A DNA stretch of 64,000 nt from Lutimonas zeaxanthinifaciens (GTDB lineage Bacteria; Bacteroidota; Bacteroidia; Flavobacteriales; Flavobacteriaceae): NCBI RefSeq assembly GCF_030503675.1, contig NZ_CP129964.1, positions 186,001 through 250,000 of the forward strand, written 5' to 3'. This document shows, one piece after another, positions 1-64,000 of the stretch. The notes under the pieces were generated by a model, which was given only the letters and a program-made list of their open reading frames with translations, was not told the origin of the DNA and ran no database searches. Position 1 is the stretch's first letter. Each line of letters begins with the position of its first letter. A program made the position numbers and the translations under genes.

Positions 1-19
1 ATTAGACCTTAAATAAATA

Positions 20-2269
20 ATGGAAAATATATATTTTTTAATGATCATTGCCCTGGTCATTCTGGCAATCGCCGATCTTGTTGTTGGCGTAAGTAATGAT
101 GCAGTAAATTTTTTGAATTCTGCACTGGGCTCAAAAGCAGTCTCTTTCCGTACAATTATGATCGTGGCAAGCCTCGGTATTGCATTTGGAGCCATTTTCT
201 CGAGTGGTATGATGGAAGTGGCGAGAAAGGGAATATTTGTTCCGGGTGAATTTTACTTTAACGAGATCATGATCATTTTTCTGGCAGTGATGATTACCGA
301 TATCCTGTTGCTTGATTTTTTCAACACACTGGGAATGCCAACCTCGACAACCGTTTCCATAGTTTTTGAGTTACTCGGGGCGGCCGTTGCCATGGCTTTG
401 ATAAAGATTGGAGCCGATAATGGTTCTGTTGGAGACGTCCTCAATTATATCAACACTGCAAAAGCAACAGAAATAATTTTGGGAATTCTGCTCTCCGTGG
501 TTGTCGCTTTCTCAGTTGGTGCTATTGTACAGTATGTATCAAGGGTATTATTGTCATTTGATTTTGAAAGAAAAGCCAAATGGGTAGGTGCTGTTTTCGG
601 TGGATTTGCCCTGGCAGCCATTACCTATTTTATTTTTATCAAGGGCTTGAAGGGCACTGATTATTACGCAGAAATAAAACCTTTAATAGAGGGAAAAACC
701 TTAATGATCGTAGTGGTGAGTTTTGTTGTTTGGTCCCTTCTATCTTACCTTGTGGTGACTCTTTTCAAGCTGAACATCTATAAAATCATCATCATCGTTG
801 GAACTTTTGCCCTTGCATTGGCTTTTGCAGGCAATGACCTGGTAAATTTTATTGGAGTTCCGATAGCGGCCTGGCAATCATATGAGGCATGGAATGCCTC
901 CGGCATTCCGGCTTCTGAGTTCAGTATGGATGTTTTGAGTAAAAAAGTACCAACGCCCACTATGTTTTTAGTTGGAGCAGGATTGATCATGGTTCTTACG
1001 CTATGGTTATCAAGCAAGGCTAAAACGGTGGTTAAGACTTCTATTGATCTTTCAAGCCAGGAAGACACTAAAGAACGGTTTGAGCCTCATTTTATGTCGA
1101 GAAACCTGGTGAAGTTTACCTTGATGGTCACAGAATATATGAATACCATAATTCCCGACCCTTTACAAAGGAAAATTGAAAGTCAGTTTAAGAAACCTGT
1201 TATAAAGCTGGCTAAGGATAAAAAACACGAGTTACCTGCCTTTGATATGGTAAGAGCAGCTGTGAATTTAATGGTAGCGAGCGTATTGATCTCAATTGCG
1301 ACATCAATGAAATTACCTTTGTCTACTACGTATGTCACTTTTATGGTTGCGATGGGTACGTCTTTGGCTGACAGGGCCTGGGGAAGTGAAAGTGCGGTTT
1401 ACAGAGTTGCTGGTGTATTGAACGTAATCGGTGGTTGGTTCTTTACAGCTATATCGGCATTTATTGCAGCTGGAACAGTGGCTTATTTGATACATTTAGG
1501 AGGAGCAACAATGATTGCTGTATTGCTGTTGCTGGCTGTATTGCTTTTGTTAAGAAATTATATTAAACATATCCGGGCATCCAGAGAAATCAGGACAGAA
1601 GATAGTTTGAGTAAGGCTGAGAGCAGTTCAATACAAGGTGTAATTGAGGAAAGTGCTGATAATATATCAAAAGCCCTGAAAAGGGTAGGAAAGATCAATT
1701 CTACAACGATCAAAGGGTTGATCAATCAGGATATAAATGAGCTTAACAAAGCAAAAAAATCCGTTGTAAAGCTGGAAAATGAGATTGAAGACCTGCAAAA
1801 TGATATTTTTTACTTTATAAAGGACCTGGACGATTCTTACCTGGGTGCAAGTAAGTTTTACATTGATGTGATCGGAAGTTTACAGGACGTGGCTCAATCT
1901 TCCAGCCTTATAGCTAAAAAAAGCCATAAACATGTGCATAATCATCATAAGGCCTTGAAGAAGAAGCAAACCGAAGAACTTCTTGCGATTAATGATAAGT
2001 TGCTCAATCTTTTTAAGGACATCAGTGAAGTTTTTGATTCGAGAAACTTTGATAAAATCGTTCCTGAGATTATTGACAGTAAGAGATCACTTTTGGAAGA
2101 GGTCAAACTTTCGATTCAAAAACAGGTGGAACGAACTCGGGAAAGTGACTCGACAAGCCCAAAAAACACGACCTTATATTTTATTATTCTATTGGAGACT
2201 AAAGATTTGATCATGGCCTGTATAAATATCCTTAATTTATATTACGAGGAGCACGATCACACTAGTTAA
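20..2269 (+). CDS. PiT-family inorganic phosphate transporter
   Basis: Inner-membrane phosphate permease of the PiT (PHO4) family, which couples phosphate uptake to a cation gradient. The paired family signatures are visible: GVSNDAVNFLNSALGS near residues 23-38 and GNDLVNFIGVPIAAW near 270-285, the inverted repeat typical of PiT. About a dozen hydrophobic segments fill residues 1-520. A charged, helical tail (about 540-749) with PhoU-like or coiled-coil character follows, making the protein longer than the roughly 500-residue E. coli PitA. The ATG at 20 is used; only 19 bases lie upstream in the window, so the promoter is not visible. It converges on a second phosphate transporter of a different family, separated by only 21 bp. 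Family call is firm; the role of the tail is inference. Confidence 0.93.
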   Translation: MENIYFLMIIALVILAIADLVVGVSNDAVNFLNSALGSKAVSFRTIMIVASLGIAFGAIFSSGMMEVARKGIFVPGEFYFNEIMIIFLAVMITDILLLDFFNTLGMPTSTTVSIVFELLGAAVAMALIKIGADNGSVGDVLNYINTAKATEIILGILLSVVVAFSVGAIVQYVSRVLLSFDFERKAKWVGAVFGGFALAAITYFIFIKGLKGTDYYAEIKPLIEGKTLMIVVVSFVVWSLLSYLVVTLFKLNIYKIIIIVGTFALALAFAGNDLVNFIGVPIAAWQSYEAWNASGIPASEFSMDVLSKKVPTPTMFLVGAGLIMVLTLWLSSKAKTVVKTSIDLSSQEDTKERFEPHFMSRNLVKFTLMVTEYMNTIIPDPLQRKIESQFKKPVIKLAKDKKHELPAFDMVRAAVNLMVASVLISIATSMKLPLSTTYVTFMVAMGTSLADRAWGSESAVYRVAGVLNVIGGWFFTAISAFIAAGTVAYLIHLGGATMIAVLLLLAVLLLLRNYIKHIRASREIRTEDSLSKAESSSIQGVIEESADNISKALKRVGKINSTTIKGLINQDINELNKAKKSVVKLENEIEDLQNDIFYFIKDLDDSYLGASKFYIDVIGSLQDVAQSSSLIAKKSHKHVHNHHKALKKKQTEELLAINDKLLNLFKDISEVFDSRNFDKIVPEIIDSKRSLLEEVKLSIQKQVERTRESDSTSPKNTTLYFIILLETKDLIMACINILNLYYEEHDHTS

Positions 2270-2290
2270 GCTGAGTAAATCAAGGAAAAA

Positions 2291-4054
2291 TTAATTCTGA
2301 ATGGGTTCAAGGATGCTGTCTTTTTCTGCATAAAGCAATTGACCAACTTCAATTAGTTTTTGGATCATTTCATTAACATTGTCATGGTCATTTACCAGAG
2401 AAGAAGCCATGTTGGTTGTGATCAGATTTTTTCTTATCAGATTATTGATACTCTTGTTTTCCATTTTGGACTTCTCTTTTGACTTATTCTTTAAAGTAAC
2501 AAGTTTGTCATAGTGCTCTTGTCTGCTTTCATCCGTTTTGAATATATAAATGGCTCTTAAGACTTTTACAACTCTTCTTCGGAATTTATTGTACTCTTTT
2601 TTTATATATACGTTATCAGAATAGGTATAAATGGCAATATTCCTTCTTAGTTCTTTTACGTCTCTTATGATCTCCACCATCTTTCTGTTTGCAATTTTTA
2701 TTTCAGAAATTCTTTGATGCTGTTCTTTGCTCAATTCAAGTTCAGATTGAGCCAAGGTGGCAAATTCAAGGATTTTCCCATAAATTGTCTTCACTTTATG
2801 CATGTACAGGTTCCTAATATCAATTTCGATTTCTCGTTCGGATTTTTTGATAAGATCCTTTGATCTCAAAGTTGATAATATATCTGATCGATGAATATTC
2901 AAGGAATGAGTTACAATTTCAAAAATGGCGTTTTCAAACAAATATTTTGTTTCGGACTCCAGGGAGGAAATTGCAGTCGTAGCAAATTCAAGGGTAGAGC
3001 TATTCAAATATTTTGGCTCATCAATATCTTTTTCCCCGGATTCCTTTACAATTTTGATCAGCAAAGTTTCCAGTTTTTTAATAAACGGAATCATGATCAG
3101 TACACCAATGACGTTAAAGATGGTATGAAACAGGGCGAGCTTCAATGTATAGTCAGTATTGGCTATTCCAACAACTTCTGAAAGTTTGTTGACCAGGTTC
3201 GCTAAAGGGTAGATACAGGCCAGTGCCACAAGTCCGGTTACAAGATTAAAAACGAGATGTGCCAAGGCCAGTCTCTTACCTGCGACATTTGTTCCGACGG
3301 ATCCAATCAGGGCGGTTATGGTTGTACCAATATTTGTTCCTATCGCCAGGGCCAGAGCGTTTTCATACTCAATTTGCCCTGCGGATAATGCAGTCAGAAT
3401 CAAAGCAAGTGAAGCACTGCTCGATTGAAGGATTGTGGTAATAAATATCCCTATGCCTGTATAAATGATTACGCCCAAAAACCCCGGGACAGCATAAACC
3501 GTCAGGTCAAAATACTGGCTAAATACGTCAAAGCCTTCTTTCATGTAATGTATCCCAAGAAAGAAGAATCCCAATCCAGTTAAAACATTTCCAATCCCCT
3601 TTAAAGTCTTCTTTTTTTGGAAGGAAAAGATGATTCCAAAAATCAGCATAGGCATTGCCAATACTGAAATTTTAATTTTTAATCCAAATCCTGCAACCAG
3701 CCAGGCTGTGGCAGTGGTACCAATATTGGCACCGAAAATCAATCCTATACCTCCGGCAAGGCTTATTAGCCCAGCACTAATAAATGAGATCGTAATTACA
3801 GAAACTAAGGAACTGGATTGAATGAATGCAGTTACAATTGCACCAAGCGAGATACTTTTGTAAAGCTTATCGGTCATTTTTTTAAGGATCAATTTTAAGG
3901 GCCCTTTTGTAAACACCTTAAAACCTTCTTCGAGGGTAATCATACCAAATAGAAGAATTGATACTCCGGCGGCAATTGTCTTAAAATTAGGATTTAAAAA
4001 CAATAAAACTGCCAAAAGTACAAGAACAATCAAAAAGATCCACCGTTTGATCAT
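2291..4054 (-). CDS. Na/Pi cotransporter family protein (NptA-like) with PhoU-like tail
   Basis: Sodium-dependent phosphate cotransporter of the NptA/SLC34-like family. Two copies of the QSSS signature (QSSSLVSVIT and, in the second half, QSSSASLALIL) mark the inverted repeat of the transport core, with hydrophobic segments over about residues 1-340. The C-terminal 230 residues are helical and charged, resembling the PhoU domain fused to many bacterial members. The reading frame is open to 4093, but ATG 4054 (MIKRWIFLIVL) places a hydrophobic segment right at the N-terminus and is the more natural start. It faces the PiT gene tail to tail. Either protein may also work as an exporter under excess phosphate; the sequence does not decide this. 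Confidence 0.92.
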   Translation of the reverse strand: MIKRWIFLIVLVLLAVLLFLNPNFKTIAAGVSILLFGMITLEEGFKVFTKGPLKLILKKMTDKLYKSISLGAIVTAFIQSSSLVSVITISFISAGLISLAGGIGLIFGANIGTTATAWLVAGFGLKIKISVLAMPMLIFGIIFSFQKKKTLKGIGNVLTGLGFFFLGIHYMKEGFDVFSQYFDLTVYAVPGFLGVIIYTGIGIFITTILQSSSASLALILTALSAGQIEYENALALAIGTNIGTTITALIGSVGTNVAGKRLALAHLVFNLVTGLVALACIYPLANLVNKLSEVVGIANTDYTLKLALFHTIFNVIGVLIMIPFIKKLETLLIKIVKESGEKDIDEPKYLNSSTLEFATTAISSLESETKYLFENAIFEIVTHSLNIHRSDILSTLRSKDLIKKSEREIEIDIRNLYMHKVKTIYGKILEFATLAQSELELSKEQHQRISEIKIANRKMVEIIRDVKELRRNIAIYTYSDNVYIKKEYNKFRRRVVKVLRAIYIFKTDESRQEHYDKLVTLKNKSKEKSKMENKSINNLIRKNLITTNMASSLVNDHDNVNEMIQKLIEVGQLLYAEKDSILEPIQN

Positions 4055-4213
4055 AAAATGTAAATTATATATAAACTTACTAATTAGGACCAAACTTTAC
4101 AACCTTACTCGAGTTTAAGTTAACCTAAGATTTACTTATTGATTATAATTCGTTAACAATGGATTAACATTTAAGTGATTTCTAATAATTTTCTTTGTAG
4201 AAATTATTTTTCT

Positions 4214-4573
4214 ATGAAAAATTTACTTTTGATATTTTTACTTTTAACCGGTTTAGGGGCATTTGCCCAGGGTGTTGTTGTCGATGGAAATGTACTTGAT
4301 GGTGAATTTAATAACGAGCCGTTGGCTTTTGCCAATATCAAGGTGAAAGGACTGGATATTAGCACTGAAACCTCAATTTCAGGGAAATTTGAGCTTCGAT
4401 TACTTGAAGGAAATTACGATCTTATTGTAGAGTTTATTGGCTATGAACCTGTTGAAATAAGAAATCTTGAGGTTTCAAGGGAAAAGGTGAGTCTGAAGCC
4501 CATTATCCTTTCTTCATATCAACCTGAATATGATCTGGCATCTGCATCCAAAGGGATCCCGTCGGGTGAATAG
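4214..4573 (+). CDS. Small exported carboxypeptidase-regulatory-like domain protein
   Basis: A 119-residue protein with a signal peptide (MKNLLLIFLLLTGLGAFAQ) followed by a single CarboxypepD_reg-like beta-sandwich, the module seen at the N-terminus of Bacteroidetes TonB-dependent receptors. The segments FANIKVKG, SGKFELRL and VEFIGYEPVEI match the repeating pattern of that fold. Here it stands alone, with no plug or barrel, so it is not a receptor. The start is taken at ATG 4214, since the upstream in-frame extension adds residues before the signal peptide. It ends shortly before a bidirectional terminator shared with nrdA. Function unknown; likely periplasmic or outer-membrane associated. 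Confidence 0.8.
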   Translation: MKNLLLIFLLLTGLGAFAQGVVVDGNVLDGEFNNEPLAFANIKVKGLDISTETSISGKFELRLLEGNYDLIVEFIGYEPVEIRNLEVSREKVSLKPIILSSYQPEYDLASASKGIPSGE

Positions 4574-4612
4574 GTAGCAATGATTTTAAGATTAAATCTG
4601 AAAAAAATAAAA

Positions 4613-4648
4613 TAAAAAAAGGAATCTGACAAGATTCCTTTTTTTATT
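4613..4648. terminator. Bidirectional intrinsic terminator
   Basis: A-tract, GGAATC, short loop, GATTCC and T-tract form a symmetric hairpin between the converging gene at 4214-4573 and nrdA. It can serve both strands. Confidence 0.85.
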
Positions 4649-4651
4649 TGA

Positions 4652-7054
4652 TTACGATCCGCACATAAGGCAGTCATCAGGATTTTCTCTTGATTTGATG
4701 ATCATCTCCTTTAGTTCGTCTCCGGTCAATGGTTTTTCCTCTACGGCACCGGCTGGAAGCTTCTCTTCATTCTTTTTGGAAACGGTAAATTGAATGGCAT
4801 TCACAGCAGATTTCGTTCTTAGATAATACATTCCCGTCTTAAGACCTGATTTCCAAGCATAAAAATGCATTGAAGTCAGTTTAGAATAATCAGGGTCCTG
4901 CATAAATAAATTTAAGGATTGAGACTGGTCTATAAAATATCCTCTGTGTCTAGCCATGTCAATGATATCTTTCATACTCATTTCCCAAACGGTCTTGTAA
5001 AGATCTTTAAGGTCCTGAGGTATGGTTTCGATATGCTGAATAGATCCGTTAGCCCTCATAATTTCTTCCTTCATATCATTATCCCAAAGGTCTAGTTTAA
5101 CGAGGTCTTCAAGAAGGTGCTTGTTCACTACGATAAACTCCCCTGACAGTACTCTCCTTGTGTAAATATTTGAAGTATAAGGTTCAAAAGCCTCATTGTT
5201 ACCTAGTATCTGTGAGGTTGATGCTGTAGGCATTGGAGCTACCAGAAGTGAATTTCTTACTCCATGTTCCAGGATACTTTTTCTCAGTTTCTTCCAGTCC
5301 CATCTTCCGCTCAGGTCATCTTCACTGATGTTCCACATGTTAAATTGAAATTCACCTTGAGATATTGGAGAGCCTTTGTAAGTGGAATAAGGTTCTTTTG
5401 CTTTTGCCAGTTCCATAGAAGCAGTCAATGCCGCAAAGTAGATGGTCTCAAATATCTCCTGATTCAATTTTTTAGCTTCTTCACAGGTAAAAGGCATTCT
5501 CAACATGATAAAAGCGTCTGCCAGGCCTTGAATACCAATTCCCACCGGCCTGTGTCTCATATTTGAGTTTTCGGCTTCAGGAACGGGATAAAAATTCTGA
5601 TCGATTACAGTATCAAGATTTTTTGTGATCTTCTTGGTTACTTTGAACAGCTTTTTATGATCAAAGAATTTTTCACCCTCGGCATTTTCTGTAACGAACA
5701 TTGGAATTGCTATTGATGCAAGATTACATACGGCAACTTCATCCGGAGCCGTATATTCCATAATCTCCGTACAAAGATTGGAAGAACGGATCGTACCCAG
5801 ATTTTTGTGATTTGATTTTCTGTTTACGGCATCTTTATAAAGCATATACGGGTTCCCGGTCTCAATTTGAGCCTCAAGGATTTTCTCCCATAATTCCCTT
5901 GCTTTTATTGTTTTACGCCCTTTACCTACTTTTTCATAGCCCGTATAAAGCTTTTCAAACTCGTCTCCATAAGTATCATATAGGTGAGGACATTCATTAG
6001 GACACATTAAGGTCCATTCTCCATCTTCTTCAACTCTTTTCATGAATAGATCAGGCATCCACATGGCGTAGAACAGGTCTCTAGCTCTCATCTCTTCCTT
6101 TCCATGGTTCTTTTTCAGATCGAGAAACTGAAATATGTCAGCGTGCCAAGGTTCAATATAAACTGCAAAGGAACCTTTCCGTTTCCCGCCTCCCTGATCA
6201 ACATATCTCGCCGTATCATTGAAAACTCTTAACATAGGAACAATTCCATTTGAAGTACCATTTGTACCCCGTATATACGAACCTGTTGCTCTTACATTAT
6301 GAATAGAAAGGCCTATTCCACCGGCAGATTGCGATATTTTGGCGGTTTGCCTCAAGGTATCATAGATCCCGTCAATACTGTCTTCCTGCATTTGAAGAAG
6401 GAAACAAGATGACATCTGTGGTTTGGGTGTACCCGCGTTGAAAAGGGTAGGTGTAGCGTGAGTAAAAAAACGTTTACTCATTAATTCATAGGTTTCAATG
6501 GCTGCATCAAGGTCTTCTTTGTGAATTCCGACGGATACCCTCATCAGCATATGCTGAGGCCTTTCAACAATCTGACCGTTTATTTTAAGTAAATAGGATC
6601 GTTCAAGCGTTTTAAAACCAAAAAAGTCATATCCAAAATCTCGGTTATAAATTATCGTAGAATCAAGCTTATCTGCATTTTTTTCAATAATCTCATAAAC
6701 ATCTTCAGCGATCATTGAAGCTTTTTTACCTGTCCTTGGATTCACGTATTCATGGAGGTCCTTCATGGTTTCACTGAAGGATTTCTTGGTGTTCTTGTGC
6801 AGGTTAGACACAGCAATTCGTGCAGCGACCTTTGCGAAATCCGGATGCGTAGTGGTTAAAGTGGCAGCAATCTCAGCTGCAAGGTTATCTAATTCAGAAG
6901 TGGTTACCCCGTCATAAATTCCTTCTATCACCCTCATCGAAATTTTGATCGGATCCACCAGATCATTTAATCCATAGCATAATTTTCTAACTCTTGCGGT
7001 AATTTTATCGAACATTACCGGTTCTCTTTTGCCGTCTCTTTTTACTACATACAT
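4652..7054 (-). CDS. nrdA: Ribonucleoside-diphosphate reductase, alpha subunit (class I)
   Basis: Large subunit of aerobic ribonucleotide reductase, which reduces ribonucleoside diphosphates to deoxy forms together with the beta subunit encoded just upstream. Residues 1-90 are an ATP-cone allosteric domain ([18 protein letters not shown]). The barrel carries SSCFLL (one cysteine of the active-site redox pair) and NLCTEI (the Asn, radical Cys and Glu of the active site). The C-terminus ends CLMCGS, the mobile CxxC that is re-reduced by thioredoxin. At 800 residues it has full family length. The order is nrdB-nrdA with a 255-bp gap, so nrdA may have its own leader or promoter. The ATG at 7054 is well placed. 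Confidence 0.97.
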
Positions 7055-7087
7055 TGACTTATTATGTTTAATTTAAGGTTAGTTATT

Positions 7088-7106
7088 CTCATGCCTTAGT
7101 CATGAG
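7088..7106 (-). promoter_or_regulatory. Small hairpin in the nrdA leader
   Basis: CTCATG, a 7-nt loop and CATGAG form a 6-bp inverted repeat about 34 nt upstream of the nrdA start. It has no T-tract, so it is not a terminator. It could be an operator or a leader structure; no NrdR box was recognised near it. Weak evidence. Confidence 0.25.
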
Positions 7107-7309
7107 CCCACATTACTCGTTAAAAAATTGCAACACCTGAAAGCGGTATTACAATGAAATTGAATAGATTTTTATCACTTCTAAAATAATGCAATCAGAA
7201 ATCCATTCGGGAAACTCTTTAAGATATTGTTAACAATCCGTCGTTAATAATGTTGTAATAACCTAATAAACAACAAATTACTTATAAAAAATCCTAAAGA
7301 AATGATTGA

Positions 7310-8281
7310 TTAAAAATCGGCATCGAACGAAATGCTACCCGTTCCACCTGATTTCACACCTGCCTTTTGATATTCAGAAACTCTTTTCTCAAAGAAATTG
7401 GTTTTCCCTTCCAAAGAGATCATTTCCATAAAATCAAAAGGATTTGTAGCGTTGTATACTTTCTCACAGCCGTATTCAAGCAATAATCTGTCAGTCACAA
7501 ATTCCAGATATTGAGTCATTAGATTTGCATTCATTCCTATCAAGCTAACGGGAAGAGATTCAGTAATGAATTCGCGCTCAATGTTCAGCGCATCAACCAA
7601 AATCTCGGTAATTCTTTCTTTCGGAACTTTGTTTACAATGTGATTCTGGTGGAGATACACGGCAAAATCGGCATGCAGTCCTTCGTCTCTGTTAATTAAC
7701 TCATTCGAAAAGGTCAAGCCTGGTAAAAGACCTCTTTTTTTCATCCAGAAAATAGAACAGAAACTTCCCGAAAAGAAAATACCCTCAACAGCAGAAAATG
7801 CAATTAAGCGTTCAGCGAAACTGTCACTTTCTACCCATCTTAGCGCCCATTCTGCTTTCTTTTTGATTGCCGGAAAAATTTCAATGGCTTTAAAAAGTTC
7901 ATTTTTTTCCTTTTCATTCTTTATGTAAGTATCAATCAACAAGGAATAAACTTCAGAATGAATATTTTCCATCATTAGTTGGAACCCATAAAAGAATTTG
8001 GCTTCGGTATACTGAACTTCACTAACAAAATTTTCTGCAAGGTTTTCATTTACAATACCATCTGAAGCTGCAAAAAAGGCAAGAATATGCTTGATAAAGT
8101 ATTTTTCGTCGCTATTCAGTTTGTTTTCCCAATCAATTACGTCTTGTTCAAGGTCTATTTCTTCTGCAGTCCAAAAGGAAGCTTCCTGTTTTTTATACCA
8201 GTCCCAGATATCGTTATGCTGAATTGGAAAAATAACGAATCGGTCTTTGTTTGGACGTAGAATAGGCTCAATATTTGACAT
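7310..8281 (-). CDS. nrdB: Ribonucleoside-diphosphate reductase, beta subunit (class I, tyrosyl radical type)
   Basis: Small subunit that holds the di-iron/tyrosyl-radical cofactor for NrdA. Metal ligands are recognisable by comparison with mouse R2: Asp43 in EEID, Glu105 and His108 in ENIHSE, the Glu of VEGIFFSG, and the Glu/His pair of RDEGLHADF. Tyr112 in HSEVYSLL sits at the radical tyrosine position, which points to an ordinary tyrosyl-radical enzyme rather than the Tyr-less (class Ic-type) subunits. 323 residues, normal length. It lies upstream of nrdA on the same strand, the usual Bacteroidetes arrangement. Confidence 0.97.
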
Positions 8282-8439
8282 AATGGATGTGTTGTTAATT
8301 GAAAATTAATAAATACTTGGGAAATTTGTGAAGCAAAGATTCCACATTTTGCTCGAAAATAAAATCTTAGTTATTCACATTGCGTTGAAAGTTTTTAACA
8401 CGCCGGTTAAAAAGTATTTTTGGTTGACAAAATTCATCT

Positions 8440-9327
8440 CTATTGACCAAAGCTAAGAACTTGATAATCAGAAATAACTATTTTATTTTCAATGGGTTCA
8501 ATTGAAGTTAATTTCATTTGTCCCTTTTGATTTGAATTCGAATCATGAAAAAACATCTCCATCATCAGGCCATGAGCCTCTTCAGGAATCTCATTGAAGG
8601 TATTCCCTCCCAGCGATTTACTCAAATTTAAGAACATATTTTTCTGATAAAGGGATAGCTCTTTAGTTACCCAAAAGGAAATCTTGTTGGTTTCATTCTG
8701 TGATTCGAATTCCTCGCACAAATACCCTAAAATTGTTTTGGTCTTTCCAGTCGATTTAATAGATTCGAATTCAGTCTCTGTTTTTTCAGCCTGATTTTCT
8801 TTTTCAGAAACATCTTTGATTTTTTCCATAGAAATCATCTGAGCCATTTTTTGCTCCTCCATTATCATAATCATGGCCTGATTCTTATCATCCAGAATGG
8901 CTAAAACAGAGGTTGGCACTTCCCCTTTACTCGGGTCATTGCTGCTCAAGACTTTTGTTGCCATATAACTTTCTTTTGATGGAAACCACATCTCATAGTT
9001 GACTTCTGAAGTTTTACCGTTTTCTTCGATGGTCATCAAATAGTTCACTTTTGTATCAAATAAGTAGCTGTCTTCAACAGTCACACTTCCTGAAGAGGCT
9101 CCCATCATGTTTTGTAACTGCTGTTCATAATCAGATTGTATCTCCTGATCTTCTGCCATGACACTATCCAAAGTCTGTTCAGATTCCTCCTGGGCTCTTT
9201 CTTCAATCACCTCCTCCGTAGCGTCCTGGACCCGTTTTTTTAATTTCTTAAGTAGTTGAGCTTGAAGTGAATTTGCAGTTAATGTGCTAATAAACAAGAA
9301 TATAAATATAATCTTAAGATGTCTCAT
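8440..9327 (-). CDS. Exported DUF4412-type protein
   Basis: A 295-residue protein with a signal peptide (residues 1-23, ending SLQAQ), a charged, helical, Glu/Gln-rich segment (about 25-70) and a beta-rich domain. The domain includes NYLMTIEENGK, YEMWF and a Met-rich stretch (MIMIMEEQKMAQMISM), followed by GYLCEEFE. This layout fits the DUF4412 family of periplasmic Bacteroidetes proteins, whose biochemical function is not known. It is a single gene; the gap on its 5' side holds a terminator that faces the hydrolase gene. Family assignment is from memory of the pattern and moderately sure. Confidence 0.75.
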   Translation of the reverse strand: MRHLKIIFIFLFISTLTANSLQAQLLKKLKKRVQDATEEVIEERAQEESEQTLDSVMAEDQEIQSDYEQQLQNMMGASSGSVTVEDSYLFDTKVNYLMTIEENGKTSEVNYEMWFPSKESYMATKVLSSNDPSKGEVPTSVLAILDDKNQAMIMIMEEQKMAQMISMEKIKDVSEKENQAEKTETEFESIKSTGKTKTILGYLCEEFESQNETNKISFWVTKELSLYQKNMFLNLSKSLGGNTFNEIPEEAHGLMMEMFFHDSNSNQKGQMKLTSIEPIENKIVISDYQVLSFGQ

Positions 9328-9390
9328 GGTGAAGGGTTTTGGGGGTTAAAATCTTCACATAAAGTTACAAAAACGATGAATAAAAGAATC

Positions 9391-9422
9391 AAAAAAGGGT
9401 CCAAACTTAGGACCCTTTTTTT
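9391..9422. terminator. Intrinsic terminator
   Basis: A-tract, GGGTCC, 7-nt loop, GGACCC and a T-tract make a perfect hairpin in the 253-bp gap between 9327 and 9581. In the minus-strand sense it ends the hydrolase/nuclease transcripts; the symmetric tracts would also work on the plus strand. The rest of the gap (9423-9580) shows no gene. Confidence 0.8.
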
Positions 9423-9580
9423 AGTATCTCTTTAAAGAGAGAGACCATACATCCAAAATACTCTTTCGTTGATAATTAAAAAATAATTACTAGTTGTATT
9501 TGTCTATTAGTTCATATCCACCCAAATGGTAAACATTTAATGTGATATTTTTTGAAACCCTAATCAAGGGCAAAAAGCAA

Positions 9581-10423
9581 CTAAGCCTTTAAAAAGTCAA
9601 GTGTGTTCTTGACAACAAGAGATAAATGTTCAGGTAATTGTGTGTTTCGCCATGGATGACTACTTCCAAAAGTATGGTTCGCTCCCGATATTATTTCTAA
9701 GCTGCTATTAGGCGACCAGGAATTGAGATTCATGGCTTCCTTTATTGGAACCGTTTCATCCTTATCCCCGTGAAGAATCAAATAAGGGATTTCCAAATTT
9801 GAAACAGCGGTTTGAATCTTAAGTTTCCCTTCGTTTTCCTTAAACGTATCGTAAAACTGAATGTAGTGAGGCATCTGTTGCTTTGTTCTGGAATTTGTTA
9901 TATACGCTACCCCGTTTTTTTTCCAAAGCTCCAACTGCTCCCCATCAGGAAATCTGCTACCGAAATCTGAAACTCCTGCCCAGCTGATTATTTTTTTGAT
10001 TCGCTTGTCTGAAGCCCCCTTAAGGGTAACAATTCCCCCGCCACGAGAATGTCCGATAACGGATATTGTATTTTGGTTCCTCTCAGTTCTAAATTTAGCA
10101 TCTGAATGGATCCATGAAAGGACAGTATCCAGATCATCCAATTCAATCAAAAAATTGTTTTGTCCAAAAGCTTCAAGGTCAGGAAAGTCTATAGGCTGAT
10201 CAACGGTTCCCCCGTTGTGGGAAAAATTCATTTTTACAAAAAAGAAATTGTTTTTTGCAAATTCCTCTGCAACCAGGTCCCAGGCACCCCAATCTTTATA
10301 ACCCTTGTATCCATGGCAGAAAATAACAACTTCTTTATTGATATGATTCTCTTTATAAAATAAATCCATTAAAATAGGCCTGTTATGCCTTCCTTCGAGA
10401 ATCAGATTTTTTACTTTTTTCAT
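9581..10423 (-). CDS. Alpha/beta hydrolase (dienelactone hydrolase/esterase-like)
   Basis: Cytoplasmic alpha/beta hydrolase. The nucleophile elbow is GHSRGG with Ser126. The oxyanion-side HGYKGYKDWG lies near residues 38-47. The acid and histidine of the triad fit HGDKDETVP and GANHTFG near the C-terminus. There is no signal peptide. ATG 10423 is preferred over the in-frame GTG at 10426. The substrate cannot be deduced. The gene begins 12 bp downstream of the AddB-like gene's stop and is probably co-transcribed with it. Confidence 0.88.
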   Translation of the reverse strand: MKKVKNLILEGRHNRPILMDLFYKENHINKEVVIFCHGYKGYKDWGAWDLVAEEFAKNNFFFVKMNFSHNGGTVDQPIDFPDLEAFGQNNFLIELDDLDTVLSWIHSDAKFRTERNQNTISVIGHSRGGGIVTLKGASDKRIKKIISWAGVSDFGSRFPDGEQLELWKKNGVAYITNSRTKQQMPHYIQFYDTFKENEGKLKIQTAVSNLEIPYLILHGDKDETVPIKEAMNLNSWSPNSSLEIISGANHTFGSSHPWRNTQLPEHLSLVVKNTLDFLKA

Positions 10424-10435
10424 CACATCGAATTT

Positions 10436-13201
10436 TTAAAAATTAAATACGGGCAGTTCTTTTTCCTGAAAAGGAATCTCAAGATTAAATATTTCCTCCA
10501 ATAATTTATCTAGCTCAGCCTTGTAGTCTTCCAAAATCTCTTGAGAAAGCACATCTCCATTAAAGGGCATAAACCCCTGTTTCAGGTTTTTAAACGATAC
10601 AATACCTGTTTTTATGAAAACTCTGTCTGCATTTAAATTCAATGAACTCAGATACATGTATGCGTATGTAAGAACCTGAAAACTTTTTGAAAATTTTTCA
10701 TCTGTACACAACTGATCCCAATCTTTTAGATTCAATTGATTCGTATTAACTTTTCCGGTCTTGTAATCGATGATCCTCAATACACCATCAACCTCATCAA
10801 TTCGATCAATTTTACCCCGAAGTTTGATCGGAAGATTTAAACCGGAATGATGATGGATCATTTCAACTCCTATTTCCAGACCTCGGACGATTATTTTTCT
10901 TCCTTTTTGAATCTGTTTTTGTTCATAATCGATGAAATTTAGTACAAATTGTTTGGCTATCTCAAATGCAAGAAGGTTTTTCCCGGATTTGACGGCCTTG
11001 ATCGAATAGGTTTTTTTGAATTGATCTTCGACTTCCTTTTCAACTTTTAAAACCATTTTTTGAAGGAATTCTGATTTTAGTTCGGCATCCAAATAAGGGT
11101 GATATAGTTGCTCGAGGGTATCGTGAACTATGGTCCCGAAGGTGTTGGCCGCTATAGTTTCTTCGGTTTTTTTGAATTCTTTAATCCCCAATACGGACCG
11201 TTTATAAAAATCGATAGGATTTCTGATAAAGGTCATTAAGGCACTGGGGGAAAACCCCTTTTCAGCTCTGTTTTTAAGTTTCTCAATAACTTTGTCTGTT
11301 TTATTTATATACGACAGTGAAAGGGGGGCATGATTCAATTTAGGATGAATAACAGCCTCTTTAAATGTCACCTTATCCAGTAAACCAAGTTGTTTGGAAA
11401 TCCTGAGCTGTCTTATAAAACGGCTGGGTTCTCCTGAGCCAAAATCATCGGTAATATTATTATAAATCAGATATATGTTTTTTGCCCTGTGAAGAAGCCT
11501 GAAGAAATGATAAGAAAATATAGCATCTTTTTCGAAAAAGGTCGGGATTTTCCTCTCCAGCTTCACATCAAGAGGAATAAAAGAATTGTTTCCACCGGTT
11601 GCAGGTAAATATCCTTCGTTTAAAGAAGTTATGATCAAAGTATTAAAATCAAGTACTCTTGATTCGAGCAACCCCATGATCTGGAGCCCCTCTAAAGGCT
11701 CACCCTGAAATGATAATTTTTCGGTTTTAAGAATTTGCTGAAATAGTTGATATAGGGTTTTTAAATTCTCAATAAATCTGAATTTTTCGTTTAGATTGGA
11801 AATTTCAAGAAATATATTGTAGAACCTAAAGAGGTACTCCCTTCTGAGGGGATTCAGATCCTCATTTTGATTCAAGGTTTTAATAGTTGAGGTTATTTTT
11901 TCTAAAAGGATGTCAACACTGTTGTTCCAATTCAAGAATAATTGACTGAACAGATTTGACAGGTAAACAGAATCTTGGACCAATTCCATTAAATTCTCCT
12001 CAGAAATGAATAACTCCTTATTAATCGTGTTATTTAATCCTTCTTCAAATTCAGGTAGAACCTCACAGGCCCCCTTAATTAAAGGGTCGTTTAACAAAGA
12101 CAATAAATCCTTGTAATAAAAAGAACCTTTTTTGTTAAGTTTTGCCTGGTTGAGATGCATCTTAAACAAGGCATGAAAAAAAGAACTTAAGGGGACGTTT
12201 TGTAATTCATATCCCATGGTTATGTTGGCCGTATTTATTTCTTTAGGGATTGAATTTAACAAGGGAGGTAACAACTTTTCATTTCCAAGTATAATGGCAG
12301 TATCTTCAATAGAACCATTTTGATTAAGTTCTTTTAGGACAGAACCAACATGTTTAATTTGACTTATATTTTTGGGAAGCCCGTGTAAGTGAATGGTTTT
12401 AGGTGAATTTATGAGGTCAGATTTCCAATTGAAATCGTTTGATCGATAGTAATTCCAGGTTTTTTCATAACGATCAAAGAATTGTTGTGATTGATTATTT
12501 GATTCTTTGTAGTAGTTATCATGATCCCAATATATTTCGGCCAGGTGATCTTCTAACAAGGATTGAATAATTTGTTCTTCAGCTTTGTTAAGGGCATTAA
12601 AGCCCGCAAAAATGTATTTATGTTCCTTTCTTTTGGATAGGAAAGAATTCAAATTCTCACAGGCAATTTTATAGAGCAATCCCTGATATCCTGATTTTAT
12701 TTGAATCAAATGCCCGCTAAATGATTGATGGTAGGTAATGATCTTTTCAAAAAATGACAGATAGTTGTCAATCATCTGGCTTTCACCATATGCTTCGAGT
12801 TTCCAATGCTCAATTCTCTTGGTGTCACTTAAATACGAAAGTATAGATTCTGCATCGAGAAGGTTACTGTCCAGATCATTGAAATCCTGTATGAGCACAG
12901 GTGCCCATTTTGAGAAGTTGTCGAAGGAGTCTAAATGCTCTTTCGCTGTATGTTCTTTGTATACCTTATAAAATTCGAACAAGAGGTTAATCGAATCGAG
13001 TGATTCAAATCCGGAAATGTCTTTTATAAATTCTTCAATGCTCAGGATTTGCGGAAGAAAGGCATTTGTATGAGCTTCTTTTTTGAGAATTTTTTTCAGG
13101 AAAATCCCGGATCTTTTATTCGGTAATACGAAGGTAAGATCTGAAAAAGAATTGTTTTGGATCAGTACTTCTGATACTACTTTATTTAGAAAAGATTGCA
13201 T
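10436..13201 (-). CDS. PD-(D/E)XK nuclease family protein, AddB-like
   Basis: A large DNA-repair protein of about 921 residues with an inactivated helicase-like N-terminal half and a RecB-type nuclease at the C-terminus. The nuclease motifs are visible: the conserved GTIVHDTLEQLY, then GKIDRIDEVDG and IIDYKTGK (the D and DYK of the motif). The N-terminus has FVLPNKRSGIFLKKIL where a Walker A would lie, without the GKT/S, as in AddB. In Bacteroidetes this protein normally partners an AddA (UvrD/Rep-type) helicase-nuclease in double-strand break repair; no addA lies in this window. ATG 13201 is chosen because the longer frame begins with TTG. Confidence 0.85.
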   Translation of the reverse strand: MQSFLNKVVSEVLIQNNSFSDLTFVLPNKRSGIFLKKILKKEAHTNAFLPQILSIEEFIKDISGFESLDSINLLFEFYKVYKEHTAKEHLDSFDNFSKWAPVLIQDFNDLDSNLLDAESILSYLSDTKRIEHWKLEAYGESQMIDNYLSFFEKIITYHQSFSGHLIQIKSGYQGLLYKIACENLNSFLSKRKEHKYIFAGFNALNKAEEQIIQSLLEDHLAEIYWDHDNYYKESNNQSQQFFDRYEKTWNYYRSNDFNWKSDLINSPKTIHLHGLPKNISQIKHVGSVLKELNQNGSIEDTAIILGNEKLLPPLLNSIPKEINTANITMGYELQNVPLSSFFHALFKMHLNQAKLNKKGSFYYKDLLSLLNDPLIKGACEVLPEFEEGLNNTINKELFISEENLMELVQDSVYLSNLFSQLFLNWNNSVDILLEKITSTIKTLNQNEDLNPLRREYLFRFYNIFLEISNLNEKFRFIENLKTLYQLFQQILKTEKLSFQGEPLEGLQIMGLLESRVLDFNTLIITSLNEGYLPATGGNNSFIPLDVKLERKIPTFFEKDAIFSYHFFRLLHRAKNIYLIYNNITDDFGSGEPSRFIRQLRISKQLGLLDKVTFKEAVIHPKLNHAPLSLSYINKTDKVIEKLKNRAEKGFSPSALMTFIRNPIDFYKRSVLGIKEFKKTEETIAANTFGTIVHDTLEQLYHPYLDAELKSEFLQKMVLKVEKEVEDQFKKTYSIKAVKSGKNLLAFEIAKQFVLNFIDYEQKQIQKGRKIIVRGLEIGVEMIHHHSGLNLPIKLRGKIDRIDEVDGVLRIIDYKTGKVNTNQLNLKDWDQLCTDEKFSKSFQVLTYAYMYLSSLNLNADRVFIKTGIVSFKNLKQGFMPFNGDVLSQEILEDYKAELDKLLEEIFNLEIPFQEKELPVFNF

Positions 13202-13229
13202 ACTCAAATGTAATCATAATCCATAAAAA

Positions 13230-13257
13230 AAACCATCCGTTCGACAACGGATGGTTT
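13230..13257. terminator. Intrinsic terminator of the OmpA-family gene
   Basis: AAACCATCCGTT, loop CGAC, AACGGATGGTTT: a perfect 12-bp stem with A/T tracts on both sides, directly 3' of the OmpA gene on the minus strand. Confidence 0.88.
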
Positions 13258-13280
13258 CTTTAATTTGATTTAAGGAAAGA

Positions 13281-14648
13281 TTATCTTTCAGCGTACTCTG
13301 AGAAGATCTCAACTCTTCTGTTTTGCTGTCTTCCTTGTCTTGTACCATTATCTCCGATTGGGTTTGCAGAACCAAATCCTTTAGCAGTGATCATGTCAGC
13401 TGGGAAACCATTTTCAATTAAGTAGTCTCTTACAGCATCAGCTCTAGCCTGAGATAATTTGTTATTGATTGCATCGCTACCAGTGCTGTCAGTGTGACCT
13501 TCAACTTCAAAACTCAATGTTTTGTACTGGTTTACAATTTTACTTACCTGCTCCAATCTGATTGCAGTTTCATCAGTGAATTTGGCACTTCCTGTTTTGA
13601 AGTAGATAGCCCTTGCCAAATCTGTGATTTCTTTTTGAACTTCAGCAGAAACGATTGGACATCCATTGTTTTCCGCAACACCTGCGATATTTGGACATTC
13701 GTCATCTTTATCTGGAATTCCGTCTCCATCAGCATCAGGCCATGGGCAACCGTTGTTTTCAGCAGGACCAGCAACATCCGGACACTGATCATCCTTATCA
13801 GCTACACCGTCACCATCTCTGTCTGGACATCCATTAAGAGAAGCAGGACCAGCTTCAGTTGGGCATGCATCATCTTTATCCGGTACACCGTCACCGTCAG
13901 TATCAGGACAACCATTGAACTCAGCTAAACCAGCTTCGTTTGGACAAGCATCTTCTGAATCCTGGATTCCGTCACCGTCAGTATCAGGACAACCATTGAA
14001 TTGCTCTAAACCGGCAACTTCCGGACAAGCATCATATTTGTCATAGATTCCGTCTTTGTCAGTATCAATACCTCCAAATTTGAAGACAATACCTGCAGCG
14101 TGCTGCCAGTGAGGAAGAAGTTGATCTTCGTCGAAAGAATGCTTATATTTTGTTTGAATATTGAAACCTAACCAGCTGTTGAACCATAAGTTGAATCCAA
14201 GACCAGCGTTTGCAGTACCATTACCATCACCTTCCAGCCAAGTGTAACCTCCACCGGCAAGAATGTAAGGATCGAACCATCCGTGCTCTCTTACGAAATT
14301 AAATTTGATATCCAGGTCAGCAGCAATTAATGAAAGTTTACCATTTGTGCTGAAATCACCAATCCTTTCAATTGTATTCATAGACCCTGTTAATCCTACA
14401 GAGAATCCACTTCCAACATAGTAACCAACTCTTAAACGGTTAAGTAAAGAATTGCTGTTCCAGTGTTCCGTATTGAAGAAATCTTCGAACATTCCTCCCG
14501 TACGAGGATCATCAGCACCAGTAGGGTACAGGTCAATGGCGTTGGCACCTAACTCTATAACCCAGCGATCATCCTTATCCTGCGCATTAGCACTGTTTAC
14601 AAAAACAACAGCCAATAGGATTAATAATACTTTTTTTAAATGTTTCAT
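13281..14648 (-). CDS. OmpA-family outer-membrane protein with thrombospondin type 3 repeats
   Basis: Abundant-type outer-membrane protein of 455 residues. After a signal peptide ([20 protein letters not shown]) comes an N-terminal beta-barrel to about residue 205. It is followed by five Ca-binding thrombospondin type 3 repeats of the pattern DxDGDGxxDxxDxCP, each ending NGCP. The C-terminal OmpA peptidoglycan-binding domain starts at [10 protein letters not shown] and contains [11 protein letters not shown] and RRVEIF. It anchors the outer membrane to the cell wall. The frame extends to a TTG at 14657, but ATG 14648 starts the signal peptide. A Bacteroidetes -7 box lies upstream at 14713-14720. 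Confidence 0.95.
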
Positions 14649-14712
14649 TGTAATCAATTTTAAATTAATCTTTTTAATTGTTAAGTAAGCTTAAATTTTA
14701 AGTAATATTTAA

Positions 14713-14720
14713 CAAATATA
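14713..14720 (-). promoter_or_regulatory. Probable -7 promoter box of the OmpA-family gene
   Basis: TATATTTG on the minus strand matches the Bacteroidetes -7 consensus TAnnTTTG exactly, 65 bp upstream of the start codon. No well-spaced -33 element was seen. Confidence 0.5.
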
Positions 14721-14813
14721 TAAAAACTTGTCAAATAACGCACTTTAAGCATTTTTTTTTTGCGGCTTCAAAGACAAAGTGTCAAGTATTTACGCTGAAA
14801 TCAAAGACTTTTC

Positions 14814-16949
14814 CTAATAAAAAACAGCACGGTTATCCACTATGTCAGAATTCTCTTTTAATGCATCAAAAATCATCAGGCTTCTTCCACTAAGAGTTCT
14901 TTCAATATTCTTTTTATTGCTATTATAATTTTGAAGTTCAGTTGGCAAGGTTTTTTTGGTTACGACAGCAAATGCCACTCCATTTTTACCAACTATATTT
15001 TTGGTAAGTTCATTTTCCTCCAAACCTGTCACAACACCTGCAATATCAACAAATCTTCCTACTCCGGCGAATACGGGACTGCTGTTTGATACAGCCATGC
15101 TGCTTCTTTTGGTCACTTTGTTTTGCTCAGCAAGTTCTTCAAGTGTAGATCCAGTTGATCTTTCCTTGATCAGTTCTGCCTTCTTTTGGTTTAACACAAT
15201 GCTCCTCACATTTTTTCCTTTTCCAGAAAGGCCGGCTTTGTTTTTTGATGATAACCTGACAACGGCATATCCGTTTTCAAGATCAAAACGTTTAATATCG
15301 CCTACTTCAGTTCCCTCTTCGAAAGTCCATCGTACGATTTGTCTTTGTGAACCGAGCTGGCCAATATTGTCATCAAAAACCTCAAGCCTTAGCACGGGTT
15401 GTACCTGAAGGTTCTGCGCGGCTGCCAATTCTTTCATTTCACTTCCTGAGATCAGGTCGGAAGCAAAGGTTTCTGCTTGTTCGAAAATATCATTTTCAGT
15501 TTTTTCAGACGGATCGATTCTTCTTGAGAAAGTGGCAACTTTTACATTTTTCTGCTTGTTTTTCTGTCCATCGATTCTAATAACATGAAATCCAAACTGT
15601 GATTTAACAACCCCCATGTCTCCCACTGCATTTTCAAAAGTATAATCTCTGAATTCCGGAATCATGGTTCTGTAAACAAACCATCCTAAATCACCACCTT
15701 TGGCACCACTTACTTTATCAACTGACATTTCTTTGGCAAGTTCCTCAAACTTAGAATTGTTACCCTTTACAACAGTGAGAACACTATCTGCTATTTTTTT
15801 AGCTTCTTCCTCAGTCTGAGTTACTGAAGGGTCAGCTGTCGCTGTTCCTACAAAAGGAATAAGGATATGACTTGCCTTAACTGAGTCTGGAAGCTGTTTT
15901 ACCTCCACAACCTTGGATAACTTGAACATGCCATCGTCCTTATAAGGTCCGTATACCTCTCCAACCGCAAGATCGAAAATAGAATCAGCAACAATCTTGC
16001 TCAATCCGGATTTGTTATAAAATGTTGGGTCATAAGGCGTATCTGACTCATTTTCAGCGTTAAATTCTACCATATCTTCGGCACTTCTGAATCCTTGAAC
16101 GGTTACATTGGTTTTTGCAGCTGAACTGTACTCTTCACGATCCTCGATCATGTTCAATAATTCTGCCTCAATTTCATTCTCATCCTCCTGAGTCGCTTCA
16201 ATTTTAAACTGAACGAATTCAATATCTCTCGATTCCTCAACTGTATATGCTTTTCGATTTGCCTTTATATATGACTTCATGTCATCAGCGGTAACTGTCA
16301 CAAGGCTGTCAGGGATACTTGAAAAAGGAACATATACATAATCCACGTCAACACTTGTATTTTGCATGAAGTATTCTCGTTCACCTTCACTCAAAGTGCT
16401 TCCCAAACCAGCTCTGATCAGGGCATTGTAGGTATTTTGTTCAAGGTTTTTCTTGATGCTTTTTTCGTAGTTGATCCAACCTCTCCAGGCAGCTGCACCG
16501 TTGGCGTCTTCTTCTGAATTATCCTGTAAAGTTGCAATGTATTCTTTTAATTTTTCAGGATCAAAAATTCCTGCTTCATTGGCAAACTGAGGACTGTTTT
16601 GAGCTGAAATTTGAGTTACCATTGCATCCCAAACGTCTTTTTCCCCAACAACAACTCCGGATTTTTCTAATTGTGTCTGATATATTTTTTCGCTAACAAG
16701 AGAGTTCCATGCATTATTGACATTTTGCATGTTTGTCGATCTTCCGTTTGATCTGTTTCTGTAAAGTTCAACCTGCTGGGCAAACTCTTCTCTTGAAATA
16801 GGTTCACCATTTACCTCTCCTATGCTGCTAGCGGTTTTATTGAACAAGTTTCCGTCGAATAATCCACTTAAAACAAATGAAAATAAAGCAAGCGCAATAA
16901 TTATGATTAAAAATAATGATCTCTCTCTAATTTTCGATAATACAGCCAT
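14814..16949 (-). CDS. Peptidylprolyl isomerase, PpiD/SurA-like
   Basis: Membrane-anchored periplasmic folding factor. Residues 12-33 form one transmembrane anchor (LFLIIIIALALFSFVL). A SurA_N/PpiD-type helical chaperone region follows (about 40-180, with NGEPISREEFAQQVELYRN). The parvulin domain lies near 350-460 and contains VKASHILIPF, GGDLGWF and FGFHVIRI. It is 711 residues long, a usual size for Bacteroidetes PpiD-like proteins. It is the last gene of the coaX cluster, 96 bp downstream of the CNNM/CBS gene, and probably helps outer-membrane protein folding. Confidence 0.92.
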   Translation of the reverse strand: MAVLSKIRERSLFLIIIIALALFSFVLSGLFDGNLFNKTASSIGEVNGEPISREEFAQQVELYRNRSNGRSTNMQNVNNAWNSLVSEKIYQTQLEKSGVVVGEKDVWDAMVTQISAQNSPQFANEAGIFDPEKLKEYIATLQDNSEEDANGAAAWRGWINYEKSIKKNLEQNTYNALIRAGLGSTLSEGEREYFMQNTSVDVDYVYVPFSSIPDSLVTVTADDMKSYIKANRKAYTVEESRDIEFVQFKIEATQEDENEIEAELLNMIEDREEYSSAAKTNVTVQGFRSAEDMVEFNAENESDTPYDPTFYNKSGLSKIVADSIFDLAVGEVYGPYKDDGMFKLSKVVEVKQLPDSVKASHILIPFVGTATADPSVTQTEEEAKKIADSVLTVVKGNNSKFEELAKEMSVDKVSGAKGGDLGWFVYRTMIPEFRDYTFENAVGDMGVVKSQFGFHVIRIDGQKNKQKNVKVATFSRRIDPSEKTENDIFEQAETFASDLISGSEMKELAAAQNLQVQPVLRLEVFDDNIGQLGSQRQIVRWTFEEGTEVGDIKRFDLENGYAVVRLSSKNKAGLSGKGKNVRSIVLNQKKAELIKERSTGSTLEELAEQNKVTKRSSMAVSNSSPVFAGVGRFVDIAGVVTGLEENELTKNIVGKNGVAFAVVTKKTLPTELQNYNSNKKNIERTLSGRSLMIFDALKENSDIVDNRAVFY

Positions 16950-17045
16950 TTTCTTTTCTATTATAAATTTTTAGGTTGCGAAAATACAATTTACCTTTTA
17001 ATAATGAAAGGAGAATAAGACTAATTTTTTGGCTTGAAAAAGCGG

Positions 17046-18305
17046 CTATGTATCTTGAAATAAAACTTTTAAATAAACCTCTTCAATTTTTGAGGCGCTG
17101 ACCTTAAGGATTGTGAATTGATAGTTTTCAATTTCGATGATTTCTCCGGTCGAGGGGATGTTTTCAGTATGGTTGACAATGAGTCCGCCCAGGGTTTCGT
17201 AATTACTGTCCTCCGTTAGATCCAGACTGTAAACCTCATTGATATAGTCTACTTCGAGTCTTGTGGAGAATTTGTATTCCCGGTCGTTAATTTTTTCTTC
17301 CAATAAGGAAATTGTATCGTGCTCATCCTCGATATCGCCGAATAATTCTTCAATAATATCCTCGATGGTTATCAGCCCGGAGGTTCCGCCATATTCGTCA
17401 AGTACGATTGCCACACTTTTGCTCTTCATGATAAGGTCATTTAAAATATCATGGATCATCATGGTTTCAGGAACAATCTCTATGGGCAGCAGGATGGACC
17501 TGATATTTTTTGGTTTTTTGAAAAGATCAAAAAAGTGGGCATATCCAATAATATCATCAAGGGAGTTATTATATACCATAATTTTTGATAATCCCGTTTC
17601 AATGAATAATTGCTTGAGGTTTTTGGGAGAATCGTGCACTTCAACCGCTATAATTTCGGTTCTGGGGATCATGGCTTCTCTTGCTTTTACATTGTGAAAG
17701 TCCAGCGCATTCTGAAATATTTGAATTTCAGAGTCAATTTCATCTTCAGCCGTCTCCAGCTGTTCATCTATATAATGGCCCAACTCTGCTTTTGTGAAGG
17801 CGAGCTGAACCTGATCCTCCCTGACATTGAATAATATCCGAAGGAAAAAATCCGAAATTGCTGTTATGAATCTTGATATGATATAAAAAAGTAAATAGAA
17901 TACATATGCAGGAAAGGCAAATATCTTCATGGATTCATTGGCATAGATCCGGAAAACAGCTTTAGGAAGGAACTCAGCCGTTATCAGAATAATAATTGTT
18001 GAAATCGAGGTTTGGGTAAGCAGAAGCAAAAATTCATTTTGAATTCCATCCTTAAAAAAATTCATCAGGATATCCCCCATAAAATAGCCGTAGATAACCA
18101 ATGCAATATTGTTTCCAACCAGCATTGAAGTGATAAACTTGGAGGGTTTCTGGGTAAGATTTCTCAATATTTTTGCCAGAAGAGTGTCTTTTTTCTTTTC
18201 AAGTTCGAGATGCATTTTATTTGAGGAAACAAAGGCGATCTCCATGCCTGAAAAAAAGGCTGACAAGAGCACAGAACTCAATATGATGAGAAATTTAAGG
18301 ATCAT
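17046..18305 (-). CDS. CNNM/CBS/CorC-domain membrane protein (hemolysin-family, GldE-like)
   Basis: Integral membrane protein with an N-terminal CNNM (DUF21) transmembrane domain (residues 1-190), a pair of CBS domains (about 200-330, including REAMIPRTEI and DEYGGTSGLITIEDI) and a C-terminal CorC/HlyC domain (340-419). Family members act in divalent cation (Mg/Co) efflux or homeostasis. The name hemolysin is historical. The flavobacterial gliding protein GldE has this architecture, but the usual ssb/gldD neighbours are absent, so the symbol is not used. It overlaps the upstream small gene by 4 bp, implying translational coupling. Confidence 0.9.
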   Translation of the reverse strand: MILKFLIILSSVLLSAFFSGMEIAFVSSNKMHLELEKKKDTLLAKILRNLTQKPSKFITSMLVGNNIALVIYGYFMGDILMNFFKDGIQNEFLLLLTQTSISTIIILITAEFLPKAVFRIYANESMKIFAFPAYVFYLLFYIISRFITAISDFFLRILFNVREDQVQLAFTKAELGHYIDEQLETAEDEIDSEIQIFQNALDFHNVKAREAMIPRTEIIAVEVHDSPKNLKQLFIETGLSKIMVYNNSLDDIIGYAHFFDLFKKPKNIRSILLPIEIVPETMMIHDILNDLIMKSKSVAIVLDEYGGTSGLITIEDIIEELFGDIEDEHDTISLLEEKINDREYKFSTRLEVDYINEVYSLDLTEDSNYETLGGLIVNHTENIPSTGEIIEIENYQFTILKVSASKIEEVYLKVLFQDT

Positions 18306-18499
18306 TCTTTTTTCTCGTGTTTTTCAAAACGTTTTCTGTATTTCTTTCTAAAAAAATACATGAATACCGCTAAAACAGAGAAGGCCAAAAAGATATAGGC
18401 TTTATTAGGCTCTGAATTCCATCTTAGCACCGTTTCAACCAAAAAAACAATGGCGATGATCAGATAGGCAATTTCAAAGAATTTAAAATATTTTGACAT
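18302..18499 (-). CDS. Small two-helix membrane protein
   Basis: A 65-residue protein with two hydrophobic helices (about residues 8-24 and 34-49) and a very basic C-terminal tail (FFRKKYRKRFEKHEKKE). Function unknown. It sits between lptC and the CNNM gene, 8 bp after the former and overlapping the latter by 4 bp (ATGA type), so it is clearly part of the operon and very likely real despite its size. Confidence 0.8.
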   Translation of the reverse strand: MSKYFKFFEIAYLIIAIVFLVETVLRWNSEPNKAYIFLAFSVLAVFMYFFRKKYRKRFEKHEKKE

Positions 18500-18507
18500 A
18501 ATTTCGG

Positions 18508-19068
18508 TTATTCGTTGACATAGACACTTCCCTTGATAGACTTCATATTTACCTTGCTCAGGTCTTCATTCGATTCAAACCCCTTGCCATGGATCGTATC
18601 AAGTTGTGTTATTAGGGTAAAATCTTTTTCAGTATAAATATAATGTTCATTTGAATCCCAGAAAAGCTGACTGGTAAATAATTTTGTGTTTTCTGCGCGG
18701 TTAACAATAGAAACGCTGTCTTTCACCTCAGAGATGTTTGTGTTGTTAAAGGTTATGGAATAGCCGGCGGTTAAGATCACTGAGTCCCCTTTTGCATCAA
18801 AGCTGATGATTCGGATACCCTCTGGGAAAAGGGTATAGGGATGACTCTCCCGGTTAGAAAAATCATGCATTACAGGTGCCGTTAATATGGTTTTGACTTT
18901 TCCTGAGTCGGTATGGACCAGATAGACGTTCCTGGCCGCTCCAATGGGAAGGTTTTTTTCAGCAAGAAAATCCTGTACTTCTTTAATATCGTTACCACAA
19001 GAAAAAAACATTGCTACTATAAGCATAGTAGCAATGTTTAGAAAACGGTATGATATTTTAGTACGCAT
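18508..19068 (-). CDS. lptC: LPS export ABC transporter periplasmic protein LptC
   Basis: A 186-residue lipoprotein or anchored periplasmic protein. A hydrophobic N-terminus ends in a lipobox-like FFSCG. The beta-strand-rich domain fits LptC, with LTAPVMHDF, FPEGIRI, ILTAGYSITFN and IYTEKDFTL-type repeats of the beta-jellyroll. LptC passes lipopolysaccharide from LptB2FG to LptA. It follows the TPR gene by 8 bp. LptC sequences are divergent, so part of the confidence comes from the conserved flavobacterial neighbourhood. Confidence 0.85.
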   Translation of the reverse strand: MRTKISYRFLNIATMLIVAMFFSCGNDIKEVQDFLAEKNLPIGAARNVYLVHTDSGKVKTILTAPVMHDFSNRESHPYTLFPEGIRIISFDAKGDSVILTAGYSITFNNTNISEVKDSVSIVNRAENTKLFTSQLFWDSNEHYIYTEKDFTLITQLDTIHGKGFESNEDLSKVNMKSIKGSVYVNE

Positions 19069-19076
19069 CAGACTGC

Positions 19077-20561
19077 TTATGGTATCCTTGCTGTTTCATT
19101 GATCCAGCATCCTATTTTATGTGATGTACCTGATTCAAGACCTTCGGTAAACACGAGTTTTTTTGAAGGCGCACTTGCCATGTAACTCTTGATGTATTTG
19201 TTCGCCATGGACGTAATTCCAGGGTCAGCAGCTTTAGCCTCTCTCGCCTTGTCTGCCGCAGCTACATAAACCATTCTTTTGGAAATTTCATCAGTACCAC
19301 AAGTATTTGCACTGGCTGCGTATAAGTTGGATATCAACAAGTAGGCACTTCCCATACTCGGTCTTTCCTTGATCGCTAAACGCGCATATTTTCTCGATTC
19401 GGACCTCGATCCTTTTTTCTTCATGATCAAAGCAACTCTATAGTAATATTTTGCTTTTTTGTAATTATCAGTTTCAAGATCAATTGCCTTGTTAAAATAT
19501 TCAATGGCTTTGTTACTGTCTCCACTATCCATTAGGATTCCGGCATAGAAAACATAAGCATCTGATGATGGTGCAGCATTTACGTAGGCCTCAACCATTT
19601 GAGGATAAAGAGGATTGTCAGTACATTCTTTTTGGTTCAAACGCGAAACTGCTCTTTTTAACCAGCTAACATTTCCTTTATTTTTTTCGAAATTATCTTT
19701 ATAGAGAGGAATAAGTCGCTCGCAGGTAGCAACCTCGCTAAGTGTATTATCAAGGTATCCTTCAACCTGACCCAAGGCTCTAAGATTAACTTCTCTCGCC
19801 CTCTTTTTATTTTTCTCCTTACTTGTTAAAGGCTTACCACTTGTTTCTTTTGCATTCAAAGCGTCGAGGTCCTTTGAGTAACCTTCCATTTTTGTACCAA
19901 TGGCTTCCATAATGTCATCATAGGTATCAAAAACAAATTGAGGGTCTGTATCCTTATTCAGATCCGTTAGTGTCTGGAAGTATTTACCTATATTTTTTAC
20001 ACTCATCCCTGTTGGGTCAGCTTTGAAAGACTTTCCAAGTTTGTCAAATATCTCATCCCCATTCTCTAAATATTCGATGACACCTCTTTTAAACAAAAAG
20101 TTTGCCCAGTCGCTGTAAACTTTCCCTAAGTTATCAGGAAAATGTTTTACTCTCATTTCATAGACATAGATTACCTCTCTTGCTTTCTCAGGTAACACCT
20201 CTTTGTTCGCATTGGCAACATCAAAATATTGCTTATCCACTTTAAAGATATGATCATTTGTGGTAATTTTCTGCCCCTTCTCAACTTTAATCAAACCTGC
20301 GTTTTCATCATAGAACGCCTCGGTCATTTTTATACCGTCACTGTAAATGATTTTTGAGGCCTGAGGACAATTCTCCACACACCATTTCCAAGGCTCATAG
20401 GCAGCCTCGTAGTTTTTCATTTTCACAGCTTCATGAAAAAGAGATAGATTCGTTTTACATTTGTCTGGTTCATTACCATACTTGTCTTGTGCATGCATAA
20501 CAGCAGTTCCTCCAATAAGGAAAACAGCCATTACCATCATTACCGTCTTTACTAATTTCAT
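19077..20561 (-). CDS. Exported tetratricopeptide-repeat protein
   Basis: A 494-residue protein with a signal peptide (MKLVKTVMMVMAVFLIGGTAVMHAQ), a central helical region and tandem TPR-type helices around residues 330-420 (for example YVFYAGILMDSGDSNKAIEYFNKAIDL, given here only as a location near 345-370). Probably periplasmic. Its position between an outer-membrane protein and lptC suggests an envelope-assembly role, which is inference. It lies 18 bp after the upstream gene, in operon. Confidence 0.85.
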   Translation of the reverse strand: MKLVKTVMMVMAVFLIGGTAVMHAQDKYGNEPDKCKTNLSLFHEAVKMKNYEAAYEPWKWCVENCPQASKIIYSDGIKMTEAFYDENAGLIKVEKGQKITTNDHIFKVDKQYFDVANANKEVLPEKAREVIYVYEMRVKHFPDNLGKVYSDWANFLFKRGVIEYLENGDEIFDKLGKSFKADPTGMSVKNIGKYFQTLTDLNKDTDPQFVFDTYDDIMEAIGTKMEGYSKDLDALNAKETSGKPLTSKEKNKKRAREVNLRALGQVEGYLDNTLSEVATCERLIPLYKDNFEKNKGNVSWLKRAVSRLNQKECTDNPLYPQMVEAYVNAAPSSDAYVFYAGILMDSGDSNKAIEYFNKAIDLETDNYKKAKYYYRVALIMKKKGSRSESRKYARLAIKERPSMGSAYLLISNLYAASANTCGTDEISKRMVYVAAADKAREAKAADPGITSMANKYIKSYMASAPSKKLVFTEGLESGTSHKIGCWINETARIP

Positions 20562-20579
20562 TTTTAAGATTTGTTAATA

Positions 20580-21848
20580 TTAATAAATTTTTTGTTTTCT
20601 AAACCATTTGTCATTAAGTGACAAACTCAATCTGAAGTTGAAAAAATCTTCTTCAACCAAATTATTATCGGTTGTTCCTCTTTTTCCAAGTTCAAATCCC
20701 AAATTTACGTTAGATAATTTTAACCCAATGGGTAAACTCACCCCAAAAGATATGCCATATTCATTTATTTCGGTATCATTTACTACTAATCCCGTTTTTT
20801 GGTAGTTAAAACCGGCCCTGTAAGTAACCCTCTCAAAATAGTTGCTGATTGAGTTAATTTTCGGGGTAAAAAAACCTCCTACCGAAATATTCATAAAATC
20901 GTCATAACCGTAAAAATCGATCTCGTCATAAATTCCTCCGGTAAATTCCAAAGGATTTTGAAACGTATATTCGGCCCCTACAAACCACTTGTTATCTTCA
21001 CCAATACCTGCACTAATCGCCGTTTTTAACGGTGATAAAATAGTAGAGGTATAGGAGTCACTGGATAAGGTGTCCACAGGAAATCCTGTTCCATCTTCCA
21101 CGTTAAAGATAGTATAAAGAAGAATGTCTCCCTTTTCTCTCAGGGTGGATTCAAGATCCGCTGCCACACCAACCTTTAGCCTTATTTCATCTTTTATTTT
21201 CGGGCCGTAATGAATACCTATTTTTGCCGATGTTCCTTTAATATTCGAATCGGTAATATGCTGTGTTGCCAATTGAACATTATCTCTTCTGTTCAAGACA
21301 TTGTTATCAATTCCCCCAAATACATAGGCTAATTCTACCCCCAGAGATAAATCAAAGGGGAACTTGTACCCATATCCTAGAAAGACCCTGTTGGTACCAC
21401 CATTGCCATAATATCTGTCAATTTCTTTCAAATTTCCGTCATCATAAAACTGTTGATCAACCAGTGAATAACCTACAGCGGTATTTAATTGAAGCCCCAT
21501 AACCAGGCCTTGATTTCCTCTTATCGGAATACCAAGCCCAATATAACTTAGAGCAGCTGCAGAGCTGGTTTGCTCGTTTTCACCATCATCAACAAAATTT
21601 GTTTTGTTGCCTCCTGCAAAAACATATGTTGTATAATTTAACGATCCATATGAAGCTGGATTCGTAAAACTTAACTGATATTCGCTATTTAATGCTCCAC
21701 CCATCTGTCCCATCGCAATTTCCTCAACCGTTTTTAGATGTGCCTGATCTCCGATTCCGAACAAAGAATAAGGAGAAGAATTTGTTGCCTGTGAAAAACC
21801 TAATGTTGATATAAAAAGAATAGCAATTACTATTATATCTTTTATCAT
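20580..21848 (-). CDS. Outer-membrane beta-barrel protein, function unknown
   Basis: A 422-residue protein with a signal peptide (residues 1-19) followed by alternating beta-strand segments throughout and NSSPYSLFGIGD at the mature N-terminus. It ends in aromatic strands (FFNFRLSLSLNDKWF), consistent with an outer-membrane barrel related to the FadL/PorV-like Bacteroidetes group. Its start codon overlaps the coaX stop by 4 bp. The exact role is not known; the context suggests envelope biogenesis. Confidence 0.82.
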   Translation of the reverse strand: MIKDIIVIAILFISTLGFSQATNSSPYSLFGIGDQAHLKTVEEIAMGQMGGALNSEYQLSFTNPASYGSLNYTTYVFAGGNKTNFVDDGENEQTSSAAALSYIGLGIPIRGNQGLVMGLQLNTAVGYSLVDQQFYDDGNLKEIDRYYGNGGTNRVFLGYGYKFPFDLSLGVELAYVFGGIDNNVLNRRDNVQLATQHITDSNIKGTSAKIGIHYGPKIKDEIRLKVGVAADLESTLREKGDILLYTIFNVEDGTGFPVDTLSSDSYTSTILSPLKTAISAGIGEDNKWFVGAEYTFQNPLEFTGGIYDEIDFYGYDDFMNISVGGFFTPKINSISNYFERVTYRAGFNYQKTGLVVNDTEINEYGISFGVSLPIGLKLSNVNLGFELGKRGTTDNNLVEEDFFNFRLSLSLNDKWFRKQKIY

Positions 21849-22573
21849 TCGTCTATATTATGTATCAAAATACTATTCAATCCCTCCAATAAAAAATTTG
21901 GAATGGCAAATATGCTACTTTTTATGTTTTTTGCCAAGAAAATTGTGTCCCCTCCTGTTAAAACAACTGTTAATTTTTGATAATTGGTCCTATATTGGCT
22001 GATCACTCCCTCAATTTCCTGAATTACACCATTTAACACTCCCCTGTGAATCGCATTTTCAGTAGAATTTCCATTGTCGGGAATGTGTTCCGTTTTTTCC
22101 AGTAAAGGAAGGTTAGCCGTAAAATGATTCACGGCCTTATAGCGCATTAAAATTCCAGGAGAAATGTCTCCTCCAAAATAAGAACCATATTCATTTAGGA
22201 AATCAAATGTAATGCATGATCCGGCATCAATGACCAGTACATTGGTTTTAGGGAACTGGTTTACGGCACCTGCCATCAATGCGATGCGATCAACACCAAG
22301 GGTCTTTGGAGTTAGATATTTATTTTCAAAGGGAACCAGCGTGTCATGATTTAGTTTCAAAGGCTTTAATAGACCTTCTAGCTCCTTCCAAAGCATAGGA
22401 GCAATACTCGATACGTGAGACACGATAGATCTTTGAATATCATACTGTTCTGTTAATGAAATTATTTTTGAAACAATCTGTTCCGCAGGAAACTGATCTT
22501 TGTAAAGCAGAATAGTATCCTCAAATACAGCAACTTTGATTTGCGTATTGCCAATATCAATTACTAAATTCAT
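21845..22573 (-). CDS. coaX: Type III pantothenate kinase
   Basis: First enzyme of coenzyme A synthesis: phosphorylates pantothenate, using the CoaX (acetate kinase/Hsp70-fold) enzyme. Motifs: DIGNTQIKVAVFED at the N-terminus (phosphate-1), GVDRIALMAGA near residue 97, VIDAGSCITFDF near 115 and GGDISPG near 135. 242 residues, normal size. It leads the envelope operon on the minus strand; a -7 box at 22593-22600 gives a short leader. Upstream lies tRNA-Phe on the opposite strand. Confidence 0.95.
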   Translation of the reverse strand: MNLVIDIGNTQIKVAVFEDTILLYKDQFPAEQIVSKIISLTEQYDIQRSIVSHVSSIAPMLWKELEGLLKPLKLNHDTLVPFENKYLTPKTLGVDRIALMAGAVNQFPKTNVLVIDAGSCITFDFLNEYGSYFGGDISPGILMRYKAVNHFTANLPLLEKTEHIPDNGNSTENAIHRGVLNGVIQEIEGVISQYRTNYQKLTVVLTGGDTIFLAKNIKSSIFAIPNFLLEGLNSILIHNIDE

Positions 22574-22592
22574 GATGGACTGAGATGAGGCA

Positions 22593-22600
22593 CAAAATTA
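22593..22600 (-). promoter_or_regulatory. Probable -7 promoter box of the coaX operon
   Basis: TAATTTTG on the minus strand, an exact TAnnTTTG match 20 bp before the coaX start codon, giving a very short leader. The operon runs to ppiD at 14814 without another obvious terminator. Confidence 0.5.
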
Positions 22601-22647
22601 CAATAGATTTTTTAATGATTTGTTTTGAAAAGAATAAAAAATAAATT

Positions 22648-22655
22648 TATATTTG
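22648..22655 (+). promoter_or_regulatory. Promoter of tRNA-Phe
   Basis: TATATTTG (exact -7 consensus) lies 17 bp before the mature tRNA 5' end. TTTG at 22624-22627 sits 20 bp upstream of it and can serve as the -33 element. Confidence 0.65.
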
Positions 22656-22672
22656 CACCCGCCTAAAGCGAT

Positions 22673-22745
22673 GGTGCCTTAGCTCAGTTGGTAGAGCAAT
22701 GGACTGAAAATCCATGTGTCCCTAGTTCGATTCTTGGAGGCACCA
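22673..22745 (+). tRNA. tRNA-Phe (GAA)
   Basis: Complete 73-nt cloverleaf. Acceptor GGTGCCT pairs with AGGCACC plus discriminator A; D-arm GCTC/GAGC; anticodon stem ATGGA/TCCAT with loop CTGAAAA, so anticodon GAA at 22706-22708; T-arm CCTAG/CTTGG with one U-U mismatch and loop TTCGATT. CCA is not encoded. Its 3' 48 nt, together with the downstream terminator, recur perfectly at 24594-24693. Confidence 0.96.
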
Positions 22746-22797
22746 CATTTAAACCCTTAATTCTCATATGGATTAAGGGTTTTTTGTTGGCTTAATT
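22698..22797 (+). repeat. 100-bp direct repeat, left copy (attachment-site-like)
   Basis: Starts in the anticodon stem of tRNA-Phe (AATGGACTG) and runs through the tRNA 3' end and terminator to GGCTTAATT. It is identical base for base to 24594-24693. The flanking bases differ at both ends, so the repeat is exactly 100 bp. A tRNA 3' end duplicated in direct orientation is the hallmark of site-specific integration. Confidence 0.95.
22751..22786 (+). terminator. Intrinsic terminator of tRNA-Phe
   Basis: AAACCCTTAAT, 10-nt loop, ATTAAGGGTTT and a T-tract. It lies entirely inside the duplicated 100-bp repeat. Confidence 0.85.
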
Positions 22798-23282
22798 CTC
22801 TACTTAGTGATCATTCCACCTTGAACATATTTGAATTCAAATTAATTGAGTCTTCTCTACCGATTGATTTTTATTAAGGTTTAAATAACAAGTAATTCGT
22901 CCAAAATCTTTAATTAGTGATAGTTTGTCCTACAGTTAAAGAAATAAGTTTTGTTAATCAAATTCAATTTCAAATTAGTATGACTAATTATTGAAAATAT
23001 TTGATTTATTTTTAAATTTCTTTAATCCAAATGTTTATGGATCAATATCATGATTTCGGAATTCCATTGTCCACAAATCATTTCTGATTAATAGAATTTT
23101 ATTAAATTCATATTCATTAATTTAAGTTAATTTAACGAAAAAGAATTAAATATGCATCAGAGAAATAAATAAGAATATTTTTCGTTATACAAATTGATTT
23201 ATTCATAAAAGTTTTTTGAATAGGTTTAATTTGGGGTATTACAAGTAATAGGAAAAACAAAAATCTATTTAAAATTAAAGCA
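22798..23282. other. Gene-free left part of the islet
   Basis: 485 bp of very A+T-rich DNA. No credible gene was seen on either strand. An open 74-codon frame on the minus strand has low-complexity composition and no recognisable features. It probably contains the promoter of the glycosyltransferase; near matches to a -7 box occur at 23176-23183 and 23226-23233. Confidence 0.6.
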
Positions 23283-24347
23283 ATTAAACGAAATAAGGAT
23301 AAGTATTTTCTGTTTGTTACCAATGATGGTTTTGACGCAATAAATTCTAGAATCAACTTTAGAGATTGGATTGATAGGAATAATAATTATGGCTGCGATA
23401 TTATTTGCCCGGCTGATGATAGAATGAAGGAAAGATCAGACTTACTCTACCTTAGGCGTCGAGGAATTTCTTGGAAAAATGTTGTCAAACTAAAAAAAAC
23501 GATCACGAATAAAGAGTACGAAGTAGTTATAGCTAGAGGAATCGAAAGCGTATTGTTATTATCCTTTATTGGAAAGCCTAATATTAAAATTATATTCTTT
23601 TTAACCGGATTAGGAAGACTTTTTGATGAAAGTATACCTTTTAAAGGAATTATCAGATTTTGTTACAGGAAAGTGTTCAAATTATTAGTTTTTCTTAAAA
23701 ATGCGGATGTGGTTCTTCAAAATGAAGAAGACAAAAAAGATCTTGGACTTAAAAATTGTCATATAATGAATGGCTCAGGGATTAAACTTGAAAAAACCTT
23801 GGATAAATCATTAAGCGACAAAAAAGTTAAAATTTTGACGGCTAGCCGGCTCACTAAATCTAAGGGGATAGAAGAAATTTTTCACTTCTGTGAGCATGTA
23901 AAAAACAATCCCAGTATGGAATATTTTATTCTCGGAGATTATATTGATCTAGGGTTAAAAGAACAAAGAAAGATTCGTGAATTTAACAAATTTGACAACA
24001 TACATTTTAAAGGATTTGAATCTAATACTAGAGTATATTTTGAAGAGTGTCATGTAGCTTATTTTCCTACAAATTATAGAGAAGGCTCTCCCAGATTTTT
24101 AATCGAATCATTAAAGTTCGGATTAGTAATTTTCACTAATAAAATGCCTGGATGTTCAAAAACAATTTCAAATAAAAATGGGTATTTTTTTAGCTCAATT
24201 GAAAATATGATTGAGATTATTGAGCATTTGAAATATAATGAAAATGAATTTAAATCTCTCAGTAATAGGGCTAAAGAATTGTTTAAACAAGTTTACACCG
24301 AAGATGTTGTTTATGAAGGATTAATAAATTTTATTGATCGTAATTAA
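23283..24347 (+). CDS. Glycosyltransferase family 4 protein (start codon uncertain)
   Basis: GT-B glycosyltransferase, probably adding sugars to a surface polysaccharide. The C-terminal half has the GT4 pattern: KILTASRLTKSKGIEE (donor-domain start), then FILGDY, NIHFKGFE and YREGSPRFLIESLKFG with the conserved E of the EGSPRFLIE region. The first ATG is at 23424, but coding sense clearly continues upstream. Codons from 23283 read (I/M)KRNKDKYFLFVTNDGFDA, a typical N-terminal Rossmann strand. No ATG, GTG or TTG occurs in frame between the stop at 23217 and 23424. Either ATT 23283 (or another rare start) is used, or the start was lost and only a truncated product from 23424 is made. It is the only cargo of the islet. 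Confidence 0.75.
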   Translation: MKRNKDKYFLFVTNDGFDAINSRINFRDWIDRNNNYGCDIICPADDRMKERSDLLYLRRRGISWKNVVKLKKTITNKEYEVVIARGIESVLLLSFIGKPNIKIIFFLTGLGRLFDESIPFKGIIRFCYRKVFKLLVFLKNADVVLQNEEDKKDLGLKNCHIMNGSGIKLEKTLDKSLSDKKVKILTASRLTKSKGIEEIFHFCEHVKNNPSMEYFILGDYIDLGLKEQRKIREFNKFDNIHFKGFESNTRVYFEECHVAYFPTNYREGSPRFLIESLKFGLVIFTNKMPGCSKTISNKNGYFFSSIENMIEIIEHLKYNENEFKSLSNRAKELFKQVYTEDVVYEGLINFIDRN

Positions 24348-24593
24348 TCAAATCTTCAATCTGAATTTTTTAGTTTATAATAGATCATTGCGGAAAAACG
24401 GATTTATTAATGTTTTTTTGGCCTACATTCTTTTAAAATTTCGATAAGTGGCATGTGTAAAAGTTAGCGAATGATGAAATATTTGAATTTTCGAGTTTTA
24501 AAATAAATCCTCATCTTAAAGAAATTTAACTTATTCTTCCAATGATTATTTGGGTAGTGTCCTCAAATTTTTTATTCAATTCATTGGCTAGGA

Positions 24594-24693
24594 AATGGAC
24601 TGAAAATCCATGTGTCCCTAGTTCGATTCTTGGAGGCACCACATTTAAACCCTTAATTCTCATATGGATTAAGGGTTTTTTGTTGGCTTAATT
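24594..24693 (+). repeat. 100-bp direct repeat, right copy with tRNA-Phe 3' fragment
   Basis: Second perfect copy of 22698-22797. It contains the last 48 nt of tRNA-Phe (24594-24641) and the terminator (24647-24682), but the tRNA 5' half is missing: the bases before it (GGCTAGGA) are unrelated to the D-arm. It is therefore a tRNA pseudogene fragment, not a second tRNA. The 246 bp between the glycosyltransferase and this repeat hold nothing recognisable. Confidence 0.95.
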
Positions 24694-24700
24694 TCACAAT

Positions 24701-25507
24701 TCAATATTGATCGATACCAAATTCTCTGGCATTCATTCTGGCAACAGGAAGGTATTTTTGAAGATCCTGAATTCTTGTATCATTTGAGGGGTGGGTGCTT
24801 AGGAATTCCGGAGGAGCATCTCCTTTACTGGCATCTTTCATTCGTTTCCAAACTTCAATTGCCTCTTCAGGATCATATCCGGCCATGGTCATAAATACCA
24901 TTCCAAGTTTATCTGCCTCAGTTTCGTGTGTCCTGCTATAAGCCAGCATACCTATTTGGGAGCTGATCCCGTAAATACTGTTCCAAAGGACCTGCGTATC
25001 ATAATTTTGGCCTGAAGTACCAATAGCAACAGCCATTCCACCCAATTGCTGGCCGTAGCTGCTTGTCATTCTTTCCTGTCCGTGTTTTGCAAAAGCATGG
25101 GCTATCTCATGGCCCATAACAGCAGCAATACCATCAGTATTGTGGCAAACAGGAAGGATTCCTGTGTAAAAAACAACTTTTCCTCCGGGTAAACACCAGG
25201 CATTCATCTGGTCATCCTGAACTAAATTAAACTCCCAGCGATATTTGTCAGCCTCTTCGGTCATTCCATTCGCTCTCATGAATCGGTCAACTGATTTGGA
25301 GATGCGAGCGCCTATCTCCTTAATTTCATTGGTCATTTTTACATCTTTGGACAGAGAACTTTCTTTGAGGAAATTATCATATTGTGCAAAGCTGGCAGGA
25401 AGAATTTCATCATCATCAACAATATTTACACGTTTTCTCTCTGTAATCGGAACGGTACTGCAGGAGAGGGATAAAAGAAAAGATGTTAAAAGAATTAATT
25501 TTTTCAT
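24701..25507 (-). CDS. M48-family metalloprotease lipoprotein
   Basis: Exported zinc peptidase of the M48 family (LoiP/BepA-like), 268 residues. Signal peptide with a lipobox-like SLSCS near residues 14-18; zinc motif HEIAH in GHEIAHAFAKHG; third ligand in HETEADKLG. These enzymes degrade misfolded outer-membrane proteins. It lies just outside the right end of the islet, so before integration it was the neighbour of tRNA-Phe. A -7 box TAAATTTG lies upstream at 25535-25542 (minus strand). Confidence 0.93.
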   Translation of the reverse strand: MKKLILLTSFLLSLSCSTVPITERKRVNIVDDDEILPASFAQYDNFLKESSLSKDVKMTNEIKEIGARISKSVDRFMRANGMTEEADKYRWEFNLVQDDQMNAWCLPGGKVVFYTGILPVCHNTDGIAAVMGHEIAHAFAKHGQERMTSSYGQQLGGMAVAIGTSGQNYDTQVLWNSIYGISSQIGMLAYSRTHETEADKLGMVFMTMAGYDPEEAIEVWKRMKDASKGDAPPEFLSTHPSNDTRIQDLQKYLPVARMNAREFGIDQY

Positions 25508-25534
25508 AGTTGTTTAAAAAGATTAGGAAGACTA

Positions 25535-25542
25535 CAAATTTA
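25535..25542 (-). promoter_or_regulatory. Probable -7 promoter box of the M48 gene
   Basis: TAAATTTG on the minus strand, exact TAnnTTTG match, 28 bp upstream of the start codon. Confidence 0.45.
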
Positions 25543-25588
25543 TGGAATCGAATGCTTCTTAGGCAGATTTGGACTAATAAGATGATAA

Positions 25589-25631
25589 AATGTAAAATAA
25601 TTTATATAAAAAGTAAAATAAACTTTACATT
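25589..25631 (+). promoter_or_regulatory. Repeat cluster upstream of the membrane protein/XRE pair, possible operator
   Basis: GTAAAATAA occurs at 25592-25600 and again at 25613-25621, 21 bp (two helical turns) apart. AATGTAAA (25589-25596) is mirrored by TTTACATT (25624-25631). This fits a regulator binding site in front of an operon that encodes an XRE repressor, but the DNA is very A+T-rich and chance is not excluded. Confidence 0.3.
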
Positions 25632-25673
25632 ATGGAAAAATATTCATACATTTAAATCCTAAATTGACTGAAT

Positions 25674-26150
25674 ATGAAAATTAATTATTTATTTCCCCAC
25701 AGATTCAAGCGAATAGGTTTGATCTTTTTAATTCCTTTCTCCTTGTTTGGGATTTATGTTGTTGAGACAGATCCGGAGCCCGATTTTTTTGACTGGACGG
25801 TTCCTGCTTTTTTTTATGATGAAATCATAGGTAAGCAACTTGTTTTTTCTATGGCAGAGAACAATGTATTAAATGAGATCATAGGGTTGATCTTGATCAT
25901 TAGCGGTCTGATGGTAGCTTTTTCTAAAGAAAAACAGGAAGATGAATTTATTTCCAAATTAAGATTGGAATCACTGGTATGGGCTACCTATGTTAATTAT
26001 GCGGTGTTGCTGGTTTCAATGCTATTCGTTTTTGGAATTTCTTTTCTTTGGGTTATGATTTTAAATATGTTTACGATTCTTTTGTTTTTTATTATTAGGT
26101 TCAACTGGCAATTGAGAAGATTGAATAAAATTGGAGAGCATGAAGAATAG
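25674..26150 (+). CDS. Four-helix membrane protein paired with XRE regulator
   Basis: A 158-residue protein with hydrophobic segments near residues 13-30, 66-84, 103-123 and 126-142 and a basic C-terminal end (FNWQLRRLNKIGEHEE). No family with known function recognised. Its 3' end overlaps the next gene by 11 bp (ATG 26140 lies before its TAG at 26148-26150), so the two are translated together. Membrane protein plus small XRE-family regulator is a recurring bacterial pair; the signal it responds to is unknown. Confidence 0.8.
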   Translation: MKINYLFPHRFKRIGLIFLIPFSLFGIYVVETDPEPDFFDWTVPAFFYDEIIGKQLVFSMAENNVLNEIIGLILIISGLMVAFSKEKQEDEFISKLRLESLVWATYVNYAVLLVSMLFVFGISFLWVMILNMFTILLFFIIRFNWQLRRLNKIGEHEE

Positions 26151-26346
26151 AATCAAAGTAGAGCGGGCAGAATTGAACATTACTCAGGCAGAACTTGCTT
26201 CAAGAGCCGGAGTGAGCAGGCAAACCATAAATGCCATGGAACTCGGAAAATACGTTCCTTCCACTTTACTGGCTTTAAAACTCGCATCAATTTTTAGAAC
26301 TTCTGTTGAAAATATTTTTAGCCTTGAAGAGAAGGACTGGTCTTAG
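26140..26346 (+). CDS. XRE-family (Cro/C1-type) small transcriptional regulator
   Basis: A 68-residue stand-alone helix-turn-helix protein: IKVERAELNITQAELASRAG with the recognition helix VSRQTINAMELGKYVPS. It resembles the short YgzD-type regulators that accompany membrane proteins. The frame opens at TTG 26131, but ATG 26140 (MKNRIKVERAEL) is the usual N-terminus. It probably regulates its own operon. Confidence 0.88.
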   Translation: MKNRIKVERAELNITQAELASRAGVSRQTINAMELGKYVPSTLLALKLASIFRTSVENIFSLEEKDWS

Positions 26347-26369
26347 TTGACCTACAAATTAAGAAATGT

Positions 26370-28556
26370 TCATTCGCCGGGACGATATCTCTTTTCAGCT
26401 CTTTTGACTACATCGTCGCGGTAAAAGGCGGCGTTCTTAAACTGAACCCTGGCATAGCGCTCGGCCTGATCATCGAAGTGCTCAGAATCTGGATCTCCGC
26501 TTTGACCACCTGCAAGCAGCGTTTTTGCCATGACCTTGTCTCCAAACTCCACAACGGCAACAAAACTATTTCCACCTACTCCATATACCCTTTTGGTATT
26601 TTCTCCATGTCTTGTTCCAAATGAGGCAAGGGCACCCCAATAACCACTCGCCATCCCAACAGGAATGCTCGGAAGGCTATCATTAAACTTTTGAACAATG
26701 TCTCCATTGATCCTTTGGTATCGATTGTATTCTCCCCATGGTACTTCCGATGTTCCAAAATCATTTATGAGAATTTCTATGGATTTTTTAAAAATAAGAA
26801 CTCTTTCTTCTTCCGAGGATTCCTTACTCATATAGTGAACCATTTTCATAAAATCTCTTGAGGAATAGGGTGAAAAACCTGATTTTCGGTAGGTATTCAA
26901 ATAGTATTGAGCGAGGGTCATGGCCGAGGATTCTGAGTGTACCTCAAAATTCCAATTTTCCAATAAGCCCAAGGCGGTATTTTCTGAGTCATTGAAATTC
27001 TCATTGTTTTTTGAAGCTTTGATAAGGCCATCGATCAACTCCTTTGCTCCGGGCAGAAATGGATCATACGCCAGGTCGATGAGTGATTCGAGGGTCAGGT
27101 TTCGGGCTTCACTAAGTAAAGCAATGGCATGAACACCTCTGTAGTTTTCTGGAAATGAAGCCATATAAGCAGGATAATTTTCAGTTTTCGGGCTTTTAGA
27201 TCCGGTAGCACTAAAAGGAGTTGAATTGCAATTCTGAATCCATCCAATTTCAGGGTTCACGATCAAAATATTTTCATCCACTGTGTGGAGCCCTTTCCAA
27301 TCTGTCGAAGGATCGCTTCCATCCACTGGTTTTGAATAATCAAATTTCGGGTTCCTTCTGGGAATAAAGTTTCCGTGATAATAAGCAATATTTCCTTCTG
27401 AATCTGCAAACACTGTATTGTTCGAAGAATTTGTTCTAAGATCCATCATTCTTCTAAACCCTTCATGATCTTTTTGCTTTGTTCGAATAAAAGATTGCTC
27501 CAATGCTTTTACCGGTTTCCACATTAATGCCGTGGCTACCCATTTTTTTTCATTTCCATGTGTTATCGGGCCATGATGGGATCGATATAGTGTAAATGAT
27601 TTTTCCTTTAATCCTTCATCAGTCAGGTACTTTAATTTTACTGGAAATGAAATAAGATCCCTTTTTTCATTTCCATACAGGTACTGCAGGTTCGTTTCAT
27701 TTTCTATAATAGTTTCTTCAAATTCATCGATAATATCTGTGCCTGTGGAGGTATGCATCCAGCCCGTATTTTCATTAAATCCCTGATAAATGAAAAACTG
27801 GCCCCAGGTAACCGCCCCGTATGCATTGAGGCCCTCCTCGCTAACAACGTGGATTTCTCCTCTAAAGAAAAATGAGGTATGGGGGTTGATCAACAACATG
27901 CTGTTCCCGGACCGAGTCAATTTTCCACTTATCGCAAATCCATTCGATCCTTGATGATCCCCGTATTGAAGTCCTAATTTTCCGTCATGTGCAATCGTAT
28001 TGGATGCAAGCTGCTTCTGATCATAAAACTGTTGGATCTTTTTGGTTGAGACCCTTTCAATATCCCCGCCAATGGATCCTTCACTAAAATAAAAAGGCAT
28101 CCAAGGTTCAAAATGTTTAATAAGCTTGGGTTCCACCTCAGGGTGCGAACTGAGATAATAATTGATTCCATCTGCAAAAGCCAGACATAATTTTTTCAAC
28201 CATTCAGGGCTGCTTTCATAATGAGCAATTGCTTCTTTTTCTGTCATAAACAAATTTGCCCTTAAATCACTGTAGATTGCATTTTCGCCTTCAATTTCAG
28301 CCAAACGACCCGTTGCCCAGATATAATTGTGTTCAACTCTGTTGAAATCATCCTCGCACTGGGCATAAAGCATTCCAAAAACCGCATCAGCGTCGGTTTT
28401 CCCATAAATATGAGGAACTCCAAAATCATCTCTTATAATTTCAACGTTTTTGGCCTGAGCCTGCCATCGCTCAAGATCCGGGTTTACGGAAACTTTTTCC
28501 GCTTCCGGAGAACAACTTAAGAAGGTAAAAAGTAAAATGGGAAAGAAGAATTTCAT
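26370..28556 (-). CDS. Penicillin acylase-family (Ntn-hydrolase) lipoprotein
   Basis: Self-processing N-terminal-nucleophile amidase of the penicillin/acyl-homoserine-lactone/aculeacin acylase family, 728 residues. A signal peptide with lipobox (FTFLSCS) is followed by the alpha-chain start IIRDDFGVPHIYG. The autocleavage site and catalytic Ser are in GSNGFAISG near residue 205, and the beta chain has the conserved LLINPHTSF and GFNENTGWMHT. The longer frame starts with TTG at 28568; ATG 28556 starts the signal peptide. Substrate unknown; quorum-signal or antibiotic amide cleavage are possible. Single gene. Confidence 0.9.
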   Translation of the reverse strand: MKFFFPILLFTFLSCSPEAEKVSVNPDLERWQAQAKNVEIIRDDFGVPHIYGKTDADAVFGMLYAQCEDDFNRVEHNYIWATGRLAEIEGENAIYSDLRANLFMTEKEAIAHYESSPEWLKKLCLAFADGINYYLSSHPEVEPKLIKHFEPWMPFYFSEGSIGGDIERVSTKKIQQFYDQKQLASNTIAHDGKLGLQYGDHQGSNGFAISGKLTRSGNSMLLINPHTSFFFRGEIHVVSEEGLNAYGAVTWGQFFIYQGFNENTGWMHTSTGTDIIDEFEETIIENETNLQYLYGNEKRDLISFPVKLKYLTDEGLKEKSFTLYRSHHGPITHGNEKKWVATALMWKPVKALEQSFIRTKQKDHEGFRRMMDLRTNSSNNTVFADSEGNIAYYHGNFIPRRNPKFDYSKPVDGSDPSTDWKGLHTVDENILIVNPEIGWIQNCNSTPFSATGSKSPKTENYPAYMASFPENYRGVHAIALLSEARNLTLESLIDLAYDPFLPGAKELIDGLIKASKNNENFNDSENTALGLLENWNFEVHSESSAMTLAQYYLNTYRKSGFSPYSSRDFMKMVHYMSKESSEEERVLIFKKSIEILINDFGTSEVPWGEYNRYQRINGDIVQKFNDSLPSIPVGMASGYWGALASFGTRHGENTKRVYGVGGNSFVAVVEFGDKVMAKTLLAGGQSGDPDSEHFDDQAERYARVQFKNAAFYRDDVVKRAEKRYRPGE

Positions 28557-28732
28557 GAGAAGAACCAATTAAAGAAATCTGAACCTGACAAAGATAGTTT
28601 TTTTACTTAGGTAATTTTAATTCCAAAATGCTTACAATAAATCAAATCCACAATCCCTTGACTATACCCTATATTGAATATTTTCAGTATTTTTAAACAT
28701 GACTTAAATTAAACGTAAATTTCATTGTAACA

Positions 28733-29275
28733 ATGAATCAGGGCCAAATTATTAAAGAAGCTGAATTTAGCGTAAAGATCAAAACCTACATTTTGCTAAC
28801 CGTATCTTTTTTTCTGTTTGTCACGATTATAGGAATTCCGATATTAATTGTCTGGTTACTGGGTTTTGGCCAATATGTGAGCAGGAAGTTTTATGAGAAT
28901 TTGAAATGTACACTTACTGATCGTCATTTGATTTTTAGCAAAGGAGCATTTTTTAAGGTAGAAAAAACCATACCGCTTGAAAATATTCAGGATTTGACTT
29001 TTCTACAAAATCCGATTCTTAATTTACTGGAATTGAAAGTGCTTAAAATTGAAACTGCAGGTGGGAGTAACCCGGATGGTAGTGACATGAAACTGATTGG
29101 AATTGTAGGGTCAGAGGATTTCAAAAGAATGGTTCTTGAAGAGAGAGAATCCCTGGTGCGTAAGCCTAAAATTGAAGAAACCCATGATCAGGAAATGGAA
29201 ACGCTAAATGTATTAAGAGAAATAAGAGATCTTCTAAAAGAAATGCAAGAGGAAAAAAAGGATAAGCCTTTCTAA
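28733..29275 (+). CDS. Bacterial PH-domain (bPH2/YdbS-like) membrane protein
   Basis: A 180-residue protein with one hydrophobic hairpin (about residues 18-45), then a bPH2 (DUF304) domain: CTLTDRHLIFSKGAFFKVEKTIPLENIQDL and LKVLKIETAGG (both near residues 55-110). It ends in a charged coiled-coil tail. Function unknown. It lies 45 bp before the SDR gene on the same strand. Confidence 0.85.
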   Translation: MNQGQIIKEAEFSVKIKTYILLTVSFFLFVTIIGIPILIVWLLGFGQYVSRKFYENLKCTLTDRHLIFSKGAFFKVEKTIPLENIQDLTFLQNPILNLLELKVLKIETAGGSNPDGSDMKLIGIVGSEDFKRMVLEERESLVRKPKIEETHDQEMETLNVLREIRDLLKEMQEEKKDKPF

Positions 29276-29320
29276 ACGAAATAAAACAGCTAGTTTTATG
29301 TTGAGTTATTTTAAGATACT

Positions 29321-30739
29321 ATGAGGATATTGCTTACCGGAGCAACCGGTTATATTGGAAAAAGATTGTTGCCCGCACTGGTTAGCAACGGATTTGAGGT
29401 GATTTGTTGCGTCCGGGACAAAAAACGATTCAATCCTCCCTCGTCTTTGGCCTCAAAGATAGAAGTCATTGAGATCGATCTTCTTGATAAATCTTCACTT
29501 GAAAATATCCCCAAAAATATTGACGGAGCCTATTATCTGGTTCATTCAATGTCAGCTTCCAAAAACTATGAATCCCTGGAACGCCAGTCTGCAAGTAATT
29601 TCAGAGAAGCGATGAACGGGACTGAAGTGAAGCATGTAGTTTATCTTAGTGGCATAGTCAACGAAGAAAAATTGTCAAAACATCTTTCTTCCAGAAAAAA
29701 TGTAGAGGATGAACTTTCCGATGGGAATTATAAACTAACAACATTGAGAGCTGGTATCATCATAGGTTCAGGAAGTGCATCTTTTGAAATTATCAGGGAC
29801 CTGGTCGAAAAGCTGCCTATTATGGTCACCCCCAAATGGCTAAATACAAAATGTCAACCCATTGGAGTTACAGATGTTATCAGTTTTCTTATCAAAACCA
29901 TGTTAAATGAAAAAGGATATGATAAAGATTTTGATATTGGCGGACCAGATATTTTGACCTATAAAGAAATGTTGCTGGAGTTCGCAAGAATTAGAAATTT
30001 GAAGCGCTATATTTATATTGTACCTGTGATGACTCCCCGGCTTTCGTCATATTGGCTATACTTTGTTACTTCTACTTCGTATAATCTTGCAATTGCGCTG
30101 GTGAACAGCATGAAGATAGAAGTGATATGCAGAGACAACAACTGGGCACAGACTTTGGGTATTAGGCCTATGAGTTACGAGGAATCCCTCCGCAGAGCAT
30201 TTAGTAAAATTCAAAGTAATGAGATCGTATCAAGCTGGAAAGATGCCATGAGTAGTGGAACAATGGAAATGGAAATTTCCGATTTTATTAATGTTCCATC
30301 TTTTGGATGTTTCAGGGATCAAAGAGAAATGAAGTATGACGATCTTGATGCCACTGTGGATAGAATTTGGAGGATTGGAGGAGAAAATGGATGGTATTAC
30401 GGGAATATTCTATGGAAATTTCGAGGGTTTCTTGATAAGCTGGCAGGTGGAGTTGGGCTCCGAAGAGGAAGAACCAGCCCGGTTGATCTTAATTCAGGTG
30501 ATGCTGTTGATTTCTGGCGGGTATTATTTGCGGATAAAAAAGAAGGAAGACTTCTGCTATTTGCAGAAATGAAACTTCCCGGTGAAGCTTGGCTCGAATT
30601 CAGAATAAAAAACGGAATGTTAGTGCAAACCGCAACGTTCAGGCCCGTGGGAATTATGGGACGTATTTACTGGTACCTGGTTTATCCATTTCACGGATTT
30701 ATTTTTAAAGGTATGCTAAAAAATATAGTGGCCCCTTAG
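29321..30739 (+). CDS. SDR-family NAD(P)-binding protein with DUF2867 domain
   Basis: A 472-residue fusion. An atypical short-chain dehydrogenase/reductase N-terminal domain has the dinucleotide motif TGATGYIG at residues 6-13 and YYLVHSM and LRAGIIIGSGS later. From about residue 320 comes a DUF2867 domain (IWRIGGENGWYYG, and PGEAWLEFRI near the end). Homologues are common beside photolyase genes, as here (28 bp gap). Enzymatic substrate not known. Confidence 0.88.
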   Translation: MRILLTGATGYIGKRLLPALVSNGFEVICCVRDKKRFNPPSSLASKIEVIEIDLLDKSSLENIPKNIDGAYYLVHSMSASKNYESLERQSASNFREAMNGTEVKHVVYLSGIVNEEKLSKHLSSRKNVEDELSDGNYKLTTLRAGIIIGSGSASFEIIRDLVEKLPIMVTPKWLNTKCQPIGVTDVISFLIKTMLNEKGYDKDFDIGGPDILTYKEMLLEFARIRNLKRYIYIVPVMTPRLSSYWLYFVTSTSYNLAIALVNSMKIEVICRDNNWAQTLGIRPMSYEESLRRAFSKIQSNEIVSSWKDAMSSGTMEMEISDFINVPSFGCFRDQREMKYDDLDATVDRIWRIGGENGWYYGNILWKFRGFLDKLAGGVGLRRGRTSPVDLNSGDAVDFWRVLFADKKEGRLLLFAEMKLPGEAWLEFRIKNGMLVQTATFRPVGIMGRIYWYLVYPFHGFIFKGMLKNIVAP

Positions 30740-30767
30740 GAAGGATAATCATAAATGTAAAAGATAA

Positions 30768-32048
30768 ATGAAGACTGCTGTATTTTGGTTTAGACGTGAT
30801 CTGAGAATAGAAGATAATATTGGATTTCTTACTGCACTTGCAGAAAATGAGCGGGTATTGCCTGTTTTTATCTTTGACGAGCTCATCACTAACGAACTTG
30901 AAACTGACGATCCACGGATCACTTTTATTTACCAGTCACTAAAGAAAATTAATCATCAGTTTTCCAACTACGGAAGCAGTCTCAAGGTTTTTAAGGGCAC
31001 TCCCGTAGCCGCCTGGAAGGAGCTTTTGCAAGAATACGACATCTCTACTCTTTATTATAACAAAGATTATGAACCCTATGCCAGGGAAAGGGATGAAAAG
31101 ATAGAACATCTTTTAAGAGAAGCAACTGTGGAGTGCAGATCGTTTAAAGACCAGGTTATTTTTGAGGAGGATGAGGTTGTAAAAGGAGATATGAAGCCCT
31201 ATCATGTTTTTACACCGTATAAAAACAAATGGCTGAGCCTTTATCAGAATGTAGAGACTTCCGATGAGGCTCAATTGGATAATTTGATACAGCAGAAAAT
31301 ACCCTTCCCTGAAATTAATGAGTTGCAGTTTAAGTATTCGGAAATAAAAGTTAGGCCATTTGACTTGAGCAAGGCAGAACATTATCAAGAAGACCGGGAT
31401 TATCCGTTTAAGGAGGGAGGAACCTACCTGGGGCCTCATCTGAGATTTGGTACGATTAGCATTCGTAAACTCGTAGAAGAGGTTAAGAAAAAAAGTGATG
31501 TCTTATTAAGTGAATTGATCTGGAGAGAATTTTTTATGCAAATCCTGTATCACTATCCAAACGTGGTTCATGAAAATTTCAAATCCAAGTACAATGGGAT
31601 TGTTTGGAGAAATAATAAGGCAGAATTTGAAAAATGGTGCAATGGAATGACAGGATACCCTCTTGTGGATGCAGGAATGCGAGAATTAAATACTACAGGT
31701 TATATGCATAACCGGGTAAGAATGATTACCGCCGGATTTTTATGTAAACACCTTTTGATTGACTGGAGATGGGGAGAGGCCTATTTTGCTTCAAAGCTCC
31801 TGGATTACGAACTTTCTTCAAATAATGGAAACTGGCAATGGGCAGCAGGTACCGGTTGTGATGCCTCGCCCTATTTTAGAATTTTCAATCCTACTTCGCA
31901 GGTTAAGAAATTTGACAAAGGTTTGATCTATGTCAGGAGATGGATTCCGGAGTATGACACGCTTGATTATCCATCACCCATAGTTGAACACAAGATGGCA
32001 CGCCAAAGAGCACTGGAAACCTATAAGGCCGGATTGGAATTTAATTAA
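30768..32048 (+). CDS. phrB: Deoxyribodipyrimidine photolyase (class I)
   Basis: FAD-dependent, light-driven repair of cyclobutane pyrimidine dimers. N-terminal antenna domain begins with TAVFWFRRDLRIEDN. The FAD-binding helical domain has LLSELIWREFFMQIL, YPLVDAGMRELNTTGYMHNR and WQWAAGTGCDASPYFRIFNP, including the Trp, Asn and His-equivalent residues of the class I catalytic site. 426 residues, normal size. A DNA-repair photolyase fits better than a signalling cryptochrome because the tail is short. It follows the SDR gene by 28 bp, probably in the same operon. Confidence 0.93.
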   Translation: MKTAVFWFRRDLRIEDNIGFLTALAENERVLPVFIFDELITNELETDDPRITFIYQSLKKINHQFSNYGSSLKVFKGTPVAAWKELLQEYDISTLYYNKDYEPYARERDEKIEHLLREATVECRSFKDQVIFEEDEVVKGDMKPYHVFTPYKNKWLSLYQNVETSDEAQLDNLIQQKIPFPEINELQFKYSEIKVRPFDLSKAEHYQEDRDYPFKEGGTYLGPHLRFGTISIRKLVEEVKKKSDVLLSELIWREFFMQILYHYPNVVHENFKSKYNGIVWRNNKAEFEKWCNGMTGYPLVDAGMRELNTTGYMHNRVRMITAGFLCKHLLIDWRWGEAYFASKLLDYELSSNNGNWQWAAGTGCDASPYFRIFNPTSQVKKFDKGLIYVRRWIPEYDTLDYPSPIVEHKMARQRALETYKAGLEFN

Positions 32049-32100
32049 TTGGAGTCGTTGACTAAGGAGATTATAATGAACATTTATCGAAACCTTTAAG

Positions 32101-32553
32101 ATGGAAATCATCAAAACCAGTTCAAAGAATAAAGATTTTCAGTTACTAGTAGCTCAATTAGACGATGAGCTTGCCGAACGAGACGGCCCGGATCACGATT
32201 TTTACCATCAATTTAATGGAATTGAAAATTTAGATCATGTCATTTTAGTTAAAACAGATGAACATGCCATCGCCTGTGGAGCAATTAAGGCATTCGGCCA
32301 GGATACAATGGAAGTAAAAAGAATGTTTGTTAAAAAGGAGTTTAGATCAAGGGGTATCGCAAAATTAACCCTGGGGGCACTGGAGGCCTGGGCACTTGAA
32401 CTTGGTATTAAAAAATGTATACTGGAAACAGGGAAAAGACAGCCCGAGGCAATAGCATTGTATCGAAAAGCAGGATACAACACAATTCCTAATTATGGGC
32501 AGTATCGGGACGTTGAGAATAGTGTCTGCATGGAAAAGTCATTGAAATTGTGA
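32101..32553 (+). CDS. GNAT-family N-acetyltransferase
   Basis: A 150-residue single GNAT domain. The acetyl-CoA loop is EFRSRGIAKLTLGAL near residues 80-94, preceded by MEVKRMFV (beta-4) and followed by ILETGKRQPEAIALYRKAGY. Substrate unknown; the neighbours give no hint. Confidence 0.9.
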   Translation: MEIIKTSSKNKDFQLLVAQLDDELAERDGPDHDFYHQFNGIENLDHVILVKTDEHAIACGAIKAFGQDTMEVKRMFVKKEFRSRGIAKLTLGALEAWALELGIKKCILETGKRQPEAIALYRKAGYNTIPNYGQYRDVENSVCMEKSLKL

Positions 32554-32757
32554 CAACGATTTTGGGAATCTCCATCATTTCTATGGCGATATTTGACCTG
32601 ACGTTTAAAAGAGGGTCTTAGCGGGTCCTAAAGCGCATTAAATACAAATCGGCTTACCCCACCCTTAGTGGTCACAATCCGCTCATTTTCAATGATCTTG
32701 TTTACAAAAAATAATAACTAAAAACATCAAGAAGTTTTAGATTTCAATATAAATTTC

Positions 32758-32765
32758 TATTTTTG
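32758..32765 (+). promoter_or_regulatory. Probable -7 promoter box of the MORN-repeat gene
   Basis: TATTTTTG, exact TAnnTTTG match, 29 bp before the ATG at 32795. The rest of the 241-bp gap from 32554 shows no gene. Confidence 0.5.
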
Positions 32766-32794
32766 AGCGGTTTGGTGAAATTAATCTGGAAATC

Positions 32795-33667
32795 ATGAAA
32801 GGAAAAATCATTGTCCTTTCACTTGTTCTTTTGTGTGGGATAATTACGCATGCACAGGTGAAAGTAGATGTTTCAGAAATAGAGGAGAGAAATGTCAATG
32901 GAAAAAATGTCTTAATTGCGAACGAACAACCTTATACGGGAATTGTTTACGAAAATTATGTTGTTCCTAAATTAAGATATACCGTTAAGGAAGGTGTAAA
33001 AGAAGGAAGCTACACATTATATTTTGAGAATGGCCAGCTGAGAAGGCAAACCTCTTTTAAAGACGGTAAATATGACGGTCAGTATGAGGAGTATTATGAG
33101 AACGGTCAGTTAAAAATCAAAACTAGCTTCAAAATGGGCAAATACCATGGACCCCTGGTCATATATTATAAAAATGGGCAGGTTGAGGCAACAGGTAGTC
33201 ATATAGAAGGACAATTTGAGGGAGTCCAGAAGAAGTATTATGAAAACGGTAATTTAAAATCGAAGTCGATATACGTTAATGGTTCCAGACAAGGAGAGTC
33301 CCTTAAGTATTATGAGAATGGAGATCTAAAAGAAACTGCCTTTTACAAGGATGACCGGCTAAACGGGAATTATGAGAATTATTATGAGGATATGATGCTC
33401 TATGTAAAGACCGAGTACAGCGATGGTGAGAAGGAGGGAGTTTTCCACATGTACCACGAAAATGGTTATCTTAAAAGAAAAGGGTATTATTCAAAAGGAA
33501 AGGAAAACGGGCCATTTGAAATTTATCACGACAACGGAAAGCTCAAAAGGAAGGGATATTTTAAAGACGGAAAATTAAGCGGTGAGTTTGAAAGCTATGA
33601 CGAAAAAGGGCGGCTCGTGAATAAAATGACTTACCGAAATGGCCAGGTTATAGGATTTGTTCGTTAG
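32795..33667 (+). CDS. Exported MORN/YwqK-type repeat protein
   Basis: A 290-residue protein with a signal peptide (residues 1-21). About ten tandem beta-hairpin repeats of the MORN_2 type follow, each built on YYENGQLK or YHENGYLK followed by KxxYKDGKxxG. Such proteins are often labelled YwqK-family antitoxin in databases, but nothing here suggests a toxin-antitoxin pair: it is exported and stands alone. Probably a cell-surface or periplasmic protein of unknown function. Confidence 0.85.
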   Translation: MKGKIIVLSLVLLCGIITHAQVKVDVSEIEERNVNGKNVLIANEQPYTGIVYENYVVPKLRYTVKEGVKEGSYTLYFENGQLRRQTSFKDGKYDGQYEEYYENGQLKIKTSFKMGKYHGPLVIYYKNGQVEATGSHIEGQFEGVQKKYYENGNLKSKSIYVNGSRQGESLKYYENGDLKETAFYKDDRLNGNYENYYEDMMLYVKTEYSDGEKEGVFHMYHENGYLKRKGYYSKGKENGPFEIYHDNGKLKRKGYFKDGKLSGEFESYDEKGRLVNKMTYRNGQVIGFVR

Positions 33668-33730
33668 CGACTCAATTTAGAATGATTCTTTAATAGACTG
33701 CATCTGTACAATTACTTGAAAAACAAGGGA

Positions 33731-33738
33731 TAATTTCG
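33731..33738 (+). promoter_or_regulatory. Possible -7 promoter box of the histidine kinase gene
   Basis: TAATTTCG, one mismatch to TAnnTTTG, 37 bp before the kinase ATG. Unlike the four stress promoters downstream, it has no FNR-like box at the matching upstream distance. Confidence 0.35.
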
Positions 33739-33774
33739 TAACTTCATAAAGTGAATTTTTAAAAATCTTGACTC

Positions 33775-35016
33775 ATGCAAAAGAGTAAGGAGGTTTTTTA
33801 CAAAATTTGCTTTGATTCCCTGTTAGAGGGGATTTGTATTGCAAATCATGAGGGGAGAATTGTCATGAATAATTCTGCCGTAGAGGAGTTGTTTGGTTAT
33901 GAAAAGGGAGAATTAACAGGAAAAGAGATAACACAGCTGATTCCGGAAGCTCAACGGAAAATTCATTTAGAATATTTTCAAAATTTTATTAAACATCCCA
34001 GAAAATATAAAAAGGGTAAAGGGAGAGAATTTTTAGGTCTTCATAAAAATGGGCAAGTGCTTGATCTGGAAATCGGATTGAATTACTTTAGACATGAAGG
34101 GAAATTTTATGCGAAGGCGCTTATTTCAGAAATAAGTATACGCAAGCGAAAAGAACTCCGAATCAAGGAGAAAAACAAAAACCTGGAACTGGTGGTAGAA
34201 GAAAGAGAAGATCAGCTGATTGGTTTGGTTTCGGAACTTGAACTTTCCAATAGAAAGCTCAAAGAGGAAATTAAAGAAAGGGTATTTGCTGAGCAAAGGG
34301 CCAAATTGGCGTTTGAGAAGGAAAAAGAACTGAATATCCTGCAAACTAAATTCATTTCGCTGGCTTCTCATGAATTTAAAACACCTTTAAGTGGCATAAT
34401 GACTTCTGCCTCCTTGATTCAAAAGTATAATGAGGTACAATCCAATCCACGTATTGCCAAACATACAAATACAATTAAGTCACTGGTGGGCCAACTCAAT
34501 AATATATTGGATGATTTTCTATTTCTGGAAAATTCGGAAAGGAAAGGGTATCCAATGCATTTGTCCAGATTCAGGTTGTCTGATTTGATAAATAAGTTGG
34601 TCGAAGATGCCACAGCATTATTAAAAGAAGGACAAAACATCAAGATTTCTCCCTTTGACCCTAGCACAGAATTACAACATGACAGAAAAGTTATTGATAT
34701 CATTATCAGAAATGTCTTATTTAATGCTATAAAATATTCGAGCAGGAACTCGACCGTCAGCATAAAAATTTGTACCCAAAATGATTTGAAACTTGTTATC
34801 GAAGATCAGGGAATTGGTATACCAAACGAAGCGAAGGAATATATTTTTGACAGGTTTTACAGAGCGAAAAATGCTCTACCAATTCAAGGAACAGGGATAG
34901 GCCTGAATATTGTAAAAAGACATTTACAAAGAATCAATGGTTCAATAGATGTTGAAAGTGAAGAGAAGATAGGGACCAAGGTGTCAATTGATCTTCCCTT
35001 GTCAATTGAGGATTAA
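33775..35016 (+). CDS. PAS-domain sensor histidine kinase
   Basis: A 413-residue cytoplasmic kinase with no transmembrane segment, so it senses an internal signal. Order: PAS domain (about residues 8-122, with GRIVMNNSAVEELFGYEKGEL), a long charged coiled coil (125-188), then HisKA with the phospho-acceptor His199 in ASHEFKTPLSG. The HATPase domain follows, with N box IRNVLFNAIKYSS, G1 DQGIGIP and G2 GTGIGLNIV. It lies 29 bp upstream of the receiver-CRP/FNR gene and is its obvious partner. No cofactor motif (haem, Fe-S) was recognised, so the ligand of the PAS domain is unknown. Confidence 0.93.
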   Translation: MQKSKEVFYKICFDSLLEGICIANHEGRIVMNNSAVEELFGYEKGELTGKEITQLIPEAQRKIHLEYFQNFIKHPRKYKKGKGREFLGLHKNGQVLDLEIGLNYFRHEGKFYAKALISEISIRKRKELRIKEKNKNLELVVEEREDQLIGLVSELELSNRKLKEEIKERVFAEQRAKLAFEKEKELNILQTKFISLASHEFKTPLSGIMTSASLIQKYNEVQSNPRIAKHTNTIKSLVGQLNNILDDFLFLENSERKGYPMHLSRFRLSDLINKLVEDATALLKEGQNIKISPFDPSTELQHDRKVIDIIIRNVLFNAIKYSSRNSTVSIKICTQNDLKLVIEDQGIGIPNEAKEYIFDRFYRAKNALPIQGTGIGLNIVKRHLQRINGSIDVESEEKIGTKVSIDLPLSIED

Positions 35017-35045
35017 ACGGTATAACATTGTAAAACTTTAGTTTG

Positions 35046-36077
35046 ATGAAAAAGAAGATCTTAATCATTGAGGATGATACAATCGTCAGAGAAAACACTA
35101 CTGAGATATTGCAATTGGCAAATTATGATGTGATTTCAGCTGAAAACGGAAAGATCGGTATTGAAAAGGCTTCCTTTTTTAAACCGGACCTTATTATTTG
35201 TGATATATTAATGCCGGATCTTGATGGATACGGAGTTCTTCAGATCCTAATGAGAAACAGGTCGCTTCAAAAGATCCCGGTAGTTTTTATGTCAGCCAAA
35301 ACCAAACATGAAGATATAAGAAGAGGAATGGACCTGGGTGCAAGTGATTATATCACAAAACCGTTTGAAGAATCAGAATTATTGAGCGCGGTGGCTACTC
35401 GGTTGAAGAGAAAGGAGATTTATGAGAGAAACATAGAAAAGGAAAACAGGAGTCCGCGTAAATTGAAGATTGATGAAATAGAAAGGGTCTTTAAGTTTAA
35501 GGAATCAGTTGAATATAAGGCTGGGTCAACCGTTTATTGCGAAGGGAATGTGAGCAACCATATTTTTTACATTGTCAAAGGGGAGGTAAAAACGTTTAAG
35601 GTTAACCAGGATGGAAAGGAATTAATTACAGAAATATATTCAGACAAAAGTTTTTTCGGGTTTACCTCGTTACTGGAAAGTTCTCCGTATGTAGAAAATG
35701 CTGAAGCGATTAAAGACACTAAGATATTGAGAATCCAAAAGAATGAATTTTTTCAAATAATAAAGGATAATCCTGAATTAGGCCTCAACTTTATCGACAT
35801 GCTGTCGCATGACCTTGAATTCATTAAAGATCATTTAATGCATTTGGTATATGATTCAGTGCGAAGAAAAACAGCTGATGCAATTATTCAATTGCACGAC
35901 AAAAGAGGAGGTCAAAGCCCCATAGAAATTTCCAGGTCCGATCTTGCCAGTTTTCTAGGCATTGCCAAGGAAACGCTGACAAGAACTTTGACAGATTTTA
36001 AAGAAGAAAACCTTATCTACACCCAAAAGAACGAGATACGCATTAAGGACAAGGAAAAACTCCAGAAAATTCAGTGA
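35046..36077 (+). CDS. Response regulator fused to CRP/FNR-type DNA-binding protein
   Basis: A 343-residue hybrid regulator. Residues 1-122 are a receiver domain with acidic pocket Glu9-Asp10-Asp11, phospho-acceptor Asp53 (ICDILMPD), Ser83 and Lys105 (ITKPF). Residues 150-265 form a cyclic-nucleotide-binding-like beta-roll (GSTVYCEGN, FYIVKGEVK) and 270-343 a CRP/FNR winged helix. The recognition helix AKETLTRTLTDFKEE has Glu309, Thr312 and Arg313 at the positions that in FNR (Glu, Ser, Arg) read TTGAT half-sites. It has only two cysteines (Cys52, Cys165), so it cannot hold an FNR-type Fe-S cluster; input should come through Asp53. Four nearby promoters carry matching paired boxes. ATG 35046 is used rather than TTG 35043. 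Confidence 0.93.
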   Translation: MKKKILIIEDDTIVRENTTEILQLANYDVISAENGKIGIEKASFFKPDLIICDILMPDLDGYGVLQILMRNRSLQKIPVVFMSAKTKHEDIRRGMDLGASDYITKPFEESELLSAVATRLKRKEIYERNIEKENRSPRKLKIDEIERVFKFKESVEYKAGSTVYCEGNVSNHIFYIVKGEVKTFKVNQDGKELITEIYSDKSFFGFTSLLESSPYVENAEAIKDTKILRIQKNEFFQIIKDNPELGLNFIDMLSHDLEFIKDHLMHLVYDSVRRKTADAIIQLHDKRGGQSPIEISRSDLASFLGIAKETLTRTLTDFKEENLIYTQKNEIRIKDKEKLQKIQ

Positions 36078-36099
36078 TCAGGGGTAAAACTGATACATA

Positions 36100-36165
36100 C
36101 TGATCAAAATCAACGTTGGCGCTGACCTGGGTCAATGACTTGCATTGATGATTTTTATAGATTTA
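36100..36165 (+). promoter_or_regulatory. uspA promoter with tandem FNR-like boxes
   Basis: Distal box CTGATCAAAATCAA at 36100-36113 (9 of 10 matches to TTGAT-N4-ATCAA); proximal box CTGACCTGGGTCAA at 36122-36135 (7 of 10, an exact inverted TGACC-GG-TCA core). Centres are 36106.5 and 36128.5, 22 bp apart. The -7 box TAGATTTA (one mismatch) begins at 36158, 29.5 bp after the proximal centre, placing that box near -43 relative to a start about 16 nt before the uspA ATG. Same geometry as three further promoters in this module. Confidence 0.72.
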
Positions 36166-36187
36166 GAACAATCTAAAATTTATCATT

Positions 36188-37033
36188 ATGAAAAAGATTC
36201 TCTTACCCACGGACTTCTCTGAGAATTCCATAAATGCTATTGAATATGCCACGGAGCTGTTTAAGGATATGAACTGTAAATTCTATCTTCTGAATGTTTT
36301 CAAAATTCCGTATTTGGCAAATGAGGAATTAATGGAGCATAACGCCACACAATTGGCGGCACTGGAAGAAGAAATGTACGATCATTCCATTGAAGAAATG
36401 AATAAACTTCTCGAAAAAATTCCGAAAAACTCGAAGCATGAGTATGAAACCATCAGCGATTATAATTTATTTAGCCTCGCAGTTCATCAGGTTGTGACCG
36501 AAAAGGAGATCGAACTGATCATTATGGGAACAAAGGGAGCAACAGGAGCAAAGGAAATATTTATGGGAAGTAATACCAGCGATGTAATAATGAGAAATGC
36601 GTGTAACGTGATTGCCATTCCGGAAAATCATACGTTTAAGTTTCCTAAAGAAATTGTATTCCCAACCGATTTTGAAATCAGATACAGTTCAGATGACCTG
36701 GCACCCTTATTGGATCTGGTCAGAAAATTTGATTCCTCGATTCGCGTTGTTCACTTTAGTGATAGTGATGAATTGGAAGAACATCAAATTGAAAACAAAA
36801 GGGTCCTGGATTCCTTTTTGAAAAATGCAAATCACGCGTATTACACCTTGTCAAATGATGATTTCGACGAAGGTATCAATTGCTTTGTTCAGAGCAGAGC
36901 AAATATTGACATGATCATGATCATAGGTCGTCACTACGGTTTTTTTGAAAGACTATTTTTTAAACCGAAAGTAAGAACCTTGAGTTTCCATACGAAGGTA
37001 CCTTTGTTTGTGGTACATCATAAAACCGAATAG
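36188..37033 (+). CDS. Universal stress protein, tandem UspA domains
   Basis: A 281-residue protein with two Usp domains. The first (1-143) begins MKKILLPTDFSENSINAIEYA and has the nucleotide-binding loop GTKGATGAKEIFMGSNTSDVI. The second (about 150-280, from EIVFPTDFEI) has lost the equivalent glycine-rich loop, a common degenerate tandem arrangement. Members protect cells during growth arrest and low-energy states. It lies 110 bp downstream of the hybrid regulator behind its own paired-box promoter, and its TAG is directly followed by the ATG of the next gene. Confidence 0.93.
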   Translation: MKKILLPTDFSENSINAIEYATELFKDMNCKFYLLNVFKIPYLANEELMEHNATQLAALEEEMYDHSIEEMNKLLEKIPKNSKHEYETISDYNLFSLAVHQVVTEKEIELIIMGTKGATGAKEIFMGSNTSDVIMRNACNVIAIPENHTFKFPKEIVFPTDFEIRYSSDDLAPLLDLVRKFDSSIRVVHFSDSDELEEHQIENKRVLDSFLKNANHAYYTLSNDDFDEGINCFVQSRANIDMIMIIGRHYGFFERLFFKPKVRTLSFHTKVPLFVVHHKTE

Positions 37034-37423
37034 ATGATGGATATATCAATATTTCTTGCAAAATTCTGGGGTTGGTACTTTATGCTCTTTTTTGTTCTTT
37101 TCATAGTCTATCCGAAAAGGATAAAGCAAATGTTTCAATTTGCTAAAGAGGATCAATTCATGATCATATTATCAATTTTAGGAATAATCATTGGACTTCT
37201 GCATATTCTGGCCCATAATTTATGGGTAATGGACTGGAGGATAATTATTACACTCTTCGGGTGGTTTAGTTTGATGAAAGGAATAAGTCAGTTTGCTTTC
37301 CCGGGATTAGCAAACAAATGGGTTAATAATATTGATTTTAAGTGGTTTCAATTTATTTTGTTCTTATTGTTTTTGGTAGGATTGATTTTACTGAATCAGG
37401 CCTATCAATGGGTTCTTTATTGA
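37034..37423 (+). CDS. Four-helix membrane protein co-transcribed with uspA
   Basis: A 129-residue protein with hydrophobic helices near residues 10-28, 41-58, 68-88 and 106-125, including WGWYFMLFFVLFIVYP and HILAHNLWVMDW. No known family with a defined role recognised. The ATG at 37034 abuts the uspA stop codon with zero spacing, so it is surely in the same operon. Two FNR-like boxes for the next unit lie right after its stop. Confidence 0.82.
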   Translation: MMDISIFLAKFWGWYFMLFFVLFIVYPKRIKQMFQFAKEDQFMIILSILGIIIGLLHILAHNLWVMDWRIIITLFGWFSLMKGISQFAFPGLANKWVNNIDFKWFQFILFLLFLVGLILLNQAYQWVLY

Positions 37424-37438
37424 AAAATTACTACTGAA

Positions 37439-37504
37439 TTGATCAGAATCAATCAAAGTATTGATTCTGATCATTGTTTTGTATTTAGTTTCATTTTAAT
37501 TTTG
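37439..37504 (+). promoter_or_regulatory. Promoter with tandem FNR-like boxes and no downstream gene
   Basis: Distal box TTGATCAGAATCAA at 37439-37452 is a perfect 10 of 10 match to TTGAT-N4-ATCAA; proximal box TTGATTCTGATCAT at 37461-37474 matches 9 of 10. Centres 37445.5 and 37467.5, 22 bp apart. The -7 box TAATTTTG (exact) begins at 37497, 29.5 bp past the proximal centre. The two boxes together also form a 14-bp inverted repeat (37440-37453 with 37460-37473), which could be mistaken for a terminator. Predicted start near 37511. Confidence 0.72.
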
Positions 37505-37510
37505 AACTAT

Positions 37511-37743
37511 TAAATTAAAATTCTATCAAGGATTTACTTTATAAACAAATTCTATGAAGCTTTAAAAGGCAATGCAGGTTTCGACATGCAAAGCCTCTGA
37601 ATCGAAGATGGTTTTTATAGATTAACATTTACCTGACTGATGATTAAGATCTGCTAAGGAATTTAATGTAGGGTATACTTAAGTGTAAAAGTTATTTTTG
37701 ATTTAAGGGAACAGGAAATTAAAAACTTCCTGTTCTTTTTTTT
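37511..37743 (+). ncRNA. Candidate small RNA controlled by FNR-like boxes
   Basis: About 230 nt between a strong paired-box promoter (-7 box at 37497-37504) and a strong intrinsic terminator (37709-37743), with no credible open frame on either strand. The longest ATG frame on the plus strand noticed is 17 codons at 37572. Inside, AGGC-AA-TGCA at 37567-37576 can pair with TGCA-AA-GCCT at 37587-37596 around a 10-nt loop, a hairpin with a symmetric internal loop. A promoter and terminator flanking non-coding DNA are what a small regulatory RNA gene looks like; no known RNA family was recognised. The start point is a prediction. Confidence 0.45.
37709..37743 (+). terminator. Intrinsic terminator of the candidate small RNA
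   Basis: GAACAGGAA, 9-nt loop, TTCCTGTTC, then eight Ts. It cannot belong to the membrane-protein gene, whose stop is about 285 bp upstream beyond an intervening promoter, unless that transcript has a long 3' tail. Confidence 0.85.
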
Positions 37744-37761
37744 ATATGTTTTTCAATTTTA

Positions 37762-37827
37762 CTGATTAGGATCATTTTTTCTTATGAGCGGGGTCATTGT
37801 GGGTTGAACTTCCGTTAAGTAATTTTA
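37762..37827 (+). promoter_or_regulatory. Promoter with tandem FNR-like boxes upstream of the PepSY-like gene
   Basis: Distal box CTGATTAGGATCAT at 37762-37775 (8 of 10); proximal box ATGAGCGGGGTCAT at 37784-37797 (6 of 10, keeps the TGA-N6-TCA core). Centres 37768.5 and 37790.5, 22 bp apart. The -7 box TAATTTTA (one mismatch) begins at 37820, again 29.5 bp after the proximal centre. The weakest single box of the set, but identical geometry. Confidence 0.62.
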
Positions 37828-37874
37828 TTTCAAGCAATGAGTAACAGTATTTATTAATTAAAACCCAAATCGTC

Positions 37875-38381
37875 ATGAAAAAAATATTTTTAGGTTTACT
37901 AGCACTTGGGTTAACCGCCCAATTATCTGCTCAGGTAGTCGATGACGGCATGTTACCAGAAGTTGAGGTCCGTGCCACAAACTATAAATACCTGAACAGC
38001 GTTGATAACACCGAAGCAGCGGTACCGGTGAAACTTCTTGAAGATATGGTTGCCAAATTTGATGTTAAGAGTTCTGAATTTTACGAAGATGGCAATGACT
38101 TCTATAGAGTATATTTCTACATACCTGAAGGAAAAATAGTAGCTGCCTATGATCGAGATGGAAAGATCCTTTATACCATCGAAAAGTTTAAAAACGTGGC
38201 CTTACCCGATAATGTAGCCTCTGCGGTAGCAGAAAGGTTCCCGGGATGGTCAATCGACAAGGATGTCTACAGGGTTAATTACGATGTAGATTTAGGAACA
38301 AACAAGCGCTATAAATTAGTTCTTAAAAATGGTAAAAAAACCATAAGAGTTAAAGTTGATGAAGATGGTGTTTTTCTATAG
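37875..38381 (+). CDS. Periplasmic PepSY-like (DUF2874-type) protein
   Basis: A 168-residue protein with a signal peptide (residues 1-19, ending LSAQ). Two beta-alpha-beta PepSY-like units follow: VKLLEDMVAKF with YRVYFYIPEGKIVAAYDRDG, and VASAVAERFPGW with YKLVLKNGKKTIRVKVDEDG. Such small exported proteins are common in Bacteroidetes and lack a proven function. It is transcribed from its own paired-box promoter and followed by a strong terminator, so it is a single-gene unit of the stress module. Confidence 0.85.
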   Translation: MKKIFLGLLALGLTAQLSAQVVDDGMLPEVEVRATNYKYLNSVDNTEAAVPVKLLEDMVAKFDVKSSEFYEDGNDFYRVYFYIPEGKIVAAYDRDGKILYTIEKFKNVALPDNVASAVAERFPGWSIDKDVYRVNYDVDLGTNKRYKLVLKNGKKTIRVKVDEDGVFL

Positions 38382-38399
38382 GCTGATTTAATCAACCTG

Positions 38400-38430
38400 A
38401 AAAAGTTGCCTTCCGGGGCAACTTTTTTTT
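38400..38430 (+). terminator. Intrinsic terminator of the PepSY-like gene
   Basis: AAAAGTTGCC, loop TTCCGG, GGCAACTTTT plus T-tract. Its last base touches the distal FNR-like box of the hsp20 promoter (38430-38443). Confidence 0.88.
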
Positions 38431-38495
38431 TGACGACAATCATTCGGCCGGTTGATTTGGATCATTGCAAAAATTGATCTCTGGTTTTATCTTCG
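38430..38495 (+). promoter_or_regulatory. hsp20 promoter with tandem FNR-like boxes
   Basis: Distal box TTGACGACAATCAT at 38430-38443 (8 of 10); proximal box TTGATTTGGATCAT at 38452-38465 (9 of 10). Centres 38436.5 and 38458.5, 22 bp apart. The -7 box TATCTTCG (one mismatch) begins at 38488, 29.5 bp after the proximal centre. The predicted start lies about 23 nt before the hsp20 ATG at 38525. Confidence 0.7.
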
Positions 38496-38524
38496 ATACG
38501 TTATTAATTATAAAATGTTTTGTC

Positions 38525-38968
38525 ATGACTCTTGTAAAATTTAAAAGACCCAGATTACCTTGGTACGACAGCATGTTCACAGATCTTTTAGGTTCTGACA
38601 GGTTGCTTACCAATGACTTTTTTATGGAAGACAAATGGATTCCGGCAATGAATATCAAAGAAACTGAGGATTCCTATGATATCGAATTTGCAGCTCCAGG
38701 TTTTAATAAAAAAGATTTTGAAGTATGTATTGAGAACGGTGTGTTAAAAATCGAAGCTGAAAATAGCGAGGAGAAAAAGAAAGAGAAAAAAGATTACACT
38801 CGTCGAGAGTTTAACTACAATTCTTTTTACAGATCATTTACTTTACCCGAGAACGTAAATGAAGACGAAAAGATCGATGCGACCTACAAACGTGGTATCT
38901 TGAAATTAGTTTTGAACAAAGTTCCTGAAGTGGAACCTACCCCAAAACATATGATTGAGGTTCATTGA
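38525..38968 (+). CDS. Hsp20/alpha-crystallin-family small heat-shock protein
   Basis: ATP-independent chaperone of 147 residues. The N-terminal arm starts MTLVKFKRPRLPWYDSMF. The alpha-crystallin domain spans about 40-138, with IKETEDSYDIEFAAPGF, VLKIEAENSEEKK and the signature YKRGILKLVLNK (the A/GxLxLxLP-equivalent). The frame extends to a TTG at 38465 inside the promoter boxes; ATG 38525 fits the family start and the predicted transcription start. It is part of the regulon inferred around the hybrid regulator. Confidence 0.94.
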   Translation: MTLVKFKRPRLPWYDSMFTDLLGSDRLLTNDFFMEDKWIPAMNIKETEDSYDIEFAAPGFNKKDFEVCIENGVLKIEAENSEEKKKEKKDYTRREFNYNSFYRSFTLPENVNEDEKIDATYKRGILKLVLNKVPEVEPTPKHMIEVH

Positions 38969-38977
38969 TCATTGAGA

Positions 38978-39001
38978 TAGGGAGTTGCGGCTCCCTATTT
39001 T
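38978..39001 (+). terminator. Weak intrinsic terminator after hsp20
   Basis: TAGGGAG, loop TTGCGG, CTCCCTA followed by only four Ts. Partial read-through into the next gene is likely. Confidence 0.6.
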
Positions 39002-39030
39002 AAAATAGAAAAATATTTAAATTATAGATT

Positions 39031-39453
39031 ATGGAAGCTGGTGTAAAAGAATTGTACCATTTACATGAAGAAACAGCCAATTGGCTGAGTGAAATGGAGT
39101 TTATGAAAGATGAACAACTGTTTCTTGAGCATTTGTTAAGCACACATTTTTTGGATTTAAGTTCATCCAAACTCTACGAGCCAACCAGAAAGTTAATAAA
39201 AAGGCTGAAAGAGGTTGAAGCATTGGGAACAGAAATAGTTGAAATAACAAGAAAACATGATGAAAATATTGGAGTAATGCTTGAAAACAAACAGGCATCA
39301 AGAACTTCAAAGCTGTTGACGGAACATGAAAAAATCAAGATAGACTATGATAATTATACCCTGAAGTTCAGATATGTTAAGAAAAAGATATTTGCTTTGA
39401 TCAAAGATATTATGATCCAACACAAGCAAAAATTACTCATCAATAAAACCTGA
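39031..39453 (+). CDS. All-helical hypothetical protein downstream of hsp20
   Basis: A 140-residue soluble protein, almost entirely helical by composition, without signal peptide or membrane segment. Several histidines occur in helical contexts (YHLHEETANWL, LEHLLSTHFLDL, RKHDENIG, IMIQHKQK), loosely like a metal-binding four-helix bundle, but the spacing does not match hemerythrin and no family is claimed. It probably relies on hsp20 read-through or a weak own promoter, and may belong to the stress module. Confidence 0.72.
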   Translation: MEAGVKELYHLHEETANWLSEMEFMKDEQLFLEHLLSTHFLDLSSSKLYEPTRKLIKRLKEVEALGTEIVEITRKHDENIGVMLENKQASRTSKLLTEHEKIKIDYDNYTLKFRYVKKKIFALIKDIMIQHKQKLLINKT

Positions 39454-39487
39454 TAATTAATCAAATTTTTCCCCCTTCATGAAGAAT

Positions 39488-39527
39488 AAATAGGTTATAA
39501 CGCTTGAGTATAACCTATTTATTTTTT
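39488..39527. terminator. Bidirectional intrinsic terminator
   Basis: AAATAGGTTATA, 9-nt loop, TATAACCTATTT with a T-tract, between the converging hypothetical gene and the first GH13 gene. It closes the minus-strand glucan operon. Confidence 0.82.
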
Positions 39528-41398
39528 TGTAACCGGAAAATATTCGAATCAAGAGGACCCAGATCGATAAGGATTTTCCCCTCTCCGTCAGTAACAATCA
39601 ATTCGTTCCTTGAGTTTTCCGAAAGCTCATCGATCATTTGAAAAGATCCGTCTTTGAGCCCCCACTCTCTGATAATATCTTCAGGAATGATCAAGTCAGT
39701 TCTATAATGGTTGTTTTCGTCAAAATTAGAAATGATCACCAAATGTTCATTCCGGCTCCATCGCACAAAAGAAAAAATCCGATGATCGTATGCAGGATTA
39801 CGATCTTTATTGAAATAGTGAATTTCTCTGTAGTCTCCCATCAGGGCCTCACTTTGTATAGTGAAAGACAGTAATTTTTGATAAAAAGCTCTAAGTTTTC
39901 GTTCTTCGGGATGAAGCAATCCCCCGTCAAATTTTTTATGATTTGTCCAGCGCTGTAAAGAAGGAACCCCCACATAGTCGAAAATCGAGGTGCGGGTAGG
40001 CGAACCAAAACCGGCATTTTCGGCCCCCGGCTCTCCAATTTCCTGAGCGAAATACAAAAGTGTTGGAGAGGTACTGATGGTTGTAGAGACTACCATGGCA
40101 GGCTTTCCTTTTTCAGCAGACCCCGCAAAATCAGGACTTGCGATTCTTTGTTCATCATGATTTTCAAGAAAGTGAAGCATCTGATGTTCTATATCATTCA
40201 CTTCTTCCTGGACTTTGGGAATATGATCTGTCCAGCCATGACCCTGTACAATGTGTTTGATGCTGTCATAAAATCCAACTTTATCGTATAAATAATCCAT
40301 TTTACCTAAATGGATATAATCGCGATACAGGCTCGGATTATAAACTTCAGCCAGTAACAAGGCTTCCGGGTATTCCATTTTTATGGAAGAATTCATATAG
40401 CTCCAAAATTCTACAGGAACCATTTCAGCCATGTCATACCTGAGGCCATCCACTCCTTTGGCAAGCCAGAACAAGGCAATATCCCTGAATTTGATCCAGG
40501 AATCTGGAACATTCTTGCCATTCCAGAATTCATAATGAGCTTTGTAATCAAGCTGATCATAGCCCTCAGGAAGACTATCAAAATCCTTAGATCCATCCGG
40601 TGCAATTCCATAATTTATTTTAACTGTTTCATACCAGTCATTTTGATCGGGACGGGATAATCGGGACCCGTTTCCGGTCCATTTTGCCGGATTCTCTACA
40701 AATTTGCTATCGGCAAGAGGATGGGTTTCCCCGCCTAAGGGCTGGTAATTATCTCTCCATTCAGGAACCTCAAAAGATGCTCCATTGATATAATAAAAAT
40801 TGTTATCTCTTTTATAGGCAACTGAATCATCATCATAGGCACCGAAATCCACAACACCTTCCGGGTTGTTCAGGCCTTCATATTTTCTGGCAATATGATT
40901 CGGAACGATGTCAATAATTACCTTCATGTCCTGTTCATGAGTCCGTCCAATGAGGGCTTCGAACTCCTGCATTCGTTGGGCCGGATCCTCGGCGAGATCC
41001 GGGTCCACACTGTAATAATCCTTTACGGCATAAGGTGATCCGGCTCTTCCTTTTACAACATCCGGATCATCGTTAGAGATTCCGTATGCAGTGTAATCTG
41101 TAACCATGGCATGATGTAATACGCCCGTATACCAAATATGCGTTACCCCCAGATCTTTGATACCTTTTAAGGCTTTGTCATCAAAATCATTAAATTTTCC
41201 GACACCATTTTCTTCAATGGTTCCCCAGGGTTTATTGGTACTGTTATCATTCCCAAAAAGGCGGGTGAAAACCTGATAGATTACTTTTTTATGCTTATCA
41301 TCCTTCATTTCAGGAATATTTTGATCATTATTATTATTAGAACAGCTGAAAAATAAGCCGAATAATGAAATTATAAAAAGAATAGCTGTCTTTTTCAT
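39515..41398 (-). CDS. GH13 alpha-amylase-family lipoprotein
   Basis: Alpha-glucan hydrolase of 627 residues. Lipoprotein signal FGLFFSCSN at residues 13-21 followed by an Asn/Asp-rich linker typical of surface export. GH13 motifs: DIVPNHIA (region I), GLRYDMAEM (II, nucleophile Asp), LLAEVYN (III, acid Glu) and ENHDEQR (IV). Last gene of the seven-gene minus-strand arm, 8 bp after the preceding GH13 gene. Exact bond specificity cannot be read from sequence. Confidence 0.93.
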   Translation of the reverse strand: MKKTAILFIISLFGLFFSCSNNNNDQNIPEMKDDKHKKVIYQVFTRLFGNDNSTNKPWGTIEENGVGKFNDFDDKALKGIKDLGVTHIWYTGVLHHAMVTDYTAYGISNDDPDVVKGRAGSPYAVKDYYSVDPDLAEDPAQRMQEFEALIGRTHEQDMKVIIDIVPNHIARKYEGLNNPEGVVDFGAYDDDSVAYKRDNNFYYINGASFEVPEWRDNYQPLGGETHPLADSKFVENPAKWTGNGSRLSRPDQNDWYETVKINYGIAPDGSKDFDSLPEGYDQLDYKAHYEFWNGKNVPDSWIKFRDIALFWLAKGVDGLRYDMAEMVPVEFWSYMNSSIKMEYPEALLLAEVYNPSLYRDYIHLGKMDYLYDKVGFYDSIKHIVQGHGWTDHIPKVQEEVNDIEHQMLHFLENHDEQRIASPDFAGSAEKGKPAMVVSTTISTSPTLLYFAQEIGEPGAENAGFGSPTRTSIFDYVGVPSLQRWTNHKKFDGGLLHPEERKLRAFYQKLLSFTIQSEALMGDYREIHYFNKDRNPAYDHRIFSFVRWSRNEHLVIISNFDENNHYRTDLIIPEDIIREWGLKDGSFQMIDELSENSRNELIVTDGEGKILIDLGPLDSNIFRLQKNK

Positions 41399-41406
41399 GA
41401 GAAACT

Positions 41407-43113
41407 TTATCTTACTTCTTCCAATAAAATTATCGAGTGAGTGCTATGTATTTCAACAGCACCGTTTTTTACTATTGTTTGGTTTCCTGAATAAGCATCT
41501 CTTAACGCCGCTCCTTCTTTAAAACTGTTACCAACAGGAATCTTGTGCGTACCCTCTTCAAGATCCAGTGCCACCACTACAGCATCTTCAAAGTTCCCTT
41601 TGTTAAATTGTCTTTGGAAAACGTAAGGAGATTCACTGATCATTTTATGGCTTCCAGCACCAACTGAAGGATGTGCAATCCTGAATTTACCAAGCTTTTG
41701 CCAGTGCTTCAGCAAGGCCTGGGTTTCAGGATTTGAATTGATCTCCTCCCAGTTCATAAAAGATCTTAGGGTGGCATCGCCCTGTGTTCCCTCGATACTA
41801 AGGTTACGTGCAGATTCATCCCCGTAATAGACCTGAGCCGTTCCAGGAGATAATAAGAGTTTTGTGGCCGTTTCATAAGGTTTAGCTCTTTCTTTATCGA
41901 AAGGAGTAGAATCATCATGAGATGTCAGGTAATTCAATACCTGAAAACCGGATTTATCGTTATTGAGCATATCGCTATAGGTCGAAAAAATTTGTTCATA
42001 ATGCTGCTCCGCACTTTGTTTGAACTCAAAATTGATCATGCTATCAAAACCATGATCATAGTAATTCACTTTCACATCTCCGAAGTCGAAACTTTTTCCC
42101 GTTGAAATAATATAGTATCCATAAACTTCACCAACCATATAAAAGTCATTGTTGTCAAGGACAGACTCAGGATTATTGTTTTTCCATTCCAAGAAGGCAT
42201 CATCACATTCCTTTTTAAACTCCGCCCATACTGCTTCTTCTATATGTCTTACCGTATCCGCTCTAAATCCATCTATACCAAAATCTCTTACAAAATCAGA
42301 TAGCCATTTAATAATATAGAATCTGGGAGCCCTGGGATATCCAGTCCTTTCAAAGAAGGAATCAAGCTCTGCCATTTCCTGTTCATACCTTCCTTCTGCT
42401 TTCCACTTATTGATAAGCCCTTCAGGAAGATCTACATTCTCATTCGATTCAGTCAGGATGTCCGGAAGATTTTCAACCAGGGTGCAGGTAACAGCAGTTT
42501 CATAAGAATTAAATTCGCATTTAGGGCTGGTTCTAACCCATTCTGATGGCCAGACAGGATCTTTTTCAGTAACTGGGCCCGTGTGATTGATCACAGCATC
42601 CATTACGATTCGAATCTTATTTTCATGAGCAACTTTTACAAGTTCCGCAAGATCTTCCATAGTTCCAAAGTTTGGATCCAGTGACGTCCAGTCTTTTGCC
42701 CAATATCCATGAAATCCATAAGTAAACCCTGTTCCTTCATCAGTGCCTCCGTGAATTTGTTCCACCACGGGGGTAAACCAGATGGCGTTGATTCCCAAAT
42801 CAGTGAAATAGCCGTCTTTTATCTTTGCAGTAATTCCTTTAATATCGCCACCCTGGAATCCTCTCATTGGGGCCGTAGGCAAATTTCTTTCAAAGTTGAT
42901 GTCGTTTGCAGGGTCGGCATTATTGAACCTGTCAGTAAGCAGGAAGTATAAATTGGCATTTTCCCATAAAAAGGGTGTTTCTTCATTCACAGCCTCCTTA
43001 TTTGAATCCTGTGTATTCGATTTAGCAGTGCCTTGTGTTTCTTTTTTACATGCCGAGAAAGTTAGCGTGATCAATAGACATACAAGCATCAGATTCTTTA
43101 ACATTGTATTCAT
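41407..43113 (-). CDS. GH13 alpha-amylase-family lipoprotein
   Basis: Second amylase-type lipoprotein, about 568 residues. Signal MNTMLKNLMLVCLLITLTFSAC with lipobox Cys22. GH13 motifs: DAVINHTG (I), GFRADTVRH (II), MVGEVYG (III), TSHDDST (IV). The frame stays open to 43149, overlapping the esterase gene's end by 11 bp. ATG 43113 starts the signal peptide and leaves a 25-bp gap, so it is preferred. It resembles periplasmic or surface alpha-amylases of flavobacterial maltodextrin loci. Confidence 0.93.
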   Translation of the reverse strand: MNTMLKNLMLVCLLITLTFSACKKETQGTAKSNTQDSNKEAVNEETPFLWENANLYFLLTDRFNNADPANDINFERNLPTAPMRGFQGGDIKGITAKIKDGYFTDLGINAIWFTPVVEQIHGGTDEGTGFTYGFHGYWAKDWTSLDPNFGTMEDLAELVKVAHENKIRIVMDAVINHTGPVTEKDPVWPSEWVRTSPKCEFNSYETAVTCTLVENLPDILTESNENVDLPEGLINKWKAEGRYEQEMAELDSFFERTGYPRAPRFYIIKWLSDFVRDFGIDGFRADTVRHIEEAVWAEFKKECDDAFLEWKNNNPESVLDNNDFYMVGEVYGYYIISTGKSFDFGDVKVNYYDHGFDSMINFEFKQSAEQHYEQIFSTYSDMLNNDKSGFQVLNYLTSHDDSTPFDKERAKPYETATKLLLSPGTAQVYYGDESARNLSIEGTQGDATLRSFMNWEEINSNPETQALLKHWQKLGKFRIAHPSVGAGSHKMISESPYVFQRQFNKGNFEDAVVVALDLEEGTHKIPVGNSFKEGAALRDAYSGNQTIVKNGAVEIHSTHSIILLEEVR

Positions 43114-43138
43114 AAGTAAATAAATTTTTGTTTCAATT

Positions 43139-44290
43139 TTAGTTTTCAAATAACCAGATTACAGCCCTTTCAAATTCCATCCTCCAAAGCTTTTCATTGT
43201 GTTTTCCATCCGGGTTAACCCTCAGTTTAATATTTTTTTCGGGTAGGCCTGACCTGATCATTTTTTCAGAAATCTGAGTCATTTTGCTCACCATGTCAGG
43301 ACTTTCAAGGCCTCCTGACATAAAGTATATTTTGAGTTTTTGAAGTTCAGGATTGCTCTTATTGATTTCAATTTCCTCGTCTAACATTGGAAATGAAGGT
43401 GAAAACACTCCGGATTTTCCAAATACCTGAGGGTATTCAGTTGCCGCATAAAATGAGATCAGGCCACCAAGGGAACTTCCCATGATACCTGTATGTTCAG
43501 CTTCCTTTAGTGTACGGTATTGTTTGTCCACAAAGGGTTTTAAATTCTCTGTAATGAATCTCACATACTGGGCTCCCTGGGCTTTAGTTGGATAATTTTT
43601 AAGGTTCCAGGTTGAATATTCATTTATTCTTTCTACCCCTCCATTTTCTATTCCTACAACAATAATCTCCAGGCCCATTGAATCCTGCAGTTTATCCAGG
43701 GTCTCATCAACTTCCCATTCTCCGCTGAAAGCTGTGGAATTATCAAATAAATTCTGCCCGTCATGCATGTACAAAACAGGATAGCTCTTATTATTAGTTT
43801 CATATCCTTCAGGAAGATAAATCCAGACCCTTCTTTTCTTTTCCAAGGGAAACATATTATAGTTTTCAGACAGGAGGTGTACATTTTTCGAGGAAGTACT
43901 GTGCTCCGGGGTGAAGTCATGCCATTGGGAAATACCGATTTTTACCGTATCGATTTTATGAGAAAAAGTATAGGTTCTATTCTCTATTTGTAATCCCTCT
44001 TGATCAACTTCCACACTAGCCCAAGACCCTCTTGTAAATTTGAATTCGATAGACTTTTCACCTAATTCATTTAAGGTGTAAAAATACTTTCCTTCTCCAG
44101 GAATGAATCTAAAGTTGTTCTGCCCACCTGTCCATCCTTCGAAATTTCCCGAAATAAAAATGCTGTCCTCGGGCGACGTATTATCAGGAATTTCATCAAT
44201 AACAAAAGTTACCTGACCTGATAATAATTCAGAGTAGAGTAGCAGGAAAATCAGAATAAGATGGTGATATGAACAACCTATTTTCAGCAT
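43139..44290 (-). CDS. Exported esterase with N-terminal starch-binding-like domain
   Basis: A 383-residue protein with a signal peptide (residues 1-25). A beta-sandwich resembling CBM20/CBM48 follows (about 28-110, with SIFISGNFEGWTGG and YFYTLNELGEKSIEFKFTRG placed near 43-85). Then comes an esterase D/Fes-type alpha/beta hydrolase (about 135-383): VWIYLPEGYE, VLYMHDGQNLFD and the nucleophile elbow GSSLGG. Its position inside an amylase operon, 4 bp after the GH13 gene upstream, suggests it removes ester groups from, or acts near, alpha-glucan, but the substrate is inference. Confidence 0.88.
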   Translation of the reverse strand: MLKIGCSYHHLILIFLLLYSELLSGQVTFVIDEIPDNTSPEDSIFISGNFEGWTGGQNNFRFIPGEGKYFYTLNELGEKSIEFKFTRGSWASVEVDQEGLQIENRTYTFSHKIDTVKIGISQWHDFTPEHSTSSKNVHLLSENYNMFPLEKKRRVWIYLPEGYETNNKSYPVLYMHDGQNLFDNSTAFSGEWEVDETLDKLQDSMGLEIIVVGIENGGVERINEYSTWNLKNYPTKAQGAQYVRFITENLKPFVDKQYRTLKEAEHTGIMGSSLGGLISFYAATEYPQVFGKSGVFSPSFPMLDEEIEINKSNPELQKLKIYFMSGGLESPDMVSKMTQISEKMIRSGLPEKNIKLRVNPDGKHNEKLWRMEFERAVIWLFEN

Positions 44291-44294
44291 GGTT

Positions 44295-46154
44295 CTATTT
44301 TGTCTTCAAAACAGTTGCACCTTTTTCTTTAAGAACTAATTTATCCTTCCAGATTAAATTCTCACCAGTAATGATATCTGTCATTTCCCTGCCGTCCAGA
44401 ACCATTTCCTTGAATCGAGCTAAATCCAATTCAACTTCCTTATCATTCTTGTTAAGGATCAAAACCACAGTTTCGTCATTTAACACTCTAAACATTAGAT
44501 AAATACCTTCTTTAGGAGCAAAGTGTACTGTTTTCCCCTTGTGAATCGTTTCCGAGTTTTTTCTAAACTGTAAAAGTGCCTTTAAATATGACTGCATGTC
44601 CTTTTGGTCTTTTTGAAGACCTTCTCCGGTAAAAGCATTTATCTTATCTCCTTCCCAACCTCCCGGGAAATCCGTTCTGATAAGTCCGTGATCACCTGGT
44701 TTCGCAGTGTTTTGCATCAATATTTCAGTACCGTAGTATATCTGGGGAATTCTCGGCAGGGTCAAAAGATAGGCTATGGCCATTTTAGTTAACACAGGAT
44801 CCTCATTGAGTTGTGTATGTATCCTGTCCATGTCATGATTGTCGGGAAAGATCATGATTTTCTCCGGGTTTGGATAGTGAAAATCATTTGCGAGTCCTTC
44901 ATAGATTTTGATCAGGCCTGAATTCCAATTCTCCTCTTCTTTTAATGCATCTGAAATATTTTTTTGCATCGGAAAATCCATAGAAGAGGTTAGGTTTGAT
45001 TCATATCCGTCGTGATTCTTAGCACCTTGTTGCCAGTAGGCCACCAGAAGCGGGTTATAACTCCATTCTTCACCCACGATACTAAAGTTGGGATATTCCT
45101 TCATGATGGCTCCGGCCCATTCCGACATAAAAACTTTGTCCGGGTAAGGATAGGTATCTTGTCTAATACCACCCAGTTGAGCTGTTTCGATCCACCATAT
45201 AGAATTTTGAATGAGGTAGGTTGCCATAAACGGATTGTTTTGATTCAAATCCGGCATGCTATCAGTAAACCATCCATTTGTCATTCCAATGGCATCAATT
45301 TTGGAACCATAGATGTCCTGATTCGTAGTCCTTTTATGATTTGAATAAGTTGTTTTCTCACCAGCTTCATAAGCTGCTTGATAATTAAGCCAATCTTCAA
45401 AAGGCAGATCTTTTATCCACCAGTGTTCTATCCCACAATGATTCGCTACCTGATCCATAATTAACTTAATCCCCTTGGCTCTTGCTTTTTGGGATAATTC
45501 AATATATTCTTCCAGGGTGCCAAATCTTGGGTCAATTTGGTAAAGATCAGTAATGGCATAACCGTGATAAGAGGCCTGAGGCATGTCATTGGTAAGCACA
45601 GGGCAAGACCAGATTGCGGTAAACCCCATCTCATCGATGTAATCAAGATGGTTTGAAATGCCTTTAATGTCACCTCCATGTCTGGCATAATCTCTACTTC
45701 TGTCTATGGCATCTTCTTTTAGACCATCAACAATGTCATTTTCAGGAAGGCCATTCGCAAAGCGGTCGGGTGTTATTAAATAAACAACATCCGAACTGTC
45801 AAATCCTACAAATTCTTTTGAAGGTCTTGCTCGTTTTTTTAACTCGTATTCATACTTGATTTTTTTCTTTCCTTTGCGCTCAAAAACGATGAGCATTGTA
45901 CCCGGCTTTGTTTCGGAAGAAATTTTTAGATCAAGAAAAAGATAATTGGGACTTTTTGCCTTATTTATTTTTTCAATGCTCACTCCTGCGTATTCTATTT
46001 TTGGCGTATAATCAGAGATGTCATCCCCTTTAATCAACAATTGAAGATCGTTGTTTTTAAAACCAATCCACCAATTGGGTGGTTCAACTCTTTCAAGTTG
46101 ACCAAAAGCATTTAAAGTTATTAATGTGAAAATAAAAAATGCAATACGTTTCAT
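44295..46154 (-). CDS. susA: SusA-like periplasmic GH13 (neopullulanase/cyclomaltodextrinase)
   Basis: About 619 residues. Signal peptide MKRIAFFIFTLITLNAFGQ without a lipobox, so periplasmic. An N-terminal beta-sandwich (LERVEPPNWWIGFKNNDLQL, typical of cyclomaltodextrinase N domains) precedes the GH13 barrel with DQVANHCG (I), GIRQDTYPY (II), IVGEEW (III) and FPDNHDMDR (IV). Matches B. theta SusA in architecture: it cuts imported maltooligosaccharides. An alternative ATG at 46160 adds two residues. It lies 18 bp after the GH65 gene. Confidence 0.9.
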   Translation of the reverse strand: MKRIAFFIFTLITLNAFGQLERVEPPNWWIGFKNNDLQLLIKGDDISDYTPKIEYAGVSIEKINKAKSPNYLFLDLKISSETKPGTMLIVFERKGKKKIKYEYELKKRARPSKEFVGFDSSDVVYLITPDRFANGLPENDIVDGLKEDAIDRSRDYARHGGDIKGISNHLDYIDEMGFTAIWSCPVLTNDMPQASYHGYAITDLYQIDPRFGTLEEYIELSQKARAKGIKLIMDQVANHCGIEHWWIKDLPFEDWLNYQAAYEAGEKTTYSNHKRTTNQDIYGSKIDAIGMTNGWFTDSMPDLNQNNPFMATYLIQNSIWWIETAQLGGIRQDTYPYPDKVFMSEWAGAIMKEYPNFSIVGEEWSYNPLLVAYWQQGAKNHDGYESNLTSSMDFPMQKNISDALKEEENWNSGLIKIYEGLANDFHYPNPEKIMIFPDNHDMDRIHTQLNEDPVLTKMAIAYLLTLPRIPQIYYGTEILMQNTAKPGDHGLIRTDFPGGWEGDKINAFTGEGLQKDQKDMQSYLKALLQFRKNSETIHKGKTVHFAPKEGIYLMFRVLNDETVVLILNKNDKEVELDLARFKEMVLDGREMTDIITGENLIWKDKLVLKEKGATVLKTK

Positions 46155-46172
46155 AAGCATAAGTTTTAACAG

Positions 46173-48476
46173 TTAAAGTATGACCAGATCCTGATTAAAA
46201 ATAGTAACCTCTTTTCCGGAAACGATAATATTTACAGGCGTATCAGATTCATTGTAAAATTTACAGCCTTCATGATTTTTGAAAACCTTAATTGTATGAT
46301 CTCTGTATTTGATCTTAAACGAGTATGATTTCCAGTTTTTTGGAATTACCGGGTCAAATGAAAGTTGATCATTGAAGTTACGCATTCCTCCGAACCCTTG
46401 AACGATGGATAGCCAGGTTCCCGCCATCGAGGTGATATGCAAACCTTCGTGAACTTCATGATTGTAATCATCAAGATCCAGTCTTGAGGTTCTGAGATAC
46501 ATTTCATAGGCCTTATCAATTCTTCCAATTTTAGCCGCAAGAATCGAATGTACGCAAGGAGATAAGGAAGATTCATGGACAGTCAGGGGCTCATAAAAAT
46601 CAAAATGCTTTTCCAGGGTGTCCTGTTCAAAAAGGTTCTCAAAGAAATAAAAGCCCTGAAGAACGTCAGCTTGTTTGATATAAGGGGATCTCAATATTCT
46701 GTCCCAGGACCAGTTTTGATTGATAGGCCTGTCAGCTTTTAATAACTGATCCGCTGGAATAAGTTCTTTATCCAGAAACCCATCCTGTTGAAGAAAAACT
46801 TCATATTTTTCACTATATGGGAAATACATTCGATCAGCCACTTCAGTCCAGTTGGCTATTTCGGTCTCGTCCAATGCCACTTTTTCAATGATGCGGACGT
46901 AATCTTCAGGATATTTATCTTTTATTTCCTCCAGATTTTCGAGTGCATATTCAAGGCACCATTTGGCCAGATAATTTGTATACCAGTTATTGTTGATGTT
47001 ATTTTCATATTCATTAGGTCCGGTTACGCCCAGAATGACATATTGGTCTTTGTCGCCGGAGAAGGTGGCTCTTTGGCTCCAGAACCGTGCAATGGCCAAA
47101 ATTACTTCCATCCCATGCGTTACAACGTACTCATAGTCTCCACTGTAATTCACATAATTATAAATAGCATAAACCATGGCTCCGTTACGGTGAATTTCCT
47201 CAAAAGTAATTTCCCATTCGTTATGGCATTCCTCACCATTCATTGTCACCATGGGATAAAGGGCAGCACCATTGGTAAATCCTAATTTTTCAGCATTCTC
47301 AATGGCTTTGTCCAATTGATTATATCTGTACAGGAGTAAGTTTCTGGCCACGTCCTTATCCTTCGTACTCATGTAAAAAGGTATGCAGTACGCTTCGGTA
47401 TCCCAATAGGTACTACCTCCATACTTTTCACCTGTAAACCCTTTTGGACCGATATTCAATCTTGAATCATCCCCTGAATATGTTTGATTCAATTGGAAAA
47501 TATTAAATCGGATTGCCTGTTGAGCCTTGATATCACCGGTGATCGTGATGTCGGCTGTATCCCATATTTTATCCCAGGCCTTCTGTTGCTTTTCTAAAAG
47601 TTGGTCAAATCCAAGTTCGGCAGCAACATTCAAAGTATTCTTAGAGACATTATAAAGCTCAGAATTCGGATGATTCATGGATTGGGTGTATCCCCCATAC
47701 TTTACAATCGAAAAGGTATCTCCACTGTTTACCAGTGTTTTATATTTATATTTAATCAATTTGTCCGTAGAAACCGATTCTTTTTCAACATCAATAATGT
47801 AATCATTAAGAATAAGTTCGATCTTCATCCCGGTGCATACCTGAAATCCTGTTTTCAAGGTTTTTGAGATGATAAAGGCTTCGTTATCTTCTTGTTTGTT
47901 GTCCAGAATTTCCCAGAAGAATTCATCGTAATTGCTATCTTCATTCATGATTCCGGCATCAATATATGGATCAAATTCAATTGTACCCTGAAAATTGATC
48001 GGGGTAACACTGTACTTTATGACCCCAATTTCCTGAAGGTCCATACTCAGAAACCTGGTAGACAAAATTTTCACCATATCTCCATCGTCGAATTCAGCAA
48101 TAAATGATCTGGTCAAGACTCCATTTCTCATATCAAGTTCACGAGAAAAATCGATTACTTTGCAGGTATTCAGATCGAGGGGTTTCCCATTGATCTTAAC
48201 GCCGATTCCAATCCAGTTCGGGGCATTTAATACCTTGGCAAAATATTCGGGATATCCGTTTTTCCACCAGCCAACGCGAGTTTTGTCCGGATAGTATATT
48301 CCACCTATATAACTTCCCTGAAAAGTTTCGCCACTATAATCTTCCTCAAAATTGGCTCGTTGTCCCATGGCGCCATTTCCTATGCTAAAGATACTTTCTG
48401 AAGCAGTAACATGTTCTTTGTTGAATCCTTCTTCAATTATTTTCCAGTCATCTGGTTTGATATAATCTAAATTCAT
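46173..48476 (-). CDS. Maltose phosphorylase (GH65)
   Basis: Cytoplasmic GH65 phosphorylase, 767 residues, no signal peptide. The general-acid Glu lies in GVTGPNEYENN. Phosphate- and sugar-binding stretches include YWDTEAYCIPFY and GNGAMGQRANFEE near the N-terminus. It splits maltose with phosphate into glucose and beta-glucose-1-phosphate. The adjacent beta-phosphoglucomutase (10 bp upstream) handles exactly that product, which favours maltose over trehalose or kojibiose as substrate within GH65. Confidence 0.94.
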   Translation of the reverse strand: MNLDYIKPDDWKIIEEGFNKEHVTASESIFSIGNGAMGQRANFEEDYSGETFQGSYIGGIYYPDKTRVGWWKNGYPEYFAKVLNAPNWIGIGVKINGKPLDLNTCKVIDFSRELDMRNGVLTRSFIAEFDDGDMVKILSTRFLSMDLQEIGVIKYSVTPINFQGTIEFDPYIDAGIMNEDSNYDEFFWEILDNKQEDNEAFIISKTLKTGFQVCTGMKIELILNDYIIDVEKESVSTDKLIKYKYKTLVNSGDTFSIVKYGGYTQSMNHPNSELYNVSKNTLNVAAELGFDQLLEKQQKAWDKIWDTADITITGDIKAQQAIRFNIFQLNQTYSGDDSRLNIGPKGFTGEKYGGSTYWDTEAYCIPFYMSTKDKDVARNLLLYRYNQLDKAIENAEKLGFTNGAALYPMVTMNGEECHNEWEITFEEIHRNGAMVYAIYNYVNYSGDYEYVVTHGMEVILAIARFWSQRATFSGDKDQYVILGVTGPNEYENNINNNWYTNYLAKWCLEYALENLEEIKDKYPEDYVRIIEKVALDETEIANWTEVADRMYFPYSEKYEVFLQQDGFLDKELIPADQLLKADRPINQNWSWDRILRSPYIKQADVLQGFYFFENLFEQDTLEKHFDFYEPLTVHESSLSPCVHSILAAKIGRIDKAYEMYLRTSRLDLDDYNHEVHEGLHITSMAGTWLSIVQGFGGMRNFNDQLSFDPVIPKNWKSYSFKIKYRDHTIKVFKNHEGCKFYNESDTPVNIIVSGKEVTIFNQDLVIL

Positions 48477-48486
48477 AGTCTTTTAT

Positions 48487-49140
48487 TTAAGCGATTAATT
48501 TCTTTACGAAATCAATAGTTAATTCATTTGTATTTATCAGGTTATAATCGGCTTTTTCCAAAACCACCGGGTCACCAATCCCTATACTTGTCATTCCGGC
48601 CCGGGCCGCAGCCTCAATCCCGGCTTTGGCATCTTCAACCACAATACATTCCTTGACTGGAATACCAAGCTTTTCTGCACCTATTAGAAACACTTCAGGA
48701 TCAGGTTTAGCCGTGCTGACATCATTTCCGTCAACAATGGCATCGAAGAGGTCCAGAAGATTCAGGGTTTTAAGAATAAGTCGAGCATTCTTACTTGCAG
48801 ATCCCAATGCAAAAGGAATTTTTTCCTTTTTTAAATAATGTAAAACAGAGTCAATACCAGGCAAGATTTCAGAATCGTTCATCTTGGCAATATATTTCAG
48901 GTACTGTTCATTCTTTTCATGAAGATATTTTTCTTTTTCATCATCTTCAAGCTGTACCTTTCCAATATCAAGGAGAATTTCCAGAGATCGTACTCGGCTT
49001 ACACCTTTTAGTAATTCATTTTGTTCGTGGCTAAAATCAAATCCTAATTGATTTGCCAGTTCGCGCCAAGCCAGATAGTGATACTTTGCCGTATCTACAA
49101 TTACACCATCAAGATCAAATATAAAGGCCTTATTACTCAT
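48487..49140 (-). CDS. pgmB: Beta-phosphoglucomutase
   Basis: HAD-superfamily enzyme, 217 residues, converting beta-glucose-1-phosphate to glucose-6-phosphate. Motif I is FDLDGVIVDTAKYHY (nucleophile Asp and acid Asp), the cap has LLKGVSRVRSLEILL, motif II lies in LGSASKNA and motif III in KPDPEVFL, followed by VVEDAKAGIEAA. It sits between the maltose carrier and maltose phosphorylase with 6 and 10 bp gaps. Confidence 0.95.
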   Translation of the reverse strand: MSNKAFIFDLDGVIVDTAKYHYLAWRELANQLGFDFSHEQNELLKGVSRVRSLEILLDIGKVQLEDDEKEKYLHEKNEQYLKYIAKMNDSEILPGIDSVLHYLKKEKIPFALGSASKNARLILKTLNLLDLFDAIVDGNDVSTAKPDPEVFLIGAEKLGIPVKECIVVEDAKAGIEAAARAGMTSIGIGDPVVLEKADYNLINTNELTIDFVKKLIA

Positions 49141-49146
49141 TTTTAC

Positions 49147-50496
49147 TTATTCAGTTTTTAATGAAACATGATCATCAACATCCTTTACTTTATAGACCAA
49201 TGCGGCTGCAATCAAAAATGATACACCACTAATAACCAATGCGTATATCGGATTACCGTCATATACATACTTTACTATAGGCCCTCCAATCAAAGCATTT
49301 ATAATTTGAGGGATCACGATAAAAAAGTTGAAAATACCCATGTATACTCCCATTTTCTTGGGCGGAATGGATCCTGCTAAAATTGCATAAGGCATAGCCA
49401 GGATACTTGCCCATGAAACTCCAATGGCAATCATAGATAGGATCAACCAATTTTTGTCGGGAGCAAAATAAATTGAGATCAAGCCTAAGCCACCAATGAT
49501 CAGCGAAACCGCATGAGTTCTTTTTCGACCAACTTTTTTAGCAATCGCAGGAAGAAAAAAGGCGTAGATGGCAGAGACCAAATTGTACACCCCGAAAAGA
49601 ATACCCACCCAGTCACCGGCATTTTGATAATCTGTACTATGTGAATCTTCAAGAGGAAGTCCATATACATGATGCGCAATTGCCGGGGTTGAAAAAACCC
49701 ACATACCAAACAGACCAAACCAGGAAAAGAATTGAACCCAGCTCAACTGTCGCATGGTCAAGGGCATATTTTTGAAATCTGTAAAGATGTTAAGCAGACT
49801 TGATTCTTCAACAGACTCATCTTCTTCTGCTCCGTTGATCAGCGCCATTTCTTCTGGCGAATATTCTTTGGTTGTTATTACCGTAATTAAAATACTTGTT
49901 ACCAACACGGCCGCACCAATAATAAACGACAGCATCAAACTTAAGGGAACCTTGCCGGGTTCCGCGGTATTCTCAATGCCTATCCAGTTAGTCAGCACAT
50001 AAGGCAACCAGGAACCAAGAACAGCTCCAATTCCAATAAGAACGGTCTGAACGCTGAAGCCTAAAGTTCTTTGATCACTTGGCAAAACATCGGCAACCAA
50101 GGCTCTGAAGGGTTCCATGGCAACATTAAATGACGCATCCATGATCATAAGCATTCCTGCTCCAACCCAGAGGGCCGGCATAAACGCAGTAAACATATCA
50201 GCATTTGGCATAAGGATCAATCCTGCAGATGCCAGTAAAGCTCCGGTAAGAAAAAAAGGTCTCCTTCTTCCGAGTTTTGTCCATGTACGATCACTGTAGT
50301 AACCGATTATGGGTTGAACAATTAATCCTGTTAACGGGGCCACAATCCAAAACCATGATAACTCATGCACATCAGCTCCAAAGATTTGTAATACTCTTGA
50401 AGCATTTGCATTTTGTAGGGCAAATCCCATTTGAATTCCGAGAAATCCGAAACTAAGGTTCCAGATCTCCCAAAAACTAAGACGTCTTTTTTCCAT
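49147..50496 (-). CDS. MFS sugar transporter, probable maltose carrier
   Basis: Inner-membrane carrier, 449 residues with 12 hydrophobic segments. Related to the GPH/SLC45-type sucrose and maltose transporters: YYSDRTWTKLGRRRPFFLTGA is the MFS loop 2-3 motif (near residues 62-82, RxGRR core). First gene of the minus-strand arm, followed within 6 bp by pgmB, so it most likely imports maltose from the periplasm for GH65. A -7 box at 50683-50690 would give it a leader of about 180 nt. Confidence 0.9.
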   Translation of the reverse strand: MEKRRLSFWEIWNLSFGFLGIQMGFALQNANASRVLQIFGADVHELSWFWIVAPLTGLIVQPIIGYYSDRTWTKLGRRRPFFLTGALLASAGLILMPNADMFTAFMPALWVGAGMLMIMDASFNVAMEPFRALVADVLPSDQRTLGFSVQTVLIGIGAVLGSWLPYVLTNWIGIENTAEPGKVPLSLMLSFIIGAAVLVTSILITVITTKEYSPEEMALINGAEEDESVEESSLLNIFTDFKNMPLTMRQLSWVQFFSWFGLFGMWVFSTPAIAHHVYGLPLEDSHSTDYQNAGDWVGILFGVYNLVSAIYAFFLPAIAKKVGRKRTHAVSLIIGGLGLISIYFAPDKNWLILSMIAIGVSWASILAMPYAILAGSIPPKKMGVYMGIFNFFIVIPQIINALIGGPIVKYVYDGNPIYALVISGVSFLIAAALVYKVKDVDDHVSLKTE

Positions 50497-50682
50497 AATC
50501 GATTTAGAATTAATATGAAATCTATTTTAAAACATGATGCGTCAAGTATGCAAAGGAAAATTCTCCTTTTCCAAGCGCTTTAACATGAATAAAATAAATT
50601 GTAAATAAATTTAGCACAAGGCCAAATCTCTTTGTGAAGTATTAAATAATTAGCAAGTCGTGAAATATTTACTAATAAGGGT

Positions 50683-50690
50683 CAAATATA
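50683..50690 (-). promoter_or_regulatory. Probable -7 promoter box of the maltose-carrier operon
   Basis: TATATTTG on the minus strand, exact match to TAnnTTTG, between lacI-type gene end (50704) and the MFS gene start (50496). The leader contains an inverted repeat GGAAAA-N6-TTTTCC (50555-50572) directly followed by AAGCGCTT (50573-50580). Confidence 0.45.
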
Positions 50691-50703
50691 TAAAATTTAT
50701 TTC

Positions 50704-51741
50704 TTAATTCTGAAGTTGAACCTTTTTTGTTGAGTTTCTAATTTTAAGATCTGTTTGGATTAAGTGTGTTTTGTGCTGATATTGAATGTCTTGCGAGTCA
50801 ATTTCATCAAGAAGTAACTCTAAGGCTTTTTGCCCCATTGTTCTTCCATGCTGGGCAACCGTAGTCAATGAAGGAGATGCAAATTCAGAGATAAGGCCAT
50901 CAGTAAAACCAATCACCTCAATATCTTCAGGTACAGAATATCCAAATTTTCGGGCCACTTTCATCACAGTAGCTGCATAAATCTCATTCACTGCAAAAAT
51001 GCCGTCAGGAACCATATTTCCCTCAAATAATACAGTTAATTGTTCATCTACTGATTTTTGATCATCAATTGTGACCACAAGTTCCTCGTTTGACGGAATC
51101 TTAAATTCATTTAAAGCCTTTAAATAGCCTTCCTTTCTTTCAAGGCCTACCGTTACGTAGTCAGGAGTTGTGACCAGAGCAATATTACTGCATCCATTTT
51201 TTATCAGTTGTTCAGTCGCGAGAAACGCCCCTCCTTTGTCATCTGCGATTACTTTATTGCATTCTATTTCGTCAACAACCCTGTCAAACATAACAAGAGG
51301 AATTCCATTATTGATCAATTCCGTAAAATGTCTGTAATCTTCTTTGGCTTCGGTTTCCTTTGCGACAGAAGCTATAATTCCATCAACCACACCATTGGCA
51401 AGCATATCGAGATTTAACACTTCCTTTTCATAAGATTCGTTTGAAAGGCAAATCATCACATTATACCCTTTATCATTGGCAAGTTTTTCAATTCCCGTAA
51501 TCACTTTGGTGAAGAAATGATGCACGATCTCAGGAATGATAACACCTATAGTTTTGGTTTTCTGGTTGCGAAGGTTCAACGCAAGGCTGTTGGGCTTATA
51601 GTGATAATATTTGGCAAAGGCCTGAATCTTTTCTTTCACTTCAGAACTGATCTCATGACTATCTTTAAGAGCCTTTGAAACTGTTGAAATAGAAACGCCA
51701 AATTCCTTGGCTATTTTTTTTAATGTAATTTTTTGTTTCAT
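50704..51741 (-). CDS. LacI-family transcriptional regulator
   Basis: A 345-residue regulator. N-terminal helix-turn-helix ITLKKIAKEFGVSISTVSKALKDSHEIS and hinge helix (YHYKPNSLALNLR) precede a periplasmic-binding-protein-like sensor domain (IGVIIPEIVHHFFTKVITGIEK onward, near residue 65). Divergent from susC and upstream of the MFS operon, so it is the local regulator of alpha-glucan use. A perfect CG-centred palindrome typical of LacI-family operators stands in front of susC. The effector is probably a maltooligosaccharide; repression versus activation is not resolved. Confidence 0.93.
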   Translation of the reverse strand: MKQKITLKKIAKEFGVSISTVSKALKDSHEISSEVKEKIQAFAKYYHYKPNSLALNLRNQKTKTIGVIIPEIVHHFFTKVITGIEKLANDKGYNVMICLSNESYEKEVLNLDMLANGVVDGIIASVAKETEAKEDYRHFTELINNGIPLVMFDRVVDEIECNKVIADDKGGAFLATEQLIKNGCSNIALVTTPDYVTVGLERKEGYLKALNEFKIPSNEELVVTIDDQKSVDEQLTVLFEGNMVPDGIFAVNEIYAATVMKVARKFGYSVPEDIEVIGFTDGLISEFASPSLTTVAQHGRTMGQKALELLLDEIDSQDIQYQHKTHLIQTDLKIRNSTKKVQLQN

Positions 51742-52012
51742 ACTTTATTCGCACGTGGTACCTAAAAAAATGCAAAGGCTTCTATCACTTTTTTGTCCTT
51801 GCCAAAACCGTCTAATATCCAAAAGCTGATCGGTCAGAATTCAACAAGTTTTCTGTTTATAAAAATAGGGAATTTTGATCGGCGAAAAAAATCGAATAAT
51901 TTTAGAGATGTCAACTATACAATATGAACCTCATATTTTAAGAATTTGTGAAAATTACTCGTTTAAATTTGGAATTTATTAACAACTTGGTCGCTAGTCA
52001 AAAATTTACTCT

Positions 52013-52054
52013 AACGTTTTCGTAAGAAAACTTATCAACACGAAAACGTTTTCG
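52013..52054 (+). promoter_or_regulatory. LacI-type operators upstream of susC
   Basis: CGAAAACGTTTTCG at 52041-52054 is a perfect 14-bp palindrome with the central CG of LacI-family operators. The half AACGTTTTCG occurs again at 52013-52022, a shift of exactly 32 bp (three helical turns) from 52045-52054, suggesting a second, weaker site on the same DNA face. The main palindrome falls where the -33 element of the susC promoter should be. Confidence 0.75.
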
Positions 52055-52071
52055 CAATTTTTTTCATGTAT

Positions 52072-52079
52072 TAATTTTG
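52072..52079 (+). promoter_or_regulatory. -7 promoter box of susC operon
   Basis: TAATTTTG, exact TAnnTTTG match, 17 bp after the operator palindrome. Predicted leader about 90 nt to the susC ATG at 52179. Confidence 0.65.
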
Positions 52080-52178
52080 TGTTAAATCCCTGTTAACGAA
52101 TTAAATTCGTTGCGTGAAATATTAAATAACAGCAAGTTTAATTACAAATCATAGTGCTTAATAACTAAATTCATTTTT

Positions 52179-55115
52179 ATGAAAAAAATTAGACAATTAG
52201 TCTTTGCGATTTTATTTTTATTGCCAATGATGATTTCCGCTCAGGAACTTATTAATGGTAATGTAAAAGATGACCAAGGAATTGACCTTCCCGGGGTATC
52301 TGTAATGATACAAGGTACAACTCAGGGAACAGCCACAGACTTCGATGGGAATTTTCAACTCGAGGTTGAGGAAAACGCGATTCTAGTATTCTCTTATGTT
52401 GGATATTCCAATGTAGAGTTACCTGCTTCGGATAGCATGCAGGTTGTGTTGATGGAATCAGCAGAGAGTTTAGATGAAGTTGTATTGATTGGTTATGGAC
52501 AAACAACCAAGAAAGATGCAACCGGTGCGGTTGAAAAAGTAAGCGAAAAAGAGTTTAATGTTGGTGTTATCGCTTCACCAGAACAATTGATCACGGGTAA
52601 GACAGCTGGTGTGAATGTTACACCTCCAAGTGGTAGACCAGGTGAAACCGGGGATGTTAAGATCAGGGGTGGTATTTCATCGTTGAGTAATAACAGTCCG
52701 CTTTATGTAATTGACGGGGTGCCGATTGACCAGAAAGGTCCCGCACTTAATTCGATTAACCCCAATGATATCGAAAGTTTTAACATTTTGAAAGATGCCT
52801 CAGCAACAGCGATCTATGGATCGAGAGCGACAAACGGGGTTATCATCATTACGACGAAGTCAGGAAGAATGAATTCTGACTTTAGAGTTGAGATCGGAAG
52901 TTATGTTTCAGCGGGAGTAAAATCAAATACTGTAGACGTATTAAAACCAAGTCAATTTAGAAAGGCGATCAATTCTCTTGAAAATCCTGATGCTTCGGCT
53001 TTACTTACCAATGAAAGTACAAACTGGCAAGACAATATTTACCAGACTGCTTTTGGAACCGATAATAACATTACAATTTCAGAAGGTTTCGACAACAGCT
53101 CTTATCGAGTAGCGGTTGGATATATGTATCAGGAAGGGATTCTGAAAACAGGTAAATTTTCAAGACCTAGTATCGCCATGAATTTCAGACAAAATTTGTT
53201 TGATAATTCATTGAAGATGGATTTTAACCTGAGAGGTTCATGGGTTCAGGATACATTTGCAGATCAAGGCGCCATTGGAAATTCAGTGAGCTTTGATCCA
53301 ACAAAACCAATTTACAGCGGACAACCTGTATATGGTGGATACTGGGAATGGTTGAATAACGACGGAAGTCCTAACAACCTTGCTCCAAGAAACCCCGTTG
53401 GTCAGTTAATGCAAAATTCAGATAACGCAAATACGCAAAGATATTTGGGTAATGCAAAATTTGATTATAAATTCAACTTCTTGGAAGGTCTTAGTGTGGT
53501 TTTAAATCTTGGTTTTGATTACTCAGAGGTAAAAGGTCAATTCATTGTTCCTGCGGAATCTGCAAGTGGATATAATTCACTGGGATCTGTCAGAGATTAT
53601 TCAGAATTGAAAAGAAATACACTTGCGGATGTTTATTTAAATTACCTGAACACTTTTGCTGACAAGCATAAAGTAGACGTGATGCTTGGACATTCCTTCC
53701 AGGATTTCTATCGTGAGAACTCTAATGTAACCGAAACTGGTTTAGGAAATGTTACAGGAAGACCAAGAATTGTTTCACTTAATGCGCTTGAATCATATTT
53801 TGCACGTCTGAATTATACATTCAACGAAAAGTACCTGGTAACATTTACATATCGTCGTGATGGATCTTCAAGATTTGCTCCTGAGAACAGATGGGCGAAC
53901 TTCTTCTCTGGTGCACTTGCATGGAATATCTCAGAAGAGGCTTTTCTTCAGGATTCTGAAACCATATCAAATTTGAAATTAAGACTCGGATTTGGACAAA
54001 CAGGACAACAGGAAATTGATAAAGATTTTGGTTATTTGCCTATTTACACTCCAGGAGATAACGGGGTGAGATATCCATTCGGGGGCAGCTACCATTACAC
54101 ATTGCGTCCAGAGGGATATGATAAGAATATCAAGTGGGAGGAATCCGATACCTACAACATTGGTTTGGATTATGGATTCATGAATGATGTTATAACGGGT
54201 TCGATAGAATACTTTAAAAGAGAGTCTTCTGATATTCTTAGTACGATTGCGCCTCCTGCCGGATCAAACCTTACCAATAACCTCTATACGAATATTGGTG
54301 ATTTATCAAGTCAGGGTGTTGAATTTACGCTTAATGCGGATATTTTCCAGAAAGAAAATTTTACCTGGAACGTAAACTTTAATGCAACCTGGTTAAGCAA
54401 TGAAATCAAGAAATTGAATAATGTTGATGATCCTTTATCTCCTGGTATTGCTCAGGGAGGAATAAGCGGTGGTGTTGGTAACACAATTCAAACGCATAAA
54501 GTTGGGCATCCTCAATTCTCATATTTGGTTTTTGAACAGGTATACGATGAAAGTGGAAACCCTTTAGAAGGAGTTTATGTGGATCAACTTACAGTTGACA
54601 CCAATGATGATGGTATCGCAGATGCCAGAGACGGGGTGATCAATGACAGCGATAAAAGAATCTACAAAAATCCAAATCCGGATTATCTGTTCGGTTTTTC
54701 ATCTTATATGAATTTCCATAACTTTGATCTATCGTTCACCCTTAGAGCGACACTTGGAAACTATGCTTATAATAATGTGGCATCTTCCAGAGGATATGAA
54801 GGAGCCTTATATGAATTAGGAACACTTAGAAATGTTCACTCAGATTATCTGGCAACAGATTTTAAAACCCAACAATTCTGGTCTGACTATTATATCCAGG
54901 ATGCCTCATTCTTAAAAATGGACAACCTTTCTTTAGGATATACATTCGATGATCTTAAAGATGGAGAAGTTGGATTGAGATTATATACCACTGTACAGAA
55001 TGTATTTACAATTACCGGATATGATGGTTTGGATCCTGAAATCAGTGGAGGTATTGACAATAATTTTTATCCAAGACCTCAAACATTCTTACTTGGATTT
55101 AACATTAACTTTTAA
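52179..55115 (+). CDS. susC: SusC-like TonB-dependent outer-membrane receptor
   Basis: Outer-membrane importer for maltooligosaccharides, 978 residues. Signal peptide 1-22 (ends MISAQ), carboxypeptidase-regulatory-like domain about 23-100 (NGNVKDDQGIDLPGVSV, VFSYVGY), then the SusC motif LDEVVLIGYGQTTKKDATGAV. Plug about 115-225 with LYVIDGVPID and DASATAIYGSRATNGVIIITTKSG, then the 22-strand barrel ending LLGFNINF with terminal Phe. Forms the SusCD transport complex with the next gene, which starts 9 bp later. Confidence 0.96.
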   Translation: MKKIRQLVFAILFLLPMMISAQELINGNVKDDQGIDLPGVSVMIQGTTQGTATDFDGNFQLEVEENAILVFSYVGYSNVELPASDSMQVVLMESAESLDEVVLIGYGQTTKKDATGAVEKVSEKEFNVGVIASPEQLITGKTAGVNVTPPSGRPGETGDVKIRGGISSLSNNSPLYVIDGVPIDQKGPALNSINPNDIESFNILKDASATAIYGSRATNGVIIITTKSGRMNSDFRVEIGSYVSAGVKSNTVDVLKPSQFRKAINSLENPDASALLTNESTNWQDNIYQTAFGTDNNITISEGFDNSSYRVAVGYMYQEGILKTGKFSRPSIAMNFRQNLFDNSLKMDFNLRGSWVQDTFADQGAIGNSVSFDPTKPIYSGQPVYGGYWEWLNNDGSPNNLAPRNPVGQLMQNSDNANTQRYLGNAKFDYKFNFLEGLSVVLNLGFDYSEVKGQFIVPAESASGYNSLGSVRDYSELKRNTLADVYLNYLNTFADKHKVDVMLGHSFQDFYRENSNVTETGLGNVTGRPRIVSLNALESYFARLNYTFNEKYLVTFTYRRDGSSRFAPENRWANFFSGALAWNISEEAFLQDSETISNLKLRLGFGQTGQQEIDKDFGYLPIYTPGDNGVRYPFGGSYHYTLRPEGYDKNIKWEESDTYNIGLDYGFMNDVITGSIEYFKRESSDILSTIAPPAGSNLTNNLYTNIGDLSSQGVEFTLNADIFQKENFTWNVNFNATWLSNEIKKLNNVDDPLSPGIAQGGISGGVGNTIQTHKVGHPQFSYLVFEQVYDESGNPLEGVYVDQLTVDTNDDGIADARDGVINDSDKRIYKNPNPDYLFGFSSYMNFHNFDLSFTLRATLGNYAYNNVASSRGYEGALYELGTLRNVHSDYLATDFKTQQFWSDYYIQDASFLKMDNLSLGYTFDDLKDGEVGLRLYTTVQNVFTITGYDGLDPEISGGIDNNFYPRPQTFLLGFNINF

Positions 55116-55123
55116 AAGCATTG

Positions 55124-57037
55124 ATGATGAAAATATTTAATAATTTAAAATTAAAAGTAGGTATTGTCGCTTTAGTGCTTGCATTTGGATTTGTATCCTG
55201 TGAAAGTGAACTAGACAAACAACCTGTAACTGAACTTACCGAGGGTCAGGCTTTTGCTGACCCTGAGGCTTATACAGAGTTTCTTGCAAGAGTATATGCC
55301 GGTTTTGCAGTGAGTGGACAAGAAGGACCAGCTGGAAATCCTGATATCCAAGGGATTGATGAAGGGTTTTCAAACTACCTAAGACAATTCTGGAAGCATC
55401 AGGAATTGAATACGGATGAAGCAATTATTGCCTGGAATGATGGTACGATTCATGATCTTCACAATCATGTTTGGACCCCTTCCAATGAGTTTATACGTGC
55501 GATGTATGACAGGATTTATTTCCAGATCGGAATTGCCAATCAATTCTTAAGAGAAACTACCGATGAAAAACTGGACGGAAGAGGTGTTGATTCTGCTCTT
55601 AAGGCTGAGATCCAAACTTTCAGAGCAGAAGCTCGATTTTTGAGAGCATTAAGTTACTGGCATGCCATTGATTTCTATGGTAATATTGCCTTTGTAACAG
55701 AAGAAGATCCTGTAGGAAATTTCTTTCCAGAGCAAAAAAGCAGAGATTTTGTTTTTGACTGGTTGATTTCTGAACTGAATGAAATAGAACCTGCAATGGT
55801 AGGCGCTCGTCAAAATGAGTATGGAAGAGCGGATCAGGCAACGGTATGGATGCTTTTGGCAAAATTGTATTTGAATGCAGATGTTTACATAAATGAATCG
55901 AAAGCTTCAGAAGCAATGGCGAATATCAATAAAGTTATTGGAGCAGGATATACTTTGCACGATACGTATACAGAATTATTCCTTGCCGACAACGATGTAA
56001 ATGGTTCTCAGAATGAGATCATCTTTCCAATCCAATTTGATGGTATTAATACAACGGGATACGGAGGAACAACCTTCCTTACACATGCTCCTGTTGGTGG
56101 AAAAATGAATGCGGCTGACTTCGGAATCAACGGAGGTTGGGGAGGTATAAGAACGACCAAGAATTTTGTGTTCCAATTTGGAGATTTGGATACTGATGCT
56201 TTGAATGAGGCCATAGGACCTGAATCAAAATGGGGCTTGGTAGGAAGCGCTACTCCAAATGGTTGGGGAGACGGTCCTGATATGGTTATGCATGAATCTG
56301 CCACGGATCAATATGCCATCTACGCTAATTTGGTTGCCGGCGAGATCAAATTCAGATTTGACAATGACTGGGGCCTTAACCTAGGCGATAATGGTGCTGA
56401 TGGTTCACTGGAAGAAGGTGGTGCCAATATTGCCATTGCCAATGATGGAGCTTATTATATCACCTTGGACAGAACAGATAATACCTATACCATTACAGAA
56501 ACAGGAGACGGCAGGGCGAACTTCTTTACAGAAGATCAAACTCTTGAAATCGAAGATCCTTTTAATTTTTCTAATGGCTATGCCGTTGAGAAATTTAAAA
56601 ATATTGATGTGAATGGAAACCAGGGATCTGATGGTTCAGGGGATTTTGTTGATGTTGATTTCCCAATGTTCCGATTAGCAGATGCTTATTTGATGTACGC
56701 TGAAGCCTTCTTAAGAGGAGGTGGCGGAAGTGCATCTGAAGCGGCTGAATATGTGAATATGCTTAGAGAAAGAGCTTACGGAAGTGCAGCTGGAAATATT
56801 GATGCCACTGATTTGACACTTGAATTTATTCTTGATGAAAGATCAAGGGAATTGCACTGGGAAGGACACAGAAGAACTGACCTGGTTCGATTTAATCAGT
56901 TCACAGAAAATGGTGTTTGGCCATGGAAAGGTGGAATCATGGAAGGAAAAACTACTGAAAAGTGGAGAGATGTTTACCCAATTCCTTCGGCGGATATCAT
57001 TGCAAACCCGGGTTTGAAGCAAAATGACGGTTATTAA
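55124..57037 (+). CDS. susD: SusD-like surface lipoprotein with inserted SusE-type binding module
   Basis: SusD-family glycan-binding lipoprotein: lipobox GFVSCE near residues 25-30, TPR-rich core, KAEIQTFRAEARFLRALSYW and the C-terminal LRERAYG and LDERSRELHWEGHRRTDLVRF. It is about 637 residues, some 90 longer than the usual 530-550. The excess is a discrete insert at about 370-460 beginning WGLVGSATPNGWGDGPD and ending YTITETG. The insert matches the starch-binding repeats of the downstream SusE, and normal SusD sequence resumes at RANFFTEDQTLEI. This should add a carbohydrate-binding site to SusD. ATG 55124 (or 55127) is used; the TTG before it is unlikely. Confidence 0.93.
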   Translation: MMKIFNNLKLKVGIVALVLAFGFVSCESELDKQPVTELTEGQAFADPEAYTEFLARVYAGFAVSGQEGPAGNPDIQGIDEGFSNYLRQFWKHQELNTDEAIIAWNDGTIHDLHNHVWTPSNEFIRAMYDRIYFQIGIANQFLRETTDEKLDGRGVDSALKAEIQTFRAEARFLRALSYWHAIDFYGNIAFVTEEDPVGNFFPEQKSRDFVFDWLISELNEIEPAMVGARQNEYGRADQATVWMLLAKLYLNADVYINESKASEAMANINKVIGAGYTLHDTYTELFLADNDVNGSQNEIIFPIQFDGINTTGYGGTTFLTHAPVGGKMNAADFGINGGWGGIRTTKNFVFQFGDLDTDALNEAIGPESKWGLVGSATPNGWGDGPDMVMHESATDQYAIYANLVAGEIKFRFDNDWGLNLGDNGADGSLEEGGANIAIANDGAYYITLDRTDNTYTITETGDGRANFFTEDQTLEIEDPFNFSNGYAVEKFKNIDVNGNQGSDGSGDFVDVDFPMFRLADAYLMYAEAFLRGGGGSASEAAEYVNMLRERAYGSAAGNIDATDLTLEFILDERSRELHWEGHRRTDLVRFNQFTENGVWPWKGGIMEGKTTEKWRDVYPIPSADIIANPGLKQNDGY

Positions 57038-57057
57038 TACATAAATAGAAGTATATC

Positions 57058-58371
57058 ATGAAAAAATATATAAATAAAATATTATTCTTATTAGCCTTTA
57101 CAACAATATTTGTTGGTTGTTCAGAGGATGATGTGGTAGTGATCAATGAAGATTTTACCACAACAGTGAACCTGGATAATAACAATATTGTATTGGAAGA
57201 GGCGAATGAAGGAGTTCAGGTACTTACAGTATCATGGACTAAGCCAGAATTTGGATATGAGGCGGCGGCTGAATATAATGTTCTTTTCTCTTTATCCGGC
57301 GTTGAAGATTCACCCGTTGAATCGGTATCTGCAGGATCTGCATTGGAAAAGGTATTTATGACGGAAGACCTGAACAAAGTTCTTTTAAACCTGGGCGCAG
57401 AACCAGGGACTGCAACCAATTTGGATGTAATGGTTGATATCATTTTATCCAAGCAGTATAGTAAAGCAACAGAGTCGACAAGTTTGACTGCAACTGCCTA
57501 TTCTGGAGTTCTTGACCTGACTACACCTTGGGGTGTTGTAGGTAGTGCTACGCCAAATGGTTGGGGTGATGGACCTGATACGCCTTTCTATAAAACTGCT
57601 GAAGCTGGAGTTCATGTGGCTTATATCAATATGATCGTAGGTGAATGGAAGATCAGAAGGGACAATGACTGGGCTGTGAATTACGGTTCGGATAATAATG
57701 ACGGAACGTTACAACAAGACGGAGGAAATATCCCTGTTGATGAAGCAGGATCATACAAGATTACATTTGATGAAAATAATCTTACTTATACCATCGAGAA
57801 ATATTCTTGGGGATTGGTAGGAAGTGCCACTCCTGGAGGATGGGACGGACCGGATGTGCCATTAATGTACGATTCTTGTTCTGACACATGGAGAGCAGTC
57901 GTTAAATTGAATGATGGTGAGTGGAAGATTCGTCAGAATAATGACTGGGCAGTGAATTATGGATCTGATGGTGCAGATGGTACGTTGCAAGCCAGCGGAG
58001 GAAACATTCCTGTAACCTTAGGTTATTACGAAGTTATCGTTGACTTCAATAAATTGACTTACAGCATCGAGAAAACAAGTGTTTACGGCGTTGTAGGTTC
58101 GGGATATAATGACTGGGGAGCAACACCGGATTTCCCATTTACCCCTGATTACTGTAATGAAGGAATTTACTATGCCAATAATGTAACCTTATTGGATGGT
58201 GAGATCAAATTCAGAGTCAATAATGACTGGGGTGTTAACTATGGTGACACCGGATTAGACGGAATTTTGGAGCAAGACGGAGATAATATTCCGAGTACCG
58301 CTGGTACGTACGATATTATGCTGGACTTCACAAATCCAAGTGTTCCGACTTATACGCTTACGGCGAAATAA
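57058..58371 (+). CDS. susE: SusE-like starch-binding outer-membrane lipoprotein
   Basis: A 437-residue lipoprotein (FVGCSEDD lipobox near residue 20). An N-terminal SusE Ig-like domain (about 28-150) is followed by three tandem carbohydrate-binding repeats of about 92 residues starting near 158, 251 and 343. Each has the pattern (W/Y)G(V/L)VGS, a W/G-rich loop, GE(W/I)K(I/F)R, NDW(A/G)VNYG, DG(T/I)L and GxxIP. SusE holds starch at the cell surface next to SusCD. Repeat 1 is closest to the module inserted in SusD. Starts 20 bp after susD. Confidence 0.92.
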   Translation: MKKYINKILFLLAFTTIFVGCSEDDVVVINEDFTTTVNLDNNNIVLEEANEGVQVLTVSWTKPEFGYEAAAEYNVLFSLSGVEDSPVESVSAGSALEKVFMTEDLNKVLLNLGAEPGTATNLDVMVDIILSKQYSKATESTSLTATAYSGVLDLTTPWGVVGSATPNGWGDGPDTPFYKTAEAGVHVAYINMIVGEWKIRRDNDWAVNYGSDNNDGTLQQDGGNIPVDEAGSYKITFDENNLTYTIEKYSWGLVGSATPGGWDGPDVPLMYDSCSDTWRAVVKLNDGEWKIRQNNDWAVNYGSDGADGTLQASGGNIPVTLGYYEVIVDFNKLTYSIEKTSVYGVVGSGYNDWGATPDFPFTPDYCNEGIYYANNVTLLDGEIKFRVNNDWGVNYGDTGLDGILEQDGDNIPSTAGTYDIMLDFTNPSVPTYTLTAK

Positions 58372-58390
58372 TTTTGATTGTTAGTTAAGT

Positions 58391-58421
58391 TAAAAGGGCT
58401 GTTTTTTGAACAGCCCTTTTT
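58391..58421 (+). terminator. Intrinsic terminator between susE and the amylase gene
   Basis: AAAAGGGCTGTT, short T-rich loop, AACAGCCCTTTT and T-tract. It ends only about 19 bp before the amylase ATG and no -7 box fits between, so the amylase must depend on read-through or on a promoter overlapping the hairpin. Confidence 0.82.
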
Positions 58422-58439
58422 CCCATTTAAACAACACGT

Positions 58440-60986
58440 ATGAAAAAATTTTTACTTTTATTTTTACTTTTATGCTCTCTGGCAAACGCCCAGCAACAAA
58501 ATGTTACTTTTGAGGTGGTACCCGAATCATTCTCTGAGGAGGATCTGATCACCATAACGGCTTCTGATTTCAGCCCGGCGGTATGGGGCGTCACGGATGT
58601 TTATTTATGGGCCTGGGCTTCAGCGAACGGAATTCAAGAAGATTCCCCCACGAATGGTGAATGGACCAATTCTAATGAGGCCCAGAAAATGACCAGTAAT
58701 GGGGATGGCACCTATTCCATTTCTTTTGTGCCAAAAGATTTTTATCAACGAACCGGGCTTGAAACCATTGGATTTTTAGTAAAGGCCAAAAACGGTACAG
58801 GAGATAAAAAATCGCAGGACAATGTTGTGGCAGTCGGAACGGTTGAAGTTCCCCCTGTAACTGAAGCTCCTGTTCCAAATGGAATGCTTGATGGGATCAA
58901 TTTGGATCCAAATGACAATACAAAAGCGACACTTGTGCTTTATGCACCATTAAAGGCTTTTGTCTATTTGCTTGGAGATTTCAATAATTGGCAAAAAGAC
59001 GAGAATTATTTATTGAAGAAGGATAGCGCCAAGAACCGGTTTTGGATCGAATTAACAGGCTTGACACCTCAATTTGATCATATGTTTCAGTACTTGGTTG
59101 ATGGTACGATCCGAATAGCTGATCCCTATTCGACAACGATTCTTGATGACTTCAACGATCAGTTTATTGACGAAATTACGTATCCGAATTTACCTGAGTA
59201 TCCATCGGAAAGCACGAGTCATGCTGTGACCTTGCTAAGAACAGGAGATGAGGAATTCAACTGGCAGAATAACGATTATAAGCTTCCCGAAAAGACGGAC
59301 TTGGTCATTTATGAATTACTGATCCGGGATTTTGATAACCTGCATAGTTTTGACGCTGTCAAAGCAAGACTAGACTATTTGCAGGAACTCGGCGTAAACG
59401 CCATTGAATTAATGCCGGTAAGTGAGTTTGACGGAAATGAATCCTGGGGTTATAATCCTTCGTTTCATATGGCACTCGATAAGTATTATGGAACACCCAA
59501 AGCCTTTAAACAACTCATCGATGAATGTCATAAAAGAAATATGGCGGTGATCCTGGATGTTGTTTATAACCATGCAACAGGTCAAAATCCATATTATAGA
59601 ATGTGGAATACAAGTGCCGGAGGTTATGGGGGTCAGGCAAGTGCTGACAGCCCGTTTTTTAATCCTGTGGCCACACATTCTTACAGTGTTTTTAATGATT
59701 TTAACCATAGCAAGCAGGCAACAAAGGATTATGTCAAGAGAACCGTTGAATACTGGATCGAAGAATATCGTATTGACGGCTTCCGATGGGATCTGACGAA
59801 AGGCTTTACTCAAAACTGTACGGCCAGTAATGAAAGTTGCACCAATGCCCTTCAGGCGGACCGTGTTGCTGTACTCAAGGAATATGCAGATTATCAATGG
59901 GCAGTTGCACCCGATTTTTATGTGATCTTTGAGCATTTGGGAACGAATCCGGAGGAAACACAGTGGGTCAATTACCGTTTAAATGAAGGTAAAGGCATAA
60001 TGATGTGGAGCAAATTGACGGATCCTTACAACGAAAGTACCTTAGGATATCACGAAAATGGAAAATCGGATTTCTCCTGGATCGATTATAAGAAAAGAAA
60101 CTGGTCAGTTCCGGCCAATGTCGCTTATATGGAAAGTCATGATGAAGAAAGACTCATGTATAAGAATCTTGAATTTGGGAATTCAAGCGGCGGTTATAAT
60201 GTCAAGGAACTTTCAACGGCATTGGAAAGAGAGAAAATCGCAGGGGCTTTTTATTTTACGGTTCCCGGACCAAGAATGATCTGGCAATTTGGAGAGTTGG
60301 GTTATGACTATAGCATCAATACATGTGAAAATGGAACGATAAACAGTGACTGCCGAGTGAGCAATAAACCAATTCGCTGGGATTACGCAGATGACCCTGA
60401 AAGGAAGGCCGTGTATGACGTGTGGGCCAAGTTGATCAAATTAAGACTTCAGGAGGAGATCTTTACTACTGAGAACTTTATTTTGGATGTGGCAAAAGCA
60501 ACTGGTTTGAAAAAGATTCAATTGACTGATGACGATGCCGGGGCAACTTTGAAGTATGTGAATATCATTGGAAATTTTGGAGTTACTATGCAAAACATTA
60601 ACCCTGAGTTTCAGGAAACAGGAATTTGGTATGACCTGATGGATGATAATTCAGAATACAATGTGTCAAATGTAAATCAATTGATTTCACTTCAACCCGG
60701 GGAATTCAGAATTTACGGAAGTTCTCAGGTCGTGTTACCGGTTATGGAATTTGATCCGCTTGCTGATTTGACCATTTACCCGAATCCAACCAAGAACACT
60801 TTTAGGATAAACAAAAATGTGCAAAAAGTAGAGATATATGACCATACAGGTCGTCTTGTAAGTAATTTTAAGGGTGATTTTTACCCGGATCAGGAATACG
60901 ATGCGTCATTTTTAGAACCTTCGATCTATTTTTTAAGAATCAGTTCTGAAGAAGGAAGTAGTTCTCGAAGATTAATTATTGAGTAA
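58440..60986 (+). CDS. Secreted GH13 alpha-amylase with T9SS sorting domain
   Basis: Extracellular starch hydrolase, 848 residues. Signal peptide 1-18 (ends LANAQ), an N-terminal beta-sandwich (about 22-145), a CBM48-like domain (about 155-260, VYLLGDFNNWQKD), then the GH13 barrel. Motifs: DVVYNHATG (I), GFRWDLTKG (II, nucleophile Asp), VIFEHLG (III, Glu) and MESHDEERL (IV). Residues from about 770 form a type IX secretion C-terminal domain: LTIYPNPTKNTFRI, VEIYDHTGRLV and YFLRISSEEG. It initiates polymer degradation outside the cell. Last gene of the susCDE transcript, behind an internal terminator. Confidence 0.94.
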   Translation: MKKFLLLFLLLCSLANAQQQNVTFEVVPESFSEEDLITITASDFSPAVWGVTDVYLWAWASANGIQEDSPTNGEWTNSNEAQKMTSNGDGTYSISFVPKDFYQRTGLETIGFLVKAKNGTGDKKSQDNVVAVGTVEVPPVTEAPVPNGMLDGINLDPNDNTKATLVLYAPLKAFVYLLGDFNNWQKDENYLLKKDSAKNRFWIELTGLTPQFDHMFQYLVDGTIRIADPYSTTILDDFNDQFIDEITYPNLPEYPSESTSHAVTLLRTGDEEFNWQNNDYKLPEKTDLVIYELLIRDFDNLHSFDAVKARLDYLQELGVNAIELMPVSEFDGNESWGYNPSFHMALDKYYGTPKAFKQLIDECHKRNMAVILDVVYNHATGQNPYYRMWNTSAGGYGGQASADSPFFNPVATHSYSVFNDFNHSKQATKDYVKRTVEYWIEEYRIDGFRWDLTKGFTQNCTASNESCTNALQADRVAVLKEYADYQWAVAPDFYVIFEHLGTNPEETQWVNYRLNEGKGIMMWSKLTDPYNESTLGYHENGKSDFSWIDYKKRNWSVPANVAYMESHDEERLMYKNLEFGNSSGGYNVKELSTALEREKIAGAFYFTVPGPRMIWQFGELGYDYSINTCENGTINSDCRVSNKPIRWDYADDPERKAVYDVWAKLIKLRLQEEIFTTENFILDVAKATGLKKIQLTDDDAGATLKYVNIIGNFGVTMQNINPEFQETGIWYDLMDDNSEYNVSNVNQLISLQPGEFRIYGSSQVVLPVMEFDPLADLTIYPNPTKNTFRINKNVQKVEIYDHTGRLVSNFKGDFYPDQEYDASFLEPSIYFLRISSEEGSSSRRLIIE

Positions 60987-61002
60987 AGGGATTATTTCCA
61001 AA

Positions 61003-61034
61003 TAAAAAAAGACTGCATATACGCAGTCTTTTTT
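61003..61034. terminator. Bidirectional intrinsic terminator
   Basis: A-tract, GACTGC, 6-nt loop, GCAGTC, T-tract, between the converging amylase and pseudouridine synthase genes. Confidence 0.88.
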
Positions 61035-61076
61035 GTTTTATATCAATCTCATTTGCTAAGATCGTGTCCTGAAATA

Positions 61077-61979
61077 TTAGATCATTTTTAGATTGTTTAC
61101 CTCTTGTTCGGTAAGATGCCTCCAGACACCCCTTCCAAGATTCTTCTTGGTAAGCCCGGCAAAGATCACACGGTCAAGTTTGATAACATGGTATCCAAAA
61201 TGTTCAAAGATCCTTCTAACGATCCTGTTTCTTCCCGAATGGATTTCAATACCAACTTCAAATTTAGGCTTGTTCTCAATGTAGGAAACCTTGTCTACGA
61301 AAACCATTTTTCCGTCCAGTACGAAATTCTCTGAAATCTTTTTAAGATCGCTCATTGCCAGCTTTTTATCCAATGTCACATGGTAAAGTTTTTTTACCTG
61401 GTGTTTGGGGTGCGTAAGCTTTTTCGCCATTTCGCCATCATTGGTAAAAAGCAATAGTCCCGTAGTCTGACGATCTAGCCTTCCCACAGGATAGATTCGT
61501 TCTTTTGAAGCTTTATGGATCAATTCCATCACGGTCTTTCTTTCCCTTTCATCGCTCATGGTAGTGATATAGTTCTTGGGTTTATTCAATAGAACATATC
61601 TTTTTGCCTCCGGTGAAATCAAAGCATCATCAAATCGGACTTCGTCACCAGGCTTTACCTTATAGCCCATTTCAGTAATGATCTTACCATTTACTTTGGC
61701 ACTACCGGTAGCAATAAAGGTATCGGCCTCACGTCTTGAGCAGATCCCTGAATTTGCAATGTATTTGTTTAATCGAATTTCTCCGGAATCTGATCCTTTT
61801 TTTGGGGCAGACGGCCCTTTTTTAAAAGCTTTAAGTTTTTCCGGGTGCGGCCTGAAGTTTTTATCCTTTCCTTTTCCTTTGAAGTTTCCGGAAGCTGATC
61901 GGGGAGTTCCCTTTTTTGAAAAACTACCTTCTTTTCGACGCTCTTGTCGTCCTCTCGACGAGTTGTTTTTTGCGGTCAT
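61077..61979 (-). CDS. rRNA pseudouridine synthase (RluB/RsuA family)
   Basis: 300 residues. A long basic Lys/Arg/Gly-rich N-terminal extension (1-65), an S4 RNA-binding domain (about 68-115, IRLNKYIANSGICSRREAD), then the synthase domain with catalytic Asp in GRLDRQTTGLLLFTNDG. Modifies a uridine in ribosomal RNA, by family probably 23S rRNA. The disordered extension is common in Bacteroidetes members. Third gene of a mevalonate-kinase/UbiA/synthase row, 49 bp after the UbiA gene. Confidence 0.92.
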   Translation of the reverse strand: MTAKNNSSRGRQERRKEGSFSKKGTPRSASGNFKGKGKDKNFRPHPEKLKAFKKGPSAPKKGSDSGEIRLNKYIANSGICSRREADTFIATGSAKVNGKIITEMGYKVKPGDEVRFDDALISPEAKRYVLLNKPKNYITTMSDERERKTVMELIHKASKERIYPVGRLDRQTTGLLLFTNDGEMAKKLTHPKHQVKKLYHVTLDKKLAMSDLKKISENFVLDGKMVFVDKVSYIENKPKFEVGIEIHSGRNRIVRRIFEHFGYHVIKLDRVIFAGLTKKNLGRGVWRHLTEQEVNNLKMI

Positions 61980-62028
61980 TGTAAAATTTTTTGCAAAAGT
62001 ACGAAATCATTTCAATAATGAAGTCAAC

Positions 62029-62973
62029 TTATACATTTATGATCCTTTTTATGATCACAGAGGTATCAATAAGCAGAATACTCAATACCCCTATCAGAAT
62101 GACGAGTTTGATCACGTTGTGTAAAATGATGTAATCGCGTTTTGAATTCGCCTTCCACAAAAAGACGAGAAAAAACACAAACACGATCCCTACCAAATAG
62201 AAGTAGTACTTCATCATACCTATTTCAGGATATCCCCATAAAAAGTATACGGGATTCATGGTGAGCAAAACCAAAAGGGTAATAAGAGCTTTTGTAAAAT
62301 ACTCCCCGTATTTAATTGGGATCGTTTGGTAATCCTGTACAATATCTCCTTTTATGTTTTCAAGGTCCTTGAGAAGTTCTCGGATCATAAGCACAAAGAA
62401 CAAAAAAGCCGCGTGTATAAATATGACCTCAGAGAAATTCTTGTAGTAGATAAAGATGGCGAAAAAAGGTAAAATGGATAAAATGGAAGCAGAAAAAAGG
62501 CCTGTTAAAGGGTATTTCTTCAATTTATGTGAGTAGAGCCATATTAGAAAAATATAGACCGCAAAGAAAAGTGCTGCCCTCCAAGACACGAGCAATCCAA
62601 ATACCACCCCGATAAAATTGAGAAAAAAATAGATCTGTAATTTTACTTTCTGGCTTACAATGCTGTCTATCTTGGATTTTATGGGTTTATTGATCCTGTC
62701 CTTTTTACTGTCGTAAAAATTGTTAATAATGTATCCAGAGGCAATTACACAGATTGTAGCAAGTACAATGAAATAGAGATCCAAATTAAAAATAATGGAT
62801 TTCAATGGAAGATCCGGAGAAAAAATGAAGATGGCCGCCAGGTATTGAGCAAGGACGATGAGCGCTATGTTATAGCCCCGTACAACAGATAGCAAACTTA
62901 AAAATTTGAAAAACAAAGAATATGACTTCTTTGATTTGGGTTTTTTATCTAACCCTTTGCCGGAAGCATCCAT
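62029..62973 (-). CDS. UbiA-family prenyltransferase (geranylgeranylglycerol-phosphate geranylgeranyltransferase-like)
   Basis: Integral membrane prenyltransferase, 314 residues with eight to nine hydrophobic helices. The first Asp-rich motif is altered to NNFYDSKKDRINKP (normally NDxxDxxxD), the form seen in the Bacteroidetes (S)-geranylgeranylglycerol-phosphate synthase-like group. The second is DLENIKGD. Likely substrate is an isoprenoid diphosphate supplied by the mevalonate pathway; the neighbouring kinase gene (12 bp away) supports this. Exact acceptor uncertain. Confidence 0.85.
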   Translation of the reverse strand: MDASGKGLDKKPKSKKSYSLFFKFLSLLSVVRGYNIALIVLAQYLAAIFIFSPDLPLKSIIFNLDLYFIVLATICVIASGYIINNFYDSKKDRINKPIKSKIDSIVSQKVKLQIYFFLNFIGVVFGLLVSWRAALFFAVYIFLIWLYSHKLKKYPLTGLFSASILSILPFFAIFIYYKNFSEVIFIHAAFLFFVLMIRELLKDLENIKGDIVQDYQTIPIKYGEYFTKALITLLVLLTMNPVYFLWGYPEIGMMKYYFYLVGIVFVFFLVFLWKANSKRDYIILHNVIKLVILIGVLSILLIDTSVIIKRIINV

Positions 62974-62985
62974 AATTGAGGATGT

Positions 62986-63912
62986 TTAGAATCGATAAAC
63001 AAGTTCCAGTTTGTAGGAATCAAGCAATTTTTTTGCTTTTTCATAGTCTTGCGTGAAGCCTAAGATATAACCTCCACCTCCGGAACCACAAAGCTTTAAA
63101 TAATAATCGTTTGTTTCAATTCCGGTTTGCCATAATTGATGGAACGAGTCCGGAATCATGGGCTTGAAATGTTTTAAAACAACTTTGGACAATTTTTTTA
63201 CATTACCGAATAAGGATTTTACGTTTCCATGCAAGAAATCATCGATGCAATCATCAGTATAACGAGCAAAGTCTCGATCGATCATCTTTCTGAACCCCTC
63301 ATTCTTCATTTTGTTCATAAAGATATTCACCATGGGTTGAGTCTCGCCAATCATTTCTGAATCGAGTAAGAAAACGGCGCCTTTTCCTTCTTTTTGAGAA
63401 GGAATTCCTGTTGCTTCGAGGTTGTCTTTTGAGTTGATTAAAATCGGTAAACTCAGATAGGAATTCAGCGGGTCCAGACCAGAGCTTTTCCCATGAAAAA
63501 AAGACTCCATCTTTGAAAACACGGATTTTAATTTAAGCAGTTTATCTCTGGTGAGGTTTTCAAGTACCGTAATCTTATTGTCAGCATACTTGTCGTAAAT
63601 TGCTGCTACCAGTGCTCCTGAACTTCCAACCCCGTATCCCTGAGGAATACTTGAATCAAAATGCATGTTTTTCTCAATGTCATTCCTGAATTCCTCTAAA
63701 CGCAATTCAATGTCCGGGTCTTGAAGCTGCAAAAGATATTGGTAAAATTCACGAAGTTTCTGGTTGGAATCTTTTGCCTTTTCATCGGCGTCATCAGAAA
63801 TAATTAAAGCGCCCTGATACGAATTATAAGGGATTGCCAAACCTTTGGAATCTTTGATAATGCCATACTCTCCAAATAAAAGTATTTTCGCGTAAAAAAG
63901 AGGGCCTTTCAT
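62986..63912 (-). CDS. GHMP kinase, probable mevalonate kinase
   Basis: A 308-residue GHMP-superfamily kinase. N-terminal AKILLFGEYGI; ATP-binding motif 2 as PQGYGVGSSGALVAAI; motif 3 as LCGSGGGGYILGF. Context with a UbiA prenyltransferase and the known use of the mevalonate pathway by Flavobacteriaceae point to mevalonate kinase; a diphosphomevalonate decarboxylase gene would be expected just beyond the window. The sequence is divergent from classical enzymes, so phosphomevalonate kinase cannot be excluded. Only 88 bp of upstream sequence is visible. Confidence 0.85.
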   Translation of the reverse strand: MKGPLFYAKILLFGEYGIIKDSKGLAIPYNSYQGALIISDDADEKAKDSNQKLREFYQYLLQLQDPDIELRLEEFRNDIEKNMHFDSSIPQGYGVGSSGALVAAIYDKYADNKITVLENLTRDKLLKLKSVFSKMESFFHGKSSGLDPLNSYLSLPILINSKDNLEATGIPSQKEGKGAVFLLDSEMIGETQPMVNIFMNKMKNEGFRKMIDRDFARYTDDCIDDFLHGNVKSLFGNVKKLSKVVLKHFKPMIPDSFHQLWQTGIETNDYYLKLCGSGGGGYILGFTQDYEKAKKLLDSYKLELVYRF

Positions 63913-64000
63913 TAATTCTGTTTAAAAAATTCGCTACAAATATAATACAAAAATAGATTTGATCTGATTTTGACTACTTTTTAAACGAATTAAATTCTTA

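Follow-up and report, generated by a model that had tools for sequence, protein, structure and literature searches.

Four promoters in the 64,000-nucleotide stretch of Lutimonas zeaxanthinifaciens DNA analysed here (the window) carry paired FNR-like boxes in the same arrangement. This raises the questions of whether they form a local regulon, which protein reads the boxes, and what is transcribed from the one unit among them that had been described as gene-free.

Promoter geometry and its distribution along the genome

The eight boxes, the 22-bp spacing between their centres and the positions of the four −7 boxes were all as given in the preliminary description (Table 1), and a recount by eye yielded the same consensus matches (9/7, 10/9, 8/6, and 8/9). 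The operator is the palindrome TGA-N6-TCA, as in class II CRP/FNR promoters. One of the four −7 boxes is an exact TAnnTTTG, and the other three retain five of the six specified bases.

Table 1. Coordinates of promoter elements, genes and the predicted RNA in the window.
Feature	Sequence	Position	Strand	Basis or remark
PAS-HisKA-HATPase sensor kinase		33775..35016	+	Pfam PAS_9, HisKA, HATPase_c
REC-CRP, proposed regulator		35046..36077	+	Pfam Response_reg, cNMP_binding, HTH_Crp_2
uspA promoter, distal box	CTGATCAAAATCAA	36100..36113	+	read in window sequence
uspA promoter, proximal box	CTGACCTGGGTCAA	36122..36135	+	read in window sequence
uspA, −7 box	TAGATTTA	36158..36165	+	5/6 specified bases; start predicted near 36170 (−12 to −5 placement, excerpts of PMC9723704)
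Universal stress protein		36188..37033	+	Pfam Usp
M129, small hydrophobic protein		37034..37423	+	no Pfam or NCBIfam match
RNA promoter, distal box	TTGATCAGAATCAA	37439..37452	+	read in window sequence
RNA promoter, proximal box	TTGATTCTGATCAT	37461..37474	+	read in window sequence
RNA, −7 box	TAATTTTG	37497..37504	+	6/6 specified bases
Predicted structured RNA, about 235 nt		37509..37743	+	fold, helix order in relatives, covariation
168-aa gene promoter, distal box	CTGATTAGGATCAT	37762..37775	+	read in window sequence
168-aa gene promoter, proximal box	ATGAGCGGGGTCAT	37784..37797	+	read in window sequence
168-aa gene, −7 box	TAATTTTA	37820..37827	+	5/6 specified bases
168-aa protein, first called "PepSY-like"		37875..38381	+	no Pfam or NCBIfam match
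hsp20 promoter, distal box	TTGACGACAATCAT	38430..38443	+	read in window sequence
hsp20 promoter, proximal box	TTGATTTGGATCAT	38452..38465	+	read in window sequence
hsp20, −7 box	TATCTTCG	38488..38495	+	5/6 specified bases
Hsp20 small heat-shock protein		38525..38968	+	Pfam HSP20

The genome-wide two-box scan proposed in the preliminary description revealed a strong enrichment: the strict twin-box pattern (TGA-N6-TCA twice, with centres 22 bp apart) was found at 23 sites of the 3.53-Mb genome, versus none for the reversed control, and a TGAY-N4-RTCA two-box form with up to two mismatches gave 53 matches versus 5 in the control. Only four of the 23 strict sites fall within the window, the other 19 being elsewhere in the genome, and the idea of a local regulon was therefore rejected. 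When spacings from 14 to 34 bp were scanned in two Lutimonas genomes, considering distinct box pairs whose first box begins with TGAT, 35 out of 37 pairs (19/20 and 16/17) showed exactly 22 bp. Likewise, all 22 sites located outside long ORFs have a TAnnTTTG-like box (at least 4/6 bases) whose start follows the proximal box by precisely 23 nt. Taking the better side of each of the 23 strict sites, this offset gave at least 4/6 bases at 22 of them and at least 5/6 at 15, the top counts at any other offset between 10 and 39 being 7 and 2, respectively. The −7 box keeps only 4/6 bases at 7 of the 22 intergenic twin-box sites, which counts against the explanation favoured below. Chance or a dispersed repeat as the origin of the pattern has a negligible probability and is refuted by the controls: the sites at 592701 and 594284 have near-identical flanks, so that some copies come from duplication, but the reversed, spacing and offset controls all exclude chance, the flanks are distinct and the pattern is kept in other genera.

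In Flavobacterium psychrophilum, the TAnnTTTG box spans −12 to −5 (excerpts of PMC9723704); with the same placement here, the proximal and distal boxes would be centred at −41.5 and −63.5, a better position for the proximal one than that near −43 given before. The four transcripts of the window would then start at 36170, 37509, 37832 and 38500, 12 nt after the first base of each −7 box.

About two dozen promoters, many of them of stress-type genes, share this rigid box pair in Lutimonas and its relatives, the targets including four Usp proteins, Hsp20, FtsH, dodecin, and a molybdopterin oxidoreductase. Regarding the smaller genes of the window, M129 has a counterpart in 31 of the 199 family genomes, and 29 of these 31 are REC-CRP-positive; for the 168-aa protein labelled "PepSY-like", neither Pfam nor NCBIfam gave a match.

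REC-CRP, its relatives, and the reading of one or two boxes

The cNMP-binding fold and Crp-type HTH of REC-CRP (PF00027 and PF13545, above cut-off) place it in the CRP/FNR superfamily, whereas its receiver (PF00072, above cut-off) and the adjoining kinase gene identify it as a response regulator; its recognition helix is of the E-x-x-x-R kind (KETLTR). In 16 of the 18 fetched loci whose REC-CRP match is long, a kinase homologue adjoins REC-CRP (L086-type ends aside, all were checked), and the PAS kinase is its probable partner. A literature search gave no article that links these boxes to a REC-CRP regulator.

The twin-box pattern was detected in 7 of 199 family genomes. All seven have a REC-CRP gene (in one of them a fragment only, at a contig edge), whereas such a gene is present in 87 of the 199 genomes as a whole (Fisher p = 0.0027). 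Twin-box sites adjoin the REC-CRP gene in L. zeaxanthinifaciens itself and in G025, G146, G181, G047, G116, and L104. In a tree of 36 rows, the six REC-CRPs from twin-box genomes that are well placed group together in a single clade (support 96/86), and genome G054, with a single twin-box site, has its REC-CRP outside that clade. At the 29 distinct strict sites of the relatives, TAnnTTT(G/A) was present at offset 23 on 17 strand-sides, with a mean of 0.3 for other offsets.

In 11 of 12 other REC-CRP loci, the next downstream uspA is preceded by a single box, and the −7 box at offset 23 has 5–6/6 bases; the twelfth locus gave no uspA match. A different tandem motif in other REC-CRP loci was rejected: in 12 such loci, an enumeration of half-sites, gaps and spacings gave at most three copies of anything, and inspection revealed single boxes. 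Single-box promoters averaged 11.0 in the 87 REC-CRP-positive genomes versus 4.2 in the 112 others (Mann-Whitney p = 1.7e-17). Because other Flavobacteriaceae with REC-CRP keep one box at the same distance, the second (distal) box is probably derived; and because most REC-CRP genomes use one box, two dimers would not be a general need of REC-CRP. Hence, the earlier proposal that two dimers of the adjacent protein activate the four promoters stands in that the promoters share a fixed geometry and REC-CRP is the likeliest regulator, but not as a rule of two dimers; similarly, of the conservation expected in relatives keeping the regulator, the proximal box and the −7 distance are kept, while the second box is mostly absent. 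Against the link with REC-CRP, genome G138 has the RNA, the boxes and uspA but no REC-CRP match. Furthermore, an offset-23 promoter was present at 1 of 36 boxes in ten REC-CRP loci outside Flavobacteriaceae or poorly classified; therefore, regulator and geometry are not always coupled.

REC-CRP as the sole reader of the core box was discarded, given that single-box promoters also occur in genomes without it, and for the same reason an FNR-like paralogue (C1:2039254, 229 aa, with a TESTIR helix of the same E-x-x-x-R kind) is a possible reader. This protein scored 98.3 bits against the Fnr model NCBIfam NF008365, under its curated cut-off of 228, and hence is named FNR-like only. It is present in six of the seven twin-box genomes and absent from G054. 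We consider it unlikely that this paralogue is the binder of the twin boxes, with REC-CRP having other targets or modulating the paralogue. Its helix and its presence in those six genomes would fit, as would the fact that the core box and −7 distance also serve single-box promoters, some of them adjoining NuoA, GluTR, ResB, CobW/HypB-type, and multihaem proteins. However, the paralogue is also present in five out of five tested genomes without a twin-box site, no strict site exists between 1788442 and 2301581, around its gene, and four strict sites adjoin REC-CRP. Slightly less probable still is that one REC-CRP dimer and one FNR-like dimer read the two boxes, the promoter being a two-signal coincidence detector: both proteins coexist in six of the seven twin-box genomes, both have E-x-x-x-R helices and the boxes are alike, but G054 has its twin-box site without the paralogue.

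The best overall explanation, and in our view a probable one, is that the PAS kinase and REC-CRP constitute a two-component system running a genome-wide, stress-type twin-box regulon, with REC-CRP as the putative binder and activator. Phosphorylation would be the switch of REC-CRP, two dimers of which would occupy the tandem boxes at −41.5 and −63.5. Acting as a class II CRP/FNR activator, the proximal dimer would overlap the −33 region and touch the sigma-A RNA polymerase. The distal one may add cooperativity, or specificity against the FNR-like paralogue using single boxes. The outputs would include Usp proteins, Hsp20, FtsH, dodecin, redox enzymes, lipoproteins, and the structured RNA.

A predicted structured RNA under a twin-box promoter

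The promoter of the unit described as gene-free seems to serve not a protein gene but an undescribed RNA, so that the earlier description was incomplete: the unit is a predicted structured RNA consisting of a small hairpin (37567–37596), a long composite stem (37598–37705), a terminator hairpin (37706–37738), and a T run. Its fold showed z = −3.79, with 0 of 200 shuffles as stable, and RNA units in six genomes ranged from −3.8 to −6.7. The helix order is the same in relatives, and 15 of 42 consensus pairs covary among four RNA sequences. In other genera, units at the equivalent place have one to four copies each, with strong base-pair covariation. A first covariation count was made on 16 of 28 cut-out repeat copies, chosen by eye as the most alike; when all 28 were counted, the closing stem, the inner stem and the terminal hairpin were recovered (33 pairs, 23 of them changed on both sides), and the third helix was not. 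The two features that define the proposed family were both found: in 17 of 17 folded units, a long composite stem with the terminal hairpin no more than 6 nt after it, and an own box-type promoter, located within 100 nt upstream of the first detected copy in 17 of 20 RNA genomes.

No Rfam 15 family exceeded its gathering score for the window unit or for 11 loci of relatives, and matches to plastid, CRISPR, L20-leader and mir-1255 families were sub-threshold and judged as chance. Model R2, made from the relatives' repeats, gave 30.5 bits (E 0.003) on the window, reverse-strand matches reaching 42.7 bits, and missed the window's unit (0/1) when run on its own genome with stricter filters at E 0.001. 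The homology of the units of other genera to that of Lutimonas is argued from synteny and architecture. The idea that a perfect twin-box promoter gives rise to another RNA at 1762490 was rejected, as model R1 found nothing in L029.

These R2 results, with a window score like that of reverse-strand matches to the palindromic terminal hairpin, together with a 17-codon reading frame read by eye inside the unit, are what an untranslated stretch with a terminator, or a tiny-peptide gene, might give. Such a reading without functional RNA is improbable in view of the unit's own promoter and terminator, the fold scores in six genomes, the covarying pairs and the covarying copies of other genera. We infer that the RNA would be made and may act in trans.

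Regulons and small RNAs compared

A wider proposition, which we advance tentatively and rate a little short of an even chance, is that of a Flavobacteriaceae stress regulon under REC-CRP control that counts a new family of structured RNAs (up to four tandem copies) among its core members, and in which the Lutimonas clade would have gained a second, exactly placed box turning an FNR-shared promoter code into a private one, so that architecture and not box sequence would part the two paralogous regulons. Its interest lies in a promoter code that can be read off the sequence (two boxes 22 bp apart and, 23 nt further on, a −7 box) of a widespread, apparently undescribed Flavobacteriaceae regulator, in a testable case of paralogous regulators with the same core box that may be kept apart by architecture, and in a candidate small-RNA family under their control; to our knowledge, few small RNAs are known in Flavobacteriaceae.

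CRP and FNR of Escherichia coli act at class II and tandem promoters with palindromic TTGAT-N4-ATCAA-like boxes, −41.5 being the classical class II position. The predicted proximal centre here coincides with it, and the second dimer would lie about two helical turns upstream, as in those tandem promoters. In contrast to E. coli, a single fixed 22-bp spacing is found at some two dozen promoters, the −7 box is of the Bacteroidota type, and the proposed regulator carries a receiver in place of cAMP or Fe-S sensing. ANR and FixK2 control FNR-family anaerobic or stress regulons with usp and hsp20 targets, and as in these and in the DosR regulon, which also has a two-component system, Usp, a small heat-shock protein and redox enzymes would be under one regulator; unlike in them, the receiver is fused to the CRP/FNR output in a single polypeptide, and a predicted structured RNA is among the targets.

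FnrS, PhrS, and AniS are small RNAs under FNR-family control, and here too a small RNA is the proposed direct target of an FNR-type activator. In contrast to them, it has no Rfam match, and in relatives it occurs singly or in up to four tandem copies, every copy combining a long composite stem with a terminal hairpin that is conserved. Set beside it by description only, Rfp18 and other small RNAs of F. psychrophilum are likewise strongly structured flavobacterial RNAs, and Rfp18 is reported to act on proteases (excerpts of PMC9723704).

Twin-box promoters along the Lutimonas zeaxanthinifaciens genome

The twin-box promoter architecture is real, conserved and genome-wide. Four promoters of the window (uspA, a gene-free unit, a 168-aa "PepSY-like" gene and hsp20) had been described as carrying identical tandem FNR-like boxes, and rechecking of the sequence confirmed every box, spacing and -7 box. 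A scan of the whole genome (3,534,456 bases in one contig, C1; window at C1:186001-250000) for the strict pattern (TGA-N6-TCA twice, centres 22 bp apart) gave 23 sites versus 0 for the reversed control; thus, the fixed geometry held, but not its confinement to the window. The twin form TGAY-N4-RTCA, with up to two mismatches, gave 53 matches versus 5 in the control. When spacings of 14-34 bp were scanned in the two Lutimonas genomes, with the first box beginning with TGAT, exactly 22 bp separated 35 of 37 distinct box pairs.

One strict site (2805638) lies inside a long ORF and has no -7 box. All the remaining 22 showed, on one side and at offset 23 (the distance from the proximal box to the -7 box), at least four of the six bases of TAnnTTTG, with at least five in 15 sites and six in 4, compared with maxima of 7 sites (at least 4/6) and 2 sites (at least 5/6) at other offsets from 10 to 39. 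Directly 3' of a box, TTG was the commonest triplet (13 of 46 strand-sides), so that a -33-like TTG may border the proximal box. The preliminary description assumed that transcription begins 14 nt beyond the -7 box. PMC9723704 places the TAnnTTTG box at -12 to -5 in F. psychrophilum; with this placement, the proximal and distal centres are predicted at -41.5 and -63.5. By analogy, twin-box promoters may be activated in the manner of class II FNR-type promoters, with an additional dimer bound upstream.

Target proteins were named by Pfam (table below), in a scan covering those other than the proteins after 594284, 557289, 557922, 1713698 and 1741840; no Pfam match was found for the proteins at 587937, 1702799, 1788442, 3083809, 3115026 and 3416516.

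Features behind twin-box sites
Feature	Position	Site or context	Basis
Usp	36188 (window) and 3071342	strict sites	Pfam
Usp	1700014 and 3138227	one mismatch	Pfam
Hsp20			Pfam
Dodecin	3419971		Pfam
Molybdopterin oxidoreductase	2301581		Pfam
ExtM-like multihaem cytochrome	opposite side of 2301581		below NCBIfam cut-off
AMP-binding enzyme	2577585		Pfam
Esterase	722583		Pfam
FtsH	3108665	one mismatch	Pfam
C_GCAxxG_C_C protein	1169983	one mismatch	Pfam
LRR_4 proteins		four among scanned, one below cut-off; two also with Flg_new_2 repeats	Pfam
TonB-plug protein	572822		Pfam
Predicted RNA unit with own twin-box promoter and terminator	37439-37743 (window)	between M129 and 168-aa gene	

Near-identical twin-box promoters at 592701 and 594284 (L025), about 1.6 kb apart, precede LRR lipoprotein genes, and an identical 34-mer occurs at 589199 and 590487 in the same cluster, so this promoter cluster grew by duplication. 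At two of the strict sites no protein gene follows directly: 223440, which precedes the predicted RNA (window 37440), and 1762490. The latter (C1:1762490-1762523; L029, L213) is a twin-box promoter with the exact -7 box TACATTTG, and no ATG reading frame of at least 50 codons was found downstream in its direction. Shortly 3' of it there is a hairpin-like inverted repeat, and the following gene is apparently oriented towards the promoter.

The putative regulator and single-box promoters

REC-CRP, encoded beside uspA, contains receiver, cNMP-binding and Crp-HTH domains and is the likely, but unproven, regulator of the twin-box promoters. Among the CRP/FNR proteins listed for this genome with a score above the HTH cut-off (five of seven), reading of the sequences points to an FNR-type E-x-x-x-R helix in REC-CRP (KETLTR) and in a single FNR-like protein (TESTIR) only. 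REC-CRP was found near full length in 85 of the 199 family genomes and partially in two more (G194, and G116 at a contig edge). The proposed scan of relatives detected the two-box pattern in seven of the 199 genomes (own, 21 sites; the second Lutimonas genome, G025, 18; G146, 8; G116, 7; G181, 4; G047 and G054, 1 each), five of which hold the five best REC-CRP matches. In a 36-row tree, which covered 33 REC-CRPs from the family sample and retrieved loci (a subset of those in the family) alongside other rows, the proteins of the own genome, G025, CSMAG_2821, G146, G047 and G181 formed one clade (support 96/86), with that of G054 outside it on a long branch.

Twelve other REC-CRP loci contained 62 TGAY-N4-RTCA boxes and 39 offset-23 matches, every other offset averaging at most 0.12 in any locus. 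In 11 of them the nearest downstream uspA was preceded by one box and a 5-6/6 -7 box at offset 23; in the twelfth, L093, no uspA match was found. Ten further REC-CRP loci (L105-L114), from outside the family or of less certain classification, had only 1 offset-23 promoter among 36 boxes. Family-wide, the single-box promoter with exact TAnnTTTG was matched 1423 times (controls near zero) and occurred in 173 of the 199 genomes, with means of 11.0 in the 87 REC-CRP-positive versus 4.2 in the 112 other genomes. Hence, the proximal geometry is general to Flavobacteriaceae FNR-type promoters, and the second box is what sets the Lutimonas clade apart. The own genome has 26 exact single-box promoters, four being proximal halves of twin-box sites; NuoA-, GluTR-, ResB-, CobW/HypB-type and multihaem proteins lie downstream of some others, a respiratory flavour that would fit an FNR-like regulator.

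A predicted structured RNA behind its own promoter

The gene-free unit does have a separate twin-box promoter, and its predicted transcript (fold z = -3.79) is credibly a new structured RNA. Equivalent units gave -4.93 (L. halocynthiae), -4.31 (CSMAG_2821), -6.68 (G146), -4.26 (G181) and -4.03 (G116), with double changes at 15 of 42 consensus pairs in four of them. A repeat-type RNA was found in 11 other genomes, where each locus has one to four copies (28 altogether) and every copy lies 3' of the gene for M129, a small hydrophobic protein. In 16 selected copies 95.9% of cells were paired, with both-side changes at 26 of 45 pairs versus 12.2 +/- 2.1 in shuffles (0/500) and at most 9 when slid; all 28 copies gave 33 pairs, 23 with double changes.

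A covariance model of these repeats, R2, matched 20 of 199 family genomes at E <= 0.001, 18 of them with REC-CRP (Fisher p = 8.8e-6; exceptions G051, a weak R2 match, and G138). In 17 of the 20, the first detected copy has a box with -7 box no more than 100 nt upstream (the distances in four genomes being derived from several separate results), and in G120 the distance is 262 nt; none was found upstream of the copies in G037 and G051. M129 occurs in 31 of the 199 genomes, 29 of which also have REC-CRP, and in G007, G028, G031, G061 and G195 RNA copies adjoin REC-CRP without M129.

On the window unit R2 scored 30.5 bits, no better than reverse-strand matches to the palindromic terminal hairpin, and with stricter filters it had no match in the own genome or G025. 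As the cross-match between Lutimonas-type and repeat-type RNAs is weak, a putative common family rests on the post-M129 position, the box-driven promoter, the order and size of helices (common to 17/17 folded units) and a terminal hairpin whose core, AACAGGAA...TTCCTGTT, both types have.

The two boxes of the RNA promoter (window 37440-37473) jointly form a 14-bp perfect inverted repeat, the other three window pairs being less symmetrical. In relatives, the -7 box of RNA promoters is often TAnnTTAG, not TAnnTTTG, and adjoining uspA promoters differ. In G138 (L268/L282), RNA copies and boxes are present along with uspA, but no REC-CRP match was found; either another protein may read the boxes there or the REC-CRP gene may have been lost from the assembly. 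In G181 (L085, 7119-7296), the place taken elsewhere by the 168-aa gene is occupied by a second gene-free promoter-terminator unit, preceded by twin boxes of its own.
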